NCBI GenBank assembly: GCA_003024785.1
Contig: PUQB01000099.1
Coordinates: forward strand, 1 to 64,000
DNA from: Selaginella tamariscina
Lineage: Eukaryota > Streptophyta > Lycopodiopsida > Selaginellales > Selaginellaceae
Direction: 5' to 3'
Length of the DNA stretch: 64,000 nucleotides
Position 1 is the stretch's first letter; the number at the start of each line of letters is the position of its first letter. The notes below the pieces were generated by a model. It worked only from the letters and a program-made list of their open reading frames with translations. It was not told where the DNA came from and made no database searches. Shown here in pieces: positions 1 through 64,000 of this stretch. Position numbers and translations under genes: made by a program.

Positions 1-699
1 TCGAAGTAGACATCCAGTTGGATCCCCTCCATAGATGGGCTTTCGTTGAGTTGAAGAAGAACTCCACGGTCAACATCATTAGTGAACACGTGAACGTCAT
101 TATCCACAAGTCGACAAAACCACCCGAAATTAATGTTGTAACTGGCGACCTCTGGATCCGAGAACGTGACATTGGATGGAACAAGGCATATGTGTCGAGC
201 ATCGTTCAATCTGGGTTCACAGCATGCTTTCGGATGCTTGACTAGCACACCCACTTTCCATTGTTTTGCTTGTCCATGCGATGTGACAGAGGTTAGTTTG
301 ACAGCAACCATGGTTGTTCCAATGCGCTTCCCGTTTAGTTTGAAATATGGCCAAGTTGATTCCAGAATCCCCCTGCCCATCTCTTCTCCTGCTCTCGTCT
401 TTAATGTCACCTCAATTCCACATCTGAATACAAAAATGATTAGTTCAAGCACATATCCGAGTATAACAGATTTTATTTTAATTCTTACCCAGAATTTGAC
501 GACGACTCCATACTAATGACTCGATCTCCTTGTTTAATTAAATCGTCCTTCTGCAAAATAATACACTATGAATACAAATCATATAAAAACGCACACACAC
601 TTGTATAAACCCGAATATACAAAAATAATACACAGAGAGAAGTGACGGAATTAACTGTCCAAAGCTCACCTTTGTGCTAGTGCAAAAGAAAGATAACAT
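1..699 (-). CDS. Unrecognised gene, 5' part (three exons)
   Basis: Read on the minus strand, three exons join in one frame: 699-670 (ATG at 699, donor AAG|GTGAGC), 550-489 (acceptor TTTTGCAG, donor GG|GTAAG) and 423-1 (acceptor TTTTTGTATTCAG), the last running off the window. Exon 3 is open over about 140 codons. The peptide starts MLSFFCTSTKK, then contains ISMESSSNSGCGIEVTLKTR and later VASYNINFGWFCRLVDN and GVLLQLNESP. I recognise no family. Splice sites and the long open exon support a real gene; the short first exon and choice of ATG are weaker. Plus-strand ORFs over the same bases are shadows. Confidence 0.42.
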
Positions 700-849
700 T
701 TCGTTTTAGAACCACCACAAATGTGAGCTCTGGACAGTTTTACATAGTTTCCTAGCTTTTACTCGAAATATTATGATAAGATGATAAAAGTAAATAAAAT
801 GAGATATGCAACTTATATATACTAATACACATATATATTCACATGGAAG

Positions 850-1780
850 GTTAAATCTCGCCACCCCTTCAATGCCTCCTGAAAGAGTGGGCGGGATTAA
901 TCTCGCCACCTTTCTGGAGGCCTTGAACGGGAGTGCGGAATTAATCTTGCCACCCTTCTCGGTCTCAGAGAGAACTGGGCAGGATTTATTTGGCACACCC
1001 CTTCAGTGACTCCAGAAAGGAGGCGGGATTAATCTCGCCCACCATGTAAGGGATGGTTAAATGAATTTCGCCACCCTTCCCAGTCTCTCCATTGGTATGT
1101 TGTAAACCTTCTACGTCTCAGACAGAAACGTTTGGGATTGGTCCGACTCACCAATGGAGAAAAAAGGAAGGGTGGCGGGATTCATTCCTCCAACAGGCAT
1201 TGAAGGCTCGGCGGGATTAATCCCGCCGCCCAGGGCCTTCACTCGGTCCCTATGCGGCGGGATTAATCCCGCCGGACGCCAATTCCCTGCGCAAATCGGG
1301 CGGGATTAATCCCGCCGCCTAGGCCCTTCAGGCAGGCCTTTGGCGGCGGGATAAATCCCGCCATTCCGCACAGGGCATGCGTACGGCGGGATTAATCCCG
1401 TCGGACGCCAATGCCCTGTGCGAATCCGCGGGATTAATCCCCCGCCTAGGCCCTTCAGACAGGCCAATGGCGGCGGATAAATCCCCGATTCTGCACAGGG
1501 CATGCTGTACGCGGCGAGATTAATCCCGCCGCTCATGAGGCTAACCGAATACCTGCCTGAAATGGCGGCGGGATTAATCCTGCCGCTCATGAGGCTAACC
1601 GAATAGCCTGCCTGAAGGGCGGCGGATTAATCCCGCTGCTGAGGGTCTAACCATATAGCGGCGGGATTAATCCCGCTGCTACACATGTCTCACCATATAG
1701 CGGCGGGATTAATCCCCGCCGCTATACACGTCTCACCATATAGCGGCAGGATTAATCCCGCCACTACACACACATATATA
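850..1780. repeat. Palindrome array 1 (GGCGGGATTAATCCCGCC)
   Basis: About 18 copies of an 18-base perfect palindrome, GGCGGGATTAATCCCGCC, lie at roughly 40-60 base spacing. Copies near 850-1200 are diverged (GGCGGGATTAATCTCGCC, GCGGAATTAATCTTGCC); those from 1205 are close to consensus. Spacers are partly repeated too, for example AGGCCCTTCAGGCAGGC and GACGCCAATGCCCTG. Copies differ mainly in the length of the GGG and CCC runs. It continues directly into the microsatellite block at 1780. Confidence 0.9.
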
Positions 1781-2700
1781 TATGTGTGTATATGTGTGTG
1801 TAGGAGAGTGCGTGTGTGTGCCAAGATAGACAAATCAGATAAAATTATATTGATACACACACACATATGTATATGTATATGTATATCGTATGTGTGCTAA
1901 ATAAATTAAATTATACAGATACATACACACACACACATATATATATATGTATATGTATATTTATGTATATGTATATGTATATACAGGAGTGTGCGTGTGT
2001 GTGCGAGAGATAGATAAATAAATAAAATTATACAGATACTGGTACACATAATATATGTATGTATATATGTACATAGCTATATATATATATGTGTGTGTGT
2101 ATAGTATATCGTGTGTATGCGTGTGTGAAACAAATAAAATCATCAGATAACAAACACACACACACACACATATATATATACAGGAGTGTGCGTGTGTGCG
2201 AGAGATATAATTAACAAATCAATAAAATTATACAGATACACACACACACATATATATATGTGTGTGTACATATATACATATATATATATATATATAGGAG
2301 TGTGCGTGTGTGTGCGAGAAATAGATAAAAATAGAATTATACAGATACTAGTACACATAATATATGTATGTATATTATATGTATAGGTATATATATATGT
2401 GTGTGTGTGTGTATATGTATATCGTGAGTATGTGGTGTGTGAACGAAACAATAAAATCATACAGATAAACAGGAGTGTGCGTGCGTGTGCAAGAGATAAA
2501 ATTAATAAATTAATAAAATCATACAGATACACAAACACACACACCACACACATATATATGTGTGTGTGTGTGTGGTGTGTATACGAGTGTGTGTGTGTGT
2601 GCGAGAGATAGAGATCTAAATTATTATTAAGATACACACACATAAAATATATATGTGAATATAAATAAATAAATAAACTCAGGAGTGCACAGTGTGTGAG
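1780..2700. repeat. TG/TA microsatellite block with higher-order unit
   Basis: Seven or so copies of a unit containing AGGAGTGTGCGTGTGTGTGC, then GAGAGATAGATAAATAAATA and AAATTATACAGATACA, are separated by runs of CA, TA and GTATAT. Units begin near 1800, 1985, 2180, 2295, 2468, 2580 and 2680. The reverse complement of the same unit fills 62150-63120. No coding content; the cysteine/valine- or threonine/histidine-rich translations are artefacts of TG and CA repeats. Confidence 0.85.
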
Positions 2701-3090
2701 AGAGAGAGAGATCTCACCTGTGTGTTAGAGAGAGAAGGAGATTTCATAGCCGCCGCCTCCACCGCCTTACTTCTTGAAACCCTAGGAATATACCTAAACC
2801 CTAAAAGGAATAGAATATATATTAACCCTAATCGAATATTCCTTCTAAGAATATACTTAAACCCTAAAAAAAATAAACTATATTTCGCCCTAAACGAATA
2901 TTCTTTCATTATATATTATCAGCGTGTGTGTGCATGAGTGTATCACATACACCCCAAGAATAAAAATCATGCAAGGGTTTAACATGTGTGTATCCATGAG
3001 AGTGTTAAAGTTTCACGTGCAGCAATACATATACACACACAGTATTATACACATAGACGTACATACATATTAGTACATATTAATATTAAA
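2700..3090. other. GA run and telomere-like motifs, no gene seen
   Basis: A GAGAGAGAGA run is followed by a short GC-rich stretch (GCCGCCGCCTCCACCGCC) and four AAACCCTA-type motifs near 2778, 2796, 2825 and 2861 within AT-rich sequence. The inverted counterpart of the start of this stretch seems to lie at 62110-62170. I see no supported coding exon. Confidence 0.5.
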
Positions 3091-3680
3091 AAGACAGAGT
3101 ACATGATCATGCATGGTGTATATGTATGAGAGAAGAGTGACAATACATATTATAGATCATGCATAGTGTGTATGTTTGAGAAAAGAGAGACAGTACATAT
3201 TAATATGGATCATGTATGGTGTGTATGTATAAGAGAAGAGAAAGAGTGTTAACAAATTAAATTCATACACATTGCATATATTAGTACACACATATACATA
3301 CACACGTGTATACACACAGACATACATACATATTACATGGGGGGTTTAAGGTTTAGGGTTTAGGGTTAGGATGGATCATGCATGGTGTTTATGTGAGAGG
3401 AGTGAGTGTTATACACAGATATATATTATACATATTATATAATATTATAACATCAGTACATATTATGGATCATGCATGGTGTGTATGTATGAAAGAAGAG
3501 ACAGGCTACATATATGGATCATGATCATGCATGGTGTGTATGTATGAGAGAAGGGATTATGCATGGTGACACTGTGTATGTATGAGAGAAGAGATAGAGT
3601 GTTAACAAATGAAATTGTACACATTGCATACACACAGACTGAGTACATATAGATCATACATGCGTTGAACATGATGTTTT
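3090..3680. repeat. Minisatellite with GATCATGCATGG core
   Basis: Seven or eight imperfect copies of a ~50-base unit, GATCATGCATGGTGTGTATG followed by TATGAGAGAAGAGA and CAGTACATATTA, occur near 3106, 3153, 3209, 3374, 3467, 3518 and 3555. An interstitial telomere-like tract (GGTTTAGGGTTTAGGGTTAGG) sits at about 3350-3370. Confidence 0.75.
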
Positions 3681-3827
3681 TCAATAAAGAAGCAACGTAT
3701 AATTTCTCAAGTTTGGTTTAAGGCAATGTGCATGTGTGTGCATATGTGTCTTTGTAAGTGCTTTTAATGCGTGTGCACGCGTATATATAAATTTATGATT
3801 GTGTTTATATATGTGTGCAAAACAAAC

Positions 3828-4572
3828 ATCGAATAATTAAGAAAATAATATTAATAAACACACTATGAACATATTTTAAATTACACATAATAATATATGA
3901 TTTTATCTAATATATAGCCATATATAGTTTTAATAATATATATTAATTTAATATTGATAATAAGGTTTAACACTAGAATATTCTTGAAATAATAAGAATT
4001 TAATTGAGAAAATCCCATTAATATATACAAATGTAGATCAAGTACTAAAATAATTAACTAAATTATTTATGATAAATCATGTTTAATATTGGAATATTCT
4101 TGGAATAATAAGAAATTAATAAAGAATATCCCATTAATATAAAGAAGATTAATTACTCAAGTAATTAAGAAAATGATATTAATATACACACTATGAACAT
4201 ATTTTAAATTATACATAATAATACATCATTTTATCTAATATATAGTCATATATAGTTTTAATAATATATATTAATTTAATATTGATAATAAGGTTTAACA
4301 TAGGAATATTCTTGAAATAAGAACAAATTAATTGAGAAAATCCCATTAATATATACAAATGTACAATAATTACTGAAATATTTAAGAATAAGACTAATTT
4401 AATTATGATAATCAGGTTTAATATTGGAATATTCTTTGAATATTAAGAAAATAATAAAGAATATCCCATTAATAGTAGGAAATGTAAATTAATTACTCGA
4501 GTAATTAAGAAAATAATAATAATAAACAGACTATGAATATATTTTAAATGATACATAATAATATATCAAATT
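3828..4572. repeat. Tandem repeat, ~330-base unit, about 2.2 copies
   Basis: The string CTATGAACATATTTTAAATT recurs at about 3863, 4190 and (one change) 4529, giving a 327-339 base period. Within each unit two similar half-units (AATATTCTTGAAATAATAAG and ATCCCATTAATAT) recur, suggesting older internal duplication. No coding capacity. Confidence 0.8.
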
Positions 4573-4579
4573 ATTTATT

Positions 4580-4585
4580 GTATTA

Positions 4586-4655
<70 letters not shown>

Positions 4656-4675
4656 TATATATATATAATATAAAC
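4580..4675. repeat. (TA)n microsatellite
   Basis: Nearly uninterrupted TA dinucleotides over about 90 bases. The following stretch to 5235 is AT-rich with no supported gene; a T-rich tract then ACATTAAATTGGGTGCGC near 5020 could be a leader exon of the transposase-like gene but cannot be shown. Confidence 0.85.
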
Positions 4676-5235
4676 TTAATAATATATACTTGAATATTAA
4701 GAATGTAAATAATTACAAAAATTTCGTAATATTAAACAGCTTGAATCACTTGAATGACATTAAATGCAATTTTAAAACACTCATTGGAATTGAAGAGTAT
4801 ATATGTCAGACTGTCGGTTATTTGTTTCAACTCATCTTAAATTTTCTTTTTTATTATTTCAAAAGTTTTGAATTTTTAACATAAGTATTGTCGGTCTGAC
4901 ATGTAAATTTGAAAATGCATTTAATTCAGATCTGGTTCTTTCTCCGGCAAGGGTTTCTTCATTTCTTTATTTTTACTCTTCAGATTTTCTTTTTCTTCTT
5001 AGTGATCAGCTCAGGAGCGACATTAAATTGGGTGCGCTATTGTTTATAAGAAAGCACGGCGCCTTCATGCTGTTTACAAGTAAGTATTATAACAAATTTA
5101 ATATATTTATAAAGATTCACTCTCTTACATTCTCTCTTAAATTTTAGAATTTAGGATTTAGGAATGCATTAGGATTACAATATATTCTGTTAGGGATTTA
5201 TCCCGTTTAAATATATTTTTAACTTAATATTCTCG

Positions 5236-6080
5236 GTTAGCCGGGCGGTGGGATTAATCCGGCCATTTTTTTCGCCTCTTTGAAGAGGTGGCGGGATTAA
5301 TCCCGCCACCATCTCTTTAATAGTTATACAGAATTAGTCCGGGCAATGCTTCTCCGCCTTTAAAAAGAGCGGGATTAATCCCGCCGATAACTCTCTAACT
5401 GATAAAGAGTTACTTGAATTTATTAAAAGAGTTATCTACGGGATTAATCTCGCCAACCATTTTAGGAGGCAGAGAAGGGGTGGCGGATTAATCTGCCACC
5501 ACTTCCTGTTTTAAATATTTTGGGCAGGATTCATCCCGAATCTCTTTGAAATCATAGTTTCGGAGAGAGTTGTGGCGGGATTAATCCCGCCACTTATTCC
5601 CCGTCGTCAGAGTTGTGGGCGGGATTAATCCCGCCTATTCTCCTTCGTCAGTGTTGTGGGCGGGATTAATCCCTCCCGCGAGGAGATCGGCGGGATTAAT
5701 CCCGCCGTATTCCTCGTCGGAGGGAGTCCCGGCGGGATTAATCCCGCCGTACTTCCTCGTCGGAGAGTGCGGCGGGATTAATCCCGCCGGACTCCCCGCA
5801 GGAAGAGGGCGGCGGGATTAATCCCGCCGTCTTCCCGCGGAGGGATCGCGCGGGATTAATCCCGCCGACTCTCTCCGATGGGTAGAGTCGCGGCGGGATT
5901 AATCCGCCGACCTCTCCGATGGGTAGAGTCGCGGCGATTAATCCCGCCGACTCCTCCGAGGGGTAGAGTCGCGGCGGGATTAATCCCGCCGACTCACTCC
6001 GAAGGGTAGAGTCGCGGCGGGATTAATCCCGCCATCGTTCCTCGTCGGATGGAGTCGTGGCGGGATTAATCCCGCCCATC
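5236..6080. repeat. Palindrome array 2 (GGCGGGATTAATCCCGCC)
   Basis: About 19 copies of the same palindrome as array 1. From 5860 to 6020 the period is ~40 bases with the conserved spacer CTCTCCGATGGGTAGAGTCG. It stops ~140 bases before the transposase-like gene. Frame-by-frame translation gives GGINPA or AGLIPP repeats; these are not proteins. Confidence 0.9.
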
Positions 6081-6224
6081 AGTTGTATTAATAAAGCATG
6101 AGATATTATCTTTATACATAATTATGTATTATTGCACATGCATATTATTAAGCAACCGCAGTTATGATTTCTTAGAAATATTGCATAAACAGATATCATA
6201 AATAACACAATTATTTATGTGCAG

Positions 6225-9200
6225 GACAATATGTATAATACTGGAGATAAAGTATGTCTTCTTCGGAACAACGAGATAGTTGGCACTGGAACTGTGGAAG
6301 TTCGAGATGATAATGCATCATGTCACAATATTGCCCAAGGATCTTGTGTGTACGTATGGGTGAACACCATTTCAAGCATGTTGAGGTTCCGGGAATGGAA
6401 TTTGAGGAGGGTTCTCCTGTATTGTGGAATTTGGATGAAGTCAAGGCTGACACAGAATATGCAGAGTCACAAACAAACAGTAGCACGAGTTTTCCAGATG
6501 ATGGCTTGCCTGCTGTGATGGATGAGGTGATTCTCTTTCTTCATGAGATTGAGGTTGGGAGAGGCATCATCACAGCTATAAATCCAATGGAAGCAGTGTC
6601 AGAAGAGAAACTAGGGTCCGACTTCGTGGGTGTAGTTGTGACAGAGGTTTCACCTAATGGCACATTGCATCCTGGATCCCTCGTGAGGTGGCGAACATCT
6701 GAATTAAGACGGCAAGATGGTTCAACATATTCTGGGTTGGATTTCAATAATAACAACCCGGAAGAACAACTCATATTTGAAGAGGTTCCTTGCATTGGTC
6801 CTATTGTAAGAAAAAGGCGATTCATGGGTTGCAGATCTTCCCCTGCAAGTTTCAGCAAGAGGGTGAAGATGGATCCTACATCTTCCGAAAGTGTTACGAG
6901 CATTTCCACGATTGACTGCTGCAAGAAGAAGTGTTGTCAGATGGCAGACCGGAATGAAATTACCCAATGTAGACATGTCTTTCGTACGCTCACCCAAAAG
7001 CAAAGGCATGAGTTTGTATATGCTGCACTAACTGGGTGTATTGATGGAATGGCCTCGGACACAGGTTATCAGAGTACATCCATGGTATTTAATAAGGTGG
7101 CCATCTGCTTCAAAGCTTGGTACAGTATATACGGGATCCCAAAGACCACGTTCTACCGTCGGAGGGATGAGTGGCTAGATGGAGCGCGAACCTCAGTACA
7201 TGGGAACACTCGCTTGGTCAAAACCCGCTCTCACATTATGGCAGCCATAGAGATACTCAAGGCTTTTGTGGAAGCAAATGCAGACAGGATGCCTCACAAA
7301 TGCCGAACCACAAATGCAGGGGTCAGGGAAAATCTCAAGGTTTTGCCTTGATCTACACTGTTGAAATGTGAACAAGTGCCTTGTTGATGGGGCTGCAAGC
7401 AATCTGCACTGGTACCTTCAACAACATATGGAATACTCATTTTAAGGATGTGGAGATTGCAAAACACTCTAGCTTTTCCAAGTGTGACACTTGTACATCA
7501 TTGAAGGCTGCAGAGGCTTGTGCAAAAACCTTGGTGGAGATCACTGCCATTCAAAAGAAGATGGAGGCCCACATGATTGCACAACAAACTTGCCGGTCTC
7601 AGTACTATGCACACCGCATGCTTTCTGTGTCACGCCCATCAGAGTACCTGTGCTTGATCCATGACAAGATGGATCATTCAAAGACCAGCATTCCAAAGCT
7701 CTTTGCAACACCAAAGTGCCTTGGAAATGTCATGAAACTTCCGATTTCATTGACAGGTGTGCTAACACATGGACACGGTTGTGAGTCATATGGACACTTT
7801 TCACTTCCACATTGGTCTAGCGACTCCAATTTCACTATTGGGTCGTTGGCCATGTGTTTCAGAAACCTTGAAGCCCACTCACAGACAAGTCCTATCAGTG
7901 ATCTCAAAGTGAAGAAACAACACCTTCAACCTTTACATAATGCTCTCATGAACACGTCTGCACTTGAGGCTACTTGGGAATATGAGAGGCATTGTCAGCA
8001 ACCACACAAAAAACAGATGGCCCTGTTGAGAGTTCAGGTTCAGTGGAGGGATCTAGCTCAAATAGTGTACATGTGTCCTCAACATCAAATAAGCTTCCTC
8101 GTCATTTGCTTTTACAGATGGATAATTGTGCAGGCGAGAACAAAAATAGGTAAATCATTTTACTTAAGGGTTTCTCAAGCTCATACTTACTTTTATTTTC
8201 TAGATATGTGCTAGCATACTTGTCAATGCTTGTTGCCAAAGGTGTGTTTGAAACAATCACGCTCAGTTTTCTTATGGTTGGTCACACTCATGAAGATATT
8301 GATGCGTTCTTCAGCAAGGTCTCCAACTCTACAAAAAAGGACAAGTGCACTTACCTTGCATATGATGAATCTTTTTGAAAATTGCATCTCCAAAAAAAGT
8401 TGTGCTTTGCTTGTGACTGAGGTGCCAGACTTCAAAAAATTTCTCAAGGAGTATATAAAAGAGGGAGTGATTCTTTAGTTGGTCACCTTGTGCCGCTACA
8501 ATTCTTTTTCTCCATACGAGATGGTATACCTATTATGCAGTACAAGTTACGGCCATCAGAGCAGGAGTGGTTACCGAAAGAGGGGTTAATGCTCTTCAAA
8601 AGTGGAGAGAATGGAAAGCCACTTCTCCCAGAAGGACAACCAGACCCTATTCCATTGAGTGCCCAGCTCAAGGAACAAGAGGTTATTATTGATGGCATCA
8701 AAAAATATGTGGCATGGGTTCAAAAATCGATGCCAAAGAATTCTGATAAGGCAACTGGTTACTCAGAACTATATAAGCATGTGGTCGACTATTGGGAGAC
8801 TGTTGTTCGAGAGTTGGAAGGGCCTACTGTCACAAGTACAGAATTGCAACACCCTTTTTGGCCTAAAACAAGGTGGCGAGAGGAGATTGAAATGACATCA
8901 CTGAGCACAGACGACATAGAAGCCAGTAGTGATGTGGAAGTGCAAACCCCACACTTTGTTGGACAAAGGAACCAAAAACCTAAAGCATACTTTGATTGCT
9001 GCCAGGATCTTCAAAAACTAATGATGGTTCTCATTACTCCAGATGCCTATTTGGATGGGTCAAATTATCGACACACCTGAAGTAATCACAAAAAATAGTA
9101 TTGTTAAGGTTGCATGGTTCAAACCACAAAAAAGGCGACACGAGAAGGAGAGCGAAAGATATAATGGATGCCTAGAGAAAACATGGTCTCCCAATCAAAA

Positions 9201-9315
9201 AGACCCAGCATGTTTTATAAATGTTAAATCCATTCGATATGGGTGGATGTCAAGAAGCGTTGATAAAGTCACGATTAACAAAACTGCAAGGGAATGTATG
9301 TTTTCTGAAGCTTAA
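6225..9315 (+). pseudogene. Transposase-like gene (DUF7869-like, RNase H fold), decayed
   Basis: A long but frame-broken coding region. The exon probably begins after the acceptor TTATGTGCAG (6224). The N-terminal part (GDKVCLLRNNEIVGTGTVEV) resembles the conserved domain of plant En/Spm-associated Tnp1 proteins. The middle holds a cysteine segment (FSKCDTCTSLKAA) and DKMDHSKTSIP; then MDNCAGENKNR, a 54-base GT-AG intron (8150-8203), and FLMVGHTHEDIDAFFSKVS. The spaced acidic residues in DNCAGEN and HTHEDID are what I recall of DUF7869-type transposon proteins; that name is from memory and unproven. Frame breaks occur near 6355, 7350, 7905, 8330 and 9060. C-terminal codons end at 9315 (MFSEA stop). 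Truncated copies of the last ~570 bases lie at 25850 and 61472-62045. Confidence 0.6.
8150..8203 (+). other. 54-base intron in the transposase-like gene
   Basis: Donor AG|GTAAAT and acceptor TTTTATTTTCTAG join GENKNR to YVLAYLSMLVAK in frame, with the arginine codon split across the junction. A retained spliceable intron argues that the copy came from DNA transposition, not from retrocopying. Confidence 0.7.
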
Positions 9316-9800
9316 AGCAATTACAAAATTATAAAATATCATATATTTAATATTCATAATTATTATAAACTCTTTAATAATAGTACCAAATTGTTTACTT
9401 AACTATATAAATTTAAAAAATGATATGGAAGATTGACTATATTATTATAGGATTTTATATTATATATATATTATTACTACTACAAATTTTTAATTAATAA
9501 TGTTATATTTAAATATTAATATTTTAATAACAACATCAATATTTATATAATGTACCTCTTATGCTCTTCCTTAATTGTTATATTAGGCAATATATTATAT
9601 AATTTAATACTTCTACTTTTATAATGTTATTAATTTTTGTTCAATGAATGCTATAATTTATTAAAGTTCTAAAGAATATTCTGTTTTCAAACATATATTC
9701 TAAAGAATATTCCTTTAATATTAGAAAATGCTAATTAAATAGCTAAAATTGCTAATTATTAGGAAATGGGACTATAGCCATGCCCATTTTAGTTAAACTT
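9316..9800. mobile_element. AT-rich tail of the transposase unit, copy A (first half)
   Basis: AT-rich, non-coding sequence that recurs after the transposase 3' end at 26431-26955 and, inverted, at 61040-61472. Shared landmarks are TAGTACCAAATTGTTT, ATAATGTACCTCT, TTCTAAAGAATATT and GCCCATTTTAGTTA. Similarity to the other two copies stops at about 9800 and resumes at 21616. Confidence 0.75.
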
Positions 9801-11890
9801 GCTTTTTGTTACAATCTCCTTATAATAAATTTTAACGAAGTTTACATTATCAAGATTTCAACTTGACTACAAGTTCATCAATAGTTTGCAGCCTTCTTAA
9901 CAACCTTTAGAATTAACATTGAATGCTAACTTTGTTTCCTAACCCATCTGCAAAACAAATTGTTATTTTTAGAAATGTTGTAATTCTTTCAAGCACTCAA
10001 ATGTTAAAGAAGTTTCTTCAATCACATAACACAATCACCCAACATAAATTTAGCCTTTGCTAAAGCTTGTACATTCTTGATAGTGAAATTGAAACCTTCA
10101 TTTTCAAAATTAATAAAAGCTTGTTGTATGCTACATTAATCTCATTTCAACCTTGGCCTAAAAAAAACACAATTAAAAATAAAAACATAACATTCAAGAA
10201 CATAAAAAAAACAACCTAAAACAATAGTTCAGCCAAAACCCATTTGATGAATGGATACCATGATTCATGTCCTCTTCTTCGATTAGCCTCTCTCCTTGGT
10301 CTTATCGTCATAACGTCTCTCCAAAACATCAACCTTGTACATGCAAAATGTATAGATCCCATACATATGACCTTTCATGTGACTACCACAAATCTAGAAT
10401 TGTTATTTCTTAAATAAAAAGCATGTTAGAAAAGATATATAAAAAAGAAGAAGAAACTCCAAAGAAGTCTTGTTATCTACCTTCAAAAGAATGCAACAGC
10501 CATTGTAATGCTTTGATTTGTTATTTGACTGTGCCTCTTAATACATTCCCATCAAGTCTTTTTTTGTTGTTCCCATCCAAACTCAAAAACATTTTCTTGA
10601 ATAGAAACAACCATTAAATAATTTTGATGCTATCCTCAAACTCCTTATTGACTTCAACTCAATATTTGCCCCAACCATGTATCTACTTTTCGTTGAGTAT
10701 GTATTCTCATCCAAGCTCATTCTTTTAAGAAATCACCAATTCCCCTTGTTCTCCACATATCTCATAGTCCTAAGGTTCTCATCATGCTTGTTAATCTTCT
10801 CGACCACCTTATGCACTTTCATTTGACACAAAGGGATCTTTGGTAGTGGCAAATTCATTTTACTTGCATATCATTAAACATGTAACACAACAATCCCTTT
10901 GAAACATTCCAAAAATCTCAATTTCATCACCAAGACTATCTTGTTGCACTTGCCTTCCTTCCTTAACATCAAGATGCTTTTTAGACACACTTGGATCTCC
11001 ATCACCCTTATAGGGTGTTCTTGGAATTCTATATGCAAATTGTGGGATCATGTTGTTATTGTGAGTTTCTAGATGAGATTTTGGCATATCAATAGTGTCT
11101 TCCATCTCCTAGTCACTAGAAATCACAAAGAAATTCTACAAAAAACAAAAAACAAATAATGAAAGAAAGATGATTTAACTTCAAATTGAATCGCAATAAG
11201 ATTGCCTTTAGAAGAACAAAATCTACTTCTTATCTTTGATCTAGTGGAAATGGCATGTCAAGATTCATGAGGAAACATTAAATAAGAAGACAATGCAATA
11301 AACAAATAATAAAGCTAGAAGTAACTATGGAAGACAAAGGAACTTAAAGAAGTAATGATTTTGGGAGAACCATTTAAACTTACAACAAATAAAAATGTCA
11401 ATATTATTGTAGTCTAAAATAGGATTTAAATTTATTTAATAGGAATTATTTTTTAAAAGACTTTCACTCCAAAAAAAAAACTTTAAGAAACTACTCCATT
11501 TTCCTTCATGCACCTCTCCTTTGTTGCCAGTAACCACAACATATACTTGGAATCAGAATATTCTATATATTCCTTTACCAACACGGCCCCATGTATAAGA
11601 AAAAAAGAAAATTCACATTTATCTTAATTCTCAAGGGTTTTTTGTTTACATTTATTTAACTTTTTCCTTTTAATTGTCATATAATTGACATACCCTAATG
11701 CATTAACCCTAAAGAGTCTTACATTTTAATTTTTTAATTTTTAATAAGGATTTGAGGGTTTTTATAAAATTGGGCGAGGGCCTGCAAACTAGCTAATTAA
11801 GTATTACCTCCTTAATGGCATTTTTAAATTGTATGAACTTAAGCTCTTAAAATCTTCTCAACAAGCTTTACAACTTTTCTAAAAGACTCC
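9800..11890. other. Insert: AT-rich with decayed minus-strand coding
   Basis: This begins the ~11.8-kb insert in copy A. Several short minus-strand frames (about 10220-10330, 10620-10860 and 10860-11105, the last reading PQFAYRIPRTPYKGDG) look like one protein broken by stops and shifts; I do not recognise it. Otherwise no gene, RNA or strong repeat is seen. Confidence 0.35.
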
Positions 11891-11892
11891 CC

Positions 11893-12112
11893 ATTGAAAT
11901 CTCACTTTCATGTGCCCCTATTCAATAGTAATATTCTAGAATATTTATATATACTTAATATTCTCTATACAATGTCCACAGCTAAATCTGCTTATCTACC
12001 ACACTTAACTTAAAAAGAATATAAAATAAAAAAGCAAAAATGAAAAACTGAAGTTATTCCAAATATTTTATAAAACAAAAGAAATAGTAAAATGGCAAGA
12101 AAATCTCATCTA
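11893..12112 (+). repeat. Direct repeat X, left copy
   Basis: ATATTCTAGAATATTT, TATTCTCTATAC and CCAAATATTTTATAAAACAA occur in the same order here and at 20163-20335, immediately outside the copia 3' LTR. The two copies bracket the retrotransposon nest but lie outside its LTRs, so a local duplication before insertion is the simplest reading. The stretch between here and 12750 has no gene I can support. Confidence 0.6.
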
Positions 12113-12750
12113 TGTTATTTCCCCAACAAACTATTTTCCGCCTTGGAAATTTAATAAAGAAAATAAAAGTAAAAATTCAGGAAGCATAGAAAATGAAAAT
12201 AATCTCCTTGATTCACTTTTAAAACAGAAGAATGTAAAGAAATAGAACCTCAAGGAAAATACCACATCTTAATATGTATAGTAGAGTGCCCAATAGCATC
12301 AACAACTTAACAAGCTTGAACTAAGGACCTAATTGCAATTGCCACATCTAGTTTGTGGGACACATCTCCATGAACATGTTATTCCTCCGATACAAATGTA
12401 TTGATTCAGCACTAGGTTTTATTGTTATGTGCTCATTCCTTCCATCTTTAGGTTTTACCTTATACCACATATCCAACTCCATGACTATTACAAATAGACT
12501 ATAGCACCTAATTGTCAACTTTCTGGATATGAGACTACATTCATTCCATGATCTTGATATGAGTGAACATCTTCACAAGTATGTTCTCAACATCACTCTC
12601 CAAAATAGCCTGCAATTGCACTTACACTACTCATATATAAAATATGCACCTTGTCAAATTTTTGATCACTCCATATAAAATAATCTATAGCACTCTACAC
12701 AAAAGAGTGGAACAATTCCTTCTTTTGTCTCCGCAATTGCCATGCTTGGT

Positions 12751-12869
12751 TATTGGGAGATCTGGACAACCACATGGCTAACACATCACATAGGGAGACA
12801 TGTTCAATTCTTTTTCTAGTAGTTCATTCCAATCCCATTACAATATACAATTCAATTAAGTGACAAACA
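12751..12869 (+). repeat. Copia 5' LTR
   Basis: Matches 20056-20160 at both ends: TATTGGGAGATCTGGACA at the start and CAATATACAATT, then AAGTGACA, at the end. The canonical terminal TG is TA in both copies. At ~119 bases it is short for an LTR. Target-site duplications were not found. Confidence 0.7.
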
Positions 12870-12881
12870 TGGTATCAAAGC
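12870..12881 (+). promoter_or_regulatory. Primer-binding site for initiator tRNA-Met
   Basis: TGGTATCAAAGC directly follows the LTR. It differs at one base from TGGTATCAGAGC, the usual complement of the 3' end of plant initiator methionine tRNA. This fixes the 5' LTR boundary. Confidence 0.75.
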
Positions 12882-12984
12882 AATTGATTATTGATCTAGG
12901 ATGATCAGGGGATGGAGGATCATGCGGAGGCAAGTGCGTGAGGCGATTAGATGAATCAATTGCCATCTCTAGGGCAAGGAGATT

Positions 12985-13184
12985 TGTAGTTAGCCCACTT
13001 TAATGCTGCAAGAAAGCAATGTTGTTCGAATATTCAAGTACACGTAGCATTCCACATGGAATGGGGCAGTTATTGTACGATGGCTTGAAGATGAATGGGT
13101 GGAGGACATGTGGAAAGGAGGGCCTTTTGGTGTGGGAGGCAAAAAAATAGAGTTCTTTGGCTTAGTTTTTGGGCTGATGGTGTT
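12985..13184 (+). repeat. Gypsy 5' LTR, truncated
   Basis: Aligns with the first ~200 bases of the 3' LTR (both contain GCATTCCACATGGAATGGG, GGAGGGCCTTTT and GGGCTGATGGTGTT). Similarity ends at ~13184, so the last ~135 bases of this LTR and the primer-binding site are missing. Confidence 0.8.
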
Positions 13185-13399
13185 TATTGTATGTTTAGAA
13201 GGTCTAGCAAGAGAGAAATTCTTAGATGCATATGACTCTGATGTGCATGTGCCGTGGCATATTAATCATATATGATATTATAATATTTCATATAGAAACA
13301 AAGATAGCTATAATATTGTAAAAGTATGGGCATCAAATGAGAGATATAGGCATGCACTTGTTTATGTCTAGGGACTTGTATAAGGAGGCATCTAATGTT

Positions 13400-13862
13400 T
13401 ATTAAAAATAGAAGATATAAAACCATGGGAAAATGTCAGAGCTTATTATGCTAGAAAGCTTCATTTAAATAATCTAACCGAATTCTATGTGGAGATGATG
13501 TTCCATGGATTACCTAACTCTGTTTACAATGCCACCATATCCATGAAGCACTATGGTAGTTTGGAACAAATGTTCAAGGCAAGCAAGGAGGGTGAGGATT
13601 ATGGCATGAAAGGAAAGCCAAGCATGTTAAGTTTGTTGCACAAAATGAGGTGTACATGGTAATGGAGACCAACAAAGGTGCAAGTCCTCGAGTACGCAGC
13701 CTAGCTAGGCCGACAGATGGAAGGAGATCATATTCTCTTGGCAGAAGGGATGAGATCAACTGTTTTGAGTGTCAACAACTTGGTCATATGAAAAGAGATT
13801 GTCCATTTGCTAAAGAGGTTAAGGGGTTTTACAACAATGGGTGTGTTGACCGTGGTTTATAG
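13400..13862 (+). pseudogene. Gypsy gag, nucleocapsid part
   Basis: The zinc knuckle CFECQQLGHMKRDC (13761-13802) fits CX2CX4HX4C, the RNA-binding motif of LTR-element nucleocapsid proteins. Basic residues precede it. Upstream gag matrix/capsid is not readable in one frame. Confidence 0.7.
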
Positions 13863-14179
13863 GGATCAAGTTGAGCTCCTAATGGCAAATTGCAACAGAT
13901 TTTGATGTGTGTGAGGTGTGAGAGTTGTTGTGTAGGATTACCTGCGAGAGCTTGGGCAGAATCAAAGCAATCCATGCAGCATTTTCTCTTGATGCCGTGG
14001 GTTTGAACATGTAGGGTGATGAGCCGGATCTTTACCACTAGAGTCACACTGCAAAAACCATTTTTTAGGCAGGTGACAGGATACGTGGAGAAGGGACTAA
14101 TTGGAGTAGGTGACAACGGCCCATTATAGCACAAACCTAAGACCAAAGGAGTGTGCACACCTAGATTCTACCATGGAGC

Positions 14180-16660
14180 ATATGGATAAGCTCATTCAGC
14201 ATAGTATTGAGACAAGGGGTGCAAAGCCAGTTAATCAACATGCATATAGAGAATCTCCAAAGTAGCGGCAATAGCACTAGTGAAATTAAGAAGCAACTTA
14301 ATGCAGAAGTCATTTCACTGTCGGTGTCTCCATGGGCAAGCCCAGTCATTCTCGTGGAGAAGAAGGATGGTACCTCACGATTCTCGTTGACTTCAAGAAA
14401 CTTAATGAGGTTACCAAGCATGATGTGTACCCTTTGTCTTGCATTGATAATAGATTAGACATGCTAGCTGAAGCTACTATGTTCTCATCTTGGATCTTGC
14501 CTCAGGATTTTGGCAAGTGCCGTTGAGCAAGTAGGACAAGAGAAAACGGCCTTTATTTGCAAGCAAGGTTTATTTTAGTACGAGGTTATGCCCTTTGGAC
14601 TTTGCAATGCTAGTGCAACATTTCAATGACTTATGGGCTGTGTACTAGGTAACTTACGCTAGGAGTGTACCCTTGTACACATAATATGTCAATGTATACT
14701 CATGCACCTTTCAAGATCGCATGTTTGATCTTGATAGAGTACTAGAGAGGATAAACTCGGTTGGACTTAAGGTCAAGTCAAAGAAGCCTCTTTGTCCAAC
14801 AAGAACTTTGATATCTAGGGTATGTAGTGAATAGTGATTTCATCTCTCCTAATTCCCAAAATCTCCATGCAGTGTGTACTTTTTTTAACCCTCCAACAAG
14901 AAGCATGTTAAGGCACTCTTGGGGCTAGTTGGATATTACAGGCGATTCATATACAAGTTTGCAGACATAGCTATGCCATTGACTCAATTACTTAGGCAAG
15001 ACATCAATTTCCATTGGACAAATGATCAAACAACTTGCTTTTGACGCTCAAGGTGGCCACCCTATTTTAATATATCTGGATTTTAGCAAGCTGTTTAAGC
15101 TTCAATGTGATGGCAATACTTAGTCAAGAGTCCAATGGAGGAGATGCAGTGGTTGGATACTACAATAGGTGACTATTCATATCTGAGCTTGATGTCTAAT
15201 AGTGGTGCAAAGTGTCAAACATTTCAAGACCAATCTCCACGGCAACAAGTTTGAGGTGCAGACGGACCATCAAGCATTGCAAGCATTGAAGACAGCTACT
15301 AAACTAGTAGGGCAACTTGCATAATGAGCAATCTTCCTTGAAGGATATGATATGTCATCACTTATAGGAGGGCAGTGCCAATCAATGCAAAAACTCACAC
15401 AAGCTTTCAATCCAAACGACCACGACCATCCTAAGAGGCGGCGGTTATATTAGATTAGATCATATATTTAAATTGAGCACCACATGTAGCCGAGTGCATA
15501 TAGGCATATATAAAAGTCTACATACATGCATGAGACAGGGAGGGCACTTGGAAACATACATGCATATGCTGTTATCTAATTCACGAGAGTGTGTGTGCAG
15601 AAATGGATGCCTAGGAATATACTTACATACTTAATTTAGCTCTAAGCCACGAACGACAAGACAAATTCCTTATACAATAAGCTTTGGAGAGGTATTAGAA
15701 AGTTTACAGCCATAGATGGTAAATTGTTTTGCATCACTACTACATGTCACCTCCTAAGGAAGTTGTTATTACTGACCGTGTAATGAGCTTCTCTATAGGT
15801 ACCATGATTCAACATTCATGTCACATTTCCAAAAATAAGGTTATGACACATTGCAGCAACATTATTGGTGGAAGGGATGAAAGCTAACATCAACAACTAT
15901 ATCAATAGGTGTGTCGTGTGCCAAAAGTTCCGAGCTAATTACTAAGGTAAACTCAACACATTCTTCAACCTATCCCGGTGGGAGGCCCCTTTGCTAAGAT
16001 AGGATTAGACCTCATGGTGCTAGGAGCAAATTTAAATACACATGACATGTACTTAGTGGTTGCAATCAACTATTTTACAAAGTGGGTGGAGGCAAGGTCA
16101 ATATTCCAATAAAACAACCATGGAGGTTGCCAAATTTCTGTTTAGAGATGTCATAGCTCGACATGGAGCTCCAACAGAGATTATCACTAACCAAGGGTAG
16201 GAGTTCAACTCAAAAGTAGTACAGGCACTTTGCATGTTATGTGGCATGGAGCATGCGTTCACTAGAGCATACAAGCCTTCCATAAATGGAATGATTAAAC
16301 GGGTTAACATGACTATAACAAGGATGTTGGCAGTATCCTTGTTTGGTGCCTCGGGAGAGTGGGAGGACACATTACATGCAGCTCTCTATGCGTATCGGAT
16401 GCATTGGCATGAATCCACAGGGTATTTGCCATTTGAACTACTATATGGAAGACCACCTTGCAGATCGACACATTCAACTCCTTTGGACCCAGCGTTCATT
16501 TGCACACTCATCTACATGACTTCATGCATAAGAGGCAACAAAGGTTGCATGAGCTTCAACAATGTGCTACACAAAACATCTAAACCATGCAAACTAGGTA
16601 TGCCCGCAACCATAACAAGAGGGTTTGATACTCAGATTTTCACCTAGGCCAACGAGTCTT
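14180..16660 (+). pseudogene. Gypsy pol: RT, RNase H and integrase, broken
   Basis: RT fragments: QLNAEVISLSVSPWASPVIL, then FLVDFKKLNEVTKHDVYPL across a shift near 14370, then YEVMPFGLCNASATFQ near 14580. RNase H: FEVQTDHQALQALKT near 15250. Integrase: a H2C2-like segment near 15900 (INNYINRCVVCQKF), GPFAKIGLDLM near 15990, FTKWVEA near 16080, then an open stretch 16234-16647 with AYKPSINGMIKRVNMTI and HESTGYLPFELLYGRPP. A ~350-base stretch at 15440-15800 does not look like pol and may be an insertion. Confidence 0.8.
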
Positions 16661-16839
16661 TGCTAAGATATAGACACCAAGAAAGCGGTGCCATGGACCA
16701 CTTGAGATAACTGAGTGCCTTGTGCACATGCGATATAAATGTTGGAACATCTACTGTAGAACATTCCATTCATCATGCTAGCTTCTTAAGACCAATTGAT
16801 TTTTCAACCTCCAAGTAACATAATAGATATATTGGTCTA

Positions 16840-17145
16840 AGCTTGTGAGGTGGGACCCAAGTTGTGTAATGGGTGGACATCGGTTCAGACTCCAGTGAGT
16901 CTCCAACTTGTGAGGTGAAGCTTAGATTGTATAATAAGTAGGCACTGGCTGGAGAAATCACTTAGCTCGGCTTGGGAGGTGGAACCTACTTCTTCATAGT
17001 GGGTAGACATCGGTTGAGGGGGGCAAAATGCAGCTTGTGAGGTGTGACTTGTGTTCACAATGGACAAACACCAATTGTTGAGCCCATGCCCCAGCTTGTG
17101 AGATGGGATTTGGACTATGTAACGAGTGGACATTGGCTGGGCATA
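16840..17145 (+). repeat. Tandem repeat in the gypsy 3' untranslated part
   Basis: Four imperfect ~75-base units, each with CTTGTGAGGTG (or GCTTGGGAGGTG), then a GTGTAATGGGTGGACATCGG-like segment. They lie between the end of pol and the polypurine tract, a place where gypsy elements often carry short tandem repeats. Confidence 0.75.
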
Positions 17146-17345
17146 TGCATATATGTATGCACTATATGTTTAAATATGTATATATATGGAATAATGTATA
17201 ATATGACATGCAGATGTGAGAACGAGCTACTGTATGAAAGAGGAAATGGCAAGGTTTTTTTTTTTTTTCCCAGTGCCCCTAGGGTTTTTTTAGTTAACCA
17301 TGCCTTTCAAGTAATGCCAAAGATGCATGAGTACATGCATATTCA

Positions 17346-17359
17346 CAAGGGGGAGAAGG
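17346..17359 (+). promoter_or_regulatory. Polypurine tract of the gypsy element
   Basis: AAGGGGGAGAAGG lies 11 bases before the 3' LTR start, the expected place for the plus-strand primer of reverse transcription. Confidence 0.6.
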
Positions 17360-17369
17360 CCACTACATA

Positions 17370-17704
17370 TGTAGCGGCCCACTTTGATGCTACAGGAAAG
17401 CGATGCTGTTCGAACATTCAAGTACACATAGCATTCCACATGGAATGGGCAGTTACTGTACAATGGCTTGAGGATGACTAGGTGGAGGACACGTGGAGGG
17501 GAGGGCCTTTTAGTGTGGGAGGTAGAAAGAAGAATAGGGTTCTTGGCCTAGTTTTGGGCTGATGGTGTTGTATCATAGTTGGTTTGATTGCAATTGACTA
17601 TATTTGGGGGCATTCATGTGCATTTTCATCCCAATTCTCACACGGCAGGCAAGGCTACATCCATACAGGATTCTCAAGTGGAGCAACGTCTTTAGGCCAC
17701 TACA
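17370..17704 (+). repeat. Gypsy 3' LTR, complete
   Basis: 335 bases from TGTAGCGGCC to GGCCACTACA, ten-base inverted termini with one mismatch. Followed by AGATT, the target-site duplication. Confidence 0.85.
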
Positions 17705-17849
17705 AGATTAGCGCGTGCCCTTTTAGGGCAACCTGGAAGAGTGGACAGAGTGGATCGGCGATCCTCCTTGAGGAGATCACGAATCCTCCTTCCCCTCCAC
17801 CTCCTTCATATCCCATTTCTGAAGCGTGGAGCAAAGCAAGCTTTTGAAG

Positions 17850-18004
17850 TTCCTTCCTCTCATGTTTCTTTTGGTGGCTCGAAATACTTTATCACTTTTG
17901 TGAATGACTGCAGTAGGAAGACTTTTGTTTACTACGTTGAAACAAGACACTTAAATGGTTTCGCTCAGATGGAGGTGGTGAGTGTGTTTCTCGCGAATTT
18001 TCCA
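17850..18004 (+). pseudogene. Copia integrase core, plus-strand part
   Basis: VPSSHVSFGGSKYFITFVND and CSRKTFVYYVETR, then in another frame KTLKWFRSDGGGE and SREF, match the copia integrase catalytic core around its second catalytic Asp. Coding then stops abruptly where the inverted segment begins. Confidence 0.75.
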
Positions 18005-18770
18005 TGTTCTTCTTCCATGCCAGCTAGCAAAGTTGATGAGACTTTCTGGAATATCTTGAACGGCTGCAAGCATGGGCTTCCCAAATTTTGACCTGGTTGA
18101 TTTGCGTCTAGGCACATGTGAAGTTACTACAGGTTGCATTGTAGAGTTGAATTGGTTCAAGAACCGAAGGGACTAGGTCAAGAACAAGGGAAGTCGGATC
18201 TTAAGCGTCATGGGCTAGGAGAATAGGGATAGGAAGTGTCCCTACCCAAAATCCAAGAGGCTGAACTGCTCCCACTGGCTGTCATGACCCAGGCTAAATA
18301 TTGAGAGACGAATCTTTAGTGGGAGAAGACGGGGCGAGGACAGGATGGGAGGAAGAATCTCCCACTGGAGCAAAGTAAGGAGCGTCCTCGTTAAAGTGAA
18401 CATCCCTAGAAATGATTAGTTTCCTAGCGACGGGATTGAATAACCTGTACGTCTTGTGCTCCTAGTTGTACCCTAGCAACATGCCATGCTCACTGGTTGG
18501 CATAAGCTTTTTCCGGGTTTTCTTGAGGATGTCCAGGGTGAAGGCCTCACAACCAAAAACACACAAGTGACCACTGATGGCTTGCGCCTAGACCAGGCTT
18601 CCTCATGCATCTTGCTCGCAATAGCCTTGGTAGGAAGCCAATTTGTATGTAGCAACTGCTTTAGCCCAAAACATTGCAGGGACATTATAAGCCTGAAGCA
18701 TGCTATTAATAGGCTCCGTTTTTTTCCTCTTAGCCACTCCATTAAGCGTTCCTCGTCAATGCTCTTGCAT
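18005..18770 (-). pseudogene. Copia integrase C-terminus, inverted segment
   Basis: On the minus strand, starting near 18760, the translation runs VAKRKKRSLL, WLPTKAIASKMHEEAWSRRK, then ISRDVHFNEDAPYF and finally VPRRKSTRSKFGKP: the integrase C-terminus and linker to RT in normal order but opposite to flanking copia domains. On the plus strand the missing piece between SREF (~18000) and RT (~18860) is exactly this segment, so it is an in-place inversion. Confidence 0.75.
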
Positions 18771-18859
18771 CTCTAAACAAGAACAAATGGGTTGCATCTC
18801 TAAACAAGAACAAATGGGTTGAAGCTTTTGACAAAGAGTAAAATTCCTTTGTCACGAAC

Positions 18860-19360
18860 CATACTTTTTCTCTGGTGAAACAGCTTCGACCGGGTGAAGT
18901 CCATGTGGATTCCCACTATCAAGTTCAACCCGGAGTTGACTACATGGAGACTTTTGCGCCAGTTGTCAATCTGACCACCATCTGCACCCTGCTCGCGCTC
19001 GCAGCTACAGAGGATTGGCACATCCACCAAATGGATGTCAAGACAACGTTCCTAAATGGCGAGCTTGGACATCTACATGAAGGATACAAAGTTCCAAGAA
19101 AAGAAAGCTATGTGTGGAAGCTCCACAAGGCAATTTATGGCTTGAAACTAGTCTCTCAACAGTGGTACAAAAAGCTTGATGACTTTCTCATGAAATCTCA
19201 ATTTTCCAGGAGCGAGAATGATCCTAATCTATACTACAAGAGAGTAGGCAACGATGTAATATAAATCACTATGTATGTGGACGATTCTCTTCTCTTTTGC
19301 AACAACCTCGCTTTTCTAGATAAGATCAAGGCTGCTTCTCCTCACACTTCAAGATGAAGG
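18860..19360 (+). pseudogene. Copia reverse transcriptase
   Basis: GVDYMETFAPVVNLTTICTL, EDWHIHQMDVKTTFLNGEL and AIYGLKLVSQQWYKKLDDF give the classic copia RT blocks; the YVDD active-site motif follows at ~19273 after a stop at 19261. A 25-base stretch (CTCTAAACAAGAACAAATGGGTTG) is duplicated in tandem just upstream at 18770-18822. Confidence 0.85.
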
Positions 19361-19489
19361 ACCTTGGTCCAACTCAATATTGTCTGAGTGTGCAAGACAT
19401 CCTCCATCAGTTTTCGATGGACACCTACTCACTAGTGCCGACACCTATGGTCACAGGTTTGAAACTCTCTAAAGACCAATCTCCTTCCA

Positions 19490-20000
19490 CAGATTTTTGA
19501 GAGAAAGAAGATGGCTTCTATTCGCGTCGTCAGAAGTTTGATGTATTTGGTTGTGTGCATGTGGCCAAATCTCGCTTTTGCGGTAAGCATAGTAAGCAGG
19601 TTTCTCCTCAACATTGGCAAGTCGTAAAAAGAATTTTTCGGCAATTTCGGCCTTTTCTATATGCCAAAATCTTTCACTCTTGTCGCTCACAGCTATTTTT
19701 TTAGCCTTCATGAAGCTGCTATTTGGAGCAGCAAGAAACAAAGATTCAAGTTGTGAAGCAGAGTATTTAGCTACCAATGCTACCTGTAAAGAAGCTATCT
19801 GGCTACGATGACTTCTCATTGACATGGGTTACTTCTTTCTCGGTCCTACACAGATTTCTTGTGACAACCAAGGTACTATTGCCTTAAGCAAACTCACAAG
19901 ATTTCTTCTATAATGACATGGCACATCACTATTTATGTGACCAGTACAAAGCTGGTATCATCGAGCTAGTTTATTGTCCCACATAGGACATGACTTACCA
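19490..20000 (+). pseudogene. Copia RNase H
   Basis: CEAEYLATNATCKEAIWLR, then ISCDNQGTIALS and GIIELVYCP in shifted frames, match the copia RNase H domain. Ends shortly before the 3' LTR. Confidence 0.75.
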
Positions 20001-20055
20001 AACCTTTATCCGCTCCGAAGTTCTCCCAATTCTGAACAGCTCTACCCAAGCGGAG

Positions 20056-20160
20056 TATTGGGAGATCTGGACATCCACATGGTGGGAGACACGTCTGGTT
20101 CTTTTTTTCGATTGTTCATCCAATCTCATTGCAATATACAATTTAATTAATTAAATGACA
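20056..20160 (+). repeat. Copia 3' LTR
   Basis: Starts TATTGGGAGATCTGGACA after the purine-rich AAGCGGAG and ends near AAATGACA; matches 12751-12869 with several small deletions. Confidence 0.7.
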
Positions 20161-20162
20161 AT

Positions 20163-20335
20163 AGAAATCTCACTGTACTCAATAGTGAATATTCTAGAAT
20201 ATTTGTATATACGTAATATTCTCTATACGTAGTCCATAGTAAAAAGGAAATATAATGAAAAGCCTTATTCCAAATATTTTATAAAACAAAAGAAAATAAG
20301 TAAAACTGGTTAGAAAATCTCATTTACATAGATCT
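20163..20335 (+). repeat. Direct repeat X, right copy
   Basis: Counterpart of 11893-12112 (shared TATTCTAGAATATTTGTATA-like core, TATTCCAAATATTTTATAAA). From 20336 to 21615 the sequence is AT-rich and I see nothing codable or repeated elsewhere in the window. Confidence 0.55.
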
Positions 20336-21615
20336 ATGAATTAAGTTATAACCAAAATGTTAGATTCATAGATCAAGCTTTGAACACAAAAAAATCAGAG
20401 AGAAGATGCACCAACAAGGAAATTAAAAAATAAAAAATAGTTAAAACTTACAATTTGAATTGTTTAACAAAACATTTCTCTTTGTCTTTTCAACAAACAT
20501 TAAAAAAGAATTTTTTTGTAAGATAAAACATAGATTCATATCTATTTTTAATTGTGTCAATTTTAAATCATCGCTAATTTCTTTTTCTCATGCGCCATCC
20601 CATAAATGTTTTTCTTTACGAGAATAAAGAACTATATTTTTCCTTTAACAAAAAAAGAAATATCACAAAAGATTAAAGTGAATAGTCATATAATCGTATT
20701 GATTATCTTATATAAAGCAATCTTGAAGGCATAAAAACAATCATAAAATTACACACTAATGACTCAAATTTCACTTTATAAATGTGTAATGGGACTGACG
20801 TTATAGTGATTATATTTATGGATGACAAAAATGTGATGATGTTATATAGTGATATGGGAAAACATTGAGTAAACGTAATCAAAAATATTTTTCAAACAAC
20901 AATGAGCAAGAACAATAATAAAACATAAGTCCACAACATGTAATTAAATTACCAAATTGAAGTTGAATTTATGATGATCAACCTTACATATCCTAAGTTG
21001 GAAAACAATCAACCTTCATTACATAAAATACATTTTCAAATTCAATTTATATTATTCCAATAGTGCAATATATTGTTAACACTTGCTTGATCAATGATTA
21101 CATTTAATATGTTAAAGTAAAAATAATGGAGGAGTTGCTGATACAATACAATGGTAATAAAGTTTTTAAATTGTCACCAATCACTCCACCAATAAATTCC
21201 ATGTAAGAAATAAAACAATCGTTTGATTCATGCATTTGGATGTGATGGAGAAAACAACAATTAAATGTTTCTCAAGAACATATCGTTTTGTACTAAATCT
21301 TTACAATATAAAAATACATTGTATTTACAAGTAGGTAATGAGGACCAAACTAATTGAAAATGAGTGATTCATAAGCATCATTGCAAGGAGAATAAATGTC
21401 TTAAGAGCATGGCATTCTTAAATGCTTACATTGTCACACTCAACCAATTTGTGTTGAGTTATGTTTTAGTAAATGTATTATGCAAAGCCTCACAACATTG
21501 TGCTTAACATATTTGTTTTATTCATAGCATCATCCTCATATAGTGTAGAGTAGAACAAAAGTATAAAAAATGAAAAAGATAAGGTTAAATAATCAAAATC
21601 AAAATGATCAAAATT

Positions 21616-24534
21616 CATTTAAAAGGATATTATTTAAGATATAGTGAAATCAAAACTTTACACAATAAACAAGAATCAATAGAATTTGCTATTAACAAAA
21701 TAATATTTAATATGTTAAATGAATTAAAACCACTAGCTAATAATAAAATGTATGTTTGTTAAAGAAGTATTACTAACCAAAACTACTCGAGCTCAGAGTA
21801 ATATTATTTAGTATTACTTGTAGCTTAAGTAATATTGATAAGTATTACTACTCAAGCTCGAGTAGTGTTAAATAATACTAATTGAGCTTGAATACTAAAT
21901 AATATTACTTAAGCTGGAGTAGTTCAAAACAATATTATTTAAGTATAACTAGTATTATTTAGTACTACTTGAGCTTGAGTGGTGTTATATAATATCATAA
22001 TTCAAGCACAAGTGGTATATCTTAAAATGAATTTTTCAACATTATATATCTTTGTCAACATTTAAAATATGATATTTTTTTTTTTAAGGATTTCAATTAT
22101 ATATCAACTAATTAATTCAACAATTAAAAAGTGTGTTATAATTAAAATGTCAATAAAAGGACTTGGAAGTGGGATATATTTAATAAGAAGAATGCAATTA
22201 TGAGAAGAATTGGAGAAAGTTTGGGTTTATTTCTATTTCACGCACATGATAAAGAATTAAACAATGATGAATGCTCATATTTATAATTTAAGGTTTATAT
22301 ATTATTATACTTTATACAAATATTTAATATAGAATTAAAATTTAAATTAAGAATCATTATCACCATAGTTATTTACAAATTCAAAGTTGAAAATGTTGTT
22401 GCATAGTCATTGTTCTAGATTAAACTGAACAACATAATGAAAAAAGAGCTTCATTTCACACATACGATTTACATATTCATGGAAGATAAGGCTCATGTAA
22501 ATTGTAATGCAATGTATACACATAATTAAATATAAGAAAGAAAGTGATTGAAAATACCTAAGCTTGTGTTATGATGGCATACAAGAGCTTTCAAATGGAG
22601 AAACTTTATATACAAGATAAAAAATAATTTCTTATTTAAACACAATATTTGCTAACGCTTCTTTAATTTATATAAGAGAAAATGTTCATAGAAACTACTC
22701 ATATCTCAAAAAAAAATCATGCAAAATGAAACATAACATTTGATTTACTGCAAGAGGTTATAAGTCCCATGCTAACTTATATGATGTTTATTGTAATGAT
22801 CTTATAAAGGTGCTTTTCCAAAGCACTCGCTTAAGAATTTTCAAAATGATAAGTTAATGCAACAAAGATTAATAATCATTAACTTAATATTTAAAAGATG
22901 TAGTACAATTCAAAGAGGAGATAAGCATATGATTTTTGTATTAATCAAGAAGTTTTTAAACATGAGTTTGTTATAAAGATGGACAAAATATACAATAATA
23001 AATATATAATGTACAAGAAGAAATAAGCCTATAAAACATCTTAAATCAGATCCCAAAACATACACCGTTTAAAATATGTGAATATGAATGTTCCTATTTG
23101 CAACTTCAGTTTTAAATGTAACATTAACTTTGGAGAAAGTTCAATTAGTATATGCAATTTGGTTTTGAAAAAAATACTCCCAATAAGTGAGTAATTATAA
23201 GTTTCAAAACAATCATAGTTACTTGCATAGTATATTTAATAGAGGGTAGAGATTTTGCAGGTGTAAAATAGATACTTACATTTGTTCAATAATGTTTCTA
23301 ATAAAGCACAATTATAGTTTTGTGGAAATGAAATCACACATTTTTAGACACTTAAAAAATCCATTAGCAACATTTCAAAGGTACCAATGAAGTTATTAAT
23401 TACAATAAGTACCAACTTAATTAATAAAGAGATTATGTAACTTGAATATGAAGGTTTTATTATAAAAAAAAAAACTACTATAAAGGAATTTAATAGTTCA
23501 TAACCAACTTTTATAAGAAGGCCTAAAGAATAAATGCAGATAAAGTTCATCGTTTTAATCAAAATGTGATAGGAAGGTAATTCAACAACAAAATGATATA
23601 TAGTTAAGAAACACATAAACTAAGTGTATAAGTTGTTTTATGCATTGATGGAGTGTTTTCAACCATAAGCACCTTAGATTTATTTTCATTAAACAATATA
23701 AATTGAATACCATTATTTAAGTAACAAATAAATATTAATTTTGTATAAAATAACTTTAAACCTTTTCTTTTAAACAACATACTTTCTTTTAATTCATGTC
23801 CTTTTAAATAAAATATACCAGACATTCTTTGTATTAAAAGGGATTATGCTAGCTTAAGTGTTCAGTTACAAAGTTGTGTCACATGCGATTATTTAAACTT
23901 TTTATATGAATGTATACATATGTACTTGTATATTTATAATATTTAAAAACTCGGTAAAGCTTCTCTATTTGAAGTTTTAAATAGTGGGCATGTATATTTA
24001 TTTAATTTAATATAATTTTTTATTTAAATTCTTAATATGAATCATTGTAGTATATATGTTTATAATATCTTTAAAACTAAATAAAACCTTCAATATTTGA
24101 AGCTATATAATTCTATTTAGAAAATAATAATAATTAATAATAACTACTTTTAGAGTATGAAATATAAATTAATTTATTTACACACATACACACACACACA
24201 CACATACTTCAAATTACATAAGCTTTTAAGAGGCTTATTATTATAATAAATAATTTTCTAGCTATTATATTTTGAAATTAAGAAAAATTAATATATACCC
24301 TAAAATTTATCATATTTATATATATTCCTAAAAATTTATATTTGCAAAATACCCCAGTGTAAGGTACATTGATTATATTTTAATGTTAAAAATAAAAATT
24401 ATATATAAAAATTCATAACAATTACACAATATGTAGATAAAAATAAAATGAAGTTATTAAGTGTTAAATGTCAAAAATTATCATAATACCAAATGTTAAG
24501 AAATTAAATATTTTTAAAAATAATTACTACATAT

Positions 24535-24584
<50 letters not shown>

Positions 24585-24900
24585 TTACATTTTAAACTTA
24601 AATATAATTTGTATTGATTTTTTTAAAAGTATATTTGATTTTAAAATACATGAAATTTCAAGGGTATATATTAAATCTTAAACTGATAAAATTATTTATT
24701 GCCTATATAAAACATAATATTTCTTAGATCTTATACTATTTCATCTTAATTTAATTTAAATATGATCTTAACATAATATTTATAACTCCAACATATATAT
24801 TATTATACTTATACATATATAATATGATATAAGTAAAAAGAAAAAAACAAATATAAAACATAAAATACACTATTGTATAATACAATCAAAACACCTAACT
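21616..24900 (+). mobile_element. AT-rich unit, copy A (second half)
   Basis: Resumes the unit broken at 9800: TTTAAGATATAGTGAAATCA here equals TTCAAGATATGGTGAAATCA in copy B (26958) and its complement in copy C (~61000). Non-coding. Contains the ACTACTTGAGCTC repeat cluster (21770-22020), short ORFs without family resemblance, and (TA)n at 24535-24580. Ends at the fused fragment of the 22-exon gene. Confidence 0.7.
21770..22020. repeat. ACTACTCAAGCTC / inverted repeat cluster
   Basis: A run of ~20-base near-palindromic pieces, ACTACTCAAGCTCGAGTAGT and variants, joined by AATATTATTTAGT. Homologous clusters lie at 27090-27320 and, inverted, 60660-60890. Adjacent pieces alternate in orientation, so single strands could fold into serial hairpins. 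Confidence 0.7.
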
Positions 24901-24904
24901 AAAC

Positions 24905-25514
24905 TACACAGAATTCAGCTTGATAATGGTTTTCATCTCCTCTCTCTTTGGCTCTCATGTTAACCCCCCTGAACATAAAGAAAATATATATTTTTTTACA
25001 TGCACAACTCACTACACACACACGCGCACACACACCACACACCACGAGGTATGTATCATGCATACAACATTGCATGTACGTACATGCCAGTGTTACGTTC
25101 GTCACTCTGGTGGCTTGATTGATCATCCTCATCAGCAGAGATGCAAACTGGTAAAAGAACATAGACAAAATAGCAAAAATTGTTTAATTAATCGTGCAAA
25201 ACAAAAATAACAATCATTAATATGTACTAATATAACATGGTTGTGATCTATATTCTTATATAATCGCATTTAAGTATACGATTAAATATATCACGTACCT
25301 TCAACTTGTTCTACCTCCGTTTGTTCAGGTTGACCTCCTTTTTGCGAGTAAAAGGTTAGAAGCTGAATTCTAATTCTAATATACATAAATTATCATTAAA
25401 AATTAATATAGAACATTATGTACCTTTTATGTCCTCAGCCTGTTTATCTCTCATTTTCTTGCTCATAACTTGACAAAGAGTTATCTGTAAACAGAATGCT
25501 ATAATATCTCGTTT

Positions 25515-25566
<52 letters not shown>

Positions 25567-25845
25567 TGAATGTATGCATCTATACAAGTACTAAACATAC
25601 CTTCAACCTTGGAAGCTCCCCTACTTATTTCTTCTTCAATTTGCTCAGCTGTATCTGCTTCCTGCAAATTATGACAAATAACTTTGACATATTATATACA
25701 TGCTATAATATATCTATAGTTGATTAGTGCGTGTCATATCTCCTGTTTACATATTACAAAACTATATGAATTTCATAATAACTTACCATCTCAAGCCTCG
25801 CAGAAAATAAGTCTCTGGTAACATCTGCCAGCTCATCTATTTTTT
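24905..25845 (-). pseudogene. 3' fragment of the 22-exon acidic-protein gene (copy in unit A)
   Basis: An inverted copy of about 57160-58241. Exons equivalent to 22, 21, 20, 19, 18 and most of 17 are present with their introns and most splice sites; for example the EADTAEQIEEEISRGASKVE exon at ~25600-25660 and the exon with QPEQTEVEQVE at ~25300-25345. The exon-19 copy has a small insertion causing a stop. Coding breaks off inside exon 17 at ~25845, exactly where unit B begins. Confidence 0.85.
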
Positions 25846-25849
25846 AATT

Positions 25850-26431
25850 TGTAATAAGGCAACTGGTTACTTAAATTTATATAAGCATGTGGTCAACTAT
25901 TAGAGACTATTGTTCGAGAGTTAAAAGGACATATTATCACAAGTATGGAATTACAACACCCTTTTTGGCCTAAAACAAAGTGACGAGAAGAGATTGAAAC
26001 AACATCAATGAGCGTAGACCACATAAAAGCTAGTAGTGATTTGGAAGTGACCCCACACTTTATTGGACAAAAAAACCAAAAACTTAAATTATACTTTGAT
26101 TACTGTAAGGATCTTCAAAAATTAATAATTATCCTCATTACTTTAGATGTGTCATATAACCTATTTGGATTGATCAAATTATCAATATTATTTGAAGTTA
26201 TTATAAAAACAATATGGTAAAGGTTGCATGGTTCAAATTACAAAATAGGCAACATAAAAAAAAAGTGAAAAGTATGATGCCTAAAGAAACATGGTCTCTT
26301 AATCATAAAGACCTAACATATTTTATAAATGTTAAATTCATTCGATATGGGTGAATGTTAAAAAGCATTAATAAGATTACAATTAACAAAATTATTAATT
26401 TTAAGAGAATGGATGTCTTCTAAAGCTTAAA
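25850..26431 (+). pseudogene. Transposase 3' fragment (unit B)
   Basis: Begins at AATAAGGCAACTGGTTAC, equivalent to position ~8745 in the transposase-like gene, and runs to its stop region with many substitutions and small deletions (ELQHPFWPKTK, then SSDLEVTPHFIGQKNQKLK readable). Copy C is cut at the same base. Confidence 0.8.
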
Positions 26432-28153
26432 ACAATTACAAAATATAATATATTTAATATTCATAATTATAATGAATTCTTTAATAATAGTACCAAATTG
26501 TTTCCTTAACTATATACATTTATAAAAAGATATGGAAGATTGCATATAGGATTTATATATATATATTATTATTAGTACAAATTATTAATTAATGTTATAT
26601 TTAAATATTAATATTTTAATAACAATATAAAATTTATATAATGTACCTCTCATGCTCTTTATAATTTATATTAGGCCCATACAATCTTAAATATAATATA
26701 TTATATAATTTAATACCTTCTACTTTTATGTTATCAATTTTTATCTACCAATGTTATAATTTATTAAAGGGTCAATTACAAAAATAGAATGTTCTAAAGA
26801 ATATTACGTTTGTAAACATATATTCTAAAGAATATTCTTTCTTTAAATTTAAAGAATATATCTTTAATATTAAATATTGCTAATTAAATTACTAAAATTG
26901 CTAATTATTAAGAAATGGGATTATAAACAATGCCCATTTTAGTTATAACATGCATTTATTCAAGATATGGTGAAATCAATTTTTTTACAATGGACAAAAA
27001 ACAACAAAATTTGATATTAATAAAAGAATTATTCAATATATTAAATAAATTAAAACCACTAGCTAATAATAAAATGTATATTTGTTAGAGAAGTATTGTT
27101 AATCAATACTACTCAAGCTCAAGTAATATTGCTTGGTACTACTCGCAGCTTAAGTAATATTGATAAGTATTACTACTTAAGGTTAAGTAGTACTAAATAA
27201 TATTACTTGAGCTTGAGTGCTAAATAATATTACTCAAGTAGTGCTAAGCAATACTATTTGAGCATAAGTAGTATTATTTGGTACTACTTGGAGCTCAAGT
27301 GATGCTATATAATACTAGTAATATTAAAAAACACATAAATTAATACAAGGCAAATTACATTTATACCTTTAAAATTTACATATTTACATATATACCCTTA
27401 GAAGTTTTATATTACATATATACCCCTTTAAAAGTTGTAAATTTATATATACCCTTGAAAAACTTCAGTTATAATATTTTAACTTTTAAAATAATAATAT
27501 TAACTAAAAATATATTTTCAATTCATAATATAAAACAAATGAAATACTTGAAGTTTATTAAGTATTAAATGTCAAAAAATTGTGAATATTTTCATTTGTG
27601 ACTTTAGTCTCAAATGTAACATTAACTTTGCAGAAAGTTCAACTAATATATATAATATTCACGAGACAAAGTGAGTAATTGTAAAGTTTTAGAACAATTA
27701 CATGTTACTTAGATAGCATATTTAATACAGGAGAGAGAGTTTTGCAAACATAGGATAAGGTATTTCAGTGTGACACTGTGTTACGGGATTACATTTATTG
27801 AACAATGTTCTTAATAAAGCATGACTATAGTTTTGTGGAAACAAGATTACACATTATTAAACAAGTATAAAATACACACACTCACACACATATAATTCAA
27901 ATTACATAAAGCTTTGAAGAGCTTATAAGTATAATAAATAATTTTCTAGCTATTATAATTTAAAATTAAGAAAAATTTATATATACTCTTAAAATTTATC
28001 ATATTTACATATATTCCTGGTTTACAATTATATTTTAATGCTTAAAATTTATTTTATAATATAATAAGTTAATAAACAATATTTGAATAAAATAAAATGA
28101 ATCATCAAGTGTTCAAGAAGAAATTACATATTTTTAAAAGTAATTTTACTATG

Positions 28154-28210
<57 letters not shown>

Positions 28211-28395
28211 ATTGATTAAAAATATATATATATTTGGTTTTAACGCATGAAATTTCAGGGTATATATTAAATTTTTCTTTAAACTGTTAAAATTATTTAA
28301 TTCCTTATATAAAACATTATACTTCAGACTGCCTCTTATACTATTTCATGTTAATTTAATTTAAATATGATCTTAACATAATATTTATTATAATT

Positions 28396-28430
<35 letters not shown>

Positions 28431-28530
28431 ACTTATCATATATAAATAATGAGCTAAGTAAAAAGAAAAAGAACAATATAAAACATAAAATACACAATAT
28501 TGTTAATAATACAATCAAAACACCTAACTA
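26432..28530 (+). mobile_element. AT-rich unit, copy B
   Basis: Collinear with copy A and inverted copy C. It lacks ~1.1 kb present in C (about 59250-60390), at a point near 27575. Contains the inverted-repeat cluster (27090-27320), successive TATACCCTTTAAAAGTT-type short repeats (27360-27460) and (TA)n at 28155-28205 and 28398-28425. Confidence 0.75.
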
Positions 28531-28534
28531 AACT

Positions 28535-28711
28535 ACACAGAAATCCAGCTTGATAATGGTTTCATCTCCTCTCTTTGGCTCCCATGTTAACCCCCCTAAA
28601 CATAAAGAAAATATATTTTTTAGTGTATGTATAAATACAAATCATATATAAAGGTGCACATAAGTATGGTCATGTGTTTTTACTTGCAAATTTACATGCA
28701 CAACTCAAAAA
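28535..28711 (-). pseudogene. Last exon fragment of the 22-exon gene (unit B)
   Basis: Inverted copy of ~58065-58241: the final exon (LTWEPKREEMKP-type reading on the minus strand), its acceptor and part of the preceding intron. It then switches without a gap to PUF-gene sequence. Confidence 0.8.
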
Positions 28712-29490
28712 CGAGCTCCGTGTTGTATGTACTGGAAATCTCGCTAAACATGCATGGGTACGTGTGTGTGTGTGTGTGTGTGTGTGAACTGTCTACACGT
28801 GATTGTCAAATGTTTCAATTGTCACACGTTTTTGTATCTGTACCTATAGTCAAGGATGCATAATGTGATGACATTCAACTGTGTATTATTACCAACATAA
28901 ATAATGTAGTGTGTCTTAATATAGAAAGCTGAGTAAGTACACGATCTTGTATAATCAAAATGTATAATAAACCTTAACAAAGCTAATTCATAAATAACCA
29001 TTAGTTCGTTCAATTTTTTAATGTTCTTTTCTGTAGAACTCGGGCTGTACAGAAACTTATCGAAACTTTGAAGTCGCCGGAGCAAGTCTGTATAATTACT
29101 AATGCTCTCAGTGTGGGGATAGTAACTCTGATTAAAGACCTTAATGGGAACCATGTTGTTCAGCGGTGCTTGCAACGCCTGAACAGCGAAGATAATCAGG
29201 TAGGCATATATATATATATTAAGAGAGAGAGAGATAACGTGCATGTTTGTGTAAGTGATCTACATTCTTGTGTTTATTAAAATAACAACAGTTGTAAGAC
29301 AACTAGTTTGGAATCTGCGTGCTTTCGTCGATGCATAATTTGCGAGTATAACGAGGAATGTTATAGATCATTTGCATATACCGTTACACGTTTTTATTTT
29401 TTCGACCTATGATGATTTATTCATCTGTTTAACGAATTCTTTAAATAATACATATGCAGAACCATTTGGTTTAGTCTAACACCTCGTTAA
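28712..29490 (+). pseudogene. PUF gene fragment (one full exon and flanks)
   Basis: Inverted copy of about 47285-48100 of the PUF gene. It includes the tail of one exon with a small rearrangement, an intron with (TG)n, and one whole exon at 29037-29199 (TRAVQKLIETLKSPEQVCII, then DLNGNHVVQRCLQRLNSEDN) with intact acceptor CTGTAG and donor CAG|GTAGGC, followed by ~290 bases of the next intron. The exon reads without stops. No promoter or downstream exon is present. Confidence 0.9.
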
Positions 29491-32010
29491 GCTAGTTTCT
29501 TAAAACTTACAATTAGTGTTAATGATTAGGTTTAGCTTTTCTTAACATACTTTAGGCATGTAAAAAACCTATTACCAACAACTTGAATCAATCTCCATTA
29601 TTGATATATTGATTTTTCTCTTTAACTCTTCACTCCTATGGAAATCCATTTTTTTAAATGTTTTATCTTAAACATATTCCCTAAATACCTTTACCAATTG
29701 TACCATTATTAGTCAAGCTTGAGAATGAACCAATGTACAAAATTACTGTTAATTTGAATTTTCAACTTTTGTATAATAATAAATTATATTAATTACTCTT
29801 TAAATGACTACTTTTAAAAGAACCCATAGAGAATTTTATTTATGTTCAAGGGACATATTGTGTCATATAGTGTTACTATATAGCTATTAGAAAGAGATGA
29901 TGTCATTAATTAATATAATACTCTAAAATATGCTTTAAGAATATTTTAATGATATAACAAATTATACCATAATAGCAAATTAACAATCCCTATATAAGAT
30001 ATGTACCGGGTACCGAGCCAAATTCTAGGTCCCACCATGTACCATGGCCATTAAGTACACATCTGGACGCCTTAGTGGGGTGTAGGAAATCAATCGGAAT
30101 CGGCCGGGTGTAGCCCTAGTAATTTATTAGCCATTAGATGTTAGGTTAACCTAGACAATTCAGATTAAATCTCTATGGATATTGTAATTAAAATGGGTAT
30201 GATTTAGAAAAATGGGAAAAAAAATAAATATTAATTAATACTTAAGTTTTAATTCTTAATTAATTATTTAATAAATATATATTGAAATTTTTTAAACATA
30301 TTTATTCTAAAGAATATTTCTTTAATATTAAAAAATATTAATTAAATATTTAAAATTGTTAATATTATTAAAAAATGAGACTATATACATACCAATTTTA
30401 ATTATAATGTGCATCTTATTTTAACACTTAAACTGTTATTGTTAGATGATATTAAATTGGAGGTTTAGATTTTAATTTGAATAAAAACTGTTTAATCGAT
30501 TCCAAAGAGGAGCTTTATTTCTATTATAAATTTAACTCCCTTGCCACAACACCAATTTCAAGATTTTAAATTTTATGATGTATAATTTAATACTAAAATT
30601 CTTATATTTAAATCATATTTATTTAATATAAATTTAGATTTGTGACTCACATATCATAAGCATGGTTTGAAGTTGTCTTACCATGCTAAAAATTATAAGA
30701 AACTTTTCCTTGCTCAACTTATTACTTTTAGTGTTTTCATTACAAAAATTTAAAAAATTACAATTGCAAAAATTAAGAAAATTATGATTCTTTTTTGACT
30801 CTTTAATTTTAATCTTATTAATTAAGTGACATTTGAGTTAACTTCACATGTCATTTTTAATAAAAGAAAATATTTCATTAACTGACACTCATGTTAAAGG
30901 GTGCCTTCAACACAGCATTAAACAATTTTATAAATAAAGAATATCCACAGTCAATTATTAATCATGACATATTAGTGAAAACATCTCATGACCTATATCA
31001 TAATTTGACATATAAATTTATATTATGTAACATCTTAGAAAGAAAAATGTTAAACCAACTCTATAGTACCTCGATTTTGAATACCACTTTTAACACCAAT
31101 GTGAAAGTTAACTTGACCAGATTGTGTTAATGTGAGAGGTTTTTAAAAAGTACTAGAGAAAATATGTTAAGAATATTTTAAATAAAGAATATAGTAAAAT
31201 CATTTTAGGTTAAAGATTTTACATTTCAGTTCAACATCAAGTGTCATATTTAACTAATTTTCTAATCGAGCGTATCTTTATAAATAAGATATAATATTCT
31301 GATTTATTTTATTCTTAATCAGTCTTAATCACGGCCTCCATATACTCTTATACCCTTTGAATTTTCATTTATTTCAAAATGAAAGTTTAAATAATCAGCG
31401 TTTATAATTAATTTGTAATTTATGGCATTGGATTTTAAAACATAAATATTGCAAATTACTAATATTTACTTTATTATAAGATAGTTTATTTATTTTTTAA
31501 TTTCATACTGTAATAAATTATATATATAGTTAATTAATATAATTATAATTTTTGTGTCATCCTCAAGACCACATCAATGTTTGTATCATTTCAATTTTAT
31601 TTTATCAATAGGTAATGTGTGATTTTGGAGTGTCTATAGAGTGTAACAAAATCAACTATAAATTGGAGCTTCATATAACTCAAATAAAAAATCCCTAAGT
31701 TTTTGTTTCACACTGTTATTGTCATATTATTAGATTATTATAAATGCTGGCTGTGACATTGACATGCAAGTCTGTCAAAATAAATTAGACATAAGAAGAT
31801 TAAGTTCGTTTAAACAGAGCCCACACGAACGTTGATATTGGTACATATGTGTGTGCGTATAAATTCCGTATTTCCTAAACTTTTTTATTTTTTTTTCTTT
31901 TTGCAAATACACATCTGAAACACACGAACAGACTGGACAACGACACTGACGCTAGCTACATAGTCATATCTGAACTCTGTTCCCTCTCTTATTGCATGTT
32001 GGATGGATTG
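29491..32010. other. AT-rich intergenic, no gene seen
   Basis: A short GC-richer tract at 30000-30120 (GTACCGGGTACCGAGCC, GGAATCGGCCGGGTGTAGCC) stands out but I cannot place it. The frame at 30891-31130 has composition like random AT-rich DNA and no recognised motif. Confidence 0.5.
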
Positions 32011-32011
32011 T

Positions 32012-33207
32012 TCAGGCGTGCGTGAGATGGTCGTGAAGAGCTTTCATGATGGAACGATCGTTGGAATTGTCATATGGCACATCTGCCGACGACTCCCAGA
32101 GAATGATTCCGCCCAGCTTTTCTCTTTGATATACTTAGCCTTCTCCACAATGGACTGAACGTTGTCATAGGTGTCAACGCACTTGGCTGCCGAATCGTAA
32201 GCATAAGCTGCCTTGGCCTCGTCATCCCACATCTCAGTTGATCCACTCCAAGGCAGGGCCTTGTAATCCACAACTCCCTCCTCCCAGACTGTGGGGAGCC
32301 TCCACTTGCAGGCTTGCCAATGCCCGTGGTGTTTGCGAATCCGCGGGAGTAGAGTGCACCACCAATAAAGATCTTGGAAGCAGGAACCCCTTTGCCGAGA
32401 AAGAACTCGACCGCCTCTTCAGCAGACCATTTACCAGCTGAGCTATTGCGAAGGTTGGTGTGATGAGCTGTTGTTGTTCGCCCCAGTTACCGTCGTGGAA
32501 GTCGTAGGTCATGACATGCAGCTCGTCGAGCAGCTCAGCAGCCTTCTGGATGGGCCATGGTTCTTCTCAGGGGCGGCATTGCAGCACGAGGCAAGTGTGT
32601 AGCCGGGCAGTGCATCGCGTAGCTTCTTTAGCACGAGGATGAATTCTCTCCGTCATTGGGTGACACCGAGTTGCCAGGCTTGCCGTAGTTTACCCCGTTG
32701 TCGCTCACATACTCCCAGTCAATGCTGATGCCGTTGAAAATTGGAAAGTCGCTGAGAAACTTGGACAGGGATTGACGAAATTGGTGCGCCGCTCCTCGGT
32801 CGAGAATGCATCGGAAAAGTAGACGGAGTTACTCCAACCTCCTATCGAAATCATGAGATTGAACTTCTTGTTGGGCTTGCCTACCACTCCTTGGTCCTTG
32901 AGCAGCTTCTTGAACTGACCGAGATTGCCACGGTCTTCAGCAGGAGACTCGGGATACCACGAGTTGGGAGGATCGACACCATTGTCTGTGAACATATTAC
33001 CATCGGGTCCTCCAGTGGCATAAGAGTCCAAGATCTTTAAGTTGCCATCGGCTTGGACATCAAGAAATGCATAAGCTATGTCGACAAGATTGTCGATTGG
33101 AAGACTCTTGACAAAGTATTGCGGTCGTAGATAGACCACTCTACATGATAGTAGATGGCTCTGAAGCCAGTGGGAGTATCGAATATGGGCATGGGAGTGG
33201 GAGCCAT
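32012..33207 (-). CDS. GH18 chitinase, single exon, with frameshifts
   Basis: Glycoside hydrolase family 18 enzymes cleave chitin beta-1,4 links using a DxxDxDxE glutamate. ATG at 33207 (MAPTPMPIFDTPTGFRAIYY), stop at 32012-32014. Seen along the protein: LPIDNLVDIAYAFLDV, FNLMISIGGWSNS (the SxGG strand), FNGISIDWEY (32709-32738; last Asp and catalytic Glu kept, first two Asp positions are Asn and Ser), LHVMTYDFHDGNWG (matching the MxYDF strand), FIGGALYSRGF and GGIILWESSAD near the C-terminus. About 400 residues, no signal peptide obvious. At least six single-base losses, at about 33118, 32778, 32644, 32565, 32285 and 32120, plus one near 32470, break the frame; most sit in A or C runs. No intron. 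MTYDFH is commoner in microbial and animal GH18 than in plant class V enzymes, so transfer is possible but unproven. Confidence 0.85.
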
Positions 33208-33286
33208 TTAAAAGATAAGCTTAGAAATGAAGAAACAAGGACAGGAGAATGCAAATGCTTGGTGGTGAATGCTTGGGTTTGCCCGT

Positions 33287-33295
33287 ATTATATAC
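33287..33295 (-). promoter_or_regulatory. TATA box of the chitinase gene
   Basis: On the minus strand GGGTATATAATACGG lies ~80 bases before the ATG in otherwise GC-richer sequence, the expected layout for a TATA promoter with a short leader. Confidence 0.55.
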
Positions 33296-33299
33296 CCCT

Positions 33300-34018
33300 T
33301 CTCACTTAGCATGTGATACTGTCGAAATTGCAATGCCACCTAGGTTAAAGAAAGAATAATCGCCAGCAAATGTTGTACTTAATTTTGATTTTATAATCTA
33401 CCTGAGGACAATGCCGAGGGACCGTATCCAGTGTGACTCTTCACGGCTAGTTGCTTTCAAACACGTGGGTGAGTTCTGTGCTATAAAGGAAAGAACAAAT
33501 CCAAATCTAGATATTATTGATGTAGGAGTTTTGTAACCTAACGCGCATGCTCTTTGTTAAATATGTTTGGGTTCTGTGATTCGACTGTTATTTTGAGATT
33601 GAAAGGTTCTGTATTATTTTAAATAGTCATGTCACAAATTGGTGTAGTGCATTGAATGTGTTATTTCAATTATTTATGTGAAAAGCTACAATCTTTAATA
33701 CTGGCGACGAAACAATGTTTGCAGCATTTTGCACAGTGGTCTCAATGAGTCTTCCAAGTTCAAGTACGTAAATACGATCCTTTTTTAATATCCTCTTGCA
33801 TATTGAACAAAGATAAAACTGTACGGCATTTGCTATATCTTGCATGTATTTTAGTAATCGTGATAAATACAATGTACTAATACATATCTTAAACTTGATA
33901 ACAATACACTAAACAAAGCTTATCCAGAATTAGATTAGAAATTCGTTGAGCCAAGATGCATGCCATTTCAAGAATCGAGTGTAAGATCTTCTAATTTACA
34001 CTTTGTAGTGGAGACTGC
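33300..34018. other. Upstream of chitinase; no gene seen
   Basis: Likely holds the chitinase promoter. A CACGTG-type G-box (AAACACGTGGG) lies near 33460. No supported coding. Confidence 0.4.
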
Positions 34019-34252
34019 TCAAACACATGGGGGACATAGTTGGAGGGACACCAGCCCACTATCTGGCTTTTCTAAATAGAACTGTCTGCCTCGTTTCTCA
34101 GCAACCAAACCAAAGCCTATGCATGCCTTGAATGCAGCATGGAACAGTTTATTTTCCTGAACAAGTTCAACACCCCAGACATATTGCATGCTCCTATACA
34201 TGGCGATCAGAGCATTGTCAATGTAAATGTTTGTTTCGAAACTAGGCTTCAA
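34019..34252 (-). pseudogene. Possible pentatricopeptide-repeat protein fragment
   Basis: The minus-strand frame includes FETNIYIDNALIAMYRSM, similar to the NxxxGNALIxMYxxx pattern of plant PPR proteins, and a following KACIGFGLVAEKRGRQFYL that loosely matches the next repeat. No further repeats can be followed either side. It could be a relic or chance. Confidence 0.3.
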
Positions 34253-34259
34253 CTGCAGA

Positions 34260-36228
34260 TGTAGTATTTTACCTTATTTCAAGTCACGTCTCTTATTCGC
34301 AAGCAATTGTGAGAGATTATTTAGTTTGCTTTGGCTTTTGTAGTGCACTTCCACTCGTGTTTGAGTTAGTGTGCATTTTAAATGTATAATTTTTAAGGTT
34401 TATATAAAATTATGTATTTAGAATGCAGATTTTGCACCCGAAAATAAGCACTGGTTCGAGTGCGGGGGTGCTCATGTATCATGTCTATGGGAACGTTAAA
34501 AACACTAAACTAAGCTAGTGGTAAACACAAAATATAAAAAGGAACACATAATTCATTTGTTTTAATATAATATTATTAAGTGAATAAAACATTTTAATTT
34601 CATTCACGAACTTCCAAATTTTATAAGTATAAATATATAACATGCATAATTGGGTTTAATAAATGTGAATGGAAGATAAATCATGTGTAAACGGTATATA
34701 ATGAAATTTGTATTGGGTTTTAATAGGTTTTACATTATGTGGATTATTTAATCATGTTAAACAACCTCGTCAACCATGTATTAGTTTTGATAACGCTATT
34801 GCAGAGCTGGTCACAATAGCAGTGACGAGTAGGTTTTATTATAGAACCCCTCCTTTAATTATAATTAATAATTTAATAATTTTAAAAGTCAATATATTTT
34901 TCATTATATACATGATTTGATATATAATAAAACTTGTTTAATTAATAACATGTCTAAACTAATATAATTTTTTGGTTCCAACTTGAGCCCATAACAAAAT
35001 TAATTAACCTCCACAAATTAATAATTAATAAAACTTTGTTAGTCACGATGGTTTTGTAAATTAATTTTCATATTATTATATATTAAGTATAAAATTTATA
35101 AATTCACATATAAACACTGATTAAACATTTATTAAAACATATTAGGTTGGTTTTGTGTATGTTTTAATATAGAACTAATCATTTCGACAACTTCCTAGTT
35201 ATTCATTAAGAAATTATTAACATTTTCAATTAAAATATAATTATATTATTTGGTATTTAAATATGAAAAACAAAGAATAAAATAATCGCGATAGTTTGCT
35301 TATAATTAGAATTTGTATGTGGTTATGTGTGTGTGTTAATTCTTAATTATGAAATATTTTTTATTTAACTAACCTATCCAAATTAATATTGCCACCTTGG
35401 TCCGATCAAATATTAATTTAGATAGGTCCACTGTATAAATTTTCTCACCTACGTAGTTTTCTTATTTGTCAATTAATCAAGTTTTAATTAGTTAAGGCAT
35501 AACAGGGAACTATCTAAGCTCTACAGCTGCAAATTAAAAAATAATATAAATAGTTAATATTATTGATTATAAATTTTCTCACAATATAAAATGTAAGGTC
35601 CACTTAATTCAAATCTATCAAGGATAGATTTCTAAAATGATGTTCTTAGGCGTGTTAGGGACTTAGTTCTTTTATCAATATTCATAAGTATAACTCAAAC
35701 TTTCATTCAAAACCATTTCAGTAATTAAAATATTAGAATAGAAGGCAACAAGCTCTGGTACCCGATCCAATGGCTGCCACAGCTTTTGTTGAATATATGA
35801 AATATATAAGGACATGGGATCTAGTTACTAGTATAAATTTTATTATAATAACTGAATTTCAAATTATATTATACAGTCCTTCAAAACATTCCTGCTATGT
35901 ATCCATTAGACATTGCTATTAGTGAACAAACTCCTATTAGATAAGAGAATTTCTTAGGTACATTATATTATATCAAACACACACAACACATTCCAATGTA
36001 GTAATAAAATTTCCCGTGTGTCGTGTATATATATATAGAGAGAGAAATTATAGTTATGCAATATAAATAGTTCGTATTTTACATGGTTTGTCACACACGT
36101 GGCAGGATCTTCAAAGCAGATCATTATTATATTTAGAAGTATATGAAAAGAACTCAAAGCGTGCATTCTTGCACTATTAATAAGACATTAAAACTATTAA
36201 TGCCTATATAGATGCATTCTATTTGTTA

Positions 36229-36230
<2 letters not shown>
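34260..36230. other. AT-rich intergenic, no gene seen
   Basis: Very AT-rich with short imperfect inverted TAATTAAT tracts; ORFs of 60-70 codons here have no recognisable motifs. Confidence 0.5.

Positions 36231-36233
<3 letters not shown>

Positions 36234-36278
<45 letters not shown>
36234..36278 (+). repeat. (GA)n microsatellite upstream of the phosphatase gene
   Basis: A purine-only GAGA tract, ~90 bases before the likely ATG. In plants such tracts are common in 5' leaders and promoters (GAGA-binding BBR/BPC sites). Confidence 0.7.
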
Positions 36279-36279
<1 letters not shown>

Positions 36280-36364
36280 TGAGTGAGTGTGTGGCCATTT
36301 CTAATGGGTTAAGGAATTTTTAAAGGGCTAGGGCTGAAGGTTAGGGTTAGGTTTGAGAAAGAAG

Positions 36365-37062
36365 ATGAAGCGCAAGGCGGGAGCATCGAGATGAAGAAGT
36401 GACGAATGCACCACAATGGGATTTCATAGCGGCCGCCACTTGGATTCATAAGAAGAGGAAAACGAGGTATTGTGATTCGACGTTCACGCTGTTGCCGCAC
36501 CAAACCGAAGGACAAAGAGGTAAGCCAACTCTTGTTCTAGACATGGACAGGACCTCTGCACGAATAATGTCATCTTGAAGTTCGGTGGCAAGAGTGCGAG
36601 TATGCCAGTCTCAAGAATTGCTAAGAGGCCAGGAGTGGATGAATTTTCCAGCAGATGGCTAGGGTTTATGAAATTGTGTTTTACCTGCGGGATCAAGCAA
36701 TATGCGGATACCATCTTGGACAAACTGGACCCGGAAGGCAAGTTTATTGCGCACAGGCTCTATAGAACTCCTGCACGTTGTTAGAAGGCAAGAGAACCAA
36801 AGACTTATCGAGACTGGGACGGGTATGAAGAAAGTGGTGATCTTGGATGATAAGCGGAAGTCTTTTCGCTTGAATCCAGGTAATGGTATTAAAATTAGAG
36901 CGTTTAAGCATGAGGAGTAATCATACATATGAGCTTAAGAAGTTAACTAGTTACTTGTTGCATCTTGCAAATGCTGAAGATGTAAGAATAGTGTTACAGG
37001 AACAGCCGCCTCAGTATAGACTGGGACCAACAAAGTTCAAACAGGTTCCTTATTCATTGTAG
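36365..37062 (+). CDS. CTD/SCP-type (FCP1-homology) phosphatase, with frameshifts
   Basis: HAD-superfamily phosphatases of this type remove phosphate from serine, for example on RNA polymerase II CTD. Start ATG at 36365 (MKRKAGASR), stop at 37060. Segments seen in order: TNAPQWDFIAAATWIHKKRK, LLPHQTEGQRGKPTLVLDMD, RIAKRPGVDEF, KQYADTILDKLDPEGKFIAH, KVVILDDKRKSFRLNPGNGI and an alpha-helical C-terminus (ELKKLTSYLLHLANAEDV). The active-site motif DMDRT (36540-36554) keeps both Asp of DxDxT; the usual DLDETL is altered to R. VILDD supplies the later acidic pair. At least five one-base shifts (near 36390, 36560, 36640, 36675, 36780, 36825) break the frame but domain order and length fit an otherwise complete gene. 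No intron. Confidence 0.75.
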
Positions 37063-37806
37063 AGTATAAGCATTTCAAGAATTTCAGTATTCTGTATAGA
37101 GAGACGTGATAAATTATTAAGTGATTATACTAGCTAAAAGTTATTGAATTTCAATGAAGAATTACCTCATAATATGGAGCTATGTTTTTACATGTTTCAT
37201 AAGAACAACAAGTTCATATCGTGGTACTATGTGCGTGTTGTGTATATGGTGTGAAATCCTTGTGTATGTAGAGCGTGTGTGTATATGGGTGTGAAACCTT
37301 GTGTATGTAGAGCGATATAATGTAAGCTGCTTGATAATCTAATCATATATAAAGGGAGGAGAGAATGTCACTGTTTAGTATAATGTATAGAAACTTTAAT
37401 TAAAAAGAAACGAACTTACATAAACCATACGTGTTAACTTTTACACACACAGACACAGACACACACACACACACACACATATATATTATATATAATGTTT
37501 GTGCGTAGGGAAACAAGGGGAAGGCTGTTGCATATGTAGAATCCCAAGAGGTGTATAGAAAGATCGTGGAGTACACTATAAGAGTTGCCATGTCGAAAAT
37601 GGAAGTTACTCTCCGAAATGGAAATCACAATATACATGCTTGTGTGTGTGTGTGAGAGAGAGATCCTGTGTAGTAACAAATGGTAATATGTTACATCTCT
37701 TGAACATCATATTACTTATAAATCTAATATTATACTAATGTTGTAACAATCCTAAGAGTCTACACAGATTTTTAACTTGTATGTATAATTTAACTGAATA
37801 TTAAAT
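37063..37806. other. Intergenic between convergent phosphatase and DAHP synthase genes
   Basis: Holds (CA)n at 37441-37480 and a TG/GA run at 37638-37662. No supported coding exon. Confidence 0.45.
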
Positions 37807-40961
<3,155 letters not shown>

Positions 40962-40965
40962 TGAT

Positions 40966-40980
40966 GAACCCTAAACCCCT
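40966..40980 (-). promoter_or_regulatory. Telo-box in the DAHP synthase leader
   Basis: AACCCTAAACCCCT, immediately upstream of the ATG; a second ACCCTAACCC lies near 40994. Telo-boxes (AAACCCTA) near transcription starts are typical of plant housekeeping promoters. Confidence 0.5.
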
Positions 40981-40989
40981 GTTTCAGAA

Positions 40990-42352
40990 GTTACCCTAAC
41001 CCTTTCGATATTTCAGTCCGCTGATGTAAAATGCTTTCAAACGTATTAAATTAATATTTAATTTTACCTTCGACTGATTAATTAATATTAGTTTACATGT
41101 TTTATATATACACCTAAAATTTATGGTATTTATATATTTTTTATTGTGCTAACCAATCATATACAAACATAATGAAAGAATATCTTTAATGTTTAATATC
41201 GGATTTAAAAAGGAAATTAAAATTCTATAATGTTTCTCAACTGTAATGTTTAGAAAATGTTTTTACAAAACTTTTTATATTTATTTAAAACTATATTACA
41301 TCGTAAAGAACTCAATTAAAAAAACATTATAAGACAAGTGACTCAAATTATGATTGAAAATATAATATTAATTTATTTATATATCATTACTCTTTGTTTA
41401 TTATTTAAAATAATATAATTATTTGCATATTATTAATCAATAATATAACAAATAATATTATTAGTATAATGATATTTAACTGTTATACTCAAAAAGGTAT
41501 ATTCTTTAATATTTAAAGCTATAATTTAAGCAAGTTTAAAGATACCATAGCACATAAACTATCTTATTTCTTAATGTTAAATTTTTTATTACATACATAG
41601 TTATTAAAATGGAAAACATACATGTTTATTAAAATGAAGAAATATGAAATGGAGATGTTATATTTTAAATCTGTTTACATAAAATTAAAATTATATTACG
41701 TGTTGAATAAGAAATGTAACTTATGATATACTAATTGATTGTTAATATGTATTTACATATATATTTAGTAAAAATTTAGATATTAACTCTTAAACATCAT
41801 CGAATTAACAAAATAATTTTAAAAATTTTAAAATATAAAAAATAACCTTATAAAAAAATGTCAAACCCTTTAAAAATGTCTTAATTATATATGTTAGGTT
41901 TAATATTTATGTATCAAATTATTTTTAAAAATATTTTTCTAAGAATTTATGTTTGTTAAGTCTAGAATTAAAAGAATATTTAAAACATAGAGGGGAATTG
42001 AATAAATATTAATATTTATGAGAACTATTATGTTTAATTCTTTTTAAAGAATATAAATCATAAATGATATATTCTAAATTCACAATCACAATAATTAATT
42101 AATTATTTACAATCACTGATTATTTATTTGAGTTAATTTTTTTTAATTAATTATGAGTTTGAGTCATGCAAAACGAATCTTAGATGTGTGTGTTTTAATC
42201 TTTTTATTTTAATACACTACATAAAAGTCTATTGTTTTGGTTTACCAAATTGTCTTGGTTTACCATTTACCATCACAGGTATCACGGATTTGATTCGATT
42301 GTACTTTTTTTAATGATTAATTTTATTATTAAGATTGAACTCGTATATAAAT
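40990..42352. other. AT-rich intergenic, no gene seen
   Basis: Upstream of DAHP synthase after ~50 bases; strongly AT-rich with no recognisable coding or repeat shared elsewhere in the window. Confidence 0.5.
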
Positions 42353-43189
42353 ATGGTGTACCAAACAGATAAGCAATTAAAATATGTCGAGGTCTTGCAT
42401 TCTTCTTGCTTTGTTGATGATATCATGTACAGTGGTAAGTTTTCAGCTTGGGCTTCCATGAGTTTCTTCTGTGTTTGTATGTTGTGTGTGTGTGTGTGTG
42501 TGCGCGTGTGCGTGTGCGTGTGTTGTAATTCATTCATAAACTTGTGTATCTATATATATAGTGTGTACGTGTTATTTAACAATAGTTATACAATGATTAT
42601 TTTTAAAACAATTTTTATGTTATTATTACCAGACGAGGGCATTCTTATCTTTTATATATTTAACTTCTATATAATAAAAATAATTTAATATTTTAATAAT
42701 ATTAATTTATAATTAATAATTTTGTAAATCAAAATTTTATAGGTAACTTCCAATCGAACGTGTAAGAGACTACGGGAAGTAAGAGAGAGCTACTACTACC
42801 ACGTGGTGAGGGTAGCCACAAACAGCACAGTGGTGGACGGGGAGACACCCGTTGGCGGGAATCGAACCGTGGAACAAGAGTTCAAGATGACGTCAGGACC
42901 ACAGTACACCTCGCCACAAGTCGGAGTTTACAAGGGTTTAGCTACTGGGCAACCACCGGCCTTCATCTCCGGGGTGTTTCGTTTTAATGATGGGAGGTAC
43001 TACACCGTCGCCGGCGTCTCACCGCTACCGGCGTACGTCGCGCCGTTCAGTTTTGCGGTAACTGGCGGTATTGGTTACGGCAGCACTGTCGTTGGGGGAA
43101 CACATACTGACACCTTGGTCGAGTCGTACGGCCCAGGAGGTGTGAACAGTGTTCTGTTTGTGATAACTGCTGTCCGAGTTTGTGACTAA
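42353..43189 (+). CDS. Unrecognised small protein, two exons (beta-rich, perhaps dirigent-like)
   Basis: Exon 2 (42743-43189) is clear: acceptor TTTTATAG, 148 open codons at much higher GC than its surroundings, ending AVRVCD stop. Exon 1 is proposed as 42353-42434 (MVYQTDKQLKYVEVLHSSCF, donor GTG|GTAAGT) but joins one base out of phase, the same kind of defect as in neighbouring genes. Exon 2 has YTSPQVGVYKGLATGQ, FISGVFRFNDGRYYTVAG, FAVTGGIGYGSTVVGGTHTD and a hydrophobic C-terminal strand. Alternating strands and a VVGGT stretch recall dirigent/allene-oxide-cyclase-like barrels, but the match is weak and function is not assigned. Confidence 0.55.
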
Positions 43190-44101
43190 TCGTATGAAGT
43201 TATCTTTAATTCCAACACAACATATATATAATTAATAGATAAACATTAATATATATACATTTGAATATGTGAATGTATTTATATTTTATGATATATGGTT
43301 TCCTAGACCAGTAATAAATAATATTATATAAATTAAAATATATCCGTTAAAACCAGAGCTGCTTTGGGACTCAGATATAACTGTTTAATTATAAAATGCA
43401 ATTTTGTTAAAAATTCATTATCTAAAATAGCTTTAACATCGTCTTTATTTCTCTTTTATAAATTCAATACATTTTGCAAGGTAATAATCAAATTATATCA
43501 TATTAATCTAAATTAAATAGCCTTTGATATTATATAAATTAATAAAACCCAGGCATTGGATATACAAGAAAGAAAGCTATTTATAATTGTTTTAACTAAT
43601 TAAATATTTTAACTAGTGTTAACTGTTGTTCATAGTATTAACTAACTACTAGTTAGCATATAAAGTTTAATATAAAACTAAAGAATTTAACTAGTTATAA
43701 AGTATTATATAAATAAATACTTATGACTATGTTGTTTTTTAAGGAATTAATATGAATATTAATGCTTAATTTATTAATATATAAAGTTATACACACACAC
43801 ACACATACACACCTAGTATTTAATTTATTTAAACAAAAAATAAAACATTCATGTTAATTAGTTTCCTAAACATTCCTCATAAGATTAACTCTGAGCCCTT
43901 ATGTAAAGTATATTCATGACAAAATACGTTACAGGAATCATGAAGCTCTCGTTGCATGTTTTCTTGCTTGAACTAGGGCTTTTAGAAACACGTTACACAT
44001 GCATACACACAATGACTTATACGTGTCACACGCACACGCGTGGGTGATGAGTTCCACACTCGTTGTCCCCACAAGTCCGTTCTTGCTTATTCTCCGTGAT
44101 A
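43190..44101. other. Intergenic, upstream of the lipase
   Basis: AT-rich; (CA)n at 43790-43812. Short ORFs overlapping 43938-44129 are not supported. Confidence 0.45.
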
Positions 44102-45168
44102 ATGAGCAACCAGTTTCTGTTTGTACCAATGCTCTTATTACTGGTGAGTTGTGCGTGTGTAAAGTGCCAGGTTCAAGCTTGGAACAAGAACACGCTCCTT
44201 ACTTACGGCGTCTTTATAGAGGACTTTTACAACAACATGTCCCCGGCAAGACTCTCAACGCCGGGATACAGATCCGCACGCGGTCTCTTCGTAACAGGCA
44301 GAAACAGGTCGGTAAAGGTTGGTTACGTGGCAGTATCGGAGACGAGAAAGAGCATCGTGGTGGCATTGGGTGGTACGTTGCATCCCATTGAGTGGGCAAA
44401 AGACCTCGACGCTCTCCAGGTTCCGTTCCCATATAACAACCCCGACAGAAATAGCAGTCTAGCCCAGCCTCCACGTGTCCACCAAGGATTCCTCCGGTTG
44501 TACGTTGGGTCCGGTCCCAGGGCGACGAGCCTAAGACAGCAGTTACTGTTCGAGCTCGGTAAACTCCTTATTTCAAACGCGCGGTACAGTGTCACATTTG
44601 TTGGGCACAGCCTCGGGGGGGCGCTCTCGGTTCTGTCTGCATTTGATGTTGCTACAAGCAGACTGACACCAGAGCCATCGCAGATGCATGTGTATACGTT
44701 TGCATGCCCATGGTGGGTGACCGCGCATTCAAGGCGAAGTTTGAAACCTTGAATATGACCTATGAAACACTGCGCGTCTCGGATGTCCGAGACGTGGTGC
44801 CGTATCTTCCGTCCTTGCTTATGAACACGTTGGCAAGGAGCTGACGGTGGATGGATGCGTATACAGGTGTGTGTATGTGCGTGCGTGCGTGTGGTTAATA
44901 CTTATATATTTCAGATACTCCGGTGACAAGAACGCTACTACCTTTCTCAACAGAGTGACAGACTACCACAGTTTTGACAGGTGTGGGCTCAATGAAGGGA
45001 CAGATGGCAGCCATTCAAGACGAGGATTGGTTTGGGCCGTTGGATGAGGTTGAGGAGTTTGTTAAAGAGATTATGCTCTCTGCTGTTTCTTATACCGGTG
45101 ACGTTGCAAACCTTGTGATAGCAATGGAGAAGTACCAGTCCAGCTTCTCCAAGCCTTGTCAATCTTGA
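44102..45168 (+). CDS. Secreted class 3 lipase, two exons, with frameshifts
   Basis: Class 3 triacylglycerol lipase-like serine hydrolase. ATG 44102 is chosen over the in-frame ATG at 44063 because it starts a good signal peptide (MSNQFLFVPMLLLLVSCACV). Exon 1 ends at 44866 (ACAG|GTGTGT), exon 2 starts at 44915 (TATTTCAG). Seen: KVGYVAVSETRKSIVVALGG, VHQGFLRLY, nucleophile elbow FVGHSLGGALSVLSA (Ser codon 44609-44611), VYTFACP, VSDVRDVVPYLP with the likely catalytic Asp, and YEHVGKELTVDG with the likely catalytic-region His (codon 44826-44828). Three single-base shifts occur (~44717 in a G run, ~44811, ~44990). All triad regions survive, so it may be intact in reality. Converges on the PUF gene. 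Confidence 0.88.
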
Positions 45169-46119
45169 ATAATATATAAGCATAATAACATATATAAAAG
45201 AGTAAATTAGTTAGTTATAAATATTAATTTTATTAATTAACATTATAAAAATAACACTTGTATATAAGAAACATTTGTATATAAGTAAAATAAACTTATT
45301 TATTTTAAATAAATATATCAACTAAAACTTATTAGACTTTACCCAGTACGTTACATGTTAATTTATTATATAATATTGTATCTCACGTACCTGTGGTGGG
45401 CGTGTGTATATATATTTATCATATATAAACCGATGATATGCGGATATCTAATTGTATACCTGCACAATAGACGCACATAATATAATATTATATATATATA
45501 TATATATATATAAGAAACTACACACACTACACACTTCAGAGTTAAATTTAATATAAATATAAATTAGATTTTATATTTATTATAACATTGAAACTTTAAA
45601 ATAAAATAATAATAAAGAAAAATGAACACTATATATACACAGCAACAAGTGTACATATGCGTACGTGGGAGTTACATAACTCCAGCTAATCATAAACATG
45701 CATTTGAGCATATGAGAGTTAGATACATTCAAAAATATCAACAGGTTAATTAAACAAGCGTTAAACAATACACACAGCGATTCAATTACAGACATAATAA
45801 AGTTTCAAATATAGCTATAACCTGTTGATGATCAAGGTCTATCCGTATATTCCCTCCCATACTCTCGTATATCCTCCTCCGGTAAATGTACAGCTTCACT
45901 TTTCACCTTTTACTCTGTCAACAATTACCCAAACAAAAGTTACCCCTCCCCAAAACTTCAATGCTCCGTCTTTTACCTCCTACTCTTACATGCCGTAAAA
46001 ATTATTGCTCCCCAATGTACAAATGATCAGTTAAGACTTAAAAAGATAAACCCTAGCCTTAAGTAAAAGAAACAAAAGTAAAATAAAAGAAAAAAATAGA
46101 AATATAAGATAGTACCCGC
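45169..46119. other. Intergenic between convergent lipase and PUF genes
   Basis: Includes (TA)n at 45488-45512. The C/T-rich stretch 45840-46080 is likely PUF 3' untranslated sequence (minus strand). Confidence 0.4.
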
Positions 46120-49100
46120 TTAGGCCTTCTTGAGGTTTATACGTGCCAGTATACGCTTCCCGTACGGACTGCTACGTAGTATTCCCTGGTACGGACGTAT
46201 GGCCTCACCATGCTGGCGTGTAAAACCCCCTGCATTAACAATTTAACACACACACCACAATGTATCTGTAAACTTGATATATATGATGTAAAGTTACTAC
46301 ACGTAATATAATATGATGTACTTAATCGGTGTTGGTTAATGCACACTGAATGACGTAGTTTCCGTATGGGTCTTGCAGAAGCTGGCCCAGGATCGAGCTC
46401 GTGATGAGCTCGTGTACAATCTTTGCACGGCAGTCGTTTCCGGATTGCTTAAGACACCTCTCAACCACATTGCTGCTAAACTTCTGCATTGCAAGGTGTG
46501 CATAACTCCCCTCCAGTCTAGCCACCACCTCTGAGGTTTATCCACATTGCCTCTTCTAATATGTATTGAACCACATAATTCCTATAAAAGCCATTCAACT
46601 TGAAAAACACACAAATATCTAATTTATATACTTTTAAATAATTCAAGCATAAACCAAGAAATCCATATGTATCCAATTTAATATATACAATGCACCTCAT
46701 CTGAGTTTGGTATAGGTATGCCATATACACATGAAACCCATATATACAGATATGTATAGTAACAGGGATTTAGACAACACATACAAAATTTTTCTACACA
46801 ATTGCACAAGCATATATGGAGGAGATATATGTTACAGCCAAATATACTATATTAACATAGTAGAAGACACATTGTATATAACGTGTTGGTATATTTATAT
46901 TCTTTTACTAAGAATATGGATATATTCATACAACATGACCACAAAAACATGAAGGTTTTGGTGAAATGAAGTGTATCAGATTGTTACACAAAATATTGCC
47001 GATTACATACATACCCGTATTGATCCTGCGAGAGTATCAGCGCATTAGAAGCAATTACGGCAATCAGGCGCTCCCTTTGGAAACTTTTAGCATAATCCAC
47101 ACAACGCTGAAGAACACAGCACCCGTGTCTATGCGTAGCAATCTCTACACAGTGATCTGCCGCCGCATCGAAGATAAACTACAATAATACCAATAGTTAC
47201 AAACGGGATATTACATCTTCGATACTACCTTAATTAATAATTATGATAAAGTATTTATAAGATCTATATCTAAGTCCAGAATCCACAAACACTAATTGTA
47301 AGTTTTAAGAAACTAGCTTAACGGTGTTAGACTAAACCAAATGGTTATATGTATTATTTAAAGAATTCGTTAAACAGATGAATAAATCATCATAGGTCGA
47401 AAAAATAAAAACGTGTAACGGTATATGCAAATGATCTATAACATTCCTCGTTATACTCGCAAATTATGCATCGACAAAAGCACGCAGATTCCAAACTAGT
47501 TGTCTTACAACTGTTGTTATTTTAATAAACACAAGAATGTAGATCACTTACACAAACATGCACGTTATCTCTCTCTCTCTCTCTCTTTATATATATATAT
47601 GCCTACCTGATTATCTTCGCTGTTCAGGCGTTGCAAGCACCGCTGAACAACATGGTTCCCATTAAGGTCTTTAATCAGAGTTACTATCCCCACACTGAGA
47701 GCATTAGTAATTATACAGACTTGCTCTGGCGACTTCAAAGTTTCAATAAGTTTCTGTACAGCCCGAGTTCTACAGAAAAGAACATTAAAAAATTAAACGA
47801 ACTAATGGTTATTCATGAATTAGCTTTGTTAAGGTTTATTATACATTTTGATTATACAAGATCGTGTACTTACTCAGCTTTCTATATTAAGACACACTAC
47901 ATTATTTATGTTGGTAATAATACACAGTTGAATGTCATCACATTATGCATCCTTGACTAGTTTAGGTACAGATACAAAAACGTGCGACAATTGAAACATT
48001 TGAAAATCACGTGTAGACAGTTCACACACACACACACACACACGTACCCATGCATGTTTAGCGAGATGTTAACGAGCTCGTTTCCAGTACATACAACACG
48101 GAGAATATCCAACAGCTGTGCTTCAGAACAGACCTCGAGAAGCTTCTGTATCAGATAATTACCAAACGGATCAGTCATTAAATCAACGATATGATCAATT
48201 ATCTCATCAAATATCTTCTGTAGATCCTCTAGTCCACCTGCAATGGAATAATTAGCACTAGTCCTACTCCCATGTCTGGAATTTATATTATTTTTATTAG
48301 ATTGCGTATAGAGAGTATATTAGTTATTACCTTCGTCGAACTTTCTTTGTAGAAATCGGCAGCCATGTTGATCTTTCGCAATCGAATAAATACGGCCTTC
48401 TACTTCTTTCAATGAAGTATACTTTGGCACCTAAACGTATTTATGTATACATATAAATATGTTATTCATATATACAGACACACATCACAGACACGTCTAT
48501 AATATATAGCATAACGTATAACATATATAATCTAGACATGTATCTACATAAACATACTTAAGTGCGACAACACGCACGCGCACACACACACACACACACA
48601 ATAAATACACAAACATGGAAGCACAAATGTACACAAATCACCTGGTCCTGAGCACCAACCAGAATCTCTGCCCGTAAAACTGAATAATCCTCAAGCTCCT
48701 CGTGTTCATAACCATTTGTACACCCGTTCTTCTTCCTCGTTTGCAGATTTGGACTTTTACCTGAAAATTTAGCAAATATTTCGTATATATGCAGACATAT
48801 CCAATAAGTATGACATAAATGCAATCACACGCCATGATAAGATGTCTCACACTATATAAGTAAATACATATAAATACATGTATAAATAATAATGACCTCT
48901 TCGTAATATTTTCTCAGGATAAGTCGAAACCTTCTCGGAGTTGCCAGTTTATGATGGAACGAGCAGACGCCCTTTGAATCGGATAGTGGACATAAGGGCG
49001 AGTCCCCACGGCTACAGTAACCCTGAGCATAATACCGACACAGGGAGGGCGAGCCATACAGTGCTTCCAAGTGGTTCGGAGCTGGATCCATACTGCACCC

Positions 49101-50144
49101 TACACGCCATAAAAAAACAAAGAATGATAAATAAACCTGTGGATTGTATTGAAAGCGGAGCTATTATGCACACATGTACATATAATATATGCACTGTATA
49201 CATAGATATATTCCAAACATGATGCACAGTTTGGTATAATGCAGAGTGGATAATCAACTTGTCCAGTGAGGCGGATATTACATCAATCTACAATTTAATA
49301 TTTTATAAATGTATAGATCTGTAGTTAACCTACGTCTGTGCATGCATATATAAACACATATTTACGCGAATAGAGAGTACCGAAATTCGGAATGCAGATA
49401 CATACCTTGTCGAGGTCCAGCACGAGAAGGCTGAAATTGTTGACGGACTGCACGATAAGGCGAAATAGGAGCCACCGCAGCTGCTAATAAAGCCTGACTC
49501 TGTATACCATAAATATGCGCTGCCCGGTCCTGGATTTGCTGTAAGTACTGCTGCTGCAAAATTCTCTGTCTGCGTTGCCTTTCCTCTTCCAACTGAAGTT
49601 GGAGAAGCACAACCTGTTGCTTCTGAGCCTGTAAAGCAGCAGCTAAATACTGATCATTCCCCACATTCATCCCCTGACCCTGATAGTATGTCCCAAAACC
49701 ACCCATATCATTCTGGTAAATTCCTAAACCATGATCCGTCTTAAACCCACCTAAACCCATGGTAGCTGATCCCTGACTCTTAGTCTCATTCCCATGAAAA
49801 AATTCCGTAGCCAACTTAGGGGAATTATCCAAAACTGCTGACGAACCGCTACTCAGGCTCATCTCACTAAGTGTCTCCGAGAGCTTATCTTCCTGATGAC
49901 AGCTCTTGAAATTCTCTATACTACTGTTTAAGCCAAATCCAAAAGCACCAAAGGTAGGTAACCTGTCATATACTACCGAGGAGCTACCCAAACTGGTCAT
50001 ACCAATCGCAGATTGTGTCTTTGTATCATCCCGAAAAGGAAGCGGAACCGATGTCGCCCGCGGAATCTCGCCTAAAAGCTGTTCTATTTCTTCATCTTCC
50101 TGCTCCATCCTACCGGTTGAATAAATTACCTCCGCCGCAGGCAT
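46120..50144 (-). CDS. PUF (Pumilio-family) RNA-binding protein with CCCH-like finger, nine coding exons
   Basis: PUF proteins bind UGUR-containing 3' UTRs and repress translation or trigger decay. Coding exons: 50144-49406, 49099-48897, 48760 to ~48643, 48430-48332, 48237-48048, 47769-47607, 47178-47015, 46581 to ~46330 and 46229-46120. Exon 1: acidic start (EQEDEEIEQLLGEIPRATS), then Gln-rich coiled segment (LQLQLEEERQRRQRILQQQY). Exon 2: CRYYAQGYCSRGDS, then (one frame over) PYVH, a C-X7-C...H pattern like a CCCH finger. Later exons give PUF repeats: DQHGCRFLQRKF, DPFGNYLIQKLLE, DLNGNHVVQRCLQ, HRHGCCVLQRCVD, NYVVQYILEEA, KFSSNVVERCLKQ, DPYGNYVIQCAL and SSPYGKRILARINL, eight in all. Frame slips by one base in exons 2, 8 and 9. 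Introns carry (TG)n in the sense strand. Confidence 0.93.
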
Positions 50145-50186
50145 CAGTACTCATACCCCAAAGGATTTCAACATCCCCAACAGCTT

Positions 50187-50993
50187 CCTGTGTAAAATTT
50201 TCACTAGTTAGTACACCTACGTTTTATACATGTATCCATATATGTATACAAACAAGCCTTTTACATTCAATGCAACTTAAAAGGCGCCGTACTAGCCTAA
50301 GGGCTCGGCTCCTTCCACGACAAAAGAAGCAGGGAGCAGCTATTGCGGCAAATAAAGATCCAGAATTTTCATAATAGGGCAACAACAAAAGAACAAAAAA
50401 GGGAAAAATCACACAAATTTTTGCGTGAACTACCAGCATTCATACAAACTAGTCAAATGTGATTAAGAATGCGATAATGTTCAAAAACAGAGCATGTATC
50501 ACACGCACCTAACATCGATACGACCGCAAAACCAGAAAGAACACCGTATAGTACTTACCTGAGAAAAAGCGATCAGAAAAGCTCGATTTTTGGCCGGATT
50601 TCCGCTCAAATCAATCCTGCGTTTAAGGCGGCGCAGCTCAAAACCGATCGGAAAAGCTCGATTTTTAGGCCGAATGCAGATCAAACTCCCGATTCCGGGG
50701 CGCCGCAGCTCAATCTGCGCATCCTTACGATCGGTGCATTCAAAACCCGATGACGATCGCCGATCAGAAATGAAGCACATGAACAGATCGCGATTTCCGC
50801 ATGATGTCCGTGCGAGACACATAGATCGCACCAAGAAATCGAATTCTACACACAAATCAATGATTTTTGACGCAGCGCCTTGCTCCGCCTGAAGGATCGC
50901 ACACACATCGATGACTCTCTGGTCCTGCGCCTTGCGCGCCTTGTGTGGAACGCAACGAAGAATGAATGGGTGTTGGACAGGGAAAAAAAACAA
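50187..50993 (-). other. PUF 5' leader with long upstream reading frame
   Basis: A leader exon (about 51060 to 50559, donor CTCAG|GTAAGT) splices to 50187 (acceptor TTTTACACAG), 43 bases before the PUF ATG. From ATG 50993 a frame of ~145 codons crosses the leader and, after splicing, continues through EAVGDVEILWGMSTDACGGG and stops 30-odd bases past the PUF ATG in another frame. It holds an internal repeat (KNRAFPIGFELRRLKRRIDL versus KNRAFLIAF). It could be an overlapping uORF or, given the window's base losses, the true PUF N-terminus. Confidence 0.4.
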
Positions 50994-51060
50994 TGGAAAA
51001 GTTGAAGGCGAATAGAATACAACAGAGAAGAAGAAGGGTTAGTCTACACTTCACCGCCCG

Positions 51061-52804
51061 TCAAATGAAATTTTCACTCTAGTTAAGTTTTTCCCATTCT
51101 TCTTTTTGGGGCCGGTTTCTTTAGACGGAAGAAACGCTAATTATAACAAATCATGCGGCTTAATTAGCCGATAAGAGCACCTCCTTAGGGCTTATTTCCC
51201 GTCACTCACGTCATTGAAAGCCTGACGTGGCGTAATCTGCACGGTGCCAATTGTCCAAATATGCTCCAGAAGATTTCACACGTGTGAGGACCATATCCGC
51301 TGGATCGAGGCGGTGGGGTGCATTAACACGTTGATATTAATTAAAAGAATGTGTAATTAAAACCATACGATTGATTTATTTTTATATTGTCCACCATGCG
51401 TCAAATCATATTAGTTTATGGGGCGCTGCTTATGTCACGCCGAACATCAAGATTGATGCTGTCGTTAATAAGGTATATTCCATTGTTCGTGTATAAACCT
51501 ACGCTAAACCCAGATCTCGTGGGTCCGCATAAAATTAATAATATAGTTTATTTTTTAATTAAACTACGTGTTTACCTGATGTATACATTGTGTGTCCCCA
51601 CTATGTGTGTGAAGTTTAGTAGAATCAAAGAAAATCACGAGGGATTTGCCTTTCCGCACCGTGTTGAAAGTCCTTAAAAGGACATTTTTAATAATTTTTA
51701 AATTTTTAAAAAAATTTTATACGGTGGTATATACGGTATTAATGTTTATTATAATGTTAGGCATGGTTCATACGGAACACGTTTTGTCAAAATGTAGAAT
51801 AAGTTTGCGTGCACCTAAATGTTTGGTGCAAAGGTTCTCCTTTATGTCTACGAGAATATGCTTTTATATAAATCGACGGATTGGATTCGATCTCGTTTAA
51901 CGGCAAAGATTCGTGGGGTTACAATGACGTAATATATAAGTATTTTCAAGGTATTTTAATATTATTTAATATATATTATCTCATGTTAAATTTGTTATAC
52001 AAATTTCATAATTAAGAGTGTTAGGAACTACCTACCTAAAAAGATTTCGATATAATATATGCATTGTTCAAGAGATCCTCGTAGCTTGGACTTCGCTACT
52101 CTCCTAAACACACTCAACCATCATCTCACACGTGAAATTTATTAAATATATGTATATTTATTATAATTAAACTAATTAAGTTTATATTAGCTAGTTTAAC
52201 CTAATTAATTACGTGTTTATATATGTATATATCATTGTATATATAGGGGAAAAAAAAACAATACATGTAGATATTAGGGTTTAGGGGGTTTCTGAAAATG
52301 AGTTTAGGGTTTAGGGGTTAAAAATATCTAACACGGACGGACAAGATTTATTTAAGGATCTATTTACGGACAAGATTCGTTTGGGCGGCTAAAAAGAGAA
52401 AGAAATTCAAATTCAACGGCTCAGATTCTGCCACTTGTTAATTGCTGGTAGAATCAGTTCTGCATGGAAGGGCTTTCACGCCATGTGTCATTCGGCTGAC
52501 GTGGCCGCATTTTTAGGTTTAGTATAAGTTGCCTAATCCTCTGTTCAAGAAATTTTATATACATTCCTTGCTGCGGAGGCTTCATACATTCTTCTGCTGT
52601 GGAAAAATCTGGTAAATTTAGTTAATTTAATAATATTTGTTTAATCATATATATATATGCACATATGTTTCTCTGCTGCTACAAAAACCTCCGTTTTTCT
52701 CTATATTTGATCAAGTTATATAATTCTATCTATGCACAGTTTGTAAATGCGGATGCATATGTCTAATTTCAACCATTTATATACGTATACATGCGCGCAC
52801 AACA

Positions 52805-52884
<80 letters not shown>

Positions 52885-53252
52885 TGTGTGTATATCTCGA
52901 TTCAAATATAGGGGAAATTCTTAGCTTAATCTCTTTTAATACCTAATTATAAGTTATGTTACTATGTGTCTGCTAATCTATGTGCGTACGTAAATTAATG
53001 TCCATATACAAATAGTTAAATATGCATATGTTATAGGCAGTGCATACATGCTACATACCTACAGACACCACACACCAACTGACACACACATGTTATACAT
53101 AGTACATGTGTTTTATATAATGTACATAGTATACATATTTTTATATATCTACATAACTAGAGATTGGACTTTTAAGGTATTCAATATAAGTTTATTTATG
53201 TGAAACTGTATACTGTGTTATCCGTTTAACTAATTGGGCTATTTAGAGAGCG
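51061..53252. promoter_or_regulatory. Shared upstream region of divergent PUF and 22-exon genes
   Basis: About 2.2 kb with no supported gene. ACGT-core motifs: CTGACGTGGCG at 51222-51232, ACACGTGTGAG near 51288, CTGACGTGGCC at 52496-52506. Telomere-like TTTAGGG repeats at 52276-52322. A (TC)n(TA)n tract at 52808-52879. Motifs cluster near each gene end rather than in the AT-rich middle. Confidence 0.5.
52808..52879 (+). repeat. (TC)n(TA)n microsatellite
   Basis: About 22 TC units followed by ~14 TA units, inside the probable leader or promoter of the 22-exon gene. Confidence 0.9.
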
Positions 53253-56200
53253 ATGGATAAACTGTGGTGTTGTGGAAAGAAAGTGGGAATTGCGGGAGCA
53301 GTAATGGTATATGTGTAGTTATACTTCGCAAATATATAATGATAGCATGCATGTATAATGATAATATATGCATTAATTGTATATATTTTGTTTTTTTTAG
53401 ATATCTTTGCCGGTGGTGCTACCAATTGGATTATTTTTATCCATTGTGGGAGCAACGCTTGCTGTTCCTGTTGGATCTGCGGTCGTTGGATACACCCTTC
53501 TGAAGAGAACATTCGCATCCAACGGTGATAAACAAACGAGCATATGCGGTCCACCAGCTTTTCTCTATGAACATAGAGAACCAGGTGAGATATCTGTTAG
53601 ATTAATGTAGTTAGCAGTATAATTGGTATATGTATAGATGTACGCACGTAAGTTTGTGGTGTAACAAACATATACACGTATATATACGTAGATATACATT
53701 CATATGTACTGATACGTATACATGAGTTTCTCATGATTGCAACTCCAAACAGATACACTAGACTAGTTGGTAGTGCAAATTAACTTGACTGCTCACACAT
53801 ACATATAGATTGCTATATTTTTGTATGTTATATGCGCATATATACACGTGTGCGCATGTTTTTTGATATGTATGTGTAGCTGTAGGTAATAGTGGCGGCG
53901 TACAAAGCTGTATGGAAGATCAACAACATGTGAATGAAGATCACGTCTGTAACGTGAATGCTGGTACGTCTACAGACCTAATGATGTGTATATATACGCT
54001 TTAGGTGTACATATGCACATGTATGTTTATACACATGGATGAATGGTTCTAAACTCTCTCTCCCTCTCCATTTGCAGATAATGATGGGTATGAACATGGT
54101 AATCTTAATGTGAACGAAAGCTACATCTTTAATATGAAAGCTGGTACGTATCTCTTCATGTATATATATATATATATGTCTAACTTAGTATCTTAACGTA
54201 CAATCTATTTATTACAAGGAACATATAATATTGGTCATTAGTATATTGAATATATAAGTTTCGGACGTTTATTTAACCAAGTACGAGGAATATATATATT
54301 GTGTTTAAATATATTTTATAAATCATTGTCTAATTTTATCCGTGGTACTTACGTTCGTTGTAATCGACACGTAGATTGTGACATCCAAAGTGGGCTAATT
54401 ATCCAGGACGATGTGAAATCTGGTTAGACTATCACTTTTAGAATTTAATTAACCTATATTATATTTATTTAATCTTATATCAATTTTTACTGTATTAAGT
54501 TAATTTAAATTTGATGAATGTAGATGGTGATATACAAGATTTGGAAGCTGTTAAGGCTGGCGATGACAACATCAATCGGAAAGTTGGTACGCTAGTTAAA
54601 CTTACGTATAAACACGTACCAGCTTTCACGTTAAAGATATGATCCCCATGTGTATACACCATTCATATTCACAATGTGTATTTACATTCACATGTCTGTG
54701 TGTATATAGTCAGTTAAGCTATTTAAATTAATATAAATCATTGGGTAGAATAATATTAATAGTTAAACGTAAACTTAGCACATTTTTGTAATATGATTAT
54801 GCTAACATCGTACATAACGTAAATATGAGTAGAGCATTTCTTTTTATAACAATATAAATGTGCAGTTAGAGGCGAGGAGACTTCAGGAACAGACATGGAA
54901 CATGTTAATATAAATGTTAATGCCGGTAAATGGCTATAATTAATATATAATATACTAATAGACTATTAACCGAGCTGTTATGAAAATGCAGATACAGATA
55001 ATATGCCTATGGAGGCTCCCGAGAAGGATCCCGGGAGATCCGAAGATGCTAAATCCTTGGAATATTCGGATGGAACTTTGGAATATGGTGCTGACTCTGT
55101 TCCGGAAATGCGTTGGGAGGGCCACAATGGTCTTATTAGATGGACCTGCATCGAAGAAGATAGGTGCGCATTATGTATATGTGTCTATGTACGGACCATG
55201 TGTCATTCACTCATTACGTATAGAGATACAGGTGTACCTGCTTGTTGTATGTCTATGTATATGCATATAGATGTCTCTGTTAGATATATGATTATTGGTA
55301 GTGATATGTATGACTGTATACAGGTTTTAAGGAACAGAGAGTTCTAACTTATATACTTGCTTATTAGAAAGACATAATATTATATCAATAAATATTGTAG
55401 CTACCTATAGTTTATACTTTTATTCATTGTATTTCTAGTTTGTTTTTTGTTTTGTTTTATTCTATGTGTTATTAGGTCTATGTGTTCGGGCTCACAGTGC
55501 AAACTTACACCGAACATTCAAGAGCTACTGGAGGCAAACGAAATGGAAACTGTTAATGAAGGCACAAAGGACAGTTTTATAAAGGATAGTTTGACATCTT
55601 CGCAACAGGAGCCTGGTTGGTACGCTTGTTATTTATTTTATTTCTCATTGGATTTAAGAATATATGAAATATGATTAATCGTATTCATATTTACATTGTC
55701 TGTATATATATGTTTGTAGTGCTGTGGAGGAATATGCCCATGATGATACCTCATTTGATGCGGAATGCGCTACAGAGAAGTTCTCGGAGACGTCCCAAGG
55801 TAATATACAATAATATCAAAACGTATACTAATATTTACACTAATATAATAAGATGGAGGCAATATATTGTTGGCGATTCCTGAGGACATGCCAGACCTTG
55901 TGGATGTTCCTGGTAAACACGAAGATGCTGAAGAATATACGGACGTTGGTGCTGATTCTGCCCCAGAAAAATGCTGGGATAGGCCTACAGATTTTAGTAC
56001 ATGCATGGAAGTAAACAGGTACTGTCCGCGCATGGGTGAGTGAGTGCGAGTGAAAGATAGCATAGTATGTAGTTGCTTATGTTGTGTGTGCGTGGGTGCC
56101 ATTATCACATAGCTTCATATATGGACACACACACACATGTATGAGCTATGTGGCTTAATAAAATACACACGCACTCACGCACACACACCTGTATGTATAG

Positions 56201-58241
56201 ATATGTATACAGCTATTGTATATTAGAAATGCTAAATATAGTAACTAATATATTGTATTACTAGGTGTCTCTGTCCAGGATCGCAGTGTAAAGCTACACC
56301 TGATATTCACGAGCTGCTAGAGACAAACGAGATTAAAATTACCGATGACGCTAGTTCCCCATCTTGCAACAAAAACTTGAATGGTACGCTTCTCTCTCTT
56401 ACGCACACAACCTTTTTTTGACATTTATTGTGTTTGGTTCTAATTTGTAGTGATGTGGAGGAATATGTCAAGGATAATGCCTCTTTTGGTACGGATTACT
56501 CTCCTGAGAAGACACAGGTGAAGTTTTCCGTACCTGTCAGACTAGAAGACGCTGAAGAAGAAATTCCTTCAAGCTGTCAATGCAAAGCTGCGTTAGATTA
56601 TAACGAGCTCATTGAGGCTGAGCAAATGCTTCAAGGTAATGTGTGTGTGCGCGCGCGCGCGTGTGTAGACACACATGTGTGTATAGTATATAAAAATGTA
56701 ATTTAACTTTAGACTATAATTTTTCATTTTACTAGAGGTCGAACATATTAACTTGGTCGAAGATGATGCCTTAATTGTGCATAACATGATATGTTATTGC
56801 TTTTCCTTTTACATAATATATGTTTTATTTTAATGCATTTTATATTATTTAATCGTCATTTTTATTTAGGAGATGAATATACCAGCTTGGTTGAAGACGA
56901 TCAATATGTAGAGGGGGAAGGTAATTATTTACATTAGAGTTTTATATAATTCTTTTGTTTATTTAATGCTCTTTATTAGAGGAGGAGATTGAATTGGCTG
57001 AAGAAGATGCTATAGAAGATTCAGGTGGGTGTGGATGTGTGCGAGACAAACATACAAACACAATATTGTTAATGTTAGTGATATATGTGCACTCTTGTGT
57101 GTGTGTGTCTGTGTCTGTGTGTGTGTTTACTTTATTGTTTAATTTATTTTTTCCAGGAGAGGAGGATGCTGAAAAAATAGATGAGCTGGCAGATGTTACG
57201 AAAGACTTATTTTCTGCGAGGCTTGAGATGGTAAGTTATTATGAAATTCATATAGTTTTGTAATATGTAAACAGGAGATATAACTATAGATATGTTATAG
57301 CATGTATATGATATGTCAAAGTTTATTTGTCATAATTTGCAGGAAGCAGATACAGCTGAGCAAATTGAAGAAGAAATAAGTAGGGGAGCTTCCAAGGTTG
57401 AAGGTATGTTAATATTTCAAGTACTTGTATAGATGCATACATTCTCTCTCTCTCTCTCTCTCTATAAATATATAACGAGATATTATAGCATTCTGTTTGC
57501 AGATAACTCTTTGTCAAGTTCTGAACAAGAAAATGAGGATAAACAGGCTAAGGACATAAAAGGTACATAATGTTTTATATTAATTTTTAATGATAATTTA
57601 ATTATAAAGTACATTTTCATATACATAATAACCATTATGTATGTCGTTTTGAAAAATTAATTAGAATTAGAATTCAGCTTCTAACCTTTTACTCGCAAAA
57701 AGGAGGTCAACCTGAACAAACGGAGGTAGAACAAGTTGAAGGTACGTGATATATTTAATCATATACTTAGTTTGTTGAGAAAGTATATAACACCTATGCA
57801 TCATGCGATTATGTAAGAATATAGATCACTAACCATGAGTACATATTAATAATTGTTATTTTTGTTTTACACGATTAATTAAACAATTTTTGCTATTTTT
57901 GTCTATGTTCTTCTTTCACCAGTTTGCATCTCTGCTGATGAGGACGATCAATCAAGCCACCAGAGTGACGAACATAACACTGGTATGTACGTGCAATGTT
58001 GTATGCATGATACATACCTTGTGTGTATGTGTGTGTGTGTGTGGGTGTCTGTTTGAGTTGTGCATGTAAATTTTGAAGTGTAAAAACACATGACCATACT
58101 TATGTGCATTATATATTCCTTTATATATTTATACATAACACCAAATAAATAAAAAATATATTTTCTTTATGTTTAGGGGGGTTAACATGGGAGCCAAAGA
58201 GAGAGGAGATGAAACCATTATCAAGCTGGATTTCTGTGTAG
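53253..58241 (+). CDS. Acidic, membrane-anchored protein built from ~22 small exons
   Basis: No family recognised. Exons: 53253-53306, 53401-53584, 53880-53963, 54078-54143, 54375-54422, 54524-54586, 54866-54925, 54992-55163, 55476-55619, 55720-55799, 55853-56018, 56265-56383, 56451-56635, (56736-~56775 doubtful), 56870-56920, 56980-57024, 57157-57230, 57343-57403, 57503-57562, 57703-57741, 57923-57982, 58177-58241. Start MDKLWCCGKKVGIAGAVM, then a long hydrophobic stretch (SLPVVLPIGLFLSIVGATLA and VPVGSAVVGYTLL), probably one or two membrane helices. The rest (~550 residues) is highly acidic. Two homologous exon sets encode SQCKLTPNIQELLEANE and SQCKATPDIHELLETNE, each followed by VEEYAHDDTSF or VEEYVKDNASF. 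End: LTWEPKREEMKPLSSWISV stop. Exons 3-7, 15, 16 and 19-21 are multiples of three with phase-1 ends. One base is out of phase at exons 12/13. Confidence 0.8.
56736..56775 (+). other. Degenerate exon without a usable donor
   Basis: Acceptor TTTTACTAG opens EVEHINLVEDDALIV, clearly related to the next exon (GDEYTSLVEDDQYVEG), but no GT donor occurs at the matching phase. Skipping it keeps exons 13 and 15 in phase, so it is probably a dead duplicate. Confidence 0.5.
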
Positions 58242-61200
58242 TTTCAATTGTATTATTACAATATTGTGTATTTTATGTTTTATATTTGTTCTTTTTCTTT
58301 TTACTTAGCTCATATTTATACATGTATATAAGCATAATAATATATATATTTGAATTATAATAAATATTATGTTAAGATCATATTTAAATTAAATTAACAT
58401 GAAATAGTATAACAGGCAGTAAGAAGTATAATGTTTTATATAAGGCATTAAATGATTTTAACAGTTTTAAGGAAAATTTAATATAACACCCCTGAAATTT
58501 CATGCGTTAAAACCAAATATATATATATTTTTAAAATCAATACAAAAATATATAAATATAAATAATATATATATATATATATATTATAACATAGTAAAAT
58601 TACTTTTAAAATATGTAATTTCTTAACATTCTGTATTATGATCTTTTTTGACCTTGAACACTTGATGATCTTCATTTTATTTTATTCAAATATTGTTATT
58701 AACTTTATATATATATATATATTTGTAAACATTAAAATATAATTGGTATACATTACACAGGTATATTTGTAAACCAGGAATATATGTAAATATGATAAAG
58801 TTTAGGAGTATATATAAATTTTTCTTAATTTTAAATTATAATAGCTAGAAAATTATTTATTATACTTATAAGCTCTTCAAAGCTCTATGTAATTTGAAAT
58901 ATATGTGTGTGAGTGTGTGTAAATAAATTAATTCAAATTAATTTATTTACTTATTTTATACTTGTATACTTTGTATTTTATACTCGTTTAATAATGTATA
59001 ATTTTGTTCCACAAAACTATAGTCATGCTTTATTAAGAACATTGTTCAATAAATAATCCTGTAACACATAGTGTCATATTGAAGTACCCTATCTTATGTT
59101 TGTAAAAATCTCTCTTCTTTATTAAATATGCTGATTGTTCTAAAATTCTATAATTACCCACTTCGTCTCGTGAATATTATATATATTAGTTGAACTTTCT
59201 GCAAAGTTAATGTTACATTTGAGACTAAAGTCACGAATGAAAATATTCACATTTACATATTTTAAACGGTGTGTGTTTTGAGATCTCTATAGCAAATTCA
59301 TGTTTAAAAGCTTCTTGATTAACATCAAGAATATATGTTTATCTCCTCTTTGAACTATACTACATCTCTTGGATATTAAGTCAATGACTGTTAATATTTA
59401 TTACATTGACTTCCCACCTTGAAAATCCTTATACCAAGCGCTTCTACAAGATCATCATAAAGTGCCTCTACAAGATCATTATAACAAACATCATATAAGC
59501 TAGTGTAGGACTTAGAGAGCCTTTTATAACTAACAATACTATATTTTATTTTTACATGATTTATTTTTGGGATCTAAGTAGCTTTTATAAACATTTTCCC
59601 CTACATAAATTAAAGAAGTGTTGGTGAATACTGTGAATAGGAAATTATTTCTTACCTTGTTTATAAAGTTTCTTAATTAGAAACTCTTGCATTCCATCAT
59701 AACACAAGCTTAGGTACTTTAAATTTGAGGAACTTAACCTTCCTTTCCTATATTTTTCTTCACTAGTTGTTCAGTTTGATCTAGAACATGAATTATGCAA
59801 TAACATCTTCAACTTTGAATTCGTAAGTAACTATGGTAACAATAATTTTCAATTTAAAATTTTAATTATATATTAAATATTTGTATAAACTATGATAATA
59901 AACACACATCGTTACCCAATTTTTATTATATGAACTCAAACTTCCTTTAAATCTTTTCACGATTGTATTTTTCTTATTAGATCTATTACATTTCTAAGTC
60001 TTTTTGTTAACATTTTGATTACAACACACTTCTCCTTTGTTAAATCAATCAACTGATATATAAATTGAAATCCTTGAAGATATATAATGTTAAAAAGTTC
60101 TTTTTTATTTCATCTTATGTCTTATTAAATGTTGTACACCCACTTTTTTAACATGCAAGATCACAATTATTTTGAAATATTCCACTTGGAACTCAAAATG
60201 TATTAAGGGAAAATAACTTCAATTTAAAACTTCATAAATTTTAAAATTAAAAATTAAAAAACATTTTAAAAATCAATAAAAATTTATAATTAATTTGTTT
60301 TTTATTATAATTAAGTCCAAAATACAACCTATTAAACATATATATTACAATATAATATAATTATTTTTAAAAATATTCTATTTTTTATTATGACAATTTT
60401 TTGACATTTAACACTGAATAAACTTCAAGTATTTCATTTGTTTTATATTATGAATTGAAAATATATTTTTAGTTAAAATTGTTATTTTAAAAGTTAAAAT
60501 ATTATAATTGAAGTTTTTCAAGGGTATATATGTAAATTTATAACTTTTAAAGGGTATATATGTAATATAAAACTTTTAGGGGTATATATGTAAATATGTA
60601 AATTTTAAAGGTATAAATGTAATTTTACCTTATATTAATTTATGTGTTTTTCAATATTACTAGTATTACATAGCATCACTTGAGCTCCAAGTAGTACCAA
60701 ATAATACTATTTATGTTCAAATAGTATTGCTTAGCACTACTTGAGTAATATTATCTAGCACTCAAGCTCAAGTAGTATTATTTAGTACTATCTCAAGCTC
60801 AAGTAGTAATACTTATCGATATTATTTAAGCTGCTAGTAGTACCAAGCAATATTACATGAGCTTGAGTAGTATTGGTTAGTAATACTTCTCTAATAAATA
60901 TACATTTTTATTATTAGCTAGTGGTTTTAATTTATTTAACATATTGAATAATTCTTCTGTTAATAGCAAATTTTGTTGATTTTTGTCCATTGTAAAAAAA
61001 TTTGATTTCACCATATCTTGAATAAATGCATGTTGTAACTAAAATGGGCATTGCTTATAATCCAATTTCTTAATAATTAACAATTTTAGTGATTTAATTA
61101 GCAATATTAATATTAAAGATATATTCCTTAAATTTAAACAAATAATATTTTTTAGAATATATGTTTACAAACATAATATTCTTTAGAACATGGTATTAAG

Positions 61201-61471
61201 TTATATAATATATTATATTTAAAATTGTATGGGCCTAATATAAATGTTATAAAGAGCATGAGAGGTACATTATATAAACATTTATATTGTTATTAAAATA
61301 CTAATATTTAAATAAAACATTAATTAATAATTTGTACTAAAAATCCTATATGCAATCTTCCATATCTTTTTATAAATGTATATAGTTAAGGAAACAATTT
61401 GGTATTATTATTAAAGAGTTCATTATAATTATGAATATTAAATATATTATATTTTGTAATTGTTTTAAGCT
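58242..61471 (-). mobile_element. AT-rich unit, copy C (inverted)
   Basis: Inverted and collinear with copies A and B: the landmarks TTCTAGCTATTATA (58845), the inverted-repeat cluster (60660-60890), and GGGTATATATGTAA-type repeats (60520-60600) occur in reverse order. Starts directly after the stop codon of the 22-exon gene, which may use it as 3' UTR. No coding. Confidence 0.75.
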
Positions 61472-62045
61472 TCAGAAGACATTCATTCTCTTACAATTAA
61501 CAATTTTGTTAATTGTAACTTTATTAATGCTTCTTGACGTTCACCCATATTGAATGGATTTAACATTTATAAAACATGTTAGGTCTTTATAATTAGGAGA
61601 CCATGTTTTCTTTAAGCATCATACCTTTCACTTTTTTTTTCATGTTGTCTTTTTTGTAATTTGAACCATGCAACATTTATCATATTGTTTTTATAATAAC
61701 TTCAAATATATTGATAATTTGACCAATCCAAATAGGTTATATGACACATCTGAAGTAACGAGGATGATTATTAATTTTTGAAGATCCTTACGGTAATCAA
61801 AGTATGATTTAGGTTTCTGGTTCTTTTGTTCAACAAAGTGTAGGTCACTTCCACATCACTACTAGTTTTTATGTCGTCTACGCTCATTGATATCGTTTCA
61901 ATCTCCTCCCGCCACTTTGTTTTAGGCTAAAAAGGGTGTTGTAATTCTGTACTTGTGACAACAGGTTCTTTTAACTCTCGAACAACAGTCTCCCAATAGT
62001 TGACCACATGCTTATATAGATCTAAGTAACCAGTTGCCTTATTAC
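61472..62045 (-). pseudogene. Transposase 3' fragment (unit C)
   Basis: Minus-strand copy of the last ~570 bases of the 6225-9315 gene, ending at CCAGTTGCCTTATTAC (62030-62045), the same cut point as unit B. Many stops. Confidence 0.8.
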
Positions 62046-62149
62046 ATCTGTAAAATGATCATTAGCTAGCCTTATAATTACCAAAGTATAATTCACAAGA
62101 AGGTTAGAAGGCCTGGCGGTGTAAGAAGGTGGGCGATGCAAATAGGGTT

Positions 62150-62150
<1 letters not shown>
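62046..62150. other. Junction between transposase fragment and microsatellite block
   Basis: About 100 bases with no match to the transposase-like gene upstream of its cut point. GGCCTGGCGGTG and AGGGTTTAAATCTCTCTC resemble the complement of 2700-2780. Confidence 0.4.
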
Positions 62151-63120
<970 letters not shown>

Positions 63121-63124
63121 GAAG

Positions 63125-63900
63125 TAATGGCGGAATTAATCCTGCCACCCCTTCCTTGCATGGTGGGCGGGATTAATCCCTCCCACCGAGAAGGGTGGCT
63201 GGATTAATTCTGCTATCGCTTCCCTACCTCCTAAAATGGTGGGTGGAATTAATCTTGCCCAGAACTCTTTAAGAAAAAGAAGGGTGGTGGGATTAATCCT
63301 GCCACTTCTTTATACCACTTTATGAGATGGGAAGGGTGGCGAGATTAATCCCGCCACACTGTATGTGAATGTACCTGCATATTAGTATATATAAGTTCTT
63401 TATCTCTCTCTTAATCACACATGTATTTATATATGCATGTGCATTTGTACATTATAATTCCTTTATTCACACACACACATTCTAGGAGGCATGGTTATGA
63501 TGGTAGGATTAATCCGCCACCCCTTCCTTACCTCCTAGAATGGTGGGCGAGATTAATCCCATCAACTTCTCTCTAAGACGAAAAAAGGTGGCGGAATTAA
63601 TCCCGCCACCTTGTATGTGAATGTACCTGTGTATATGTATATATAAGTTCTTTATCTCTCTTTTACACACACACACACTTGTATTTAATATGTATATGTG
63701 TATCTGTATATTATAATTCATTTATCTCTATTTCACACACATGTATTTATATATATGTATGTATCTATATATTATAATTTCTATATCTCTCTCACACACA
63801 TAAATTCAAGAAGGTAGGGAAGCGGTGATGGGATTACTCCTGTCATCTCTCTTTGCCTCTTAGAATGGTGGGTCGAGATTAATCCTGTCACCATATATGT
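63125..63900. repeat. Palindrome array 3, diverged
   Basis: Ten to twelve diverged copies of the GGATTAATCC palindrome in three clusters (63128-63355, 63500-63610, 63828-63890), such as GGCGGGATTAATCCCTCCC and GGCGGAATTAATCCCGCC, interspersed with CA/TA repeats and CTTTATCTCTC. The remaining ~100 bases to the window end are AT-rich with nothing seen. Confidence 0.85.
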
Positions 63901-64000
63901 GAATGTACATGTGTATTAGTATATATAAGTTCTTTATCTTCTTCTTATTTACTTCTATAATCTTATTATAATATTTTAAGTGAAAGTTAGTAAACCTTGT

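Follow-up and report, generated by a model that had tools for sequence, protein, structure and literature searches.

Anatomy of the gene and its product

The window, a stretch of 64,000 nucleotides of Selaginella tamariscina DNA (C1381:1-64000), carries on its forward strand a gene model of 21 exons at 53253-58241, built by reading the sequence. E1 (53253..53306) holds the start codon (MDKLWCCGKKVGIAGAVM), and E2 (53401..53584) encodes a hydrophobic segment, from residue 19 onward, and ends in phase 1. Five exons bounded at each end by a phase-1 intron ('phase 1-1') follow: E3 (53880..53963, 84 nt, acidic), E4 (54078..54143, 66 nt), E5 (54375..54422, 48 nt), E6 (54524..54586, 63 nt) and E7 (54866..54925, 60 nt). 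Two groups of three exons, designated 'cassettes', come next. Cassette 1 (54992..55799) comprises E8 (54992-55163, phase 1-2), E9 (55476-55619, phase 2-2) and E10 (55720-55799, phase 2-1); cassette 2 (55853..56635) comprises E11 (55853-56018), E12 (56265-56383) and E13 (56451-56635). The 3' part contains E14 (56870-56920, 51 nt) and E15 (56980-57024, 45 nt), both phase 1-1, E16 (57157-57230, phase 1-0), E17 (57343-57403, phase 0-1), three further phase 1-1 exons, E18 (57503-57562, 60 nt), E19 (57703-57741, 39 nt) and E20 (57923-57982, 60 nt), and the last exon, E21 (58177..58241), with TAG at its end.

AG precedes each of E2 to E21 and GT follows each of E1 to E20; the polypyrimidine tracts of E11 and E19 are poor, as judged by eye. 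The GC content is 43.7% in exons versus 28.5% in introns. If segments matching the exons in length and phase are drawn at random from the window, the probability that all are open is about 10^-14.5, an optimistic figure, since the exons had been picked for being open. Phase 1 accounts for about 22% of plant introns. Here, 14 of the 20 introns are in phase 1, four in phase 2 and two in phase 0, an excess of phase 1 with P = 6e-6 at a 22% background and 8e-4 at 33%, in which duplicated exons are counted though they are not independent events. Of the 19 internal exons, twelve carry the same phase at both ends and so are symmetric (P = 0.007 against an expectation of 1/3): ten are phase 1-1 and two, E9 and E12, phase 2-2. 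The ten exon lengths listed in a preliminary description of this DNA proved exact, in place and with AG/GT borders, and once the frame was fixed all ten were phase 1-1. Its numbering implied 22 exons, one more than the 21 found; its 'exon 14' probably corresponds to 56736-56792, whose inclusion in the transcript model brings a stop at residue 495.

A search of the plant's own assembly (300.7 Mb, 1391 contigs) found the same gene on a second contig, C637. E12 is 119 nt long in the window, so that the frame is lost into E13, versus 120 nt in C637; with the latter E12, a single frame runs across the 21 exons. The resulting protein has 626 amino acids, a pI of 4.08 and 23% D/E. Its N-terminus is basic and hydrophobic and the remainder acidic, each of E3 to E20 being net negative. 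The acidic modules behind a hydrophobic N-terminus that had been proposed earlier were thus recovered, with net charges of -2 to -8 for the ten phase 1-1 exons. In 19-residue windows, hydropathy peaks at 2.46 (residues 16-34), and windows above 1.6 begin at residues 9-31, 33 and 34. For E2 alone, a single-sequence structure model predicted one helix (mean pLDDT 69). The basic hydrophobic N-terminus is probably a membrane anchor and the long acidic tail is probably disordered; functionally, the tail would probably form a flexible charged region at the membrane.

No Pfam domain matched the 626 residues above its curated cut-off (best TORC_M, E = 0.023), and a PDB sequence search with the same query gave nothing convincing (best uS17m, E = 0.003, confined to residues 403-499, which are acidic). 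NCBIfam, queried with the first 406 residues, returned zero matches, and IMG/VR zero relatives of E8-E12. In the own-genome searches, only the best first-look candidates were scored, and E3-E7 and E13-E15 did not serve as separate queries. Within these bounds, E1-E2 and E8-E12 had no match beyond this locus and C637, and E16-E20 matched only here, in C637 and in one broken local duplicate (40 scored of 397 first-look candidates). A topic-based, not sequence-based, literature search yielded no publication recognised as treating this gene. We call it an 'orphan' in the sense that it is matchless in its own genome, Pfam, PDB, NCBIfam and IMG/VR as searched.

The local duplicate (24904..25845, reverse strand) is a degenerate copy of the 3' end, from part of E16 to E21, and lies within an inverted duplication. 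It is broken by small indels and by a GT-to-GC donor change after E20. Gaps aside, it departs from the gene at 9 of 343 positions in exons and 34 of 546 in introns. A second local duplicate (27578..28709, reverse strand) contains E21 and downstream DNA and matches 58052-59254; the DNA downstream of about 58.5 kb is repetitive. On a further contig, C158:56561-56752 is a 75% copy of E21 and the DNA that follows (58170-58377). It was rejected as a distant relative of the gene: only E21 and downstream DNA match, and a tblastn search of C158:46000-60000 with all 21 exon peptides gave nothing below E = 0.05.

Duplicated exons

Homology between exons was assessed on all 231 exon pairs, with 200 shuffles per pair. 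The highest scores were those of E9/E12 (z = 20), E8/E11 (z = 9.8) and E10/E13 (z = 6.1), each reached by none of the 200 shuffles. The alignments point clearly to duplication of a three-exon cassette, E8-E10 and E11-E13, both copies running from phase 1 to phase 1 and matching in phase at both ends. E3, E4 and E7, which have a short motif in common, are likely to be duplicates of one another as well (z = 4.6-5.0; scores reached by 0, 0 and 1 of 200 shuffles for E4/E7, E3/E7 and E3/E4). The suggestion that the gene had grown by exon duplication is therefore sustained for E9/E12, E8/E11 and E10/E13, and probably for E3/E4/E7. In addition, the second half of E13 (EDAEEEIPSSCQCKAALDYNELIEAE) scored z = 5.4 against E12 and z = 4.7 against E9 (1 of 200 shuffles each), and resembles what a third cassette copy might look like if fused without introns.

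Between cassettes 1 and 2, dN was 0.37 and dS 0.70 over 106 codons (bootstrap pN/pS 0.45-0.93), values obtained from a protein-guided alignment that is biased toward low dN. For E10/E13 alone, dN exceeded dS over 19 codons.

The stretch ahead of E14 mentioned above (56736..56792, forward strand) is exon-like: it is 57 nt long, encodes residues like those of E14 and ends at a weak donor, AT|GTTATT. It was the best hit when the 20 introns were scanned for decayed exons, with a score of 33; scores of 33 or more occurred in 3 of 40 shuffled intron sets, so that its reading as a relic leans mainly on its place, its phase and its likeness to E14. On these grounds, it may be a decayed exon, and it lends growth by duplication weaker support than the exon pairs do.

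Tandem copying of a phase 1-1 exon, or of a whole cassette running from phase 1 to phase 1, would leave the frame intact and so could let the gene grow. At the phase-1 borders, moreover, the split codon starts with G and hence is never a stop. We favour the reading, with a probability of about 0.72, that this is a gene of some 626 residues, single-copy in the parts searched, which grew by duplication of symmetric exons; most of its exons are probably included constantly. If expressed as modelled, it would show plainly that a plant gene can be lengthened when symmetric phase-1 exons are duplicated; its exon copies would differ in age, one of them perhaps decaying. For now it is chiefly an orphan gene, with small exons that gene predictors may overlook.

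Differences between the two contigs

C1381 and C637 are collinear from 37.4 kb of the window to beyond the window's end; C1381 37383-71629 corresponds to C637:624-35405, one locus in two contigs. In the gene region they differ mostly by small indels. Apart from the difference in E12, C637 has lost one base in each of E5, E6 and E14 and gained two in E18. No substitution was found in 1877 aligned CDS bases. The introns have 7 in 3094 (Fisher P = 0.05) and the flanks 153 in 24105 (P = 2e-5), the flank count being perhaps inflated by repeats lying there. A MAFFT alignment placed three mismatches around the two-base indel of E18, versus none in the other alignment. Outside the gene, over 37383-66924, the 24105 aligned bases contain 312 indels besides the 153 substitutions. 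The two contigs probably represent haplotypes that were left uncollapsed and contain numerous small indel errors. Since the CDS is free of substitutions while the flanks carry so many, the gene is probably real, as far as this comparison of contigs can tell.

Three neighbouring genes or gene pieces were recognised: a GH18 piece (32.7-33.2 kb, reverse strand), class-II DAHP synthase exons (37.8-39.8 kb, reverse strand; Pfam, with matches in the PDB as well) and a Lipase_3 ORF (44051-44749; Pfam), whose best PDB matches are phospholipase A1. Conserved CDS stretches nearby resembled the gene in this respect, with 0 substitutions in 2858 bases when the lipase ORF is excluded. The 693 bases of the lipase ORF differed more than its neighbours did, by 9 substitutions and 12 indels. 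Four of the DAHP synthase exons had 10 indels and 0 substitutions in 1106 bases, one of the four being free of indels. Because these exons differ in the same manner, by indels without substitutions, the indels of our gene are read as probable assembly errors, a decaying allele being the less likely alternative.

The same data bear on the possibility that the locus is a recently dying pseudogene, whose small indels are real and whose duplicated cassettes are relics. The frame broken at E12 in the window, the six CDS indels between contigs and the decayed exon-like stretch ahead of E14 are all compatible with it. However, a CDS without substitutions does not favour decay, the frame is open with the E12 of C637, and the CDS has 3.2 indels per kb, fewer than the 7.0 per kb of the other CDS stretches (where 12 of the 25 indels sit in the lipase ORF). 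We consider a pseudogene unlikely.

Possible exon skipping, known systems and transposon-like neighbours

The preliminary description had stressed that the phase 1-1 exons can be skipped without change of frame. As arithmetic this is correct: all 1024 computed skip combinations of the ten exons remain in frame and open, and the frame also stays open when cassette E8-E10, cassette E11-E13 or both are dropped, while each of the seven internal exons that are asymmetric brings a premature stop when dropped. Such neutrality follows from the phase and from split codons that begin with G, and indicates possibility, not proof of use. It could be taken to mean that the gene is a variant generator in the manner of the schistosome micro-exon genes (MEGs), its phase 1-1 exons being skipped or included combinatorially to yield many acidic variants from one gene; the anchor-like N-terminal segment and the asymmetric exons that cannot be skipped without a stop fit this picture. 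Yet symmetric exons are expected from exon duplication anyway, and no second gene of this type emerged from the own-genome search with E1-E2 or E8-E12.

The comparison with MEGs themselves is also unfavourable. MEG products are secreted or membrane-anchored, and differential splicing gives rise to their variants. The likeness lies in short symmetric exons and a hydrophobic N-terminus, present in both. MEGs, as described in PMC5825161, have symmetric exons of 6-36 bp that make up about 80% of the CDS, whereas the ten phase 1-1 exons here measure 39-84 nt and occupy 576 of 1881 CDS bases (31%). None of the 21 exons is 36 nt or shorter, so the gene does not belong with the MEGs as that source defines them, and the analogy drawn earlier fails on both exon size and CDS share. 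A variant generator of this sort would seem quite unlikely. Likewise quite unlikely is the fuller proposal of a plant counterpart of the micro-exon genes, in which ten frame-neutral exons and two removable cassettes would give many membrane-anchored acidic isoforms, with exon birth by duplication and exon death, as in the putative relic ahead of E14, ongoing. If the exons were also skipped, the gene would represent MEG-style variation in a plant.

Aphid bicycle genes form a family, whereas own-genome searches with E1-E2 or E8-E12 brought up no further gene of the present kind. Bicycle genes carry CYC motifs. They resemble the present gene in having many small internal exons in one phase, with about 17 exons on average versus 21 here (PMC9168663). 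According to the same source, codon position 2 is where nearly all their internal exons begin. In the present gene this applies to 13 of the 19, those preceded by a phase-1 intron, and the gene was not assigned to the bicycle genes.

A survey of micro-exons in rice (PMC6600660) used a limit of 51 nt or less, within which fall 4 of the 21 exons here. The small symmetric exons of the preliminary description stand, but to call the gene assembled from micro-exons was an overstatement, considering this count and the 31% share of the CDS. The words 'symmetric' and 'consecutive' are absent from the main text of the survey (PMC6600660), and the duplicated run of same-phase exons seen here is a different pattern. 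The likeness to MEGs and bicycle genes is architectural, and is most simply explained by symmetric-exon duplication.

Transposon-like ORFs occur in the window at 6314-9077 (forward), 61024-62042 (reverse) and 25854-26957, with a weak match to DUF7869 (E = 1.4e-5, just under the Pfam cut-off). Their C-terminal part showed 93-100% protein identity among 150 scored of 5463 first-look candidates; this DUF7869-type transposon is very abundant and, by the sameness of its copies, would appear to be recently active. That the gene is cargo of this transposon, whose 3' end adjoins it, is highly improbable and largely refuted: 61024-62042 does match, in opposite orientation, the 3' part (8746-9806) of the transposon ORF, and the pairing of gene and transposon is seen again at 21.6-28.7 kb, but the latter is an inverted copy of the same region, the transposon piece and the downstream DNA are repetitive while E16-E20, with 40 of 397 first-look candidates scored, are not, and the C158 copy of E21 with downstream DNA has no other exon within 14 kb.

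The inverted copy is part of a larger structure, in which positions 1-29520 repeat C1381 47288-64979 in inverted orientation, with rearrangements and in degenerate form. A Pumilio piece, with repeats assigned by Pfam on the right copy, is 95% identical between 28716-29520 and 48103-47288, compared to about 66-88% for the other matching pieces; its higher identity perhaps reflects a later conversion.
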